From Deltaproteobacteria bacterium (lineage in GTDB: Bacteria; Desulfobacterota; Desulfobaccia; Desulfobaccales; Desulfobaccaceae), in assembly GCA_019309545.1 (NCBI GenBank), contig JAFDGA010000019.1, positions 1 through 45,329 of the forward strand: DNA of 45,329 bases. Reading direction: 5' to 3'. The notes below the pieces were generated by a model. The model worked only from the letters and a program-made list of their open reading frames with translations. It did not search any database and was not told the DNA's origin. A program made the position numbers and the translations under genes. Below are positions 1 to 45,329 of this stretch, one piece after another; position 1 is the stretch's first letter, and each line of letters starts with the position of its first letter.

Positions 1-75
1 TGCAATTTGGAAACGATTATGACGAATAATGGAGCAGGGTTGACAGACCCCTAGCCCCATATCCCAAACTCAGCC
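1..75. other. Non-coding end of window downstream of alaS
   Basis: No gene is visible between the window edge and the alaS stop codon. Bases 37-70 carry a short GC-rich stretch (AGGGTTGACAGACCCCTAGC and following bases) that loosely resembles the dispersed repeat family found elsewhere in the window, especially the diverged copy near 14015. The resemblance is too weak to call it a copy. The TTGACA at 41-46 has no matching -10 element 16-18 bases downstream, so I do not call a promoter. Confidence 0.4.
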
Positions 76-2715
76 TCAACGCCCCTGCCGGGCGATGATG
101 TCGTAGGCCTTTTCCAGGGCGGCGGGGACCATATGCTTGTCGGGACCGCCGGCCTGGGCCATATCGGGGCGGCCGCCGCCGCTGCCGCCGACCACCATGG
201 CCAGTTCCTTGATGATCTGGTCGGCCCGGAAACGCTTGGTTAGATCTTTGGTGACCACCGCGATCAGCATGGCCTTGTCCGCGGCCTGGCTGCCCAGCAC
301 AATGATGCCGCTTTTCAGGCGGTCCCTGAGCTTATCAGCGTAATCCCGCAAGCCCTTGGGGTCGCTCACTTCCACCTCCAGGGCCAGGACCGGGATGCCG
401 TCCACCGGGCGGACCTGATCCAGCAGGTCGCTGGTGCGGGCCGCGGCCAGTTTGCCTTGCAAGGCTTCGATCTGGCGTTCCAGTTCCTTCTGGTGGTGGA
501 GCAGTTTGTCGAGGCGGGCGACGATCTCCCCCCGTCCCACTTTCAGCCGCTGGGCCACCGCCTGCAGTTCCTGGCTCTCTTGTTGGACCAGTTCCAGGGC
601 GGCGGTCCCACAGACCGCCTCAATCCGGCGGATGCCGGCGGCGACGCTTGATTCCGAGACGATCTTCACCAGTCCCACTTCGCCGGTGCGGTGCACATGG
701 GTGCCGCCGCAGAGTTCCTGGCTCAGTTCGGGAATGGTTACCAGCCGCACCGTATCCCCATACTTCTCCTCAAACAAGGCCATGGCCCCGCTCATCAGCG
801 CCTCAGCCATGGGCACCAGGGAAACGCTGACCGGCAGATCCTCTTGCACCTGCTGATTAAGATCAAGCTCGATCTGGGCTAGCTCTTCCGGAGTCAGGCC
901 GGAAAAGTGGGTAAAATCAAAGCGGAAGCGCTCCGGGGCGACCAGCGACCCGGCCTGCTTGACGTGTTCCCCCAGACGGTGGCGAAGTACCGCATGCAAC
1001 ATGTGGGTGGCGGTATGGTGGCGGGCAATCTGCCGGCGCCGGGCGGCATCGACCTCGAGATGGACCTGATCGCCGACCCGGACCTGGCCCTCCTCAATTT
1101 GCCCCTGATGGATGATTAAATCATTGGGTAATTTCTGGGTATTGGTTACGGTGATTTTCAAGCCCGGCCCGGTGATCCACCCGGTATCCCCGACTTGACC
1201 GCCGGACTCACCATAAAACGGCGTAATTTCGGTAATGATTTCCACCTTGTCGCCGGCCTCGGCCTGGGTTACTGCTCTTTCTCCCCGGATCAGGGCGATC
1301 ACCGGGGATTCGACGCTCAGGAGGCCGTAACCGACAAAGCGGGTGGCGGGCAACTGGGCCAACTCCCGGTAAATGGCTGGAATTTCTTCAGCCAGGCCGC
1401 CTTTCCAGGCCTGGCGGGAGGCCTCCCGCTGGCGGGTCATGTGCGCCTGGAAACCCTCCAGGTCTAACTCCACCCCCTGTTCCTGGACCACGTCCATGAC
1501 TAGGTCGAGAGGGAAACCATAAGTGTCATAAAGCTTAAAAATTACCTCGCCGGGCAGGATATTACCGCCCTGAGTCCGAACCATATCCAGGTTTTCGGTC
1601 AGCAGTTTGAGGCCGTGGTCCAGGGTTTCGGCAAAGCGTTCCTCTTCGTTATTTACCACTTGATCAATAAACGGCCGGGCCGTGTTCAGTTCGGGGTAAT
1701 ACGACCCCATCAGTTCTACCACTCGATGTCCGACCGGGGCCAGGAAGGGTTCCTGAAAACCCAAGAGGCGGCCAAAGCGCACCGCCCGGCGTAGAATGCG
1801 ACGCAGCACATAGCCCCGGCCCTCGTTGCTGGGTAGCACCCCGTCAGCGATCAGGAAAGTTATGGCCCGACTGTGGTCGGCGATCACCCGGAAGGCGACA
1901 TTGCGAGCCCTATCCGGACCATAAGCGATGCCTGCCAGATCTTCAATCCGAGCAATAATGGGGCGGATCAGGTCGGTATCGAAATTGCTTGTGACCCCCT
2001 GAACCACGGCGCTGAGGCGCTCCAAGCCCATGCCGGTATCGATGCTGGGTTTGGGCAAAGGGGTCAGCTGGCCTTGCTCGTCTCGGTTGAATTGCATGAA
2101 AACCAAGTTCCAGATTTCCAGATAGCGGTCGCAGTCGCAGCGGCCAATACCGCAGTCGGGGCCGCAGGCCATGGCCTCGCCCTGGTCGATGATGACCTCG
2201 GAGCACGGCCCGCAGGGTCCGGTATCACCCATGGCCCAAAAATTATCTTTCTCCCCCAAGCCGACGATCCGATCCCGGGGCAGGCCCACAAGCCGGTGCC
2301 AGAGGTCGGCGGCTTCCTCATCCTGGTAGTAGACCGTGGCCCACAGCTTGTCCGCGGCAAGGTGAAAATGTTGGGTCAATAATTCCCAGGCCATTTCAAT
2401 GGCCCCCTCCTTGAAGTAGTCTCCAAACGAGAAATTCCCCAGCATTTCAAAGAAGGTGTGGTGCCGGGCGGTTTTGCCGACGTTTTCCAGGTCATTATGT
2501 TTACCCCCGGCCCGGACACATTTCTGCGAACTGGCAGCCCGCTGGTAGGGACGGCTTTCCTCCCCCAGAAAGACGCGCTTAAATTGTACCATGCCGGCAT
2601 TGGTAAACAAGAGCGTCGGGTCATCAGCTGGAATCAACGAGGAGCTGGCCACCCGGGTATGGCCCTGGGATTCAAAATAGGCCAGGAATTTTTCGCGGAT
2701 CTCTTGCCCGGTCAC
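76..2715 (-). CDS. alaS: Alanine--tRNA ligase
   Basis: Class II aminoacyl-tRNA synthetase that charges tRNA-Ala in the cytoplasm and edits mischarged Ser/Gly. The 879 residues match the usual family length. The N-terminal catalytic domain covers about residues 1-410, with a Cys-rich segment at about 184-195 that is normal in many bacterial AlaRS. The editing domain holds the zinc motif HTATH (H567, H571) and CGGTH (C669, H673). The C-terminal DHHA1 part ends in a Gly-rich segment. The GTG start at 2715 overlaps the recA stop by 4 bases (GTGA) and is preceded by GGAGGAAGCACC, a strong ribosome site inside recA, so the two genes should be translationally coupled. Only the exact start has slight uncertainty. 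Confidence 0.98.
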
Positions 2716-3731
2716 GGTGCTTCCTCCGTCTCAGAGGTGGGCGGGGGTGTTGGCCTCTGGCCCAGGTGGTAAATATCCCGGATCTGATCTTCCAGGCGAA
2801 CCATCAGGTCGGGATGGTCTCGCAGGTAAATTTTGGCATTCTCGCGTCCCTGACCGATCCGCTCCTCTTCATAACTATACCAGGCACCGCTCTTCTTGAT
2901 GATCTCCAGGTTGGTGGCCAGATCCAAAATATCTCCCTCTTTGGAGATGCCCTGGCCAAAGACCATGTCAAATTCAGCCTCCCTAAACGGCGGCGCCAGT
3001 TTGTTTTTGACGACCCGCACCCGGGTGCGGTTCCCTATAATGTCATGCCCTTCTTTGATGGGAGTGCCTTTGCGAATATCCAGGCGTTGCGAAGCATAAA
3101 ATTTCAAGGCATTGCCCCCGGTGGTGGTTTCCGGGTTGCCGAACAGTTGGCCGATTTTCATGCGGATCTGGTTGATAAAGATCACTGAAGTCTGGGACTT
3201 GCTGATGGCGGCAGTAAGTTTGCGCAAGGCCTGGGACATCAGCCGGGCCTGGGAGCCCATCTGGGCGTCGCCCATCTCACCCTCGATTTCGGAGCGGGGC
3301 ACCAGGGCCGCCACCGAGTCGATCACTGCCACATCCAGAGCATTGGAGCGCACCAAAATCTCGGCGATTTCCAAGGCCTGTTCCCCGGTATCAGGCTGGG
3401 AAATGAGCAGATCATTAGGCTTAACTCCCAGACGCCGGGCATAGTTAAGGTCCAGAGCATGCTCGGCATCGATAAAGGCGGCCAAACCTCCGTAACGCTG
3501 GGCCTCGGCAATGATATGGAGGGCCAGGGTGGTCTTGCCCGAAGCCTCCGGGCCAAAGATCTCCACTACCCGGCCGCGGGGAATGCCGCCGATGCCCAGG
3601 GCCAGGTCCAGGGATAAGGCTCCGGTAGAAATCACCCCGATGTCGGCCACTTTTTCCTCTGCCCCTAACCGCATGATTGAACCGCGGCCGTATTGCTTCT
3701 CAATCTGACCCAGGGCCTGCTCGCTTCTCAA
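2712..3731 (-). CDS. recA: Recombinase RecA, 5' end disrupted by a tandem duplication
   Basis: DNA-dependent ATPase for homologous recombination and SOS induction. Walker A GPEASGKT is at residues 60-67 of this frame, and the core and C-terminal domains are complete. The open frame can begin only at a TTG (3731). The natural start is very probably ATG at 3789: it has AGAGGA eight bases upstream and opens with [20 protein letters not shown], a textbook RecA N-terminus. A perfect 28-bp tandem duplication (3695-3750) then shifts that frame into a TGA after 29 codons. With one repeat copy removed, a 349-residue RecA reads through. TTG 3731 has no clear ribosome site and would lose about ten residues of the N-terminal oligomerisation helix. 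Either the assembly is wrong or the cell carries a real, revertible frameshift. Confidence 0.93.
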
Positions 3732-3750
3732 TCTGACCCAGGGCCTGCTC
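3695..3750. repeat. Perfect 28-bp tandem duplication inside recA
   Basis: Two identical 28-base units lie head to tail at 3695-3722 and 3723-3750; each begins GCTTCTCAATC and ends GGGCCTGCTC on the plus strand. They encode the RecA segment around EQALGQIEK. Because 28 is not a multiple of three, the second copy puts the upstream ATG (3789) out of frame with the rest of recA. Such a duplication is a typical slipped-strand product and would be lost again at some rate, restoring the frame. An assembly artefact is the other explanation. Confidence 0.95.
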
Positions 3751-3786
3751 TAAAGCCTTTGATTTATCTGGGGATGATGCAGTGGT

Positions 3787-3803
3787 CATGTAGCATTCCT
3801 CTA
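3787..3803 (-). promoter_or_regulatory. Natural recA start codon and ribosome binding site
   Basis: On the minus strand the sequence reads AGAGGA, seven spacer bases, then ATG (3789-3787). The reading frame from this ATG gives the conserved RecA N-terminus up to the tandem duplication, so this is the start that evolution used. Upstream, 3790-3910 is AT-rich and contains an ACTTAAGT palindrome, but I cannot identify a LexA box of a known consensus. Confidence 0.7.
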
Positions 3804-3910
3804 TTTTGGGGGTTATTTTTAGCTGGACTGGCGTTCCTGTCTAAAGTCTGACTTAAGTGTTCTAAATAATATATCATAATGTCTAATAGATCCGTCACTA
3901 TAATTAGATT

Positions 3911-4472
3911 TCATAATTTTTGACACTTGTCCTCCCCGCCTAAGTGAATGGTTTGCAACGGGGTATAAAATGCGCCGTGGGGAGTTAGAGTGCTGCGAAA
4001 CAGCACCAGTTCGCTGACCCGAAACACTGGAAAGGTCGGCATTATCAACTCTTGGATGATTAGACTCAATTTTTCCCGGCCGCGCGGCGAACGGACCCGC
4101 CCCAGGGTCAGATGCGGATTAAATTTGCGATTATCCGGGAGATACCCTAAAGTAGCAAAGGCCTGCTCCAACCGGTTAAATAATTGGGCCAGGATCTCGG
4201 TCTGACCGCTGATTTTTAAGGCTGGGAAAGGCTCCGACCCCTCCCACCTGCAGCTCAAAAGGCATGGATTGCTGGGCGATCTTAGCAGCTGCGGCTCCAA
4301 TAACCGGCACCTCGGTTTCTTTAATGTTGCCGAAAAATTTCAGGGTCAGATGAATGTTGCCCACCGGCACCCAGCGCACATCGGCCGCGCTTTTTTTCAA
4401 TTGTTCCTGAACTTGGGTCAGCCCTTGTCGGTGGCTGCCAGGTAGATCAATGGCCAGAAAGGCGCGTACCAT
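3911..4472 (-). pseudogene. thpR: RNA 2',3'-cyclic phosphodiesterase (ThpR/LigT family), frameshifted
   Basis: Members of this 2H phosphoesterase family hydrolyse 2',3'-cyclic phosphates on RNA. The start MVRAFLAIDLPG at 4472 and the first catalytic motif HLTL (in NIHLTLKFFG) lie in one frame. The second motif HLTL (in NPHLTLGRV) and the C-terminus lie in another frame, open from about 4300 to 3911. The break is near 4205-4225, just after FPSLKN, where family members normally have a PRVxWAG-like segment. That segment is missing, consistent with a deletion of roughly 23 bases that also changes the frame. The ATG overlaps the end of cinA by 26 bases and has GGGAG upstream. It could be a real pseudogene or a sequence error, as with the nearby recA lesion. 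Confidence 0.85.
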
Positions 4473-5709
4473 CCTGTAACTCCCGCCGCAGCCAATCCAG
4501 GGCGGTCTGCGCGGTCAGAGTCTTGATCTGCTCCCGGGACCCGTGGAACAGACATTGCCGGGTCTGAACCCGGTCTGGCAGGGCGAGTCCCAGATATACC
4601 GTGCCGACCGGCTTTTCCGGGCTGCCGCCCGAAGGCCCAGCGATCCCCGTAGTGGACAAAGCAATCGGGGTATGGAAAAGTTCTCTGGCTCCCAAGGCCA
4701 TGGCCCGAGCCGTTGGCGCGCTCACCGCCCCATGCTGATCCAGCGTTTCCGGAAGGACCTGGAGTAGTTCCATCTTGGCCTGATTGCTATAGGTTACCAC
4801 GCCGCCCATGAAGTAATCGGAGGCCCCCGGGATGTTGGTCAGCCGATGGCTGATCAGCCCCCCGCTGCAGGATTCAGCCACGGCCAGGGAAAAATTGTGG
4901 GCCCGCAGACTCTGGCCTACCAATTCCTCCAGGGTCACGTCGTCGGTTCCCAACAAGGCATCTCCGGCGGCTTGGGCCAGCTCCGCCGTTAGCCGATCCA
5001 AAGTTTCTTCCAATACGCGGGGTTCCGGCCCCCGAAGGGTCAGGCACAGGTGATTTTCCGGAAAATTGGGATATAAGCCGACACTGACCTCGGGATTGTC
5101 CCGGCTGATCTTATCAAACAGAACCTCTAATTGCGTTTCCGTCAGCCCAAATAATTTTAAGGTCCGCTGACAGACACACTGCCCTCCGGAGGCCAGGCTG
5201 AGCAAGGGCGGCAAGACAAAGGCATCAAACAGCATCTGCATCTGCTCAGGCACGCCAGGCAAAAAATATAGCCAGGCATGGTCATATCTCAAGGAAAAAC
5301 CGCAGGCCGCCCCGCCGGGATCCAGAATCACCGCCCCTTCCGGCACCAGGGCCAGGCGGGCATAACGCTCCTCCCAGGGCAGCCCTCTTACTTTGAGACA
5401 TTCCCGGATGCGCCGCAACAGGTAATCATCCAGTCGTAGAGGTAGGTTCAGGGTTTCTGCCGCGGCCGCCACAGTAATATCATCCTCGGTAGGTCCCAGA
5501 CCCCCGGTGATTATAATAAATTGCGAGTGCTGCAGCCCCTGACGCAAGGTTTCCTGAAATAGCGGGACTTCATCTCCCAGGATGGTGATGCGCTGCACTA
5601 TCAGGCCAGCATCATGGAGGCGGGCAGCGGCGTAGCGGGAATTGGTATCGGCTACCCGGCCGCTGATCAACTCGGTGCCGGTAGCGATAATCTCTCCTTG
5701 CATGCTCAT
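4447..5709 (-). CDS. cinA: CinA-family protein (NMN amidohydrolase-like)
   Basis: The 420-residue protein has the two-domain CinA layout. The N-terminal molybdopterin-binding-like (MoCF) domain begins GEIIATGTELISGRVADTN. The C-terminal amidase domain, from about residue 255, carries AESCSGGLISHRLTNIPGAS and STTGIAGPSGG. The C-terminal domain deamidates nicotinamide mononucleotide in pyridine-nucleotide salvage; the N-terminal domain has ADP-ribose pyrophosphatase activity in some members. It sits seven bases after pgpA and overlaps thpR, in the common pgpA-cinA-thpR-recA order. Two ATG codons are possible: 5709 and 5703 (MQGEIIATG); neither has a clear ribosome site. Confidence 0.95.
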   Translation of the reverse strand: MSMQGEIIATGTELISGRVADTNSRYAAARLHDAGLIVQRITILGDEVPLFQETLRQGLQHSQFIIITGGLGPTEDDITVAAAAETLNLPLRLDDYLLRRIRECLKVRGLPWEERYARLALVPEGAVILDPGGAACGFSLRYDHAWLYFLPGVPEQMQMLFDAFVLPPLLSLASGGQCVCQRTLKLFGLTETQLEVLFDKISRDNPEVSVGLYPNFPENHLCLTLRGPEPRVLEETLDRLTAELAQAAGDALLGTDDVTLEELVGQSLRAHNFSLAVAESCSGGLISHRLTNIPGASDYFMGGVVTYSNQAKMELLQVLPETLDQHGAVSAPTARAMALGARELFHTPIALSTTGIAGPSGGSPEKPVGTVYLGLALPDRVQTRQCLFHGSREQIKTLTAQTALDWLRRELQDGTRLSGH

Positions 5710-5716
5710 TGAACTA

Positions 5717-6217
5717 TTAAATAACCCGCGAGATCAAAGTTAGAACGATCCAGGCATAGATACCGGCCAGAACATCATCCAGCACTATCCCTACCCCGCC
5801 CTTAATTTGCTCGTTTATCAGGTAAATCGGAAAGGGCTTCCAGATATCCAGGCCGCGGAACAGCAGGAAGCCCCCCATCACCCAGCCCCAATGACGGGGA
5901 CGACCGGCCAGGGTAATCAATAAGCCTATCACTTCATCAAGGACAATGGGCGAGGCATCACTCTGGCCCAGATAGACTTCGGCCGACCCGGTTACCCAGA
6001 TGCCCAGAACCAGCAACCCGAATAGTAGCGCCCCATAGTCAACGGGCTTCAGGCCGCCCAATACCCACCACAAGGGCACCGCGGCCAGAGAACCCCAGGT
6101 CCCCGGCATTAAGGGGAGATAACCGACTCCCCCGACCGTGGCCAACGCCAGAATAAGCTTTTTATTCAAGATCGCCAGTCCTGCCAAAATAGCACTAACA
6201 GTAACCCTATCTCCCAA
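5717..6217 (-). CDS. pgpA: Phosphatidylglycerophosphatase A
   Basis: Membrane lipid phosphatase that makes phosphatidylglycerol from phosphatidylglycerophosphate. Recognisable PgpA landmarks are GYLPLMPGTWGSL near the N-terminus, ASPIVLDEVIG in the middle and KGGVGIVLDDVLAG near the end, within several hydrophobic segments. No ATG is available. The longest frame starts with TTG at 6217 (166 residues). A TTG at 6169 (NKKLILALATVGG, 150 residues) matches the usual family N-terminus better and has AGGA about ten bases upstream, so the start is uncertain. It is probably the first gene of the pgpA-cinA-thpR-recA-alaS transcription unit. Confidence 0.92.
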   Translation of the reverse strand: MGDRVTVSAILAGLAILNKKLILALATVGGVGYLPLMPGTWGSLAAVPLWWVLGGLKPVDYGALLFGLLVLGIWVTGSAEVYLGQSDASPIVLDEVIGLLITLAGRPRHWGWVMGGFLLFRGLDIWKPFPIYLINEQIKGGVGIVLDDVLAGIYAWIVLTLISRVI

Positions 6218-6329
6218 TTAACACTTTAAAAATACATGGATTGGCCAAAACTGTCAAGCTTGCCGGATCAGGCCCGTAGATGTGTCGGATGCCCGCCTGG
6301 GCCTCATTAACTGATCTCTGATTTTTGTC

Positions 6330-7112
6330 TCAGGGCTGCAATTCTTTCAAAATCTGGGAGTGCAGCAGGCCATTGCTGGCCACGACATTGGCTGAGGTTA
6401 TTTGAAACCGGTCACCACTGAAAGTGGAAAGTTGTCCCCCGGCTTCGGCAACTACCAAGGCCGCCGCGGCCGTGTCCCAGGGTTTCAAATTTTCCTCCCA
6501 GAACCCATCGAAACGACCCGCGGCCAGGTAACAGAGATCAAGAGCAGCCGACCCGGCCCGTCGCACCCCCTGGGCCCGGGCCAGTAACCGGCCAAAACGG
6601 CCCAGGGTCTTGTCCAGACGCTGTCGCACATCGTAAGGAAAACCGGTGGCCAGCAAGGCCTTGTCCAGGTCGCCAATTTCTGACACCCGGATCGGTTGGC
6701 CGCCCAACCAAGCCCCCTGTCCGGCCCGGGCTTCAAAGAGCTCCTCCCGCAACGGGTCATAAACCACTCCGTACTGTATTATTCCCTCCTGCTCGAAGGC
6801 AATCGACACGGCAAACATCGGGAAGCCATGGGCAAAGTTCACGGTACCGTCCAGGGGATCAATAATCCACCAACTGCCGTCCCTGGTAGCCGAGGTCTTG
6901 GGGCCGACTTGCTCTTCTGCTAAAATCTGATGGTCTGGGAAGTTATCCAGGATCATCCCCACAATCAAATCCTGACTTTTAAGATCGCTTTCGGTGACGG
7001 GATCGATGACTCCCTTGTAGCTAATCCGCTTCGGCCGGGAAAAGCTCTGGCGTAAAAGCTGCCCCGCCGCCAACGCTGCCTGGCGCCCGACCTGTTGGAC
7101 TTTATCAAGCAT
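6330..7112 (-). CDS. suhB: Inositol monophosphatase family protein
   Basis: Mg-dependent phosphatase of the IMPase/SuhB family, cytoplasmic, 260 residues. The metal-binding motifs are present: EE near residue 66, IDPLDGTVNF with D85 and D88, and WDTAAA with D213 near the C-terminus. Members hydrolyse inositol-1-phosphate or related sugar phosphates; E. coli SuhB also acts in ribosomal RNA antitermination. Sequence alone does not fix the substrate. The ATG at 7112 is the natural start. It follows the rhomboid gene on the same strand after a 112-base spacer that contains a nested inverted repeat. Confidence 0.93.
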   Translation of the reverse strand: MLDKVQQVGRQAALAAGQLLRQSFSRPKRISYKGVIDPVTESDLKSQDLIVGMILDNFPDHQILAEEQVGPKTSATRDGSWWIIDPLDGTVNFAHGFPMFAVSIAFEQEGIIQYGVVYDPLREELFEARAGQGAWLGGQPIRVSEIGDLDKALLATGFPYDVRQRLDKTLGRFGRLLARAQGVRRAGSAALDLCYLAAGRFDGFWEENLKPWDTAAAALVVAEAGGQLSTFSGDRFQITSANVVASNGLLHSQILKELQP

Positions 7113-7130
7113 ATATAAACTCCATGTGAA

Positions 7131-7209
7131 TTTCGAGTTTTGATTTGTGCCCCCTTAAGAAAAGGAGGTAAGTCAGCTCAACTAAAAGTCCTTTTCTCCA
7201 AACTCGAAA
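7131..7209. repeat. Nested inverted repeat between rhomboid and IMPase genes
   Basis: The outer arms TTTCGAGTTT (7131-7140) and AAACTCGAAA (7200-7209) are perfectly complementary. Inside them AGAAAAGGA (7158-7166) and TCCTTTTCT (7189-7197) are also perfectly complementary. Transcribed from the minus strand this could fold into a long interrupted stem between the rhomboid stop and the inositol monophosphatase start. There is no U-tract, so it is not a standard terminator; mRNA stabilisation or a small degraded insertion element are possible. Confidence 0.7.
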
Positions 7210-7224
7210 CCTGAAAATAAAAAA

Positions 7225-7914
7225 TCACCTTTTCCGGCGCGGCTTCTTTAGTCGGGCCGGCAGCGGTTCATGGGTAAACAGGGGGATAGCTAAAAGGCCA
7301 GTTAAAAAACCGCCCAGGTGGGCGAACCAAGCCACAGCCCCCCCCTGACGCAGGCCATAAAATTGCAGGAGGACCCAGGCCCCTAGCCAGACAAAGGCGG
7401 GAATTTCCACCACCCGGAATTTTACCCCCAGATAGATCAGGGTTTGCACCGGGGCCTGGGGAAAGCGGACCAGATAAGCCCCCAACAACCCGGCAATGGC
7501 GCCGCTGGCTCCGATGATCGGGATGGTCAGTCGGCTGGCCACCAGGGCGTGGACCAGCCCGGCAAAGAAACCGCAGAACAGATAAAACCCCAAAAAGCGC
7601 CAGTGGCCCAGATCATCCTCCAGGGCCTCGCCAAATACCCAGAGTATAAGTAAATTTCCCAGCAAATGCACCCAGCCGCCGTGAATAAATAAGGAACTGA
7701 ACATGGTGGCCACCAGGAGCAACGATTGCCTAGAGGTGAACAGCTTAACCCGACTCAACTCAGAGGGTATTGCCCCACCCTTCCATATCAGCTCCAGCGA
7801 GGCTTCTGGACCGAGATAGAGTTGATAAAGAAAGATGACCAGGTTAAAGGCAACCAACCCGATGGTGATCAGCGGCCATTGCCGCCGGGCCGGCACGCCG
7901 CGCAGGGGGATCAA
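7225..7914 (-). CDS. Rhomboid-family intramembrane serine protease
   Basis: A 229-residue polytopic membrane protein. The catalytic serine motif GASG (S137) and the partner histidine in AHLGGF (H199) are present, together with the conserved H83/N87 region in HGGWVHLLGN. About six to seven hydrophobic segments are visible, and the C-terminus is strongly basic (KKPRRKR). It cleaves transmembrane segments of unknown substrates. The ATG start at 7914 is preceded by GAGGGGAACCTTG. It is divergent from miaB, so 7915-8187 should hold promoters for both. Confidence 0.93.
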   Translation of the reverse strand: MIPLRGVPARRQWPLITIGLVAFNLVIFLYQLYLGPEASLELIWKGGAIPSELSRVKLFTSRQSLLLVATMFSSLFIHGGWVHLLGNLLILWVFGEALEDDLGHWRFLGFYLFCGFFAGLVHALVASRLTIPIIGASGAIAGLLGAYLVRFPQAPVQTLIYLGVKFRVVEIPAFVWLGAWVLLQFYGLRQGGAVAWFAHLGGFLTGLLAIPLFTHEPLPARLKKPRRKR

Positions 7915-8187
7915 GGTTCCCCTCCACCGACAGCCTTAGCCCTCCAATAAAGCCCGGGATTATGATTCTCCGCAATGGGTTCCATATCTCTCCAGAAGTT
8001 GGTTATCTTATTAATCGAGGCATTTAATATGACCTGAGTAATAACACCTTAACAGCCGAAAGCCGGGGCGATATGAATTGAAATGGATCTAAACTATTAT
8101 ACCGAGGCTGAGGGGCGCTGTCCAGGGGCCAGCCCCCTCAGTCTTTTCGGGTTGACAACCATGGCCAGATTTTATTTAATTAAAGCC

Positions 8188-9525
8188 ATGGTGAAGCCCA
8201 AAAAGAGGTTATATATCAAGACCTATGGCTGCCAGATGAACGTCTATGATTCCGAGCTGATGGTCCAGGTATTGAGTCCGGATTATACCCCGACCGAGCG
8301 GCCGGAAGTGGCTGATCTATACCTGATCAACACCTGCTCGATCCGGCGGAAATCCGAGGAAAAGGTCCGCTCGCTGTTGGGCCGTCTCAGGTTTCTGAAA
8401 CAACGGCGTCCCCAGATGTTGATCGGCGTAGGGGGCTGCGTAGCCCAGCAGGAGGGGGAGCGTTTGCTTCAGCGGGTCCCCCATTTGGATCTAGTCTTTG
8501 GGACCCACGGCATCTATCGGTTGCCGGAGATCCTCCGGCAAGTGCAGGATACCGGGCAACCGGTGGTAGATACCGGCTTTGTAGACCACTTTCGGATTCA
8601 CCCCCGCACCCAGTGGAGCGCCAGCCGGGTAAAGACGCTGGTCACCATCATGCAGGGCTGCAATAACTTCTGCACCTATTGCGTGGTACCTTACGTGCGA
8701 GGACCGGAAATGAGCCGGCCGTCTGGTGAAATTGTCCAGGAGGTCAAGAATTTCCTGGAGGCGGGAGGGCGAGAGGTTACTTTGTTGGGGCAGAATGTCA
8801 ACTCCTATGGCCGCGGCTGCCCGGAAGCGCCATCCTTTCCGCAGCTTCTGCGGCAACTGGCAGCCCTGCCCGGATTGGCCCGGTTGCGTTTTACGACCTC
8901 GCACCCCCGGGACCTGTCGGAGGAGTTGATCCACTGCTTTGGTGAACTGCCGGCCCTCTGCGAACATATTCACCTGCCGGTGCAGTCCGGTTCCTCCCGC
9001 ATCCTGTCCCGGATGAAGCGGGGCTATAACCGGGACGACTACCTGAAGCGGGTCCAGCAGTTACGGCACGTCTGCCCGGAAATCTCCATCACTACCGATT
9101 TAATCGTCGGCTTCCCTGGCGAAACCGAGGCCGATTTTGAGGATACTCTGTCACTGATGCAAGAAGTTCCTTTTGATAGCGCCTTTTATTTCAAATATTC
9201 GCCGCGGCCCCTGACTCGAGCCGCAAGTTTTCCTGACCAGATTCCGGAAGCAGTCAAAGCCGAGCGGTTGGCACGCTTAAAGGAAATACAGGAAGAACTG
9301 ACGCTGGCCAGTCACCAGCGACTGGTGGGTCAGATTAAAGAAGTTCTGGTAGATGGTAGCAGTAAGCAATCCTCAACTCAACTTAGCGGTCGCTTGCGGA
9401 GCAACCAGGTGGTAAATTTTCCTGGTCCTCCAGAGTTGATTGGCGGATTAATCAAGGTGCAGATCGAACAGGCACATCACCACTCACTGGGTGGTCGTCT
9501 GGTAGAAAGCACCGGCAACTCTTAA
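8188..9525 (+). CDS. miaB: tRNA-2-methylthio-N6-dimethylallyladenosine synthase
   Basis: Radical-SAM methylthiotransferase modifying A37 of tRNAs that read UNN codons. From ATG 8188 the protein has 445 residues, close to the family norm. The UPF0004 domain supplies three cluster cysteines (C15, C50, C84). The radical SAM motif CNNFCTYC supplies C158, C162 and C165. A TRAM domain closes the C-terminus. The frame is open back to ATG 8083 and ATG 8161, but those 35 extra residues do not look like MiaB, and MVKPKKRLYIKTYGCQMN is the standard beginning. None of the three starts has a good ribosome site. It probably heads a unit with the bifunctional nuclease and PHP genes. Confidence 0.96.
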   Translation: MVKPKKRLYIKTYGCQMNVYDSELMVQVLSPDYTPTERPEVADLYLINTCSIRRKSEEKVRSLLGRLRFLKQRRPQMLIGVGGCVAQQEGERLLQRVPHLDLVFGTHGIYRLPEILRQVQDTGQPVVDTGFVDHFRIHPRTQWSASRVKTLVTIMQGCNNFCTYCVVPYVRGPEMSRPSGEIVQEVKNFLEAGGREVTLLGQNVNSYGRGCPEAPSFPQLLRQLAALPGLARLRFTTSHPRDLSEELIHCFGELPALCEHIHLPVQSGSSRILSRMKRGYNRDDYLKRVQQLRHVCPEISITTDLIVGFPGETEADFEDTLSLMQEVPFDSAFYFKYSPRPLTRAASFPDQIPEAVKAERLARLKEIQEELTLASHQRLVGQIKEVLVDGSSKQSSTQLSGRLRSNQVVNFPGPPELIGGLIKVQIEQAHHHSLGGRLVESTGNS

Positions 9526-9565
9526 TCTATTAGTTTGCCTCCCGGCATCCCAAAAGGAGGGTAAC

Positions 9566-10063
9566 ATGTTGAGACAAGTTACTGTCTCGGGGTTAACCAT
9601 CGACCCCTTTACCAACAGTCCCATCATGATTTTAAAGGACGTGGATTCTGATAAGGCGGTGCCGATCTGGATTGGGTTGCTGGAAGCAACGGCGATCGCC
9701 AGTGAACTAGAGAATATTAAGTTCTCCCGGCCCATGACCCATGACCTCTTGAAGACTATTATCGATGCGATGGAGGTCCAGGTAATACGGATCGAGGTCT
9801 GCGACCTCAGGGACAACACCTATTACGCCCTGATTTATTTGAATAATAAAGATAAAGAGATGAGTATTGACGCCCGACCCAGCGACGCCATTGCTCTGGC
9901 CCTGCGCACCAAGGCCCCCATCTTTGTAGAAGATATTGTGATCCAAAAATCTCGTCGGGTCGATCTCCGCGGGCAAGAGGTAGTCACCTCGGAAGAAGGT
10001 AAAAAGTGGACGGAGATTTTGGAAAGCCTGGACCCGGATGATTTTGGCAAATATAAAATGTAA
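9566..10063 (+). CDS. Bifunctional nuclease family protein (DUF151)
   Basis: A 165-residue protein of the BFN/DUF151 family. Its core matches the family: PIMILKD near the N-terminus, VPIWIGLLEATAIASELEN, then RPMTHDLLKTII and RPSDAIALALRTKAPIFV. Plant homologues have DNase/RNase activity and a role in defence; the bacterial role is not established. The start ATG 9566 has AAAGGAGGG eight bases upstream. It lies 40 bases after miaB, and a miaB-bfn pairing is seen in many bacteria, which may point to a link with RNA metabolism. Confidence 0.93.
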   Translation: MLRQVTVSGLTIDPFTNSPIMILKDVDSDKAVPIWIGLLEATAIASELENIKFSRPMTHDLLKTIIDAMEVQVIRIEVCDLRDNTYYALIYLNNKDKEMSIDARPSDAIALALRTKAPIFVEDIVIQKSRRVDLRGQEVVTSEEGKKWTEILESLDPDDFGKYKM

Positions 10064-10072
10064 TCTGGGCGG

Positions 10073-10729
10073 ATGATCGATCTACATACTCATTCTCTCT
10101 ATAGCGACGGCGAACTCCTGCCGTCCGAATTGCTCCGCCGAGTAGAAGTCATGGGCTATCGGTATGTGGCGATTACTGATCATGCCGATGCCTCCAATTT
10201 TGATCTGGTACTGGAACGTCTGCGCAGGGCGGCCCTTGCCCTTAACCCGGTGTGTAACACGGTGTTGCTTCCCGGCGTGGAATTTACTCACGTACCACCT
10301 TCCCAAATTGCGCCGCTGGTCTCTGAGGCCCGGGCCTTGGGCGCGGCGATAATCGTGGTTCATGGGGAGACCCTGGCTGAACCTGTGGCCCCAGGGACCA
10401 ACCGGGCCGCATTGGAAGCTGACATCGATATCCTGGCCCATCCTGGGCTGATTAGCCGAGAAGAAGTTGAATTGGCCCGGCAGCGCGGGGTTCTGCTGGA
10501 ACTCTCGGCCCGGCCCGGACACTCCCTGGCCAATGGCCACGTGGCGGCGCTGGCCCGAGAGATGGGAGCTGGTTTAATCCTTAACACCGACTCTCACGGC
10601 CCCCGGGATTTTATCACCCGGGAGCGGGCTTATCAGCTTGGCCAGGGTGCCGGACTGAGTCTGACCGAATGTGACCAGATGCTGGCCAATGCCGAGGCCT
10701 TGGCCCGTCGAGCCGCCAACAGCTTATGA
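10073..10729 (+). CDS. PHP-domain phosphatase/phosphoesterase
   Basis: A 218-residue single-domain PHP protein. Metal-ligand motifs are DLHTHSLYSDG (H5, H7, D12), ITDHAD (H37) and a C-terminal NTDSHG. The family includes histidinol phosphatase (HisK type) and nucleoside or sugar phosphate phosphoesterases; its small size and the short active-site motifs fit histidinol phosphatase or an AMP/pAp phosphatase, but the substrate cannot be told. ATG 10073 lies nine bases after the bfn stop and has only a weak GGGCGG site, suggesting coupling within the miaB-bfn-PHP unit. Confidence 0.88.
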   Translation: MIDLHTHSLYSDGELLPSELLRRVEVMGYRYVAITDHADASNFDLVLERLRRAALALNPVCNTVLLPGVEFTHVPPSQIAPLVSEARALGAAIIVVHGETLAEPVAPGTNRAALEADIDILAHPGLISREEVELARQRGVLLELSARPGHSLANGHVAALAREMGAGLILNTDSHGPRDFITRERAYQLGQGAGLSLTECDQMLANAEALARRAANSL

Positions 10730-10848
10730 GTCTGCCTTTTTCTTGCTTACCTAAGCCCGTCTGACCGGGAGAAAGTCCCGTGAAAACGATCCCTTGAAGT
10801 TAATAATAAAATTTTGGGATCATAATTTTGGGGAAGGAATTTAACACC

Positions 10849-11229
10849 ATGAAAAAACAGATAATATCCAGTGATCAAGCTCCGTCGTCCATTGGACCTT
10901 ACAGCCAGGCAGTCCAAGTAGGCGAGTTTATCTTTGTTTCGGGGCAGATTCCTCTGGACCAGGATGGTAAACCGGTTCGGGGTGATATCGTCGTGCAAAC
11001 CATTCAGGTGCTGGAAAATCTCAAGGCGGTGCTGGCCGCGGCGGGCCTCTCTTTGGCCCATGTCGTTAAGACCACGGTTTTTTTGGCCGATATGAGCGAT
11101 TTTCCTGAAATGAACCGGGTCTATGCCGAATTTTTTCCAGACAATTGTCCGGCCCGAACGACGGTTCAGGTGGCCGGCCTGCCGCGCGGCGTACCTATTG
11201 AGATCGAGGCCATCGCCTATAAAAAATAA
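10849..11229 (+). CDS. ridA: RidA family 2-iminobutanoate/2-iminopropanoate deaminase
   Basis: Hydrolyses reactive enamine/imine intermediates released by PLP enzymes, protecting against 2-aminoacrylate stress. The 126 residues show the signature SSIGPYSQAVQVG at the N-terminus, substrate-binding arginine R103 in PARTTVQVAGLP and the C-terminal VPIEIEAIAY. The frame is open from a TTG at 10828, but ATG 10849 with GGGAAGGAA upstream is the proper start. A CATAAT at 10821-10826 could be a -10 element with a poor -35. It is a free-standing gene with 119 bases on the 5' side. Confidence 0.95.
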   Translation: MKKQIISSDQAPSSIGPYSQAVQVGEFIFVSGQIPLDQDGKPVRGDIVVQTIQVLENLKAVLAAAGLSLAHVVKTTVFLADMSDFPEMNRVYAEFFPDNCPARTTVQVAGLPRGVPIEIEAIAYKK

Positions 11230-11623
11230 CCCCGCCTTTTCAATGTTCCAGTATGATAGCCAGGGACGGATAACTTGACTCCCCGCCCCCCTAAGCGGCC
11301 AGCCTTTAGTCCCCAACAAGACCTCCGACTCCTGCCTGTTCCCCGCTCAATAATTGCTATTGAAGCTTAGCCGTTGTTTTTTTATAATAAATGCGGATAT
11401 TATTCAGAATTATTATTAATTAGGTTAGAAAAAAACGGCTCTGGGGAGAAGGGGCCAGCAGTCCCCCGGCCCTCCCCGCCAATTTACCTTTTAACTGCTC
11501 CGATTAATTAGCCTAAGGCAGCATTCTCCTCCGGAATTGGGAGGAGCAAGGGGACGGTTGTGGTCCACCCGGGGTCGTGAATCGGTCAATAATAGTAATT
11601 GTGCTTCTCCCTAAGAGTATAAA
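11230..11623. other. 394-base spacer between ridA and the PAS kinase gene
   Basis: No credible gene. It holds an imperfect inverted repeat (AGCCGTTGTTTTTTT at 11369-11383 and AAAAAAACGGCT at 11429-11440) around an AT-rich core, then one copy of the dispersed repeat (11443-11509), then a hairpin with arms CTCCTCC (11526-11532) and GGAGGAG (11540-11546). A TATAAA directly precedes the kinase ATG. The layout suggests a long regulated leader, but no known riboswitch is recognisable. Confidence 0.6.
11443..11509 (+). repeat. Dispersed GC-rich intergenic repeat, copy 1
   Basis: It begins GGGGAGAAGGGGCCAGC, continues with a C-rich run, an AATTTACCTTTTAA block and ends with TGCTCCGATTAATT. It aligns over its length with copies at 17042, 20280 and 34324 in the same orientation. 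The G-run and following C-run can pair into a short hairpin. This copy lies 115 bases before the PAS kinase start. Confidence 0.8.
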
Positions 11624-13018
11624 ATGGATATCAAGCATTCCATAAAAATGGCGGTGATTGGCGGCAGCGAGGCCATCGAGCAGCTAAGAAAGTGGCCTGC
11701 TGTCTGTCCTGGAGTCTGTCCCATTGTCCAGTTAACCCTATTTGACCCGGTCCAGCTCGGAGCCCCTGCTTCTCTGCGGGAGCTCCTGGGAAAACTAGAT
11801 CCGGCTGGTTTTGACCTGATAATCGATTTGCGCCAATCTTCAGAGGTTGATGATCTACTGGCGGGGATAGACCCAGCTAAGCTGGTCCGCGGGGCAAGCG
11901 CCGGCTTAATTCAAAACCTCTTGAGCCGATTACAGGAGGTCTGTCAACAATGGGAAATCCAGAAAGGAATCATTGACAGCGCCACCGATGCCATCGTTAC
12001 AATTAATGAGGACCATATAATTGTCGGCTACAATAAAGGGGCGGAAAAGATTTTCGGGTTCACCCGGGAAGAAGCCCTGGGGCAGGATTTGGAAATTATT
12101 ATTCCGCCGCCTTACAAAAAAGAGCACAAAGAATACGTTCGCCGATATATTGCCACTCGCAAGGCCCGCGTCATCGGCAAACACGTGCGTCTCAGCGCCC
12201 AACGTAAGAATGGCCAGGAATTCCCCATGAGCATCTCCTTTTCAATGACAGAGATTGCCGAAAAGCTCTATTTTACCGGGATTATCCGGGACATCACGGA
12301 GAGCATGGATATCGAGGCCAAACTGCGTCAATCCGAGCGTCTTGCCGCAGTAGGCAATACGGTCAGCCATATTGTCCACGAGATCAAAAACCCTTTGATG
12401 GTTATCGGCGGTTTTGCCCGGCAACTGGCCCGCGCCCCGAATCTGGACGACAAGGCGCGCGATAAACTGGCCATGATTACCGAAGAAGTGAAGCGCCTGG
12501 AATCCCTGATGTTTGAAATGAAGGACTTCTCGCATCCCCCCACCATCCATCTGGAGGCGGGGCGAATTGAGGAGGTCATTCAGGAGGTACTGGAACTATA
12601 TGAAGACACCCTAAGGGAACAGGGGATTAAGGTGCTCCAGGAATATCCCCAATCACTTCCAACTCTTAGCTTTGACCGTCAGCAAATCAAGCAAGTCATC
12701 ATTAACCTGATAAAAAACGCGGCCGAAGCCATGCCTCAAGGCGGTCAGCTTACCGTGGCCACCCGCTGTGAGGAGCCTTATCTGGAGATTGCCATTACCG
12801 ATACCGGCGAGGGCATGCCTTCGGAGGTGGTGGAAAAAATTTTTACTCCCTATTATACCACTAAGACCAAGGGGTCGGGGCTGGGACTGTCCATCTGTCG
12901 GAATATTATCAAGGCTCATAACGGCGACATCATGGTCAACAGCATCCCCGGCAAAGGGTCCACCTTCACTATTCTATTACCTATGGATAAACCTGCCCCG
13001 GAAAAATACCCTTGTTGA
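11624..13018 (+). CDS. Soluble PAS-domain sensor histidine kinase
   Basis: A 464-residue kinase without transmembrane segments, so it senses a cytoplasmic signal. Residues 1-100 form an unassigned domain that starts [14 protein letters not shown], like a nucleotide- or ligand-binding fold. A PAS domain follows at about 112-230, then a HisKA region with the phospho-acceptor HEIKNPL (H252), an N box [10 protein letters not shown] (361-370), DTGEG (393-397) and GSGLGL (418-423). No response regulator is adjacent. Its TGA overlaps the TTG start of oppD, which implies coupled translation and perhaps a link to peptide uptake. TATAAA sits right against the ATG and AAGAG is the only ribosome-like site, so ATG 11648 is a second possible start. 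Confidence 0.93.
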
Positions 13019-13986
13019 CCCCAACCCTATTGGAAATCCGCCATCTTAAGACCCATTTTAGGACTATGGCGGGGATGGTCCCGGCCGTCAATGACGTCAG
13101 TTTTACCATTGCCCCGGGAGAAACTCTGGGCCTGGTGGGAGAGTCGGGCTGCGGTAAGACGGTTACCGCCCTCTCTATTCTACGCCTGATTCCAGCCGGA
13201 GTGGGACATCTGCAAGGGGAAATCCGGTTTGGCGGGGAAGACCTGATGCGCCTCAGCCCTGCCCGGATGCGTCAGTTGCGGGGTAACCGCATCTCTATGA
13301 TATTCCAAGAGCCCATGACCGCCCTTAACCCGGTGCTCACTATCGGCGACCAGATTGCCGAGGTTTTGCGCCTGCATCTCCGCCTGAGCCGCAAAGCCGC
13401 CTGGAACGAAGCCGCTAATTGCCTTTCCCGGGTCGGCATGCCCGATGCCCGCCGGCGTCTGAGAGAATATCCCCATGAACTTTCGGGCGGCCTGAGGCAG
13501 CGGGCCTTGATTGCCATGGCGCTGGCCTGCCAGCCGCAACTGGTGATCGCTGATGAGCCCACCACCGCCCTCGATGTCACCATCCAGGCCCAGATTCTAG
13601 CCTTGATGACTCGGCTCAAAGCCGACTTGGAGATGGCCATGCTCCTCATCACCCATAACCTGGGCATCGTGGCTCAGATCGCCGACCGCTTGGCAGTAAT
13701 GTATGCCGGAATCATCGTCGAATCCGCCCCTACCTCTACCCTCTTCGCCCACCCCCGGCATCCTTATACCCAGGGCCTGTTAGCCTCAGTACCGCGACTG
13801 GATTTTACCGGCCCGCGCTCCAAGAAACTTTATGCCATCCCCGGCCAAGTCCCCAGCCCTCAGGAACTGCCGCTGGGCTGTCCGTTTCAGCCGCGCTGTC
13901 CACGCGCCCTGGAGACCTGTCGCCAACCCCCGCCCTGGGTAGAGGTGGGAGAGGGCCATGGGGTCAACTGCTGGCTTTATGGTTAG
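13012..13986 (+). CDS. Oligopeptide/dipeptide ABC transporter ATP-binding protein (OppD/DppD type)
   Basis: Cytoplasmic ATPase subunit of a peptide or nickel-type ABC importer, 324 residues. It has Walker A GESGCGKT, signature LSGGLRQR, Walker [13 protein letters not shown] and the oligo_HPY C-terminal extension with [11 protein letters not shown] and later cysteines. No ATG is usable; the start is TTG 13012 (or 13015), which overlaps the kinase stop by seven bases. No permease or substrate-binding protein gene lies in the window, so the ATPase pair is an orphan here. Peptides are the default substrate; nickel or other solutes cannot be excluded. Confidence 0.93.
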
Positions 13987-14014
13987 TCTACGAAAGAGGT
14001 GGAGAGATTAGGAC

Positions 14015-14061
14015 GGGGTCAGCGACCCCTGGCCCCCTCCCCCAATTCATTTTTTAATCCA
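14015..14061 (+). repeat. Diverged copy of the dispersed GC-rich repeat
   Basis: GGGGTCAGCGACCCCTGGCC followed by a C-run, AATTCA and TTTTTTAATCC parallels the G-run, AGCG core, C-run, AATTAA and CTTTTAA blocks of the better copies, in the same orientation. It lacks the CTCCGAATAATA end. It stands in the oppD-oppF spacer about 150 bases before oppF. Confidence 0.45.
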
Positions 14062-14171
14062 GGTCCAGGCTGCAGTGGTTTGGGAAGGCTCAAATTCCTT
14101 TAATTCAACGCTGATGATCCCGCCAGCCCTCGCAACAAACGCCATCCGGTCAATGCCGGAGATCGTTAATA

Positions 14172-14200
14172 TTGAAATCTGCATAAATATTCTATATAAA
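14172..14200 (+). promoter_or_regulatory. Predicted sigma70-type promoter of oppF
   Basis: TTGAAA (14172-14177) and TATAAA (14195-14200) are separated by exactly 17 bases. The expected transcription start is about 14206-14208, one to three bases before the oppF ATG (14209). With no ribosome site in front of that ATG, the message would be leaderless or nearly so. Confidence 0.5.
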
Positions 14201-14208
14201 AACGACAT

Positions 14209-15171
14209 ATGGCAAAAACCCTGGTAGAGGCCCGAAACCTTAGCAAATATTTTAATGTCTCCAGTCCCTGGGGAACTGGCCGCCTTTATCTCAAAGCCGT
14301 CGATGGAGTCAGCTTCAATATTCAGGCCGGGGAGACACTGGGGCTGGTGGGGGAGTCGGGCTGCGGCAAATCAACCCTGGGCCGGTTGATTCTGGCGCTT
14401 CTGCCCCCGACCGAGGGCGAGATATGGCTGGCAGGCGAGAATCTCTGGAGCCTGCCGGCCCGCAAATTGCGCCATTTGCGGCAAAAAGCCCAGATCATCT
14501 TCCAGGATCCCTATTCCTCCTTAAACCCCCGGATGACCATCCGCCGCATCCTGGAAGAGCCTTTTGTCATCCACAAATTAGGCAACCGGCGTCAGCGCCG
14601 GGAGTGGGTGGAAGCGTTGATCGGGGAAGTCGGTCTAAGTGTGGAGCAACTGGAACGCTATCCTCACGAATTCAGCGGCGGGCAGCGACAACGCATCGGC
14701 ATTGCCCGGGCCTTGGCACTGAAACCGCAACTGATCGTTGCCGATGAACCGGTTTCGGCCCTCGATGTCTCCATTCAGGCCCAGATCTTAAACCTGCTCT
14801 GCCAACTGCAGGCCCGCTTTGACCTGACTTTCCTTTTTATTTCCCATGACTTGAGTGTCATCAGCCATATCAGCAGCCGGATTGCCGTGATGTATCTGGG
14901 CCGGCTGGTGGAATTGGCCGCCCGGGAGGTCTTTGACCGCCGTCCTCTTCACCCCTACACTGAGGCATTGTTGGACGCCATCCCGGTGCCCGATCCAAAT
15001 CGGCGACTGCCACCGCCTCGACTCCAAGGCGATCCCCCCAGTCCCATTCACCTGCCCTCGGGGTGTCCTTTTCATCCCCGCTGCCCTTATGCTGAGGCCT
15101 GCTGCCGAGAAATCGTCCCGGATTTTCGGGAGACCACCCCGGGGCACTGGGTGGCCTGCCATTTTCGGTGA
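14209..15171 (+). CDS. Oligopeptide/dipeptide ABC transporter ATP-binding protein (OppF/DppF type)
   Basis: Second ATPase of the peptide-type importer, 320 residues. It has Walker A GESGCGKS, signature FSGGQRQR, Walker [13 protein letters not shown] and the oligo_HPY extension with [17 protein letters not shown]. It should form a heterodimer with the OppD-type protein upstream. The genes are separated by 222 bases that hold a diverged dispersed repeat, a small hairpin (TCCGG/CCGGA, 14149-14164) and a good promoter next to the ATG, so oppF seems able to be expressed separately. No Shine-Dalgarno sequence precedes the ATG. Substrate unknown because permease and binding-protein genes are absent. 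Confidence 0.93.
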
Positions 15172-15202
15172 TAATGGGGGGGTGGTCGGCGGTCCGATCC
15201 GG

Positions 15203-15218
15203 GCCTGAAAAATCAGGC
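15203..15218 (+). terminator. Hairpin after oppF, weak terminator candidate
   Basis: GCCTGA and TCAGGC form a perfect six-base stem around an AAAA loop, 32 bases after the oppF stop. It is followed by TGTGACATAAATTTT rather than a clean T-tract, so termination would be inefficient. Confidence 0.3.
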
Positions 15219-15305
15219 TGTGACATAAATTTTGGCCAAGCCAAGAACAATCACCCTACTGCCGAGAAATTTTGAGACCGGGCAAGCAATTTATAAAAAA
15301 ATGAT

Positions 15306-15311
15306 TATAAT
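15306..15311 (+). promoter_or_regulatory. Possible -10 element before the CooC-like gene
   Basis: A perfect TATAAT lies 43 bases before the TTG start in an AT-rich region. The hexamer 17 bases upstream (CAAGCA) is a poor -35; TTGAGA at 15272-15277 is too far away. An activator-dependent promoter is possible. Confidence 0.3.
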
Positions 15312-15353
15312 AATGGAGCAATTTGAAGAAAAAGCTTACAGGAGGGATAAACC

Positions 15354-16103
15354 TTGTCTTTTCTAATCGCCATGGCTGGTAAAGGCGGTACAGGGAAAAC
15401 CACCATAGCCGGAATGGTGCTGCGGTATCTGCTGGAACACGGCAAACAGCCCATCCTGGCGGTAGATGCGGACGCCAACTCCAATCTCAATGAGGTTCTG
15501 GGGCTGACGGTAAGCCATACCGTTGGCGAGGCCCGCGAGGAAATGAAAGGCGGCGCCGATATGGTGGGTATGACCAAGGATCAATTGATTGAGATGCGCA
15601 TCAACCAATGTCTGGAGGAAGCGGAAGGATTTGATCTGATTGCTATGGGGCAACCCGAAGGAGCGGGCTGTTATTGCGCCGCCAATAACTTGGTGGCCCA
15701 TTATATGGCGGCGCTGGCCAAGAACTATCCCTATATCGTGATGGACAACGAGGCCGGGATGGAGCATTTGAGCCGATTGACCACCAACAATGTCGATGTG
15801 CTGCTAATCGTTGCTGATCCCTCCTGGCGGAGCATCCAGGCCGCTAAACGGCTCCATGATCTGACCAGGCAATTGAAAATCGTGGTGGGCCAAGCATATG
15901 TAATAGCAAATCGGGTAAGAGATGGCCTGCCCCCTCGGACCAAAGAAGAAATTGACAAACAGGGATTGGCTCTGGCCGGGATTATTCCTGAGGATCCCTT
16001 GATTGCCGAATTCGACTCCCAGGGCAAGCCTACTTTGGAGCTACCCAATGATTCCATTGCTCTCCAGGCGGCTTATAGCATTTTTCAGAAGCTTTTCCGC
16101 TAG
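15354..16103 (+). CDS. CooC-like nickel/CO-dehydrogenase maturation ATPase
   Basis: P-loop ATPase of the SIMIBI/MinD class, 249 residues. It has the deviant Walker A GKGGTGKTT (K10, K15), the switch DADANSNLNEVLG and the CxC metal-binding motif GAGCYC (C106, C108) typical of CooC, which inserts nickel into CO dehydrogenase. Homologues also serve acetyl-CoA synthase and related Ni-Fe-S enzymes. TTG 15354 is the likely start because AGGAGGGATAAACC directly precedes it. No CO dehydrogenase genes are in the window, so the client protein is unknown. It is convergent with the DUF1847 gene. Confidence 0.92.
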   Translation: MSFLIAMAGKGGTGKTTIAGMVLRYLLEHGKQPILAVDADANSNLNEVLGLTVSHTVGEAREEMKGGADMVGMTKDQLIEMRINQCLEEAEGFDLIAMGQPEGAGCYCAANNLVAHYMAALAKNYPYIVMDNEAGMEHLSRLTTNNVDVLLIVADPSWRSIQAAKRLHDLTRQLKIVVGQAYVIANRVRDGLPPRTKEEIDKQGLALAGIIPEDPLIAEFDSQGKPTLELPNDSIALQAAYSIFQKLFR

Positions 16104-16152
16104 CCCGCCCATGACCGGCTGGGTCTGGAGAACCGTGCAGTTATTGGGTTAA

Positions 16153-16170
16153 GCCCTTAAAGCAAAGGGC
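16153..16170. terminator. Possible bidirectional terminator hairpin between cooC-like and DUF1847 genes
   Basis: GCCCTT (16153-16158) and AAGGGC (16165-16170) can pair around AAAGCA, in the convergent gap. On the plus strand CTTT follows. The stem overlaps the last codons of the DUF1847 gene. Short stem and no long T-tract make this uncertain. Confidence 0.3.
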
Positions 16171-16843
16171 CTTTGAGATAACGGTAATAGCTATCCAGGT
16201 TATAGAGCGCCGCCAGGGGATTATGTCCTAGTACCCGATCCTTAACCGCCAAGACGGTGGTAGGTGCTTGCGCAAACTTGAAAAACAGCGAGTCATGCCC
16301 GACGCAAAGTCCCAGTGCAATATTAAATTGGGTCTCATAGGCATTTACGATTTTGGCTTGCAAAATAGGGTTGCACATGGTCTCCACCGTTCCCGGGATG
16401 ATATGATCAGCATCCTGCAATCCCAGGGTGGTTTTGGGGACCCGTCCCACTTTGCAGACCACTGATACCACCGAAAGACCGTGGTTCTCCAAAAATTGGG
16501 CCACCAGCCGCGCCTCCCGACGCAGACCCACACAAAACACCAGGCCCAATCTCTGATAATCCAGACGCCGGGCAAATTCCAGGGTCTCCCAAAGGCGCGG
16601 CTTTAAGGGCCGCACCCGGGCATAACCCAGATCCCGATCAGCATAGCCACTGGCCTCTTGAATGGAGGATTGCTGCGCCAGCTGTAATATTGCTGCATTT
16701 TGTAACTCATTCTGGGCATCGGTCCCCAGCTCAGCACAGGTGATTATGGGACAGTTTTCCGGTCCCCGGCCGCCGTCATGATGACAAGCGCGCTCGGTCC
16801 AGGGAAAGGGACAGGTAGCGCAACCAGGCAAGGCAGTGGACAT
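16157..16843 (-). CDS. DUF1847 family metal-binding protein
   Basis: A 228-residue protein of the DUF1847 family, described as an uncharacterised metal-binding protein of archaea and anaerobic bacteria. The N-terminus has five cysteines (C8, C11, C20, C31, C36) that look like a Zn or Fe-S site. The rest includes GLVFCVGLRREA and GLCVGHDSLFFKF, both family landmarks. The frame is open to ATG 16864, but GGAGGGC six bases before ATG 16843 fixes the start. It lies convergent to the CooC-like ATPase, possibly sharing a role in redox or metal metabolism; that link is inference only. Confidence 0.88.
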   Translation of the reverse strand: MSTALPGCATCPFPWTERACHHDGGRGPENCPIITCAELGTDAQNELQNAAILQLAQQSSIQEASGYADRDLGYARVRPLKPRLWETLEFARRLDYQRLGLVFCVGLRREARLVAQFLENHGLSVVSVVCKVGRVPKTTLGLQDADHIIPGTVETMCNPILQAKIVNAYETQFNIALGLCVGHDSLFFKFAQAPTTVLAVKDRVLGHNPLAALYNLDSYYRYLKGPLL

Positions 16844-17277
16844 TCTCAGCCCTCCGATCAACATTAAATAGTCAAAGATTAGTAACCGCCAAAACTATTT
16901 GCAGATTAACTTTAGCTTACCAAGTTAGCAGACGGATTGACTGCCTTCAAGGGCAATGTTCATAAATTTAAGGGGAGGGGTTAGTGGCTATTACTAAGGT
17001 CATAGAATAAGTGAATTGGGGTCAGAATAAACCGCCCTGGGGGGGAGAAGGGGGTCCGGCGGTCCCGCGGCCCTCCCTTCAGATTAACCTTTCAAATGCT
17101 CGAAATAATAAATCCACCCCAAATATTAATTCTAAAAATCCTTTTAAAAAATTATTTAAATAGTGAAATATGAAATATACTATAAGAACTACCCATTGGG
17201 AATGGGGCAGGCCGCTGCCTCCGAGGCGGCCCGGATTATCGTTGGCCAACTCCTGAATTAATAATGGGGAGGATAGG
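16844..17277. other. 434-base divergent spacer, DUF1847 / cysteine desulfidase
   Basis: No gene found. It should hold divergent promoters. It contains one dispersed repeat (17042-17110), an AT-rich block at 17110-17190 with TATACT (17176-17181) but no good -35, and a hairpin GGCCGC/GCGGCC near 17210-17231. The cysteine desulfidase ribosome site GGGGAGGATAGG ends the spacer. Confidence 0.6.
17042..17110 (+). repeat. Dispersed GC-rich intergenic repeat, copy 2
   Basis: It begins GGGGAGAAGGGGGTCCGGCG, followed by GTCCCGCGGCCCTCCC, AGATTAACCTTTCAAATGCT and CGAAATAATA. It aligns end to end with copies at 11443, 20280 and 34324 in the same orientation, 168 bases before the cysteine desulfidase gene. 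Confidence 0.8.
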
Positions 17278-18624
17278 GTGACTCTCGCCATCAAAAATCT
17301 ATTGCATGATCGGGCCCGCGCTTTGCTGCGTCTGGAAACCGAGCCAGGATTGGGCTGTACCGATCCAGCGGCTATTGGCCTTTGCGCTGCGGCCGCGGCT
17401 TCGCTGCTTCCCAGTAAGGAAATCGACGGCATCGAGGTTACCCTGGACCCCAAACTTTACAAAAACGCGGCCGGGGTGGTCATCCCGGCTACGAGCGGTC
17501 AAAGTGGTATAGCTCTGGCCGCAGCCCTGGGCGCCCTGGCTGGAGACCCGGGCCTGAAGCTCCAGGTTTTTGCCAGGGTTGGCCCCACCGGACTGGCCCA
17601 GGCCCAACGTCTCTTAGATGAAGGCAAAGTTTCTACCGCTATCAGACGGGATCAGATCGGACTTTTTGTCAAAACCGTGCTTATCGCCAGGGAGCACACA
17701 GCCGAAGCGGTCATTACCGGCCAACACGACCATATCGCTGCGCTTTCCCTGGACGGCCAGTCCCAGGCAGGCCATCCTTTGCTGAGCCGGGCAACAGACC
17801 AGGATAAAAGACTGGTTGAACTGGAAGACTGGCTTGTTTCCCTATCTTTGGGAGAGATGCTGGCCCTGCTGGATGAACTGGATGCAGACGACCTATCCTA
17901 TATCCAGCAGGGAATTGAGATAAACCAGAAGCTGGCAGACTACGGCCTGGCTCACGGCCCGGGCCTAGGGGTCGGCCAGACCCAGCAGCGTCTGGTACAG
18001 CAAGGACTGATTAGCCAGGATCAGGCAGTTTGGGCCGGGATTTTAACCGCCGCGGCTGTCGACTCCCGGATGGCCGGAGTCATGCTGCCAGCCATGACCC
18101 TGGCAGGCAGCGGCAATCAGGGCCTCGCCGCCTGCCTGCCGGTAGTGGCCGCCGCCGAGTTTGTTGTGCCTTACGACCCCCAGCAGTTGCTCAAGGCAGT
18201 AACTTTAAGCTATCTGGTTACCTGCTATATCAAAGCCCAGGTGGGCCGCCTGAGCGCCTTGTGTGGCAGCAGTGTCGCCGGTGGGGCCGGAGCCGCGGCA
18301 GGCATAGCCTATCTCCGGGGCGGCGCGGTGGATAACATCGGCGGTGCCATTACCAATCATCTCGTCACCATGGCTACCGTGATCTGTGACGGGGCCAAAA
18401 CCAGTTGTGCCCTCAAGGTCGGAGAAGCCGGGTCCGCGGCAGTCAAAAACGCGCTGTTGGCTCTCCAGGGGACGGTGGTCAAACCGTATGACGGGTTCAT
18501 CGGCCAGCACCCCGAAGACACCGTGCGCCATCTGGGCAAACTCTGCCACGAAGGCCTATCCCCCATGGATGCCGCCCTTTTAGACATCATGCTGGCCCGA
18601 TCCTGTAAGTCTGGCTGCTCTTGA
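17278..18624 (+). CDS. L-cysteine desulfidase family protein (CyuA/UPF0597)
   Basis: A 448-residue cytoplasmic enzyme related to the alpha subunit of iron-sulfur serine dehydratase. In characterised members it converts L-cysteine to pyruvate, ammonia and sulfide using an oxygen-sensitive [4Fe-4S] cluster. The signature GLGCTDPAAIG carries C27. The C-terminal ICDGAKTSCALK carries C370 and C377, and the Gly-rich GSSVAGGAGAAAG lies between. The GTG start 17278 has GGGGAGGATAGG upstream. In a sulfate-reducer-like host it may feed sulfide to Fe-S assembly. It converges on hyuB with 26 bases between stops and no obvious terminator. Confidence 0.92.
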   Translation: MTLAIKNLLHDRARALLRLETEPGLGCTDPAAIGLCAAAAASLLPSKEIDGIEVTLDPKLYKNAAGVVIPATSGQSGIALAAALGALAGDPGLKLQVFARVGPTGLAQAQRLLDEGKVSTAIRRDQIGLFVKTVLIAREHTAEAVITGQHDHIAALSLDGQSQAGHPLLSRATDQDKRLVELEDWLVSLSLGEMLALLDELDADDLSYIQQGIEINQKLADYGLAHGPGLGVGQTQQRLVQQGLISQDQAVWAGILTAAAVDSRMAGVMLPAMTLAGSGNQGLAACLPVVAAAEFVVPYDPQQLLKAVTLSYLVTCYIKAQVGRLSALCGSSVAGGAGAAAGIAYLRGGAVDNIGGAITNHLVTMATVICDGAKTSCALKVGEAGSAAVKNALLALQGTVVKPYDGFIGQHPEDTVRHLGKLCHEGLSPMDAALLDIMLARSCKSGCS

Positions 18625-18650
18625 AATTTCTAAAAGGACCAGGGCTGACT

Positions 18651-20219
18651 TCAGCGTCGGTTTCCCCAACCGCCGCCGCCGGGCGTCCGGATTGACAGGC
18701 GGGTCCCCTGGGCTAGGCTCAGGTTAATTTTACCCGGCAGGCGTTGCTCTCCCTCCAGGGTGAGCAACACATTTTCCCCCTTCTGGCCGGGGTGGCCGCC
18801 ATTTAGGCCATAAGGAGCGTTCTGCCGGCGTTCGGTGAGCAGGCTGACGGTAACTTCCATGAGAAATTGGAAATCGCGACACAGGCCCTGGCCTCCCCGA
18901 TGCTGACCGTCGCCTCCTGAGCCCTCTCGCAAGGCATAGCGTTCCACCAGAACCGGATAATGTTGCTCTATTACCTCGACCGGGGTATTCCGGGTATTGG
19001 TCATGTGGGTATGGACGCCATCCAATCCCGCATGGCTGGGGCTGCCCCCCATACCACCGCCGATCGTTTCATAATAGGTAAATTCCTGGCCGTTCTCGGG
19101 CCACCAGCCCCCAAACGCCAGGTTATTCATGGTCCCCTGGCTGGCTGCGGGAATGACCTGGGGCAGCGCCTGGGCCAGAGCCCCCAGCACTACGTCCACC
19201 AAGCGCTGCGAAGTCTCAACATTGCCCGCCGCCACTGCCGCCGGGAACTTGGCATCCAAAATGCTGCCCGGCCGGGTCAGGATGGCGATGGGTCGGAAAC
19301 AGCCCTGGTTGATGGGATAGGCCTCGGGCAGCAATGATAAAAATACATAATAACATGCGGCTTCCACCACCGCCGGCACTGTATTGAGGCCGCCTCGGAC
19401 CTGGTCGGCCGATTCCCGGAAATCCAGGAGCACGGCATCCCCCTGAACGGTTAGCCTCACTGTCAGGGGCACATCCGAGTGGCCATAGCCGTCGTCATCC
19501 AGATAATCGCTAAACTCATAGCAGCCTGCCGGGATGGTCTGAATTAAGGCCCGCATGGCCTGCTCCGAGTACTTCAGCAGGGCCTGGCTCATCTCGTTTA
19601 ACTTGGCCAACCCATAGCGCTCCACCAGGGCGCTGAGCCGCTGTTGACCGCGATGTAAGGCCGCCAGCTGGGCGGTTAGATCGCCCTGACGTTCCTCGGG
19701 CACCCGCATCCGGGCCAGCAGACCGTCCCAAAAATCTTGTTCCAGTTGACCCCGGCGGTATAGCCGGGAAGGGGGGATGATAACCCCTTCCTGACGAATA
19801 TCATCCGCCAGGGGCATGGAACCCGGAGTCAGGCCTCCGACATCGGCATGATGGGCCCGGTTAATCAGGTAGAATGCCGGACCCTGGCCGCCCTCCAGAT
19901 AATGTGGAGTGATCAGGGTGAGGTCGGGCAGGTGGGTCCCGCCCAGATAAGGATCATTGAGCAGCAACACATCCCCGGGTTCCAATGGGGGATACTCGGT
20001 CAAAATCAGCGACATGGTCAGGGGCAAGGCGCCTAAATGCACCGGAATATGCGCGGCTTGGGCCAAAAGCTCGCCCTGAGCGGTAAATACTGCACAAGAA
20101 TAGTCCCGACGTTCCTTGATATTGGGAGAAAAGGCGCTGCGCCGCAGAACGATCCCCATCTCCTCCGCCACGGCGGCAAAAAGTTTGTTGAAAACCGTTA
20201 ATTCCAGAGCGATGGACAT
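18651..20219 (-). CDS. Hydantoinase B/5-oxoprolinase beta-subunit family protein
   Basis: A 522-residue HyuB-type subunit. Family landmarks are ERRDYSCAVFTAQGELLAQA near the N-terminus, VLLNDPYLGGTHLPDLTL, RAHHADVGG and the C-terminal TPGGGGWG. With a HyuA partner these enzymes open hydantoins, 5-oxoproline or related rings in ATP-dependent reactions. No hyuA lies next to it in the window, which is unusual because the two normally adjoin. The ATG at 20219 has no good ribosome site. Five bases upstream lies a perfect inverted repeat (TTGAT/ATCAA) that could be an operator covering the initiation region. Confidence 0.93.
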   Translation of the reverse strand: MSIALELTVFNKLFAAVAEEMGIVLRRSAFSPNIKERRDYSCAVFTAQGELLAQAAHIPVHLGALPLTMSLILTEYPPLEPGDVLLLNDPYLGGTHLPDLTLITPHYLEGGQGPAFYLINRAHHADVGGLTPGSMPLADDIRQEGVIIPPSRLYRRGQLEQDFWDGLLARMRVPEERQGDLTAQLAALHRGQQRLSALVERYGLAKLNEMSQALLKYSEQAMRALIQTIPAGCYEFSDYLDDDGYGHSDVPLTVRLTVQGDAVLLDFRESADQVRGGLNTVPAVVEAACYYVFLSLLPEAYPINQGCFRPIAILTRPGSILDAKFPAAVAAGNVETSQRLVDVVLGALAQALPQVIPAASQGTMNNLAFGGWWPENGQEFTYYETIGGGMGGSPSHAGLDGVHTHMTNTRNTPVEVIEQHYPVLVERYALREGSGGDGQHRGGQGLCRDFQFLMEVTVSLLTERRQNAPYGLNGGHPGQKGENVLLTLEGEQRLPGKINLSLAQGTRLSIRTPGGGGWGNRR

Positions 20220-20223
20220 AATA

Positions 20224-20235
20224 TTGATCTATCAA
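20224..20235. promoter_or_regulatory. Inverted repeat next to the hyuB start, possible operator
   Basis: TTGAT-CT-ATCAA is a perfect 12-base palindrome with two central bases, four bases upstream of the hyuB ATG on the minus strand. A dimeric repressor could bind here, or it could fold in the mRNA and block initiation. A single 12-base palindrome may also occur by chance. Confidence 0.35.
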
Positions 20236-20279
20236 CCTTGACCCCAATAAAATAACTGAATCAGGGCCATTACTAACCT

Positions 20280-20347
20280 TGGGAAAGGGGGCCAGCGGTC
20301 CCCCCCGCCCTTCCCTCAAATTACCGGTTACATGCTCCGAATAATAT
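20280..20347 (+). repeat. Dispersed GC-rich intergenic repeat, copy 3
   Basis: It begins GGGAAAGGGGGCCAGCGG, then a C-run, TTCCCTCAAATTACCGG and ends TGCTCCGAATAATATTA. The core GGGGGCC-AGC-GGTCCCCC can fold with one bulged base. It lies between divergent hyuB and the PurD-like gene, 168 bases before the latter, in the same orientation as the other copies. Confidence 0.8.
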
Positions 20348-20515
20348 TATAACCTGGAATAATGCGCGATGAATTAAAACCTGTCAACCCGGGCAGAAAT
20401 TTTTGGGTTAAGGTTATCATTGAAAATTTAGTGGATTTATGAGCATCTAATTGATATAGGTGATGATATTGGCCAGCCTGAGGCGCAGTGACATCGCTCG
20501 ACAAGAGGAGTGCTT

Positions 20516-22030
20516 ATGCAACCGGTTAACATCGGCTTTGTGGGGACCGATGGCCGCAGTTTTCTGGCGGCTTTGGAGACCAGCCGCTCTAAAAGCGAAC
20601 TTTATCCCGGTAAATATCGGGGCCTGGTAGTCAGAGGCACGGGGGCCATGCCTGCCTTTGCCCAACAAATGCACTGGCCGGTCGATTTTATTCCGGTTAC
20701 GGATAATTCTCCCGAGGCCCATGCCGCATCCTTAATTCAGGCCTTTCAGGAAGGATCCCTGGATATCGCCATGATCATGCCGGAAGGTTTAATCTTTGCG
20801 GGGCTGGTGGATGAGATTGCCGCAGCCGGCTATGGTGATCGCATTATTGGCTTAGATCGGCAGGGAGCCTTTATCGAAGCCGATAAGATCGCCGGTAAAC
20901 GCCTCTGCCAAGAGGCGGCTATCCCGGTGGCCCCGGCCTGGAAGGAAGTGGAGGCCCGCGATTATGGCGCGGTGCTATCCACCTGTTTGGCTTATCTCCA
21001 TGAATTCGGCGGCGCGGTCCTTAAATATCCTTACAGTGCTGGGGGCAAAGGGGCTCGGATAATTTTAAATACCTGGCAAATCCGGGAGGTTTATGAGGTA
21101 TTAATCAGCGATTATAAAGATGCCTATCGCCAATTATGCGGTAAAAAATCTACTTGGCCGTTGTTGATCGAAGCCCGCATGTCGGGGGTGGAAATCAGTT
21201 TTACCATTTTAGTCGATAAAAACGGCCATTACCAAATTCTGCCCACTGCCATGGACTATCCGGAAAGATTTGACGGACCGCCCGGCCTTGATAATCCCAT
21301 TACCGGCGGCATGGGCTCGATTTCCCCTCACCCCCTGGAAACCCCGGCCTTATTGGCCCTGGCCCAGGAAACCATTGCTCAACCCCTGATCGCCAAGATG
21401 CAAGAGCGTGGCATCCTGCGGCCCTGTGTGTTATATCCCGGCTGCTTTGCCTCTTTTTGGTCAGATTTTACCCCCCGGGCGCTTAGGGTTTGCGAAATCA
21501 ATATCCGCCCGGGGGAACCGGAATTTCAGCCCATTGTCAAACGACTGCGCAACCTGGGTGCCCTCATCCAGGCCATGGTGGTGGGCAACCTGCATGAAGT
21601 CGCCCCGGAGATCAGGACCGATCAGATTTCCCTTTGCCTAGCCCTGGTAACCGGTCCCGGCGGGCCTCAGCAACAGAAAGGTTACCCCTGGTCGCTCACC
21701 AAAGGCGAGGTAGTGGAGATTGACTTCGACTATTTTAACAAAAAGCGGATTACAGTAATTCCCTCGGCCATGGCTTACAGCGAGAATGGCATTTTCAAAT
21801 CCGATGGCTCGCGGGTAGCCTTTCTAGACGCCAATGCCACTATCAAGCCGGGCCAGAAAAGGGGGCAGGTAGCCGACAATCTGCGGCAGAGAATGTTAAA
21901 CGCTTACGATAGTGGCAAAATCCGGGTGATTCCCAGGGAAGATGAGCAGGGCAACCGTCTGGCCCTACGCCGCGACATCGGCCAGCATTTCCAAAAGGCC
22001 GAACTGTTGGCCGCCATGCAGAAATTGTAA
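20516..22030 (+). CDS. PurD-like ATP-grasp ligase (phosphoribosylglycinamide synthetase-related)
   Basis: A 504-residue protein, longer than ordinary PurD (about 425). The ATP-grasp region has a phosphate-binding loop-like YPYSAGGKGARI, PITGGMGSISPHPLETP (compare NTGGMGAYSP in PurD) and CEINIRPGEPEFQPIVKRL (compare EFNVRFGDPETQ). The N-terminus, GFVGTDGRSFLAALE, lacks the canonical GGGGREH of PurD. It may be a divergent glycinamide ribonucleotide synthetase or a paralogue acting on another carboxylate-amine pair. ATG 20516 has GAGGAG five bases upstream, deciding against the GTG at 20510. It is convergent with an unknown gene and a purH-type gene, which hints at purine metabolism. Confidence 0.75.
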   Translation: MQPVNIGFVGTDGRSFLAALETSRSKSELYPGKYRGLVVRGTGAMPAFAQQMHWPVDFIPVTDNSPEAHAASLIQAFQEGSLDIAMIMPEGLIFAGLVDEIAAAGYGDRIIGLDRQGAFIEADKIAGKRLCQEAAIPVAPAWKEVEARDYGAVLSTCLAYLHEFGGAVLKYPYSAGGKGARIILNTWQIREVYEVLISDYKDAYRQLCGKKSTWPLLIEARMSGVEISFTILVDKNGHYQILPTAMDYPERFDGPPGLDNPITGGMGSISPHPLETPALLALAQETIAQPLIAKMQERGILRPCVLYPGCFASFWSDFTPRALRVCEINIRPGEPEFQPIVKRLRNLGALIQAMVVGNLHEVAPEIRTDQISLCLALVTGPGGPQQQKGYPWSLTKGEVVEIDFDYFNKKRITVIPSAMAYSENGIFKSDGSRVAFLDANATIKPGQKRGQVADNLRQRMLNAYDSGKIRVIPREDEQGNRLALRRDIGQHFQKAELLAAMQKL

Positions 22031-22046
22031 CAATACAGCAGGGGAC

Positions 22047-22421
22047 TTATTGTCTTTTCAGATCTTCCGGCTCTACCTGAAATTTCAAGGCGGCCGGACG
22101 GTTGGTTTTGTCGATGTAGCTGTTCCAGATGTCGCGTAAATCTTCAATGGCTTGTTTCACGTCCAGCTCCATGCCCCGGCCCTTGAGTTGGCCCAGGCAG
22201 AAGTAGAGTTCGTTTAACAAGCGGATCTGAGTGATGCCGATCACCTCCAGATAAGCCTCTTGATCCAGTAAGGTCAGATCTACCTTTTCAATTTCAGACA
22301 GCTCATAGAGTATTTCCTGGGCAATGGTGGTCAACAGGTCCCGGTAATAATTGGGCTGACTGAGGTCAATCTTACGCCCCCGGCTCAGGGCAACGGTGGT
22401 GGGAAGAGTAGTTCTGCCCAT
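22047..22421 (-). CDS. Conserved hypothetical protein, 124 residues
   Basis: I do not recognise a family. The protein is acidic and mostly helical by composition, with the stretch QEILYELSEIEKVDLTLL in the middle and LDVKQAIEDLRDIWNSYI near the end; there is no signal peptide, membrane segment or Cys/His cluster. The ATG at 22421 follows the IMP cyclohydrolase stop after two bases, so the two genes are surely cotranscribed and probably translationally coupled. That arrangement suggests an accessory role in purine synthesis, which is inference only. Confidence 0.8.
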   Translation of the reverse strand: MGRTTLPTTVALSRGRKIDLSQPNYYRDLLTTIAQEILYELSEIEKVDLTLLDQEAYLEVIGITQIRLLNELYFCLGQLKGRGMELDVKQAIEDLRDIWNSYIDKTNRPAALKFQVEPEDLKRQ

Positions 22422-22423
22422 AA

Positions 22424-23020
22424 TTACACCTGCATTTTTTCCAGATAGCGGAAAATAGCGCCATCATAGTTATGGGTCAAAGAGAAAACCTTCTTGGCCA
22501 GGGTAAAGCGGGTGGGCAGGGTGGTGGCCCCCTGGTGGGCCTGCATTTCGGCCAGCACAGTAGGATAATCGGCCGGATCCACTACTACAGTGACATCCCG
22601 GAAGTTCTTGGCGGCCGAGCGCAGCATGGCCGGGCCGCCGATGTCGATATTTTCAATGGCGTCCTCCAGGGTGCAGCCAGGACGGGCCACGGTTTTTTCG
22701 AATTGATACAAATTAACCACGACGAGATCAATAGGAAGTATCTGGTGAGTCTGCATCTGGGCCACATGTTCCGGCCGGTCCCGGCGTCCCAGAATGCCGC
22801 CATGAATTTTGGGGTGGAGGGTTTTCACCCGACCGTCGAGCATCTCCGGAAAGCCGGTGAAATCGGCCACTTCGGTAACTGCAATTCCGGCCTCCCGCAG
22901 CATCCGGGCGGTGCCGCCGGTGGAGAGGATTTCCACCTGAAACTGGCCCAACCCGCAGGCAAATTCGACCAGACCGGATTTATCGGTAACACTCATCAAG
23001 GCCCGTTGGATGGCGCTCAT
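22424..23020 (-). CDS. purH: IMP cyclohydrolase, stand-alone N-terminal domain of PurH
   Basis: Closes FAICAR to IMP in the last step of purine synthesis. The 198 residues match only the MGS-like IMP cyclohydrolase part of PurH (E. coli residues about 1-199): [56 protein letters not shown] and [17 protein letters not shown]. The AICAR transformylase half is absent and must be encoded elsewhere or replaced by a PurP-like enzyme. The frame ends in a proper stop, and the next gene starts two bases on, so this looks like a natural split enzyme and not a truncation. The ATG has GGGAGGAACT upstream. Confidence 0.93.
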
Positions 23021-23328
23021 AGTTCCTCCCGCTAACAGATCAACTAAGATTATTCCTACTATAGCGTGAGAAATTATGCAACCCTTTAGGCCCCTCAGAT
23101 TTTGTAAGTTTCCATTTTTAAACGGTCGGATTCCAGTAAAAACAACTGCCTATATTAAAATAGCCGGAGTTGCCACTCGACCGGTTTGGTCGGCATCCAC
23201 TCAATTTCTGGTTTCGCGCCCAGTTAGTTCAAACCAGGTTTCAAGGCCAAAGGCGACCAAACCCTGGCTAATCAGGATGAAGGCCAGGGCTAAATCTGGG
23301 GGAAATCCCCCCGTCCGCTTTCAGGCTG
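23021..23328. other. 308-base spacer between purH-type gene and fmdE
   Basis: Both neighbours are on the minus strand, so this region carries the purH promoter and the fmdE transcript end. A plus-strand open frame (23076-23345) has no ribosome site or family resemblance and is judged spurious. Apart from the hairpin at 23262-23289 and a CGACC/GGTCG hairpin near 23179-23193, I see no known element. No purine riboswitch is visible in the purH leader. Confidence 0.55.
23262..23289 (-). terminator. Hairpin downstream of fmdE, terminator candidate
   Basis: Read on the minus strand, CCCTGGC and GCCAGGG form a perfect seven-base stem with a 14-base loop, followed by TTTGG. It lies 40 bases after the fmdE stop. 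A smaller GGGGG/CCCCC hairpin lies closer to the stop. The T-tract is short, so confidence is limited. Confidence 0.4.
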
Positions 23329-24033
23329 CTAATCATCCCGGGTAAGGGTTATGCCATTACCGGTGAGGATAAAATAATGTTCATGAGCACAGGCCAGACA
23401 GGTTGGTTTCCCATCCCGCAGGCATACCCGGGTCTCCATGATCTCTTCCTCACAGATACTACAGGGCAGCGAAGCAAAGATCCGGGCATATTCGGGCATA
23501 TTGATGGTCAGATGTTGAATATTAAACTGCTCCTCCAGGGGAGTCTGCAGTTCTTTCCGGGCCATGGCGTGCCACAGGTGGTGCAGCCGGTGATGGTCTT
23601 CCTCGTTGCCTTGCCGGTCAACTATTACTTTCTTGAACAAGGGGCCGGCGGCCGGATATTTTTCGAATAGCCGCTGCCGGAAACCGGGCTTGACCGCCAA
23701 CCGGACCGCCACGCCATCCTCGCGGCGGGCGACGGTTACCGCGGTCTTGCCCAGGTCTTTGAAAATCAGGGCGTTATTGCCAAAGGTGCAACCGGTTACG
23801 GTCTGGATGCCATCGGTAAAACAATTATTGCATTCTACAATCGCCACTACCTCTTCCATACCGGTATTTTTCCGGTTTAAGGTGGTCATGGCATACTGTC
23901 CGGCCTGAATCCCCCAGGCCACCCCAGGGCACAGATGGCCGTGGATGGTCTCGGTATGGCGGAGCAATCCCTCCAGATCGCCGCTGCGAATCATGGTTTC
24001 AATGGCCCGGCGGGCCTCAGCAAATTCGTGCAT
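23329..24033 (-). CDS. FmdE family protein with C-terminal zinc ribbon
   Basis: A 234-residue protein. The FmdE domain shows HGHLCPG (H31, H33, C35), VECNNCFTDGIQTVTGCT (C68, C71, C82) and GKTAVTV. The C-terminus has a treble-clef/zinc-ribbon CxxC-x17-CxxC (C191, C194, C212, C215). The name comes from a protein linked to molybdenum formylmethanofuran dehydrogenase, but non-methanogens have many homologues with unknown, probably metal- or Fe-S-related roles. AGGAGG lies nine bases before the ATG. It is the last gene of the exbB-exbD-tonB-receptor-flavin reductase series, suggesting handling of the imported metal. Confidence 0.9.
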   Translation of the reverse strand: MHEFAEARRAIETMIRSGDLEGLLRHTETIHGHLCPGVAWGIQAGQYAMTTLNRKNTGMEEVVAIVECNNCFTDGIQTVTGCTFGNNALIFKDLGKTAVTVARREDGVAVRLAVKPGFRQRLFEKYPAAGPLFKKVIVDRQGNEEDHHRLHHLWHAMARKELQTPLEEQFNIQHLTINMPEYARIFASLPCSICEEEIMETRVCLRDGKPTCLACAHEHYFILTGNGITLTRDD

Positions 24034-24131
24034 TTAGTAATGCCTCCTGGTTTAGTTTGGACTGAAAAAATTAGGCAGGAAACAGGATTGTAAGTCCTCC
24101 TCCCTCCCCGCGGATCCTGATCCATTATAGT

Positions 24132-24743
24132 TCAAGGTTCGTATTTATGGGCCAACGGATCCTTCCCATTAGGGAACATTGACCCATACAGTTCGAATTT
24201 ATTGATTTCCACTACGGTGCAAAATTTCATTCCCTTATCGTTGCCGGTCATCATCAGGGGCCGGGCCTTTCTGACATCCAGGGAGCCATCAGGCAGATAT
24301 ACCGCATCGTCCACCTCCAGATGCACGACCTTCCCCGTAATGAGCACGTATTGGGGCTCGGCGTAGGCTTTATATAATTGACATTCCATCCAGGCATAGC
24401 AACCCGCTATCCCCGGGGGCTTGATTTGCACCGAGGGTTTGACACTTAACCCCGCCACCTCGAACTCATCCACCTCTGGGGGGCTGTAGCGGGCGGTGGG
24501 GATTACCTTATCGGCCAACTCCAGTCCGGGAAAGTTCAACACAAACTGCCGGGTGGTCCGGATATTGTTCAGGGTGTCCCGCCGATGGGCCGAGGCCACA
24601 CAGACCAGATCCAGTGGGCGTAACACCGGCATCACGCAGGAATAAGGAGCAATGTTGCGAACGCCCTCGGCACTGAGGGTCGAAATAAAGGCCACCGGTA
24701 GCGGCATGATTGATTCTCTTTTAAAAGGGTTCAAGATCATCAT
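24132..24743 (-). CDS. Flavin reductase-like FMN-binding protein
   Basis: A 203-residue split-barrel flavoprotein of the flavin reductase (DIM6/NTAB) family. Recognisable parts are [38 protein letters not shown] and the C-terminal [11 protein letters not shown]. Such proteins bind FMN and act as NAD(P)H:flavin or metal-chelate reductases, or as flavoredoxins in sulfate reducers. ATG 24743 (or the next ATG, 24740) is preceded by AAAGGAAATC. Its place after the TonB receptor makes reductive release of metal from an imported chelate an attractive role, but that is not shown by the sequence. Confidence 0.9.
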
Positions 24744-24804
24744 GATTTCCTTTGCTTATATTAAGTATCATTCATCCTGAATGCCAGGCCAAATTTGGGA
24801 ACCA

Positions 24805-24842
24805 GGTACTAACGGACAGTACCGGCGGTAGCCGGTGTACTG
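24805..24842. promoter_or_regulatory. Overlapping alternative hairpins between receptor and flavin reductase genes
   Basis: GGTACT (24805-24810) pairs with AGTACC (24818-24823). The second arm is also part of CAGTACCGGC (24817-24826), which pairs with GCCGG and TACTG (24831-24842, two bases bulged). The two stems exclude each other, like an attenuator or processing switch. It lies 20 bases after the receptor stop and about 60 bases before the flavin reductase start. No U-tract follows on the minus strand. Confidence 0.5.
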
Positions 24843-24862
24843 GGCCACTGGTTTCCCGAAGA

Positions 24863-27037
24863 CTAATAGCGTAGTTGAATGCCTCCATATATCGTTTGCG
24901 TGGGCAGCGGGAATCCGGCGCTTTCCTCGTAGAATTCGCCAGTGAGATTCTCAACTCCACCGTAGAGATAGCCCCTCATCCCGCCCTTTTGTACCACCGG
25001 ATACCGGCCTTCCAAATTAAGAGTCATAAACCCCTTCATCGGTCGCAGTCCCACCCCGGTAAGCTTGTTGAGAATTACTTGAGCCTCCGGGTAATAGCGG
25101 TGGGAAACCATTCTGATATAAGCCTTGCCTTCGGCTCCATTGTTAGCCTTATATTTCAATCCCAGATTAAATTTGTGGTCCGGATACTCGGGTAGTTCTC
25201 GGATATCTCCACTTAAAGGATCAGCGCTGGTGCTGGTCTGCTGCCAGGTATAATTGGCAAAGGCGGAAAGATTGTAAGGCAGTCCTACCTCGCCCTCGAC
25301 TTCCACCCCCCGCAGTTTGACCAGATCGATGTTGTAAACCACCCGGCTAGGACGATAGCCGAACACGGTACGGATATATTGGTTGATATCGTAGTAGTAA
25401 CCTCGGACTCGGAGCACAGAGTTCCAGGGCAATTTCTGGGTCACCCCGGCTTCATACTGCATGCCGAACTCCGGTGATAAACTGCCGCCGCGGTTGGGAG
25501 GTTGGTAGCCGCCGCCGAACCAGTAAAACTCCGGTTGGGTGGGATAACGGGTGGCATAATTGACCGATATATAACCCTCGGTGGTGTCGGTGGGCCGGAA
25601 GGTCAAAGTACTCTTGGGCACCAAGCCATCCTTGCTGATCCCGTATACAAATGTGCGTGAAGCTGGGTTGATATTTGGAGAGGCTATATAATTATCATAG
25701 CGCAGCCCCAGGTAAAGCTCCATAAAACTCGCCAGAGGCAGCGTCGCCTCCACATAGCCGCTTTGAATCTTCTGGGCGTTCTTGATTCCCGAGCCATCGG
25801 TCGGTACAAACCGAAAATAGGTGGGATCGATATATTCATAGCTAAAACCGCCATACCCATAATAAACTCCTTCCAGGCCAAAACCCACCGGGACCTTGCC
25901 CAACCAGGGGACCTGGTTTAGGGTCTGGCGACATCTGAAGTTCCAGCCCCAGGTATCATCGCAGCCGGCGCCGCGCTGGCAAATGAGTTTGTTGCGGTCG
26001 TCCAGGGCATAAAAACGGTCCAGCCGGGATTCCTGGTTATAATAGAGCTTAAATTCTGCCTCGCCGGCCCAGAGCTTTTTAATCGCGCTGAGGTCAAGTT
26101 CGGTGCGCTGATTAAAGATGTAACTGTTATCTCCGAAGGTTTTGGCGCCGCCCAAAAAGGGCAGGCCCGGGCCGCCCAGGTAATTGTAGTCGCCGCGCGG
26201 TTCATTGGGGCGGAAGAAGGGTAAGTAATCCTTATTTTCCACAATCATACCGTTTTCCAGGGCGCTGTAACGACCCGCCAGGGTCAGGCTTAGATCCCAG
26301 GGGCACTCAAACGTCAGGCTGCCGTTCACATCCCAGCGGTCAACATAGTTGTTGCGCAAATAACCGGAACTTTTGCCGTGGCCGGCGCCGAAGGCGTAGA
26401 GCACTGGCCCAAAGCCATAAGAATGGCTGAACCGATAGGTTTGGGTATCCCAACTGCCATAGGAGGCATCGAGGGCAACCTTGGGCACTCGGCTGCCTTT
26501 GGAGGTGACAATATTGATCACGCCGCCCAGGGTGTCGCCATAGGCTGCGGATTGGGCGCCGCGGATGATCTCCACCCGCTCAATGTCCTGAAGGGGGATC
26601 ATCGACCAATCCACATAGTACCCGCCCATCACCCCGGTGGCCTTTATACTCCGGCCATTGAGATTGATCTGCGAACGTGATTCATCCAGACCCCGGATCG
26701 ACACCTGATGGTTGTTGCGGCCTAACAATGATTGCCGGCTCAGGTCCACCCCGGCCTGGTCTTCAAAAGCGCCTTGGATGGTTTGATAATAGCCCAGATC
26801 GATTTCCTCTTTTCCAATGATAGTGCTGGTCGGAGTTTCTTCTGGGACTGCCACTACTTCAATAGTCGGCAACTCTTCTATCTTCTTCACCTTTTCCGGC
26901 TCAGAGGCTATCTTTGCCTTTTCTTCCTCTCCGGCCGGAGTCTTCCCGGACGGCTCTTCCCCGAAAGCCGCCAGGGGCAATACCAGAATCATTAAGATCA
27001 CCAGAGTCAACGATTTGAACATCCTGCCAGCCAACAT
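24863..27037 (-). CDS. TonB-dependent outer-membrane receptor
   Basis: A 724-residue receptor. The signal peptide MFKSLTLVILMILVLPLAAFG lies near the N-terminus, then a charged Glu/Lys-rich linker and a possible TonB box ELPTIEVVA. The plug domain carries VSIRGLDESRSQINLNGR and VEIIRGAQSAAYGDTLGGVI. A 22-strand type beta barrel follows, ending in an aromatic residue (IQLRY). The long frame starts at 27085, but AAGGAGAAGGAGAAA directly before ATG 27037 decides the start. Substrate unknown: a siderophore, cobalamin or other metal chelate. It follows exbB-exbD-tonB, so the system carries its own energising complex. Confidence 0.95.
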   Translation of the reverse strand: MLAGRMFKSLTLVILMILVLPLAAFGEEPSGKTPAGEEEKAKIASEPEKVKKIEELPTIEVVAVPEETPTSTIIGKEEIDLGYYQTIQGAFEDQAGVDLSRQSLLGRNNHQVSIRGLDESRSQINLNGRSIKATGVMGGYYVDWSMIPLQDIERVEIIRGAQSAAYGDTLGGVINIVTSKGSRVPKVALDASYGSWDTQTYRFSHSYGFGPVLYAFGAGHGKSSGYLRNNYVDRWDVNGSLTFECPWDLSLTLAGRYSALENGMIVENKDYLPFFRPNEPRGDYNYLGGPGLPFLGGAKTFGDNSYIFNQRTELDLSAIKKLWAGEAEFKLYYNQESRLDRFYALDDRNKLICQRGAGCDDTWGWNFRCRQTLNQVPWLGKVPVGFGLEGVYYGYGGFSYEYIDPTYFRFVPTDGSGIKNAQKIQSGYVEATLPLASFMELYLGLRYDNYIASPNINPASRTFVYGISKDGLVPKSTLTFRPTDTTEGYISVNYATRYPTQPEFYWFGGGYQPPNRGGSLSPEFGMQYEAGVTQKLPWNSVLRVRGYYYDINQYIRTVFGYRPSRVVYNIDLVKLRGVEVEGEVGLPYNLSAFANYTWQQTSTSADPLSGDIRELPEYPDHKFNLGLKYKANNGAEGKAYIRMVSHRYYPEAQVILNKLTGVGLRPMKGFMTLNLEGRYPVVQKGGMRGYLYGGVENLTGEFYEESAGFPLPTQTIYGGIQLRY

Positions 27038-27078
27038 TTTCTCCTTCTCCTTTCTCTCCAAGTACGCAGTTAAACGTT

Positions 27079-27107
27079 TTGACAACGCCTCCCTACTCTG
27101 TTAGAAA
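27079..27107 (+). promoter_or_regulatory. Predicted plus-strand promoter in the receptor leader
   Basis: A perfect TTGACA (27079-27084) is followed after 17 bases by TAGAAA (27102-27107, four of six consensus bases). It points away from the receptor gene toward the terminator-like hairpin at 27148-27187. Start of transcription would be near 27114. Confidence 0.4.
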
Positions 27108-27113
27108 AGGAGC

Positions 27114-27187
27114 CAGGGACCGTTGTCTAACCCGAGCGCGGTTCCAGAGAAGGCAGCTATCCTTGGCCGAGGGGCTGCCTTCTTTTT
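27114..27187 (+). ncRNA. Candidate antisense small RNA in the tonB-receptor spacer
   Basis: A transcript of about 74 bases would start near 27114 from the TTGACA-17-TAGAAA promoter and end in an intrinsic terminator. Its first half folds with GGGACCG pairing to CGGTTCC (one G-U pair). Its second half is a ten-base stem AGAAGGCAGC/GCTGCCTTCT with further pairing in the loop and CTTTTT after it. It is antisense to the untranslated spacer of the exbBD-tonB-receptor message. Prediction only; the hairpin might instead act in the minus-strand mRNA. Confidence 0.35.
27148..27187 (+). terminator. Strong intrinsic terminator hairpin, plus strand
   Basis: AGAAGGCAGC (27148-27157) and GCTGCCTTCT (27174-27183) pair perfectly, the loop CCTTGGCCGAGG adds a few pairs, and TTTTT runs to 27187. 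The T-tract exists only on the plus strand, although both flanking genes are on the minus strand, so it cannot be the normal terminator of tonB. Confidence 0.6.
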
Positions 27188-27232
27188 CCCGGCCAAAGCA
27201 CACTGGCTAATGCTGGGTGCTTACCTCCTTTG

Positions 27233-28033
27233 CTAACTCCCTACCAGGCGGAAAGCCAGCGGCACCTCAATAGTGAGCTGTGACTTCTGCAACGCTACCG
27301 GTAGAGGCGGAAACCGACCCACCCGCCTAACCGTATCCTGGGCCGCCTGATCCAGCACCGGGTGACCCGAGGATCGCAAGATGCTCTTGGACTTGATCTG
27401 GCCGCTGGCGGCAATGGTAAAGCGCAAGACCACCACTCCCTCCAGCCGCTGCCGGCGGGCCATTGAGGGATAATTCTTGTGGCGCTGCAGCAATTGCCGG
27501 ACGCCGGACAAATAGTTGCTCAGGATCGAACCGGAGCCGAAGCCTGACCTTGCCCCGGAGCCGGAACCTGACCCCCGCCCGCAACCTCCACCAGAACCTC
27601 GACCATACCCCCGCTGAGAGGTGGGGCCCTGGCCGGTTGATCTGGCAGCATAAGTTGGCAAATTTTTCGGCGCCGGAACTTCGGGCCGGGCCATGGCCAG
27701 TGAAGGGGGGGGTGGAACCGGCTCGCGGCGGGGCCGGCGCCGGACAGTGCTTCTGGGTTTAGGTCGCCTTGGTACTACCTTGGGTTTAGGTTGCGGTTTA
27801 GGTTTCACTTGCGGTGGTGGCGAACTACCGCCCCCGGCCGCGGGGCCGGGACGGGCGCAGGTCAGGGTAATGGGTTCCACGACCACCACCCGCTTAGGCC
27901 GCGGTCGATCCTGGTAAAAAAGCAGTGCCCCACCCAGGATCATCCCGTGTAAAATGAACGACATCAGCACCGGAATAGTCCAGTCCAGCAGTCCCGGGCG
28001 GGAATTGCCAAATCTCAGGCTTGCCATCGCCAA
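27233..28033 (-). CDS. tonB: TonB family energy transducer
   Basis: A 266-residue periplasm-spanning protein anchored by one N-terminal membrane helix (about residues 15-40). Next is a Pro/Lys/Arg-rich stretch (about 70-115) and an unusual Gly/Ser/Arg-rich linker (about 140-170). The C-terminal TonB domain has YPSMARRQRLEGVVVLRF and PVLDQAAQDTVRR. It carries proton-motive energy from ExbB-ExbD to the receptor encoded next. The frame starts with TTG 28033, with AGGA seven bases upstream and only three bases after the exbD stop. ATG 28027 is an alternative with a worse site. Confidence 0.93.
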   Translation of the reverse strand: MAMASLRFGNSRPGLLDWTIPVLMSFILHGMILGGALLFYQDRPRPKRVVVVEPITLTCARPGPAAGGGSSPPPQVKPKPQPKPKVVPRRPKPRSTVRRRPRREPVPPPPSLAMARPEVPAPKNLPTYAARSTGQGPTSQRGYGRGSGGGCGRGSGSGSGARSGFGSGSILSNYLSGVRQLLQRHKNYPSMARRQRLEGVVVLRFTIAASGQIKSKSILRSSGHPVLDQAAQDTVRRVGRFPPLPVALQKSQLTIEVPLAFRLVGS

Positions 28034-28036
28034 TCT

Positions 28037-28432
28037 TTAATCCTGGTCCACCTCGATGCCAATCCGCTGCACCTGTAAGCGCTTGAGTCGATCAATTACT
28101 TCAATTAAGCGGCCATGGCGGGCCTCTTTATCCGCGGCAATCACTGCCTGGGGACCATCTCCCGGTTTCTGACTCAAAAAGACCGCCTCGAACTGATCGT
28201 CCTGGGCTAACCGGACGCCATTGATAGCAATTCCACCCTCACGGTCAATACTGATGATGATCGGCACTTTTTCCATCTTGTCGGCCTGGGTGGCTTTGGG
28301 TAAGGCAATGGAAAAGGTGCGGGGCATCATCACCGTGGCAGTAATCAGAAATATGATCAGGATGACCAGGACAATATCCACAAAGGGAGTCATATTGATC
28401 TCGGTAATGGGGCCGTGAATCTGACCTTTCAT
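28037..28432 (-). CDS. exbD: Biopolymer transport protein ExbD/TolR family
   Basis: A 131-residue inner-membrane protein with one helix near the N-terminus (about residues 17-37) and a periplasmic domain. The start includes [20 protein letters not shown], with the conserved membrane aspartate (D19) that takes part in proton flow. It partners ExbB and TonB. Its ATG overlaps the exbB stop (ATGA, 28429-28432), with GAGG inside exbB as ribosome site. Confidence 0.94.
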
Positions 28433-29103
28433 CGCCGTGCCTCGCTTCTCGGTTGAATAGCACTGATGTTGGTTGCCTGTGGTTGGGGATTAAGATTGGT
28501 AAGCAACAGGCGCCCCAGACGTTGGGAGCGTTCCAGGACCACATGCAGACGGCTATGGAAGTAGTTGTACATCACTACTGCCGGTATGGCCACCAGCAGA
28601 CCCACCGCGGTAGCCACCAGGGCCTCGGCGATCCCCGCCATGACCGCCGGGCCGCCCCCGTTTTCCGTCAGGGCCAAGTCTTTGAAGGCATGAATAATAC
28701 CCAAAACCGTGCCGAACAGGCCAATGAAGGGGGCATTGGCTCCCAAAGTGCCCAAAAAAGGGAGCCGCTTGCCGAGCAGCAGGCCGATGCGGATGCGCTC
28801 GCTCTCCATGGCTTCCCAGACGGCCTCTTTGCCCTGTTCGACCTGCCTGAGCCCGGCATACAATACCTGGGGTTCCAGGGCCGCTTCTGCCTCACAACGG
28901 TCCCGAGCCTGGGACCAGGCCTCCTGCTCCATTAGCGGTCCGATATCATCCACAAAGTGTTCTTCGTTGAACCGGCCGCGATAAAATACCAGCCCCCGTT
29001 CAATCATCACTGCCACCGAAGCGATGCTGAGAATGATAAGCAGCCACAACACCCAGGCACTGCCCCCCAAAGCCAGGTTCAGCAAGGTCTTGGTAATATC
29101 CAT
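28429..29103 (-). CDS. exbB: Biopolymer transport protein ExbB/TolQ family
   Basis: A 224-residue polytopic inner-membrane protein of the MotA/TolQ/ExbB family. The first helix is at about residues 14-34 and two more flank the conserved cytoplasmic/periplasmic turn, with [21 protein letters not shown] and [19 protein letters not shown]. It forms the proton channel that energises TonB. The frame is open from 29163, but GGAGGCAATTCC before ATG 29103 ([10 protein letters not shown]) marks the real start. First gene of the uptake operon exbB-exbD-tonB-receptor. Confidence 0.95.
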
Positions 29104-29602
29104 GGAATTGCCTCCAAAAAAAACCATGAAGAGGTTTGCCCTTGACCGGGCACCTGCCTTCATGGCTTGGATTAAGCTAATTAAATTTTCAGCTAAATAA
29201 AATTTGAAAAATTATCAGGAAGTTCGTCTCCCTTACTATTACTGTTGTTTATCCCAAAAGGGCTGGAAATGTCAATCAAATTTTACCGGGGTTATTTTAT
29301 TGGCTATATCCACCTTATGCCAAAGGGTGTCGCCTCCCTGGGGGAAATCCAAAGGGTTGCTTCTACCAGGAATCCCATTAACCAACCGTTTTTTGGAAGT
29401 CGAACCCCAGCGCTGAGGCTCAGGGGAGGTTAATTTTAATGGTAAAATCAATTTGCATGGGTTATAAATTAATATTTAAACTATTATATTTTCAGACCGG
29501 GGGGTCACCTCCTCCCCTACTAAGGAAAAACATATTCTATGTCCTCCTTAATAAAGGGTTTCCCTTTTGAGAGACGGAATTCCGATTGACTGAACGAACA
29601 TA
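29104..29602. other. 499-base divergent spacer between exbB and msbA
   Basis: No credible gene; two short plus-strand frames (from 29204 and 29245) lack ribosome sites and family resemblance. It contains the predicted exbB promoter (29248-29275), CCAAAGGG motifs at 29320 and 29349, an AT-rich block at 29430-29485 likely to hold the msbA promoter, and small palindromes in the msbA leader: TAAGGA/TCCTTA (29521-29550), AAAGGG-TTT-CCCTTT (29553-29567) and CGGAATTCCG (29575-29584). GGGGTCACCTCCTCCCC near 29500 slightly resembles an inverted dispersed repeat. Confidence 0.6.
29248..29275 (-). promoter_or_regulatory. Predicted promoter of the exbBD-tonB-receptor operon
   Basis: On the minus strand TTGACA (29275-29270) and GATAAA (29253-29248) are separated by 16 bases, giving a start near 29241 and a leader of about 138 bases. 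The spacer contains CCCTTTTGGG, and ACCCTTTGG motifs occur twice upstream with a 29-base period, which look like regulator sites. The signal (metal starvation, for example) is not readable from sequence. Confidence 0.45.
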
Positions 29603-31384
29603 ATGGAACTCTATTTCCGGCTACTGAAATACGTCCGGCCCCACTGGTGGCGGATGATAATTGCCATGGGAGCCATGTTGGGCGTCTCCGGAATCACCGC
29701 CCTGATGGCCTTTTTGGTCAAACCGGTGCTGGATGACATCTTTATTGATAAGCGCCTTAACATGCTCTATATTTTGCCACCCCTGATCATCGTCCTGTAT
29801 TTGGTGAAGGGAGTCTTTTCGGTCATCCATAGCTACCTGATGAATTATGTTGGCGGGATTACCGTCACGGGCATCCGTGACGATCTCTTTCGCAATTTGC
29901 AATCCCAGCCCTTGATTTTTTTTGACCGCATTTCCACCGGGGTGTTGATGTCCCGCATTACTTATGATGTCAATATCCTGCAGACCTCAGTATCTACCGT
30001 GATTACCAATCTCGTCCGAGATATTTTTACCATCATCGGGCTGATCGGGGTTATTTTTTATCGGGAATGGCGGTTGGCCCTGATCGCCATGGTGATTTTT
30101 CCCCTGGCGGTGATTCCTATTATAAATTTTGGCCGTCGACTCCGTCGTATTTCCTCCTACCGCCAGGTTTCCATGAGTAAAATTAATACGATCTTACAAG
30201 AGACCCTGATCGGCAACCGGATCGTCAAGGCCTTCGGTCGGGAGGATTATGAGATTGAACGCTTCTGCCAAGAGAACCAGCGCTATTTTCGACTGCGAAT
30301 GAAGGGGGTCATAGCTTGGGCTTTATCGTCACCGGTAATGGAGCTCTTGGGAGGTATCGGCGTAGCAGCCATTGTCTGGTATGGGGGGTACAACGTTATT
30401 AAAGGTTATTCCACTCCAGGAACCTTCTTTTCCTTCATGACCGCGCTGTTGATGCTCTATGCCCCCATCAAAGGCCTGAGCAATATTAACAACTCCATCC
30501 AGGAAGGGTTGGCTGCGGCCACTCGGGTCTTTGAAATCCTTGATCTCACCCCCACCATTCGTAACCAACCCGATGCTATCACCTTGCCACCCCTATCCCG
30601 GGAAATTGTCTTTGATAAGGTTGATTTTGCCTACGACCATCGACCGGCGCTGCGAAACGTCAGTCTTCGGGTGCGCCGCGGCGAGATGGTCGCCCTGGTG
30701 GGTCCTAGCGGGGCTGGTAAAACCACCCTGGTCAATCTGTTGCCCCGATTCTATGAAGTTACCGGTGGCTCGATTAGCATCGATGGCCATGATATCAGAG
30801 AGGTAACCCTTGAGTCTCTGAGAGGCCAGATCGGTATCGTTACCCAACAGACCATTCTGTTCAACGACACCGTGCGCCATAATATCGCGTACGGGCGGCT
30901 GGATTGTACTGAGGAAGAGATCATCCTGGCGGCCCAGGCCGCCTATGCTTGGGATTTCATCCAGACTCTGCCCCAAGGGCTGGATACCTTGATCGGCGAA
31001 CAGGGACTAATGCTCTCGGGCGGAGAACGCCAGCGCCTGGCGATTGCCCGGGCCCTGTTGAAGGATCCGCCCATCCTGATTCTGGATGAAGCTACCTCAG
31101 CTCTGGACTCAGAAGCTGAACGAGCCGTGCAAAAGGCGCTGGATAATCTTATCCAGGACCGTACCACCTTGGTGATTGCCCACCGGTTATCTACCATCCT
31201 CCAGGCGGACCGCATCGTAGTGCTCAACGACGGGACAATCGTCGAAGTAGGGCGCCACGAAGAACTGCTCAACCGCAATGGTCTTTATCGCAAATTGTAC
31301 AACCTGCAATTCTCAGGAGAGAAGGACAACGAGGTGGAGACTGACACCCAAGCCAGGTACAGCACCCTGGCCCACAGGTCATGA
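29603..31384 (+). CDS. msbA: Lipid A export ABC transporter/flippase
   Basis: A half-transporter of 593 residues that flips lipid A-core across the inner membrane. The N-terminal six-helix transmembrane domain covers about residues 1-310. The ATPase domain has Walker A GPSGAGKTT, signature LSGGERQR, Walker B ILILDEATSALD and the H-loop AHRLS. The TM region matches MsbA (KPVLDDIFI, MNYVGGITVTGIRDDLF). No clear ribosome site precedes ATG 29603. Its stop overlaps the lpxK start (ATGA), which confirms the lipid A assignment. Confidence 0.96.
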   Translation: MELYFRLLKYVRPHWWRMIIAMGAMLGVSGITALMAFLVKPVLDDIFIDKRLNMLYILPPLIIVLYLVKGVFSVIHSYLMNYVGGITVTGIRDDLFRNLQSQPLIFFDRISTGVLMSRITYDVNILQTSVSTVITNLVRDIFTIIGLIGVIFYREWRLALIAMVIFPLAVIPIINFGRRLRRISSYRQVSMSKINTILQETLIGNRIVKAFGREDYEIERFCQENQRYFRLRMKGVIAWALSSPVMELLGGIGVAAIVWYGGYNVIKGYSTPGTFFSFMTALLMLYAPIKGLSNINNSIQEGLAAATRVFEILDLTPTIRNQPDAITLPPLSREIVFDKVDFAYDHRPALRNVSLRVRRGEMVALVGPSGAGKTTLVNLLPRFYEVTGGSISIDGHDIREVTLESLRGQIGIVTQQTILFNDTVRHNIAYGRLDCTEEEIILAAQAAYAWDFIQTLPQGLDTLIGEQGLMLSGGERQRLAIARALLKDPPILILDEATSALDSEAERAVQKALDNLIQDRTTLVIAHRLSTILQADRIVVLNDGTIVEVGRHEELLNRNGLYRKLYNLQFSGEKDNEVETDTQARYSTLAHRS

Positions 31385-32475
31385 ACAGTTGGTGGCAACA
31401 GGTCTTTGCCCGGCTGCAGAACGAACCGGGAACTCCATTGCCTGGGGGAGGTTGGCGGGTTCTGGCCACGGTGCTGGCTTGGGGGTATGGACTAGGGGCT
31501 CGTGGTCGACGTTGGTTATACGACACTGGTTGGCTCAAAGTCCAACGACTCACCTGTGGGGTGATCAGTATCGGTAATCTGACCGTGGGCGGGACCGGCA
31601 AAACCCCCCTGGTAATCTATCTGGCCCAGCGCTTACAGGATCAGGGGCGACGGGTAGCGATCCTCAGTCGAGGTTACGGCAGCACAGCTCAGGGGACGCA
31701 AGTGATCTCGGATGGGGAAAAAATTTTTTGTCAGCCGCCCCAGGCCGGCGACGAATCCTACCTCCTGGCCCGGCAACTCCATGGCATACCGGTCCTTACC
31801 GGGGCCAGCCGTTATGCCGCCGGGCTAGTCGCCGAGGACCGCTTCCATCCCGAACTGGTGCTGCTGGACGACGGTTTCCAGCATTTTCAATTACACCGCG
31901 ATCTTGACCTGGTGCTTTTGGATGCGGCGCATCCTTTCGGCAATGGACGACTGTTGCCGCGCGGACCGCTGCGAGAGCCATTGAGCACCCTGCAACGATC
32001 GGTAGTACTGGTGCTGACCCGCTACCGGGAGGAACAGCACCGGGAACAATATACAAAACTTCAGGCCGCCTTTCCAGACACCCCTATCCTGCGCGCCGGC
32101 CTGCGCCCCCGTCGGGTTCTGAGCCACCCTGCCGGTCAACTGTTGCCAGCCCAATCGTTGCGGGGGCAGAGGCTGTTGGCCTTTGCCGGTCTGGCCCGTC
32201 CCTGGGTATTTGCTGCCAGCCTTCAAGAACTGGGGGTCGATATTACCGAATTTCATCCTTTTCCTGACCATTATCCCTATGATATAAAAGATCTTGAGCG
32301 ACTGGCGGAGCGGAGCCGCCAGTTAGGGGTTCAGGCCTTGGTTACCACCGAGAAGGATTGGGCCCGGTTGGGGGAACGTTGGGAGTTAGAGCCAACGTTG
32401 TTAGTCTTAGGTCTGGAGGTGGAGTGGCTAGATCATTATTCCACCCGAATCGGGGACTACTCCCTAGAATTTTAG
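31381..32475 (+). CDS. lpxK: Tetraacyldisaccharide 4'-kinase
   Basis: Inner-membrane kinase that phosphorylates the 4' position of the lipid A disaccharide. The 364 residues show the family P-loop ISIGNLTVGGTGKTP (about 62-76), LSRGYG, DDGFQHFQLHRDLD and FAGLARPWVF. An N-terminal hydrophobic helix anchors it. It overlaps msbA by four bases, the usual msbA-lpxK pairing. The stop TAG is at 32473-32475. Confidence 0.96.
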   Translation: MNSWWQQVFARLQNEPGTPLPGGGWRVLATVLAWGYGLGARGRRWLYDTGWLKVQRLTCGVISIGNLTVGGTGKTPLVIYLAQRLQDQGRRVAILSRGYGSTAQGTQVISDGEKIFCQPPQAGDESYLLARQLHGIPVLTGASRYAAGLVAEDRFHPELVLLDDGFQHFQLHRDLDLVLLDAAHPFGNGRLLPRGPLREPLSTLQRSVVLVLTRYREEQHREQYTKLQAAFPDTPILRAGLRPRRVLSHPAGQLLPAQSLRGQRLLAFAGLARPWVFAASLQELGVDITEFHPFPDHYPYDIKDLERLAERSRQLGVQALVTTEKDWARLGERWELEPTLLVLGLEVEWLDHYSTRIGDYSLEF

Positions 32476-32486
32476 CCTTGATTAAT

Positions 32487-33626
32487 GTGAGTGTTCCAGC
32501 CATTGCCCAAGACCCTGAAGCTCCTGCCGGGCCAGAGAGAATTCAGGATGCTCTACAGAGCCTGAGCGTGGTTCAGCGACGGCCCCTGCCCTCCCAGCCG
32601 CTGCGCCGCCTTTTGGTGCGCGCCACCAACTGGGTAGGAGATGCAGTCCTCATCCTTCCGGCTATATGCCGATTACGGGAGCTGTTTCCCCAGGCGCATC
32701 TGGCGGTGCTGGCGGTACCCCGGGTGGCACCAGTGTTTCAGGGGCATCCCGCAATTTCCGAGATTATTTTGTCTCCCTCCTCAGCGCCAGCTCCTGATAA
32801 TCCGGGTAGATGGCCGCTGGTGAAAAAATTGCGCGCCCGGCGATTTGAGTTAGCCCTGTTGTTTCCCAACTCCTTTGAGTCGGCTCTGGTCGCCTGGGCA
32901 GCCGGCATTCCCCATCGCCTGGGCTACAATACTGATTACCGCACGCCGTTATTGACCACCATAATCCGCTCCCCGGAAAAACTGGCCCATCTTCATCAGG
33001 TTTACCGGCATTTGGGGCTGCTTAGGGCATTTGGGAATCAGGTCCCCACCGCCTTGCCGGCGCTATATCTGGATGACCAGGATTTGGCTCAGGCTCGTGA
33101 CCTGATGGCCCAGAAATGCCTCGAGCCCGCACAGTTAATCATCGGCATCAGTCCCGGCGCTGCGTATGGCTCTGCCAAGCAGTGGTTGCCGGAGCGTTTT
33201 GCTGCTGTGGCGGAACAATTACAGAAAGAATTCGACGCCCGGATAGTGCTCTTGGGAGGGCCGGGCGATGCCGAGGTCGCGGGCCGGATTGTCGAACGCA
33301 TGCGCCACCCTGCAGTCAATCTGGTCGGACAGACCGACCTTCGCACCGCCATGGCGGTAATCAAACATCTGGCCCTGTTGATTACCAATGACTCCGGTCT
33401 GATGCACGTCGCCGCGGCCCTGAGGGTGCCGCTGGTCGCCCTGTTCGGCTCCACTGATTCGGACAGCACCGGCCCTTTTACGCCTCTGGCAACGGTGCTG
33501 CGGCATCCGGTACCATGCAGTCCCTGTCTGGAACGAGAATGCCCTACCGATCACCGCTGCATGGAACTGATCACCGCGGCCGAAGTAGTGGCCGCCGCCC
33601 GTGACTGGCTGGCGAGGACGGCATGA
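32487..33626 (+). CDS. waaF: Lipopolysaccharide heptosyltransferase II
   Basis: GT9-family enzyme adding the second heptose to the LPS inner core. The family core begins PLRRLLVRATNWVGDAVLIL and includes SPGAAYGSAKQWLPERFA, VGQTDLRTAMAVIKHL and TNDSGLMHVAAAL; the C-terminus has the CSPCLERECPTDHRCM cysteine segment. The frame is open far back into lpxK, but starts there are implausible. GTG 32487, TTG 32478 and GTG 32568 are candidates and none has a good ribosome site, so the N-terminus is uncertain by about 30 residues. The stop overlaps gmhB (ATGA). Confidence 0.94.
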   Translation: MSVPAIAQDPEAPAGPERIQDALQSLSVVQRRPLPSQPLRRLLVRATNWVGDAVLILPAICRLRELFPQAHLAVLAVPRVAPVFQGHPAISEIILSPSSAPAPDNPGRWPLVKKLRARRFELALLFPNSFESALVAWAAGIPHRLGYNTDYRTPLLTTIIRSPEKLAHLHQVYRHLGLLRAFGNQVPTALPALYLDDQDLAQARDLMAQKCLEPAQLIIGISPGAAYGSAKQWLPERFAAVAEQLQKEFDARIVLLGGPGDAEVAGRIVERMRHPAVNLVGQTDLRTAMAVIKHLALLITNDSGLMHVAAALRVPLVALFGSTDSDSTGPFTPLATVLRHPVPCSPCLERECPTDHRCMELITAAEVVAAARDWLARTA

Positions 33627-34192
33627 ATATCGGCGTGTTTTTAGACCGCGACGGCACCATCAACGAAGAGATGGGCTACATCAACCATCCCAGCCGCTTT
33701 CATTTGCTGCCCGGTACTATCGCCGCCATTGCCCGGCTTAACCGGGCCGGAATCAAAGTGGTGCTGGTCACCAATCAATCGGGCGTGGCCCGGGGCTATT
33801 TCCCGGCCTCGCTGATGGAGCAAATTCACCAACAATTACAGCAGGTGCTGCATCAGGGCGGGGCCTATCTGGATGGCATCTATATCTGCCCGCATGGCCC
33901 GGATGCGGGTTGTGACTGTCGCAAACCCCGGCCCGGTCTGCTGTACCAGGCTGTTCGGGATTTAAAGATCGATCTGAGCCGCTCCTTCGTGGTCGGCGAC
34001 CGGTTTATTGATATTGAACTGGCCGCCAATGCCGGGGCAAGAGGCATCCTGGTGCTGACCGGCTATGGTCGGGGTGAACTGGAGTATTATCAGGGACCCA
34101 AACGGACCGAGCCGGTCTATATCGCCTCAGACCTAGAGGACGCCGCCCGCTTCATCTTAAATGAAGTAAATAAAATCGATAAATCCGGGTAA
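33623..34192 (+). CDS. gmhB: D-glycero-beta-D-manno-heptose 1,7-bisphosphate 7-phosphatase
   Basis: HAD-superfamily phosphatase of ADP-heptose synthesis, 189 residues. It has the nucleophile motif FLDRDGTIN (D8, D10), VTNQSGVARG, a zinc site in CPHGPDAGCDCRKP and the last motif VGDRFIDIELA. It overlaps waaF by four bases. The gene adds precursor supply to the heptosyltransferases on both sides. The other ADP-heptose genes (gmhA, hldE) are not in the window. Confidence 0.95.
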   Translation: MNIGVFLDRDGTINEEMGYINHPSRFHLLPGTIAAIARLNRAGIKVVLVTNQSGVARGYFPASLMEQIHQQLQQVLHQGGAYLDGIYICPHGPDAGCDCRKPRPGLLYQAVRDLKIDLSRSFVVGDRFIDIELAANAGARGILVLTGYGRGELEYYQGPKRTEPVYIASDLEDAARFILNEVNKIDKSG

Positions 34193-34213
34193 AACAACGG
34201 CTTGGCCGCTAGT

Positions 34214-34235
34214 TGAGCCAAAGCTCATATTTTTT
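34214..34235 (+). terminator. Weak intrinsic terminator after gmhB
   Basis: TGAGC and GCTCA form a five-base stem with loop CAAA, followed by TATTTTTT. It lies 22 bases after the gmhB stop and could end the msbA-lpxK-waaF-gmhB transcript. The stem is short. Confidence 0.45.
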
Positions 34236-34323
34236 ACCAGAGCATGAAATGAATGAACCGGGGCCGGAGAAAAACCGCCCCTCTCCCAAAACCCTTAAAG
34301 GGGTGTTGGAAGGGGAGCTTGAG

Positions 34324-34394
34324 AGGAGGGCGGCGGCCCGGCGGTCCCCCGGTCCTCCCCTCAAATTAACCTTTTAAGTGCTTCGTGAGATAAT
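34324..34394 (+). repeat. Dispersed GC-rich intergenic repeat, copy 4
   Basis: It contains GGCCCGGCGGTCCCCCGG, TCCTCCCCTCAAATTAACCT and TTTAAGTGCTTCGTGAGATAAT. It aligns with copies 1-3 in the same orientation and ends about 10 bases before the waaC ATG, closer than the other copies. The GTG at 34378 that opens the long waaC frame lies inside it, which argues against that start. Confidence 0.75.
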
Positions 34395-34404
34395 TTCTTC
34401 TGCA

Positions 34405-35481
34405 ATGCAAACTTATTCTGGTCAAAGCCCCCGTATTTTATTGATTAAACTCAGTGCCCTGGGGGATGTCATCCATACCCTGCCCACCCTGGAGGCCTTG
34501 CGGGCCACCTATCCCCAGGCCTGGATCACCTGGCTGGTGGAAGAGGCTGCGGCGCCGCTGCTCATCGGCCACCCTGCCCTGGACGATGTCTGGGTGTCCC
34601 GACGGCGATCGTGGTTAAGGCCCCGGCAAAATGGGCTTTTATGGGCGCGGGCGGCACGAGAGCTAATCCGACTGATCCATCGGCTTCGCAAGTCCGAATT
34701 TGATCTGGTGATCGATATCCAGGGTCTGCTGAAAAGTGCGCTCTGGGTCGCGCTGGCCCGCAGCCCCCGCAAAATCGGCTATGACCGTACCCGGGAAGGC
34801 AGCTATCTGGTCTTAAATGAGCGCCTGCCCCCTTTTGACCGGGAAGCGCATGCAGTCTGGAGATATTTAAACCTGGCCCAATATTTGGGCGCGGCTCCTG
34901 GCATACCTCGGTTTCGCTTACCCCTGCAGGAAGATACCGGGGTCTGGCTGGCGCCGCTGTGGCAGGATCGCAGCGGCCCGCTGATCGTGCTTCACCCCGG
35001 GGCTCGCTGGCCCAGCAAATGTTGGCCCGCAGCGCGCTTTGCGGCGCTGGCGGACCGTTTGGTCACCGAGCAACAGGCCCGGGTGGTGTTTACCGGCGGG
35101 GTCGGCGATCGCCCCCTCATAGCCCGCATTAAAGCCCGGATGCAGACCGCGGCCCTGGACTTAAGCGGCCGCACCAGTCTGCTCGAATTGGCCCGCCTTT
35201 TTCAGCAGGCGGAGTTGGCGGTGACTACTGACACCGGCCCCATGCATCTGGCCGCAGCGGTAGGCACCGCCGTGGTGGCCCTGTTCGGCCCTACCGCCCC
35301 CTGGCGCACCGGCCCCTTTGGCGACGGGCACCAGATCGTCCGCTTATACCTGCCCTGCAGCCCCTGCTTCCGGCGCCGTTGTCCCCATCCGGAGTGCATG
35401 ACCGGGATCGGGGTCGAGGCCGTATGGGCGGCAGTGCAACAGATGCTGGCCGTAGAAAAAAGCAGGAGGCCGGGGGCTTAA
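34405..35481 (+). CDS. waaC: Lipopolysaccharide heptosyltransferase I (GT9 family)
   Basis: Adds the first heptose to Kdo in the inner core. From ATG 34405 it has 358 residues. Family features are RILLIKLSALGDVIHTLPTL at the N-terminus, FDLVIDIQGLLKSALWVALA, LHPGARWPSKCWPAARFAAL and TTDTGPMHLAAAVGTAVVALFGPT. The frame is open from GTG 34378, inside a dispersed repeat. No good ribosome site precedes either start. WaaC and not WaaF is inferred from SALGDVIHTLP and from the presence of waaF upstream. Separated from gmhB by 212 bases and a terminator, so it may have its own promoter. Confidence 0.92.
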   Translation: MQTYSGQSPRILLIKLSALGDVIHTLPTLEALRATYPQAWITWLVEEAAAPLLIGHPALDDVWVSRRRSWLRPRQNGLLWARAARELIRLIHRLRKSEFDLVIDIQGLLKSALWVALARSPRKIGYDRTREGSYLVLNERLPPFDREAHAVWRYLNLAQYLGAAPGIPRFRLPLQEDTGVWLAPLWQDRSGPLIVLHPGARWPSKCWPAARFAALADRLVTEQQARVVFTGGVGDRPLIARIKARMQTAALDLSGRTSLLELARLFQQAELAVTTDTGPMHLAAAVGTAVVALFGPTAPWRTGPFGDGHQIVRLYLPCSPCFRRRCPHPECMTGIGVEAVWAAVQQMLAVEKSRRPGA

Positions 35482-35496
35482 GGAGGGAAGGTTGCC

Positions 35497-35742
35497 ATGA
35501 ATGCGGAAGCCAGATTATCTGAAGTAATTTCCAACAATGTGTCCCTCAAACTGGCGGAGCCCCACATCTACACGATTATCTCATTGAACCTGTTACACGT
35601 GCTGGTGGATATTAAACAGGTATTACTGGAGCTAAAAAACGTCTTGGCCGAGGGAGGGACGATTTCGCTTTTCACCCTGATCGAGACCCATAGAAAGGGG
35701 TTACCGCCAAAATTCACTTTGAAAATTTTTCTGGGCTTATAA
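35497..35742 (+). pseudogene. Short fragment resembling a class I SAM methyltransferase
   Basis: The 81-residue frame contains IISLNLLHVLVDIKQVLLEL and KNVLAEGGTISLFTL, which look like the motif IV-V region of a class I methyltransferase (compare LHHV-P-ALxExxRVLKPGG). The SAM-binding N-terminal half and the C-terminal half are absent from all nearby frames. It has a strong ribosome site (AAGGAGGG, ten bases before the ATG) and follows waaC by 15 bases, so a small peptide might still be made. Most likely a remnant of a deleted gene; a genuine short protein cannot be ruled out. Confidence 0.5.
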
Positions 35743-35850
35743 TGATAGCCTAGGGCTTGAGTCGGTTCACCGCTGGCTTGCTTGAATTACGGTTATATTT
35801 TTGTTATCGTTAATTTGATGACAATATCAACAAAGGCTTGAGGTGGTAAT

Positions 35851-36063
35851 ATGGGAGACTTGGGCCGAGGCTTGATTTTTATGGGTCTGGTCCTGCTGAT
35901 CATCGGCCTGGTAATCATGCTGGCCCCCAAAATTCCCTGGTTGGGGAGGTTGCCAGGCGATATTACGATTAAGCGTGGCCGCTTTACCCTTTATTTCCCT
36001 CTAGTCACCTGCCTGATCATTAGTGTGCTGTTATCGATCCTGTTTGCGATCTTTCGCCGCTAA
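35851..36063 (+). CDS. DUF2905 family small membrane protein
   Basis: A 70-residue protein with two hydrophobic helices (about residues 7-27 and 48-67) around the conserved segment PWLGRLPGDITIKRG, which defines the DUF2905 family. Function unknown; likely in the inner membrane. GAGGTGG precedes the ATG. It stands alone after the LPS genes with 108 bases on its 5' side and 213 on its 3' side, with no clear terminator. Confidence 0.9.
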   Translation: MGDLGRGLIFMGLVLLIIGLVIMLAPKIPWLGRLPGDITIKRGRFTLYFPLVTCLIISVLLSILFAIFRR

Positions 36064-36276
36064 GCCGGGATCCGTTAATTTGACCAGATGTTCTCGGAAA
36101 TCAGTTGAAATATTTTGGGGTCCCGATATACTCTTGGCTAGTTCAGAGCCGAAATAAAATAAATATTGATTGAATAAAAACTATATCCGTAACGGACTAA
36201 ATAATGAATTTGCTGATAGTCAGGTGATCGGCGGGGTTAAAGAAAATGGGTCATCTTGTGGAGGAGGTAGGTCTGA

Positions 36277-37275
36277 ATGCCGGAGTTACGAAAAGACCCG
36301 ATCATTGATCGCTGGGTTATTATTTCCACTGAGCGGGGCAAGCGTCCGCATGATTTTGTCGTCGAGCCTGAGGTTACCAAGGGCGGCTTCTGCCCTTTCT
36401 GTCCTGGCAATGAGCATGTCACTCCACCCGAAATCATGGCTTATCGTGCCCCGGGCACTGCTCCTAACACTGCGGGTTGGCGATTGCGAGTGGTGTCAAA
36501 TAAATTCCCTGCGCTGGTTACTGAAGGTGAACTGGACAAACGCGGGGAGGGGTTGTATGACCTGATGAACGGGATCGGTGCCCATGAGGTGATTATTGAA
36601 ACTCCGGATCATGACGCTACTCTCTCGACGATTCCGGTTGACCAATTCGTCGAGGTACTGCACGCCTATCGGGATCGGATTGTGGATTTGGGTAATGACC
36701 CCCGATTCCGCTATGTCCTCATCTTTAAGAATAAAGGCCGCAGTGCCGGCGCGTCATTGGAACACAGTCATAGCCAACTCATTGGCCTGCCCATTATCCC
36801 GGAATTGGTCCAGGAAGAAATCGATGGCGCCAAAAGACATTATCAGATGAAAGAAAGATGCGTATATTGTGATATCATCCGCCAGGAGATGAATCAGAAA
36901 GTTCGGGTCGTCCTAGAAAATCACCAATTCTTGGCCATCTGCCCCTTTGCGCCGCGATCCCCTTTTGAGATGTGGCTCCTGCCCAAAGCCCATCATTCTT
37001 CCTATGTGGACATGGAGGACAGTTCCTTCTGGCTGCTAGGCGAGTTATTTTCTCAGATTTTAAGGCGGTTGGACGCGGCTTTAAAAGGCGTCCCCTACAA
37101 TTTTATTCTTCATACCGCCCCCCTGCGGCAGCGTAATCTGGAGCATTATCATTGGCATTTTGAGATTATGCCCAAACTAACCCTGATGGCCGGTTTTGAA
37201 TGGGGTTCCGGTTTTTATATTAATCCTACTCCCCCCGAAGACGCGGCCCGTTATTTACGGGAGGTGGAAATTTGA
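36277..37275 (+). CDS. galT: Galactose-1-phosphate uridylyltransferase
   Basis: HIT-superfamily enzyme exchanging UMP between UDP-glucose and galactose-1-phosphate. The 332 residues show RWVIISTERGKRP, zinc ligands CPFC (C39, C42), the active site HSHSQ (H163, H165, Q167) and the C-terminal EHYHWHFEIMP. The bacterial/archaeal subgroup with HSHSQ in place of HPHxQ often neighbours glycogen genes, and some members may act on ADP- or UDP-glucose as pyrophosphorylase-like enzymes. GGAGGTAGG lies before the ATG. It is followed at 64 bases by glgA, suggesting joint work in glycogen turnover. Confidence 0.92.
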   Translation: MPELRKDPIIDRWVIISTERGKRPHDFVVEPEVTKGGFCPFCPGNEHVTPPEIMAYRAPGTAPNTAGWRLRVVSNKFPALVTEGELDKRGEGLYDLMNGIGAHEVIIETPDHDATLSTIPVDQFVEVLHAYRDRIVDLGNDPRFRYVLIFKNKGRSAGASLEHSHSQLIGLPIIPELVQEEIDGAKRHYQMKERCVYCDIIRQEMNQKVRVVLENHQFLAICPFAPRSPFEMWLLPKAHHSSYVDMEDSSFWLLGELFSQILRRLDAALKGVPYNFILHTAPLRQRNLEHYHWHFEIMPKLTLMAGFEWGSGFYINPTPPEDAARYLREVEI

Positions 37276-37339
37276 TCCGGGACCGCGATCAGAGGCCTGT
37301 ACTCATATAAAAAACGAATTTTGGCGGAGAGGAAAATTT

Positions 37340-38803
37340 ATGCAAATAATGATCGTTGCTCCCGAAGCCAAACCTTTTGCTCGAAACGGAGGTCTGGCTG
37401 AGGTAATCCATGGTCTTGCCTGGGCGCTGGTCCGACAGGGCCACCAAGTGTCCGTAGTAACCCCTTATTATCGCCAGACTCAGGATGGCGGCTGGCCGAT
37501 AGCTTTTTCCGGCAAGACCTTAAATATCCCCCTGTCGATCAAAACCTTAACCGCCGAGATCTACCATATCCAGGTTCATCCTAAACTGCAAATCTTTTTC
37601 GTCGGCCAGGACTGTCTGTTTAACCGGGAAGGCATTTATGGCACCCCTTATGGAGATTACGAGGATAATGCTGAACGGTTTATCTTCTTAAGCCGGGCGG
37701 TACCCGAAATGATTGAAGCCCTGGAGCTGGACATTGATGTTTGTCACTGCCATGAATGGCATACGGGCCTCATTCCAGCCTATCTCCGGAACCTTTACCG
37801 TGATCGTTCTCACCTGTCCTCTATTGCTACCTTATATACGGTTCATAACGTGGGCTGGCAAGGGATTTTCCCCCATTATGACCTGCCTCTCACCGGTTTC
37901 GGTTGGGAGTTCTTTAACAGCAAAACCATGGAGTTTTATGGTAAAATAAATTTAATGAAGACCGGGCTGGTATTTGCCGATCTGATCAATACGGTGAGCG
38001 AGACCTACCGCCGTGAGATTTTAACCCCAGAGTACGGGGCCGGCCTGGAAGGGGTTTTCCAGGAACGGGCTCAGGATCTTTATGGAGTGCTGAATGGCGT
38101 CGATTATGAGACCTGGGATCCCTCCCTGGATAAACTTATCGCCTCGCCTTTTAGCCGGGAAAACCTATCGGGGAAAAAGACCTGTAAGACTGCCCTGGCC
38201 AAATATTTTGGGATCGAGCTTGCCGAGCATCAGCCCATGATCGGCATGACTACGAGACTTACGGAGCGTAAAGGCATCGAGTTGGTCCGCGATATCATGG
38301 AAGAGTTAGTCAATCTAAACGTGGCCTTTGTTATTCAAGCCACCGGGGAAGAACGCTACCAATATTTTTTCACTGAATTCCAGCAGCGTAATCCGCACCA
38401 GGTGGGGGTCAGAATCGGCTATTCGGAGGATCTCGCCCACCAGATCATTGCCGGCTCGGATATGTTTCTCATGCCTTCGCGCTATGAACCCTGCGGCCTT
38501 GATCAACTCTATTGCCTGCGTTACGGCACCATCCCGGTGGTCCGGGCCACGGGAGGATTGGACGAAACCATCCAGGATTATGACCTTCCGAGCGGAGAGG
38601 GAACCGGCTTCAAATTTCAAAATTATACGGCAGCCGATCTGTTGGTTGCCATCCAGCGGGCCCTGTCGGTTTATCAGGATCAAAGCGCCTGGCAGAAACT
38701 GATTCAGCAGGCCATGGCACAGGATTTTTCCTGGGATAAATCGGTCCAGAAATATCTGGAGCTTTACCAGAAGGCTATGGAGAAAAGATCACTTTATCAT
38801 TAG
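37340..38803 (+). CDS. glgA: Glycogen/starch synthase (GT5)
   Basis: Extends alpha-1,4-glucan from a nucleotide-glucose donor. The protein has 487 residues from ATG 37340, which has GGAGAGGAAAA upstream; the frame open from 37196 overlaps galT and is rejected. The C-terminal donor-binding segment MPSRYEPCGLDQLYCLRYGT is typical. The N-terminal signature is changed: ARNGGLAEV replaces the usual AKTGGLGDV, so the lysine at position 15 that contacts ADP-glucose is arginine. Donor choice (ADP- or UDP-glucose) may therefore differ. Probably cotranscribed with galT and the following kinase. Confidence 0.94.
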   Translation: MQIMIVAPEAKPFARNGGLAEVIHGLAWALVRQGHQVSVVTPYYRQTQDGGWPIAFSGKTLNIPLSIKTLTAEIYHIQVHPKLQIFFVGQDCLFNREGIYGTPYGDYEDNAERFIFLSRAVPEMIEALELDIDVCHCHEWHTGLIPAYLRNLYRDRSHLSSIATLYTVHNVGWQGIFPHYDLPLTGFGWEFFNSKTMEFYGKINLMKTGLVFADLINTVSETYRREILTPEYGAGLEGVFQERAQDLYGVLNGVDYETWDPSLDKLIASPFSRENLSGKKTCKTALAKYFGIELAEHQPMIGMTTRLTERKGIELVRDIMEELVNLNVAFVIQATGEERYQYFFTEFQQRNPHQVGVRIGYSEDLAHQIIAGSDMFLMPSRYEPCGLDQLYCLRYGTIPVVRATGGLDETIQDYDLPSGEGTGFKFQNYTAADLLVAIQRALSVYQDQSAWQKLIQQAMAQDFSWDKSVQKYLELYQKAMEKRSLYH

Positions 38804-38822
38804 AGGGGCTTGATCTAGGACA

Positions 38823-41177
38823 ATGTCTAATCAGTTGGCATTTTTGACCCAACTCATCGAACTTTTTACCTCCTCGGTGAGTTATAGCGAGCGCCTGGAT
38901 AACTTTGTCCACCTTTTGGCTCGGAATCTGAAATTTGATCTGGCCCTGTTCTTTGTCCTGGAAAAAGAGAAACAACGCCTGCTCCTCAACACCAGCAGTA
39001 AAGGCCCGGTCTCTCCGGCCAATCTGATCAACTTTCCGCTAGGAAAAGGCTTGGTGGGAACCACAGCCCACACCCGGGAAAACCAGATCGCCTATCGGGA
39101 CGAGCCTGGGATTTTACAAGCCAATAGCCCGCTGGAAGTTCTGCAGCCTGACTTTCAGACTCTGGCCAGCTTTGTGGTGGCAGATGACAATTTCTTGTAT
39201 GGAGTGCTGCTTCTGATAGATAAAAAGCGCCGCAAATTAGATGTCTCCGCCCTGAAGTTGATCAAGCTGGCCTGTCGGCTGTTAGCTGGAACTATCCGTC
39301 AGGCCTTACGCCACGATGAGACCAAGAAACGGATTGCGGAGCTATCGGCCCTTTTTGAAATCGGCAAGGCCATCAGTTCCACCATGGAACTGGATGCGCT
39401 GTTGGAACGCATTGTCAGTACCTGTGCAAAAATTATCAATGCCCGGGGCGCTATTTTAAGAATCATCGATGAACAGACCGGAATCCCTATAATTGCCTCG
39501 GAATACGGCGATATCTCTCAGGTCTGTCCGGTCATAGTGCCCTCCGAGGTCCAGGCTGCGGTGGTCAGCGGGGAACTACCTTTTGTTGCCGCCAGTTTCC
39601 CCAACAGTAAAGGCCAGATCCATTCCTACCTGGGGGTGCCTTTGATTTTCAAGGGACATCTAAAAGGGGTGCTCTGTGTCTATGACAAAATATCGGAGAC
39701 TCAGGAATACCAAGAATTTGATGCGGAAAACCGCCAGCTCTTGTTTACTATGGCCGGGATGATCACCAGCAGTATAGAAAACGCTCTGACTTTTCAAGAA
39801 TTAGAATCGCTGGCCGAGAAAAACGAACGGATGGTGCGGGTGCTCACCGTGCTGCAGGAAATTTCCTGGGCCTTGATGACCACCGTGCGGATGGAAAAGC
39901 TCTTAGATATCATTCTTAATGCTCTGACCCTGGAAAGCGGTTTAGGATATGATCGAGCCATAGTGCTGCTGGTAAATGAGGCGCATCAGACCCTGAAAGC
40001 GGTTAAAGGGATGCTCCGACGCCCTGTTCCACCCTCTTTAACTTTACGGGAAGCCTTGATGGTGCCGGTCGAGGCCCAGGCGGGAGGCGAGCTGGAGAAG
40101 CTGCTACCCAAATTGCAGATTCCCTTAAAAGAAGATCAGAGTATTCTGGCCCGGACGGTGTTGCAGAAAAAGCCTTTTCACATTACCCAGGCTGAGCAAG
40201 ACCCTCGGGTTAATCAGGAATTGCGGCGCTTGTATGACACCCAGGAATTTGTTACCGTCCCCCTTATCGTCAAAGATCAGGTCACCGGGGTTATTGTAGT
40301 AGATAACCAGCGGTCAAAACGCTCTATCCGCGATGAGGACGTTCAGATACTTACCATGTTTGCCAACCAGGCGGTCCTGGCCATTGAAAACTCCCGGCTC
40401 TACAGCACCATTGAAGCCAATGCCCGAGAACTCTCGCTTATTCGTGAACGGATGTTGGAGTCTGACCGGTTGGCGGCCTTAAGTGGCCTGGCCCAGGGGA
40501 TGGCCCATGAGATCCGCAATCCGCTGACTTCGATTGGAGGCTTTGCCCGCCGGATTAGTAAAAAAGTGGGGAAAGACTCCCCCCTCCGACACGATGTGGA
40601 AGTTATCACCCACGAAGTCGGGCGTTTGGAAAAACTCCTGCGCGAGGTCTTGGATTTCTCTGGGGTCAACCTGGGTTACTATGAGGAGCATCAACTCAAC
40701 CAGATAATTGAAGATGCTCTAACCCTGATCGAGCGCGACCTGGCGGCCAGCAATATCAAGATAGTCAAAGACCTTGCCCTAATGCCGGCGGTCCATTGTG
40801 ATGATCGGCAGATTAAGCAGGTATTTTATAACCTCTTCCAAAATGCCCGCCAGGCCATGGAAAAGGGTGGAACGCTCACCATAAGGACTTATCCGATGGA
40901 AAAGGCTGACGGCTTGTATGCCGCAGCCGCAGTCTCGGATACGGGTGGGGGGATACCCATAGAATTAGTACATAATATTTTCAATCCTTTTTTCACCACC
41001 AAGGAGTTTGGCACCGGTCTCGGTCTTTCCATCGCCCAGCGGATTGTCTCCCGCCACTACGGTGAAATCGAGATCATCAATGAATTGGGCAAGGGTGTTA
41101 CCTTTATTGTTACTCTGCCGATTACTAAATATTGTCTGATTAACCCCCCTGAAGCACAGGAACCGCAGACCAAATGA
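38823..41177 (+). CDS. Soluble multi-GAF sensor histidine kinase
   Basis: A 784-residue cytoplasmic kinase with no transmembrane helix. Three GAF-like domains lie at about residues 20-160, 175-320 and 340-525. The HisKA domain has HEIRNPL (H562), then N box NLFQNARQAM (670-679), DTGGG (706-710) and GTGLGL (730-735). It starts 19 bases after glgA and ends 26 bases before a response regulator gene, so the three look cotranscribed. The arrangement suggests a sensor of metabolic state tied to carbohydrate storage. The ligand is unknown. The ribosome site AGGA lies unusually close to the ATG. Confidence 0.93.
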   Translation: MSNQLAFLTQLIELFTSSVSYSERLDNFVHLLARNLKFDLALFFVLEKEKQRLLLNTSSKGPVSPANLINFPLGKGLVGTTAHTRENQIAYRDEPGILQANSPLEVLQPDFQTLASFVVADDNFLYGVLLLIDKKRRKLDVSALKLIKLACRLLAGTIRQALRHDETKKRIAELSALFEIGKAISSTMELDALLERIVSTCAKIINARGAILRIIDEQTGIPIIASEYGDISQVCPVIVPSEVQAAVVSGELPFVAASFPNSKGQIHSYLGVPLIFKGHLKGVLCVYDKISETQEYQEFDAENRQLLFTMAGMITSSIENALTFQELESLAEKNERMVRVLTVLQEISWALMTTVRMEKLLDIILNALTLESGLGYDRAIVLLVNEAHQTLKAVKGMLRRPVPPSLTLREALMVPVEAQAGGELEKLLPKLQIPLKEDQSILARTVLQKKPFHITQAEQDPRVNQELRRLYDTQEFVTVPLIVKDQVTGVIVVDNQRSKRSIRDEDVQILTMFANQAVLAIENSRLYSTIEANARELSLIRERMLESDRLAALSGLAQGMAHEIRNPLTSIGGFARRISKKVGKDSPLRHDVEVITHEVGRLEKLLREVLDFSGVNLGYYEEHQLNQIIEDALTLIERDLAASNIKIVKDLALMPAVHCDDRQIKQVFYNLFQNARQAMEKGGTLTIRTYPMEKADGLYAAAAVSDTGGGIPIELVHNIFNPFFTTKEFGTGLGLSIAQRIVSRHYGEIEIINELGKGVTFIVTLPITKYCLINPPEAQEPQTK

Positions 41178-41203
41178 TGATTGCCCAGTTTTAGAGGAGG
41201 ACA

Positions 41204-41560
41204 ATGATGAAAAAGATTCTGGTGGCGGATGACGAGATGAGCATCCGGCTGCTCTATAGCGAGGAACTCAAAGACGAAGGTTATGAGGTCTATACCGCGG
41301 CCGATGGCCGGGAAGCCATGGACATTGTAGAAAAAGTTCCGCTGGACCTGGTAATCCTGGATATCAAAATGCCGGAGATGAGCGGTATCGAAGTCCTCCG
41401 CCAGATAAAGGAAAAGAATCCTCGGATGCCAGTGCTGCTCAGCTCCGCCTACAGTGAATATAAACAGGATTTCGGGACCTGGGCCTCGGAAGAATATCTG
41501 GTCAAATCTTCCGACCTGGAGGACCTGAAAGCCGCGGTCAAAAGGCACCTTAAAGACTAA
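41204..41560 (+). CDS. Single-domain response regulator
   Basis: A 118-residue receiver domain with no output domain. The acidic pocket (D10, E11), phospho-acceptor D53 in VILDIKMPEMSG, S81 and K101 are all present. It is the cognate partner of the GAF kinase just upstream and must act through protein contacts, as CheY does, or as part of a phosphorelay. GAGGAGG precedes two adjacent ATG codons (41204 and 41207); either may be used. Confidence 0.95.
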   Translation: MMKKILVADDEMSIRLLYSEELKDEGYEVYTAADGREAMDIVEKVPLDLVILDIKMPEMSGIEVLRQIKEKNPRMPVLLSSAYSEYKQDFGTWASEEYLVKSSDLEDLKAAVKRHLKD

Positions 41561-41577
41561 ATGGGCGCGAGCGCCGG

Positions 41578-41595
41578 TTGCCTAAGGGAAGGCAA
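41578..41595 (+). promoter_or_regulatory. Hairpin after the response regulator gene
   Basis: TTGCCT (41578-41583) and AGGCAA (41590-41595) form a perfect six-base stem around AAGGGA. A smaller GGCGC-GA-GCGCC hairpin precedes it (41564-41575). There is no T-tract, so termination is doubtful. The second arm contains the AAGG-type ribosome site of a possible 27-codon open frame. Confidence 0.35.
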
Positions 41596-41598
41596 TGT

Positions 41599-41682
41599 AT
41601 GAATTTCAATGGTTGGCCGTTTTGGAGATACTGGATGGAGCTAGCCAATCAGTGTATGAGTCCTGGCACGAACCCTTTTTAG
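41599..41682 (+). CDS. Possible 27-residue Trp-rich peptide
   Basis: A short frame encoding MNFNGWPFWRYWMELANQCM plus seven residues ending NPF. GGAAGG lies six bases before the ATG, partly inside a hairpin. Three tryptophans and several aromatics give it a pattern like a membrane-surface or phasin-type N-terminus. It might be a real small protein, a fragment, or chance. I see no homologue I can name. Confidence 0.2.
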   Translation: MNFNGWPFWRYWMELANQCMSPGTNPF

Positions 41683-41831
41683 CCATCCCTTATATACTCT
41701 GAACCCACAGTTGCCGCTTATGTCCATAGTCATCTTTAGCTGTCTGATGCTTGATTTGAGAAACCAACGGCTGCGCCTTTAGCTGAGACAGAACCCGGCT
41801 CAACAGCCCGAACCAGTAATGACCTCTTATC

Positions 41832-42512
41832 TCACCTTATTAAGACCGATCCCAAAACTAGGGTTAAGAGCCCAAAAATCAATAAAGAGAAAGATGAGGC
41901 CAGTAACAGCGCCATCAGTGCCCGCAGCCTGGATAACTCGAAGACTCGAACCAGGGCCTTAAATTCCAGGATCAAGCACCACAGGCTGGCGATCACTCCA
42001 CCCCCCATGGGGAGAAAGGTGGCTATTAAAGGGGCGTTGGCATAGGCCACGACTCGGAAAGCCGCTTCATAGCTCGGCTGCCGCCCTCCCACCAGCAACA
42101 AGGCCAACTGCAAGAAAAAGCTGCCGATAAATTGGGTAACCAACACCAGCAGGGGAACCAATAGGGTCACCCCCACCACGGTTTTTGGCTCTAAATTTAA
42201 TGATTTGTTGACCAAAAAAGATAGCCAGGAACCCAAATTGCCAATTAATAACAGTTGAATTAACTGCCAGTAGAAAGAGGCCAGCATGCCGGTCGTCCCC
42301 AGAATCAGGGCAAAACCCAAGGGGGCACTTAATCCCCCCTGACGAGTCAGGTTCTGGAAAAATTCTCCGGGATGGAGCAATATCAGTTTGATCGTATTGA
42401 CCAAGGCCGCCAGCACAGGCACTTCCGGGTCTTCCCAGGGTATCGGCCCCTGAACTTCAGGAGGGCTGTAACCCTGTTCTTCGTTCTCCACCCAGTCCCC
42501 CGGCAGATTCAT
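41832..42512 (-). CDS. Yip1-domain membrane protein
   Basis: A 226-residue inner-membrane protein. A hydrophilic N-terminus of about 55 residues has a Pro/Glu-rich part and the Yip1-type entry segment HPGEFFQNLTRQGGLSAPLG. Five to six hydrophobic helices follow. Function of bacterial Yip1-like proteins is unknown. Its ATG overlaps the stop of the PH-domain gene (ATGA), so the two are translationally coupled and likely act together at the membrane. Confidence 0.85.
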   Translation of the reverse strand: MNLPGDWVENEEQGYSPPEVQGPIPWEDPEVPVLAALVNTIKLILLHPGEFFQNLTRQGGLSAPLGFALILGTTGMLASFYWQLIQLLLIGNLGSWLSFLVNKSLNLEPKTVVGVTLLVPLLVLVTQFIGSFFLQLALLLVGGRQPSYEAAFRVVAYANAPLIATFLPMGGGVIASLWCLILEFKALVRVFELSRLRALMALLLASSFSLLIFGLLTLVLGSVLIR

Positions 42513-42940
42513 GAGCGTGCCCTTTCCATCAACTCCTTTACCTCTTTTGGGTTTTCAATGCCGTAGAGCATGATCAACGATTTATCCGCAGGCCGCGGCT
42601 TAACGATGACATTGCCTACCTGGAGCAAGGTTTGGGTCAATCCCCGTCGCATCTCTATCTGATCCACCTCAGTCCAGGCCAATTTTTCCTGGTGCGCAGG
42701 AAAACGTCTGACTTTCTTAATACCCTGAGGGGATATCTGGTATTCCTGGTTCCATTTCAGATAAAACACTCCCAGAAGCAAAATTATCCCAATAATCAGT
42801 CCGCGTAGGGGAGTGAGTCCGAGTTGCAGGCTAAACTGGGGATTAAGATGGGGCCCCAGAACACAAAGGCCGATGGCCACATAATAGACCAAAAAGGCCC
42901 GCCAGGAGGGAGAAAGGACTCTGGTTTCGGAAATGGCCAT
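42509..42940 (-). CDS. Small membrane protein with bacterial PH-like domain
   Basis: A 143-residue protein with two N-terminal membrane helices (about 12-33 and 43-61) followed by a cytoplasmic bPH-type domain: QEYQISPQGIKKVRRFPAHQ, WTEVDQIEMRRG and a C-terminal helix NPKEVKELMERARS. Related YdbS/YdbT-like proteins have no firm role. It is the first gene of a two-gene unit with the Yip1-domain gene. A GGAGCTC sequence lies before the ATG. Confidence 0.8.
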   Translation of the reverse strand: MAISETRVLSPSWRAFLVYYVAIGLCVLGPHLNPQFSLQLGLTPLRGLIIGIILLLGVFYLKWNQEYQISPQGIKKVRRFPAHQEKLAWTEVDQIEMRRGLTQTLLQVGNVIVKPRPADKSLIMLYGIENPKEVKELMERARS

Positions 42941-43060
42941 ATGGAGAGCTCCTTGTTTGTGGCCCCAGGCTTAAAAATTAGACCCGCGGCAGATTAAACC
43001 TGGCAATTACCAGAAGCTAGGGTCGAATCCGATTTTTATGGCATGGGGATAAAAAAAGGG

Positions 43061-45329
<2,269 letters not shown>

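Follow-up and report, generated by a model that had tools for sequence, protein, structure and literature searches.

PreQ1-II and SAM-II are translational pseudoknot riboswitches, and the cobalamin riboswitch (RF00174) is a leader element of TonB-dependent receptor (TBDR) genes, whose products determine which scarce metals and cofactors Gram-negative cells import. A survey, "The discovery of novel noncoding RNAs in 50 bacterial genomes" (PMC11109978), reports rare structured leaders, among them the gcsH motif in Desulfobacteraceae, and NikR sites and known riboswitches have been described in delta-proteobacteria (PMC545781). Judged from the comparisons given here, we rate a conserved structured leader RNA of about 112 nt in a TBDR message, element B, as a new class among structured regulatory leaders. 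It is a discovery of the same kind as the leader motifs of PMC11109978, whose main text contains neither "TonB" nor "receptor," and the available parts of PMC11247825 and PMC545781 describe no leader that resembles element B or its frequent companion, element A. A literature search conducted largely without subscription papers and without bioRxiv preprints found no description of either element.

No Rfam 15 family reached its gathering cutoff in the window, the whole 45,329-nt stretch of DNA analyzed here. With E values of up to 10 admitted between positions 26900 and 27400, the only riboswitch was a sub-threshold sul1 match that lies elsewhere than element B. Over element B, all Rfam matches were below threshold: DUF805b (14.3 bits versus 35.6), PhotoRC-I (17.8 versus 45, at locus L005), and mir-351 (27 versus 70, at locus L063). 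Like the cobalamin riboswitch, element B lies in the leaders of TBDR genes, but it has no RF00174 match of its own. The RF00174 covariance match was found only at one locus (L044, plus strand, 2080 to 2267, 109 bits), where it lies upstream of an element B copy (2442 to 2555) that precedes a TBDR gene; this tandem arrangement indicates that element B is a separate unit. Like preQ1-II and SAM-II, element B is a structured leader that ends near the Shine-Dalgarno (SD) region and has a loop that can pair with that region. Unlike them, it has a P1 hairpin, a UUUCUANCAGA loop, and a CAAA tail that are peculiar to it, and one subtype, type II, lacks clear loop:SD pairing.

The window carries the gene row exbB-exbD-tonB-receptor-flavin reductase-fmdE on the minus strand. 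The genes are exbB (28429 to 29103, Pfam MotA_ExbB, with the start taken as the ATG at 29103, behind element A), exbD (28037 to 28432, Pfam ExbD, E = 2e−26), tonB (27233 to 28033, Pfam TonB_C, E = 2.2e−21), the TBDR gene (24863 to 27037, start ATG at 27037 to 27035, Pfam Plug, E = 1.3e−17), and, downstream of the receptor, genes for a flavin reductase-like protein (24132 to 24743, Pfam Flavin_Reduct, E = 8.1e−22) and an FmdE-like protein with a C4 zinc finger (23329 to 24033, Pfam FmdE, E = 4.8e−40). The gene calls thus agree with the earlier note, which had placed both neighbors of the spacer, tonB upstream and the receptor, on the minus strand. The 200-bp tonB-receptor spacer is present once in its own genome, and a dispersed repeat was therefore rejected as an explanation for it.

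Element B occupies positions 27077 to 27188 of this spacer on the minus strand, where it scores 102.7 bits with R1, a covariance model built from nine orthologous receptor leaders, and 95.7 bits with R2, a model built from 27 copies. The leaders of orthologous receptors in relatives contain the same two hairpins as the window. P1 pairs a 5′ arm, AGAAGGCAGC (27174 to 27183), with a 3′ arm, GCTGCCTTCT (27148 to 27157). P2 has a 5′ arm at 27110 to 27127 (lower part GACAACG, 27121 to 27127; upper part CCCTGGCTC, 27110 to 27118), a loop with an anti-SD tract, GCTCCTTTTCTAACA (27099 to 27113), and a 3′ arm at 27081 to 27098 (upper part GAGTAGGG, 27091 to 27098; lower part CGTTGTC, 27081 to 27087) that is followed by AAAA (27077 to 27080).

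Covariation was found in two alignments, A4 and A8; because both were fitted to the structure of the model, their pair counts are biased toward it, and they were judged by shuffled and slid controls. Two-sided changes with pairing kept occurred in all 24 pairs of A8 (43 aligned matches), and 86.0% of its cells were paired. Its covariation was 0.533, compared to 0.204 when shuffled and at most 0.161 when slid, and 0 of 500 shuffles reached the score. P1 was the clearest on its own, with two-sided changes in 10/10 pairs, 93.0% of cells paired, and covariation of 0.615 versus 0.206 shuffled; for the nine pairs of the upper P2 helix, covariation was 0.478, compared to 0.227 in shuffles and no more than 0.178 with slid partners. 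Lower P2 is less certain (72 to 74% of cells paired). Outside the helices, conservation peaked at UA in the P2 loop (36/36) and CAA in the tail (35/36) among 36 deduplicated copies, which are A8 minus two R2 matches (L044:393-462 and L035:1564-1632) and five near-identical rows. Covarying columns off the structure seem mostly to track subfamily splits. A third helix between P1 and P2, formed by ACCG of the linker with CGG, can be drawn in many copies, and its mean z of only −0.64 (n = 27) leaves it unproven. On comparison of its copies, element B has the covarying secondary structure that marks a cis-regulatory leader RNA.

R1 found element B in 14 of the 29 genomes of the window's own order and in 21 of 297 genomes of a phylum sample at an E value of 0.01; R2 found it in 46 of 395 phylum genomes at the same E value, numbers that come from wide searches with strict filters and so may miss weak copies. 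At 35.7 bits or more with R2, there were 32 copies in 24 of the 395 genomes, spread over eight families. The next open reading frame (ORF) was recorded for 56 of the 61 R2 matches, five of the weakest being omitted; among these 56, 7 lacked an ORF. The first downstream ORF was a TBDR gene in 30 of the 32 copies at or above 35.7 bits, and the two others were followed by a flavin reductase (genome G012) and by a SPASM-domain ORF (G004, which belongs to the same family as the window genome). Among the weaker hits with an ORF, 6 of 17 next ORFs were TBDR genes, which suggests that some are genuine weak copies and the rest are chance matches. In control searches, the best R2 score was 27.3 bits among 77 genomes from the phylum of the L083 genome (titled uncultured Nitrospirae), and among 299 genomes from the phylum of the L071 genome (titled Commensalibacter) it was 25.0 bits. 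A pattern scan of genome contigs returned 13 stretches, of which 5 had a strong R1 match and the others look like chance. The receptor start codon lies a median of 23.5 nt after element B (30 copies). By this comparison, element B precedes a single kind of gene, at a constant position and in a constant orientation.

Not every TBDR gene of the genomes with element B is preceded by it, and R2 detected no element B at the receptor loci L104 to L109 and L112, although inspection by eye shows a divergent copy at L104. At the G012 locus (L118, contig C92, about 24700 to 25250), elements A and B lie before a seemingly decayed receptor, of which there are short remnants only, and then comes the flavin reductase gene. 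The G004 copy (L103, plus strand, 3158 to 3273, 64.2 bits) precedes radical-SAM/SPASM ORFs, with a TBDR-like ORF about 5.7 kb farther on. Other copies of element B in G004 include those at 1415030 to 1415138 and 2790871 to 2790982.

The loop of P2 in the window is pyrimidine rich (CUCCUUUUCU) and complementary to the SD region of the receptor, AGAAAGGAG (27047 to 27055, minus strand), its predicted partner, with a predicted pairing energy of −14.9 kcal/mol. Across copies, loop:SD energies were matched by 0 of 100 sets of shuffled loops, and pairing was strongest over the SD and weakened into the ORF. Copies were divided, after the data had been looked at, into type I, to which the window belongs, and type II, which has a GCAAA tail, and the permutation test used the 33 of 41 copies with a placeable start. 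The loops of 15 type I clusters were predicted to pair better with their own SD than with those of other clusters (−12.06 versus −10.97 kcal/mol), a modest effect that 97 of 5,000 permutations equaled. In 11 type II clusters, there was no loop:SD covariation (own −5.34 versus cross −5.76; 4,233 of 5,000 permutations), and the anti-SD reading therefore falls short of the whole family. Within type I, partners that differ in sequence still match, as for CUCCUCC with GGAGGAG at L039 and CUCUUCUUCU with AGAAGAGG at L037. Of 29 copies, 20 had lower predicted SD accessibility with element B than without it, 8 had higher, and 1 was unchanged; in the window, the predicted unpaired fraction of the SD was 0.19 with element B and 0.66 without it. 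Start distance, accessibility, and loop shuffling were calculated without the copies at G012:C92:24984 and G004:C1:127157, and the last two also without that of G254, which has an uncertain start. Automatically chosen starts were wrong for a few copies, and these were corrected manually before the accessibility and loop:SD analyses. The 3′ arm of P1 was considered as an alternative anti-SD and rejected, as it did not covary with the SD (72 of 300; own −12.61 versus cross −12.49).

The comparison of copies demonstrates the structure, orientation, and position of element B before receptors in many genera, and in type I the P2 loop is complementary to the SD of its own receptor and, to a modest degree, varies with it. 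Given the loop:SD fit and the drop in accessibility, we consider it probable that element B regulates translation in cis as a minus-strand leader RNA, situated immediately before the receptor ribosome binding site, with a P2 loop able to cover the SD. The P2 loop would pair with the SD as a pseudoknot and hold receptor translation down, and a signal, which might be a metal, a tetrapyrrole or corrinoid, a protein, or an antisense RNA, would shift the balance through the P1 loop, the P2 loop, and the CAAA tail. Receptor level could in this way be set apart from that of ExbB, ExbD, and TonB encoded on the same transcript. A receptor leader RNA common to at least eight families of the phylum would represent a new layer of uptake control.

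The earlier note had instead read the plus strand of the spacer as a gene for a small RNA antisense to the receptor leader. The motifs on which it relied are there: direct reading of the sequence gives TTGACA (27079 to 27084) and TAGAAA (27102 to 27107) at a spacing of 17 nt (27079 to 27107), and the plus-strand RNA from 27110 to 27190 is predicted to form two stems (−39.4 kcal/mol, z = −3.71, as good in 0 of 200 shuffles), including a 10-bp terminator-like stem (27148 to 27157 with 27174 to 27183) within a hairpin that ends in T5 (27146 to 27187; T5 at 27183 to 27187). The minus-strand RNA from 27188 to 27077 is also stable (−44.8 kcal/mol, z = −2.86). The hairpin is the complement of P1, whose 5′ arm corresponds to the terminator-like 3′ arm. 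Between 26000 and 28500, promoter-like sites were at chance level (2, compared to 1.3 ± 1.5 expected), and there were 5 terminator-like sites (2.7 ± 1.4 expected), two of which are the same hairpin in two registers. The promoter at 27079 to 27107 did not appear in the consensus scan, because that scan demands a T at the end of the −10 box. In all likelihood, the promoter- and terminator-like motifs mirror element B, which lies on the minus strand; if element B is an anti-SD leader, the "−10" TAGAAA would be the complement of its anti-SD loop. The case illustrates how a promoter and terminator that look perfect can reflect an RNA encoded on the opposite, sense strand.

A cis-encoded antisense RNA, as it is still conceivable here, would start at a plus-strand promoter inside element B, run for about 75 nt to the complement of P1, and pair with the receptor leader, either besides the sense leader or in its place. 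The complement of element B resembles such RNAs in its promoter-like and terminator-like parts; such RNAs are defined by an antisense transcript, which here would be putative, and P2 is left unexplained by this reading. The conserved geometry TTG-17-TGnTAnAAA speaks for the antisense reading. Among the 41 copies that remain in A8 without L044:393-462 and L035:1564-1632, the complement-strand position frequencies gave an exact TTGACA in 23, TTG in 38 (second T and G each 38/41), the exact 17-nt spacing in 38, a nearly invariant TG, and TA in all 41. A T-rich tail, present in 22 of 32 copies, the stable plus-strand fold, and the mismatches of P1, which lean to the antisense strand (G-U:A-C = 6:13, cluster weighted, in the same 41-row set), are further points in its favor. 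Against it, only 2 of the 41 copies have a −10 box ending in T; a −35 box within one mismatch (19/32) and the T-rich tail occur together in just 11/32; the T-run is absent from the sister species G001; and type II copies retain the fold and the helix and lack TTGACA. The 3′ arm of P2 is the −35/−10 spacer and its 5′ arm lies beyond the proposed antisense start, so an RNA starting at 27114 would lack a complete P2. Covariation of the P2 arms would require a single transcript that spans both, which could be the receptor leader or else an antisense RNA longer than the one proposed, and the cluster-weighted G-U:A-C ratio of 38:18 in upper P2 favors the receptor strand. A real conserved RNA structure bearing on the receptor leader has thus been borne out, while the strand and the kind of molecule named in the earlier note are probably wrong; we regard an antisense RNA as unlikely.

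Two other accounts were weighed. The hairpins could be a processing or stability element of the operon, a cleavage site or a protection of the receptor 5′ end by which receptor mRNA would outlive exbBD-tonB mRNA with no ligand involved. Cells generally require more receptor than ExbBD-TonB, and the window copy sits between tonB and the receptor gene, as the copies at L055 and L056 sit directly behind a small ORF. Yet in relatives, for example at L004 to L008 and L010, element B stands after element A and ahead of the receptor without an intervening gene, and therefore it is not intercistronic there; moreover, the conserved unpaired UA and CAA, together with the loop:SD covariation, exceed what a protective stem would explain. 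We give this account little credence. To our mind, it is very improbable that element B, rather than being a ligand-binding RNA, serves as a binding site for a regulator acting in trans, such as a CsrA-like protein or a trans-encoded small RNA. GGA motifs in the linker and in the P1 loop of many copies would suit such a target, as would the proximity of element B to the SD, but the P1 loop, the P2 loop, and the tail are conserved jointly in a 112-nt two-hairpin fold, which is more than a simple protein site calls for.

Element A, a second uncatalogued leader motif, lies before exbB at 29116 to 29234 on the minus strand and scores 50.6 bits with its own model, R3. It consists of a hairpin with an NNGAA loop plus a terminator whose conserved 5′ arm, GCCAYGAAGGC, could also fold on its own into a small AYGAA-loop hairpin. 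There are 4 pattern copies in the window's own genome, R3 matched all 29 genomes of its order at an E value of 0.001, and the pairs show modest covariation (0.264 versus 0.176 shuffled). The ORFs that follow element A, among the 30 matches listed at about one locus per genome (further loci L084, L085, L087, and L135 to L164), encode TBDR (11), Phenol_MetA_deg (4), CbiM (3), tetrapyrrole methylase (3), DUF4198 (2), ExbB (2), DUF3842 (1), and flavin reductase (1) proteins. Element A resembles a twin-hairpin antitermination switch of nickel/cobalt uptake genes. In relatives, elements A and B often stand in tandem.

A tentative possibility is that element B represents a new class of riboswitch, one that responds to a metal or tetrapyrrole cargo (nickel, cobalt, a corrinoid, or a heme-like compound) and gates receptor translation, in series with element A as a new twin-hairpin nickel/cobalt antitermination switch. 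If so, element A followed by element B in one leader would place transcription control first and translation control second. Receptors with element B adjoin tetrapyrrole-methylase-like, CobN-like, BtuF-like, DUF4198-like, and CooT-like genes (assigned mostly by eye, some by Pfam), and elements A and B before nickel/cobalt, tetrapyrrole-methylase, CobN-like, and CooT-like genes would yield a short list of candidate ligands. Receptors without element B lie beside similar genes, so this neighborhood is only a hint as to the ligand; as a predictor of element B it was rejected, since the receptors at L105 to L108 lack the element near the same kinds of genes. At L054, L055, and L056, small ORFs that resemble the CooT nickel-binding family by eye end directly before element B, and the one at L056 follows a TonB-like C terminus. 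The receptor rows L101 and L105 of G004 include, by eye, MotA/ExbB-like, DUF2149-like, and large exported CobN-like genes, an arrangement that we take to be reminiscent of hmu heme uptake operons.
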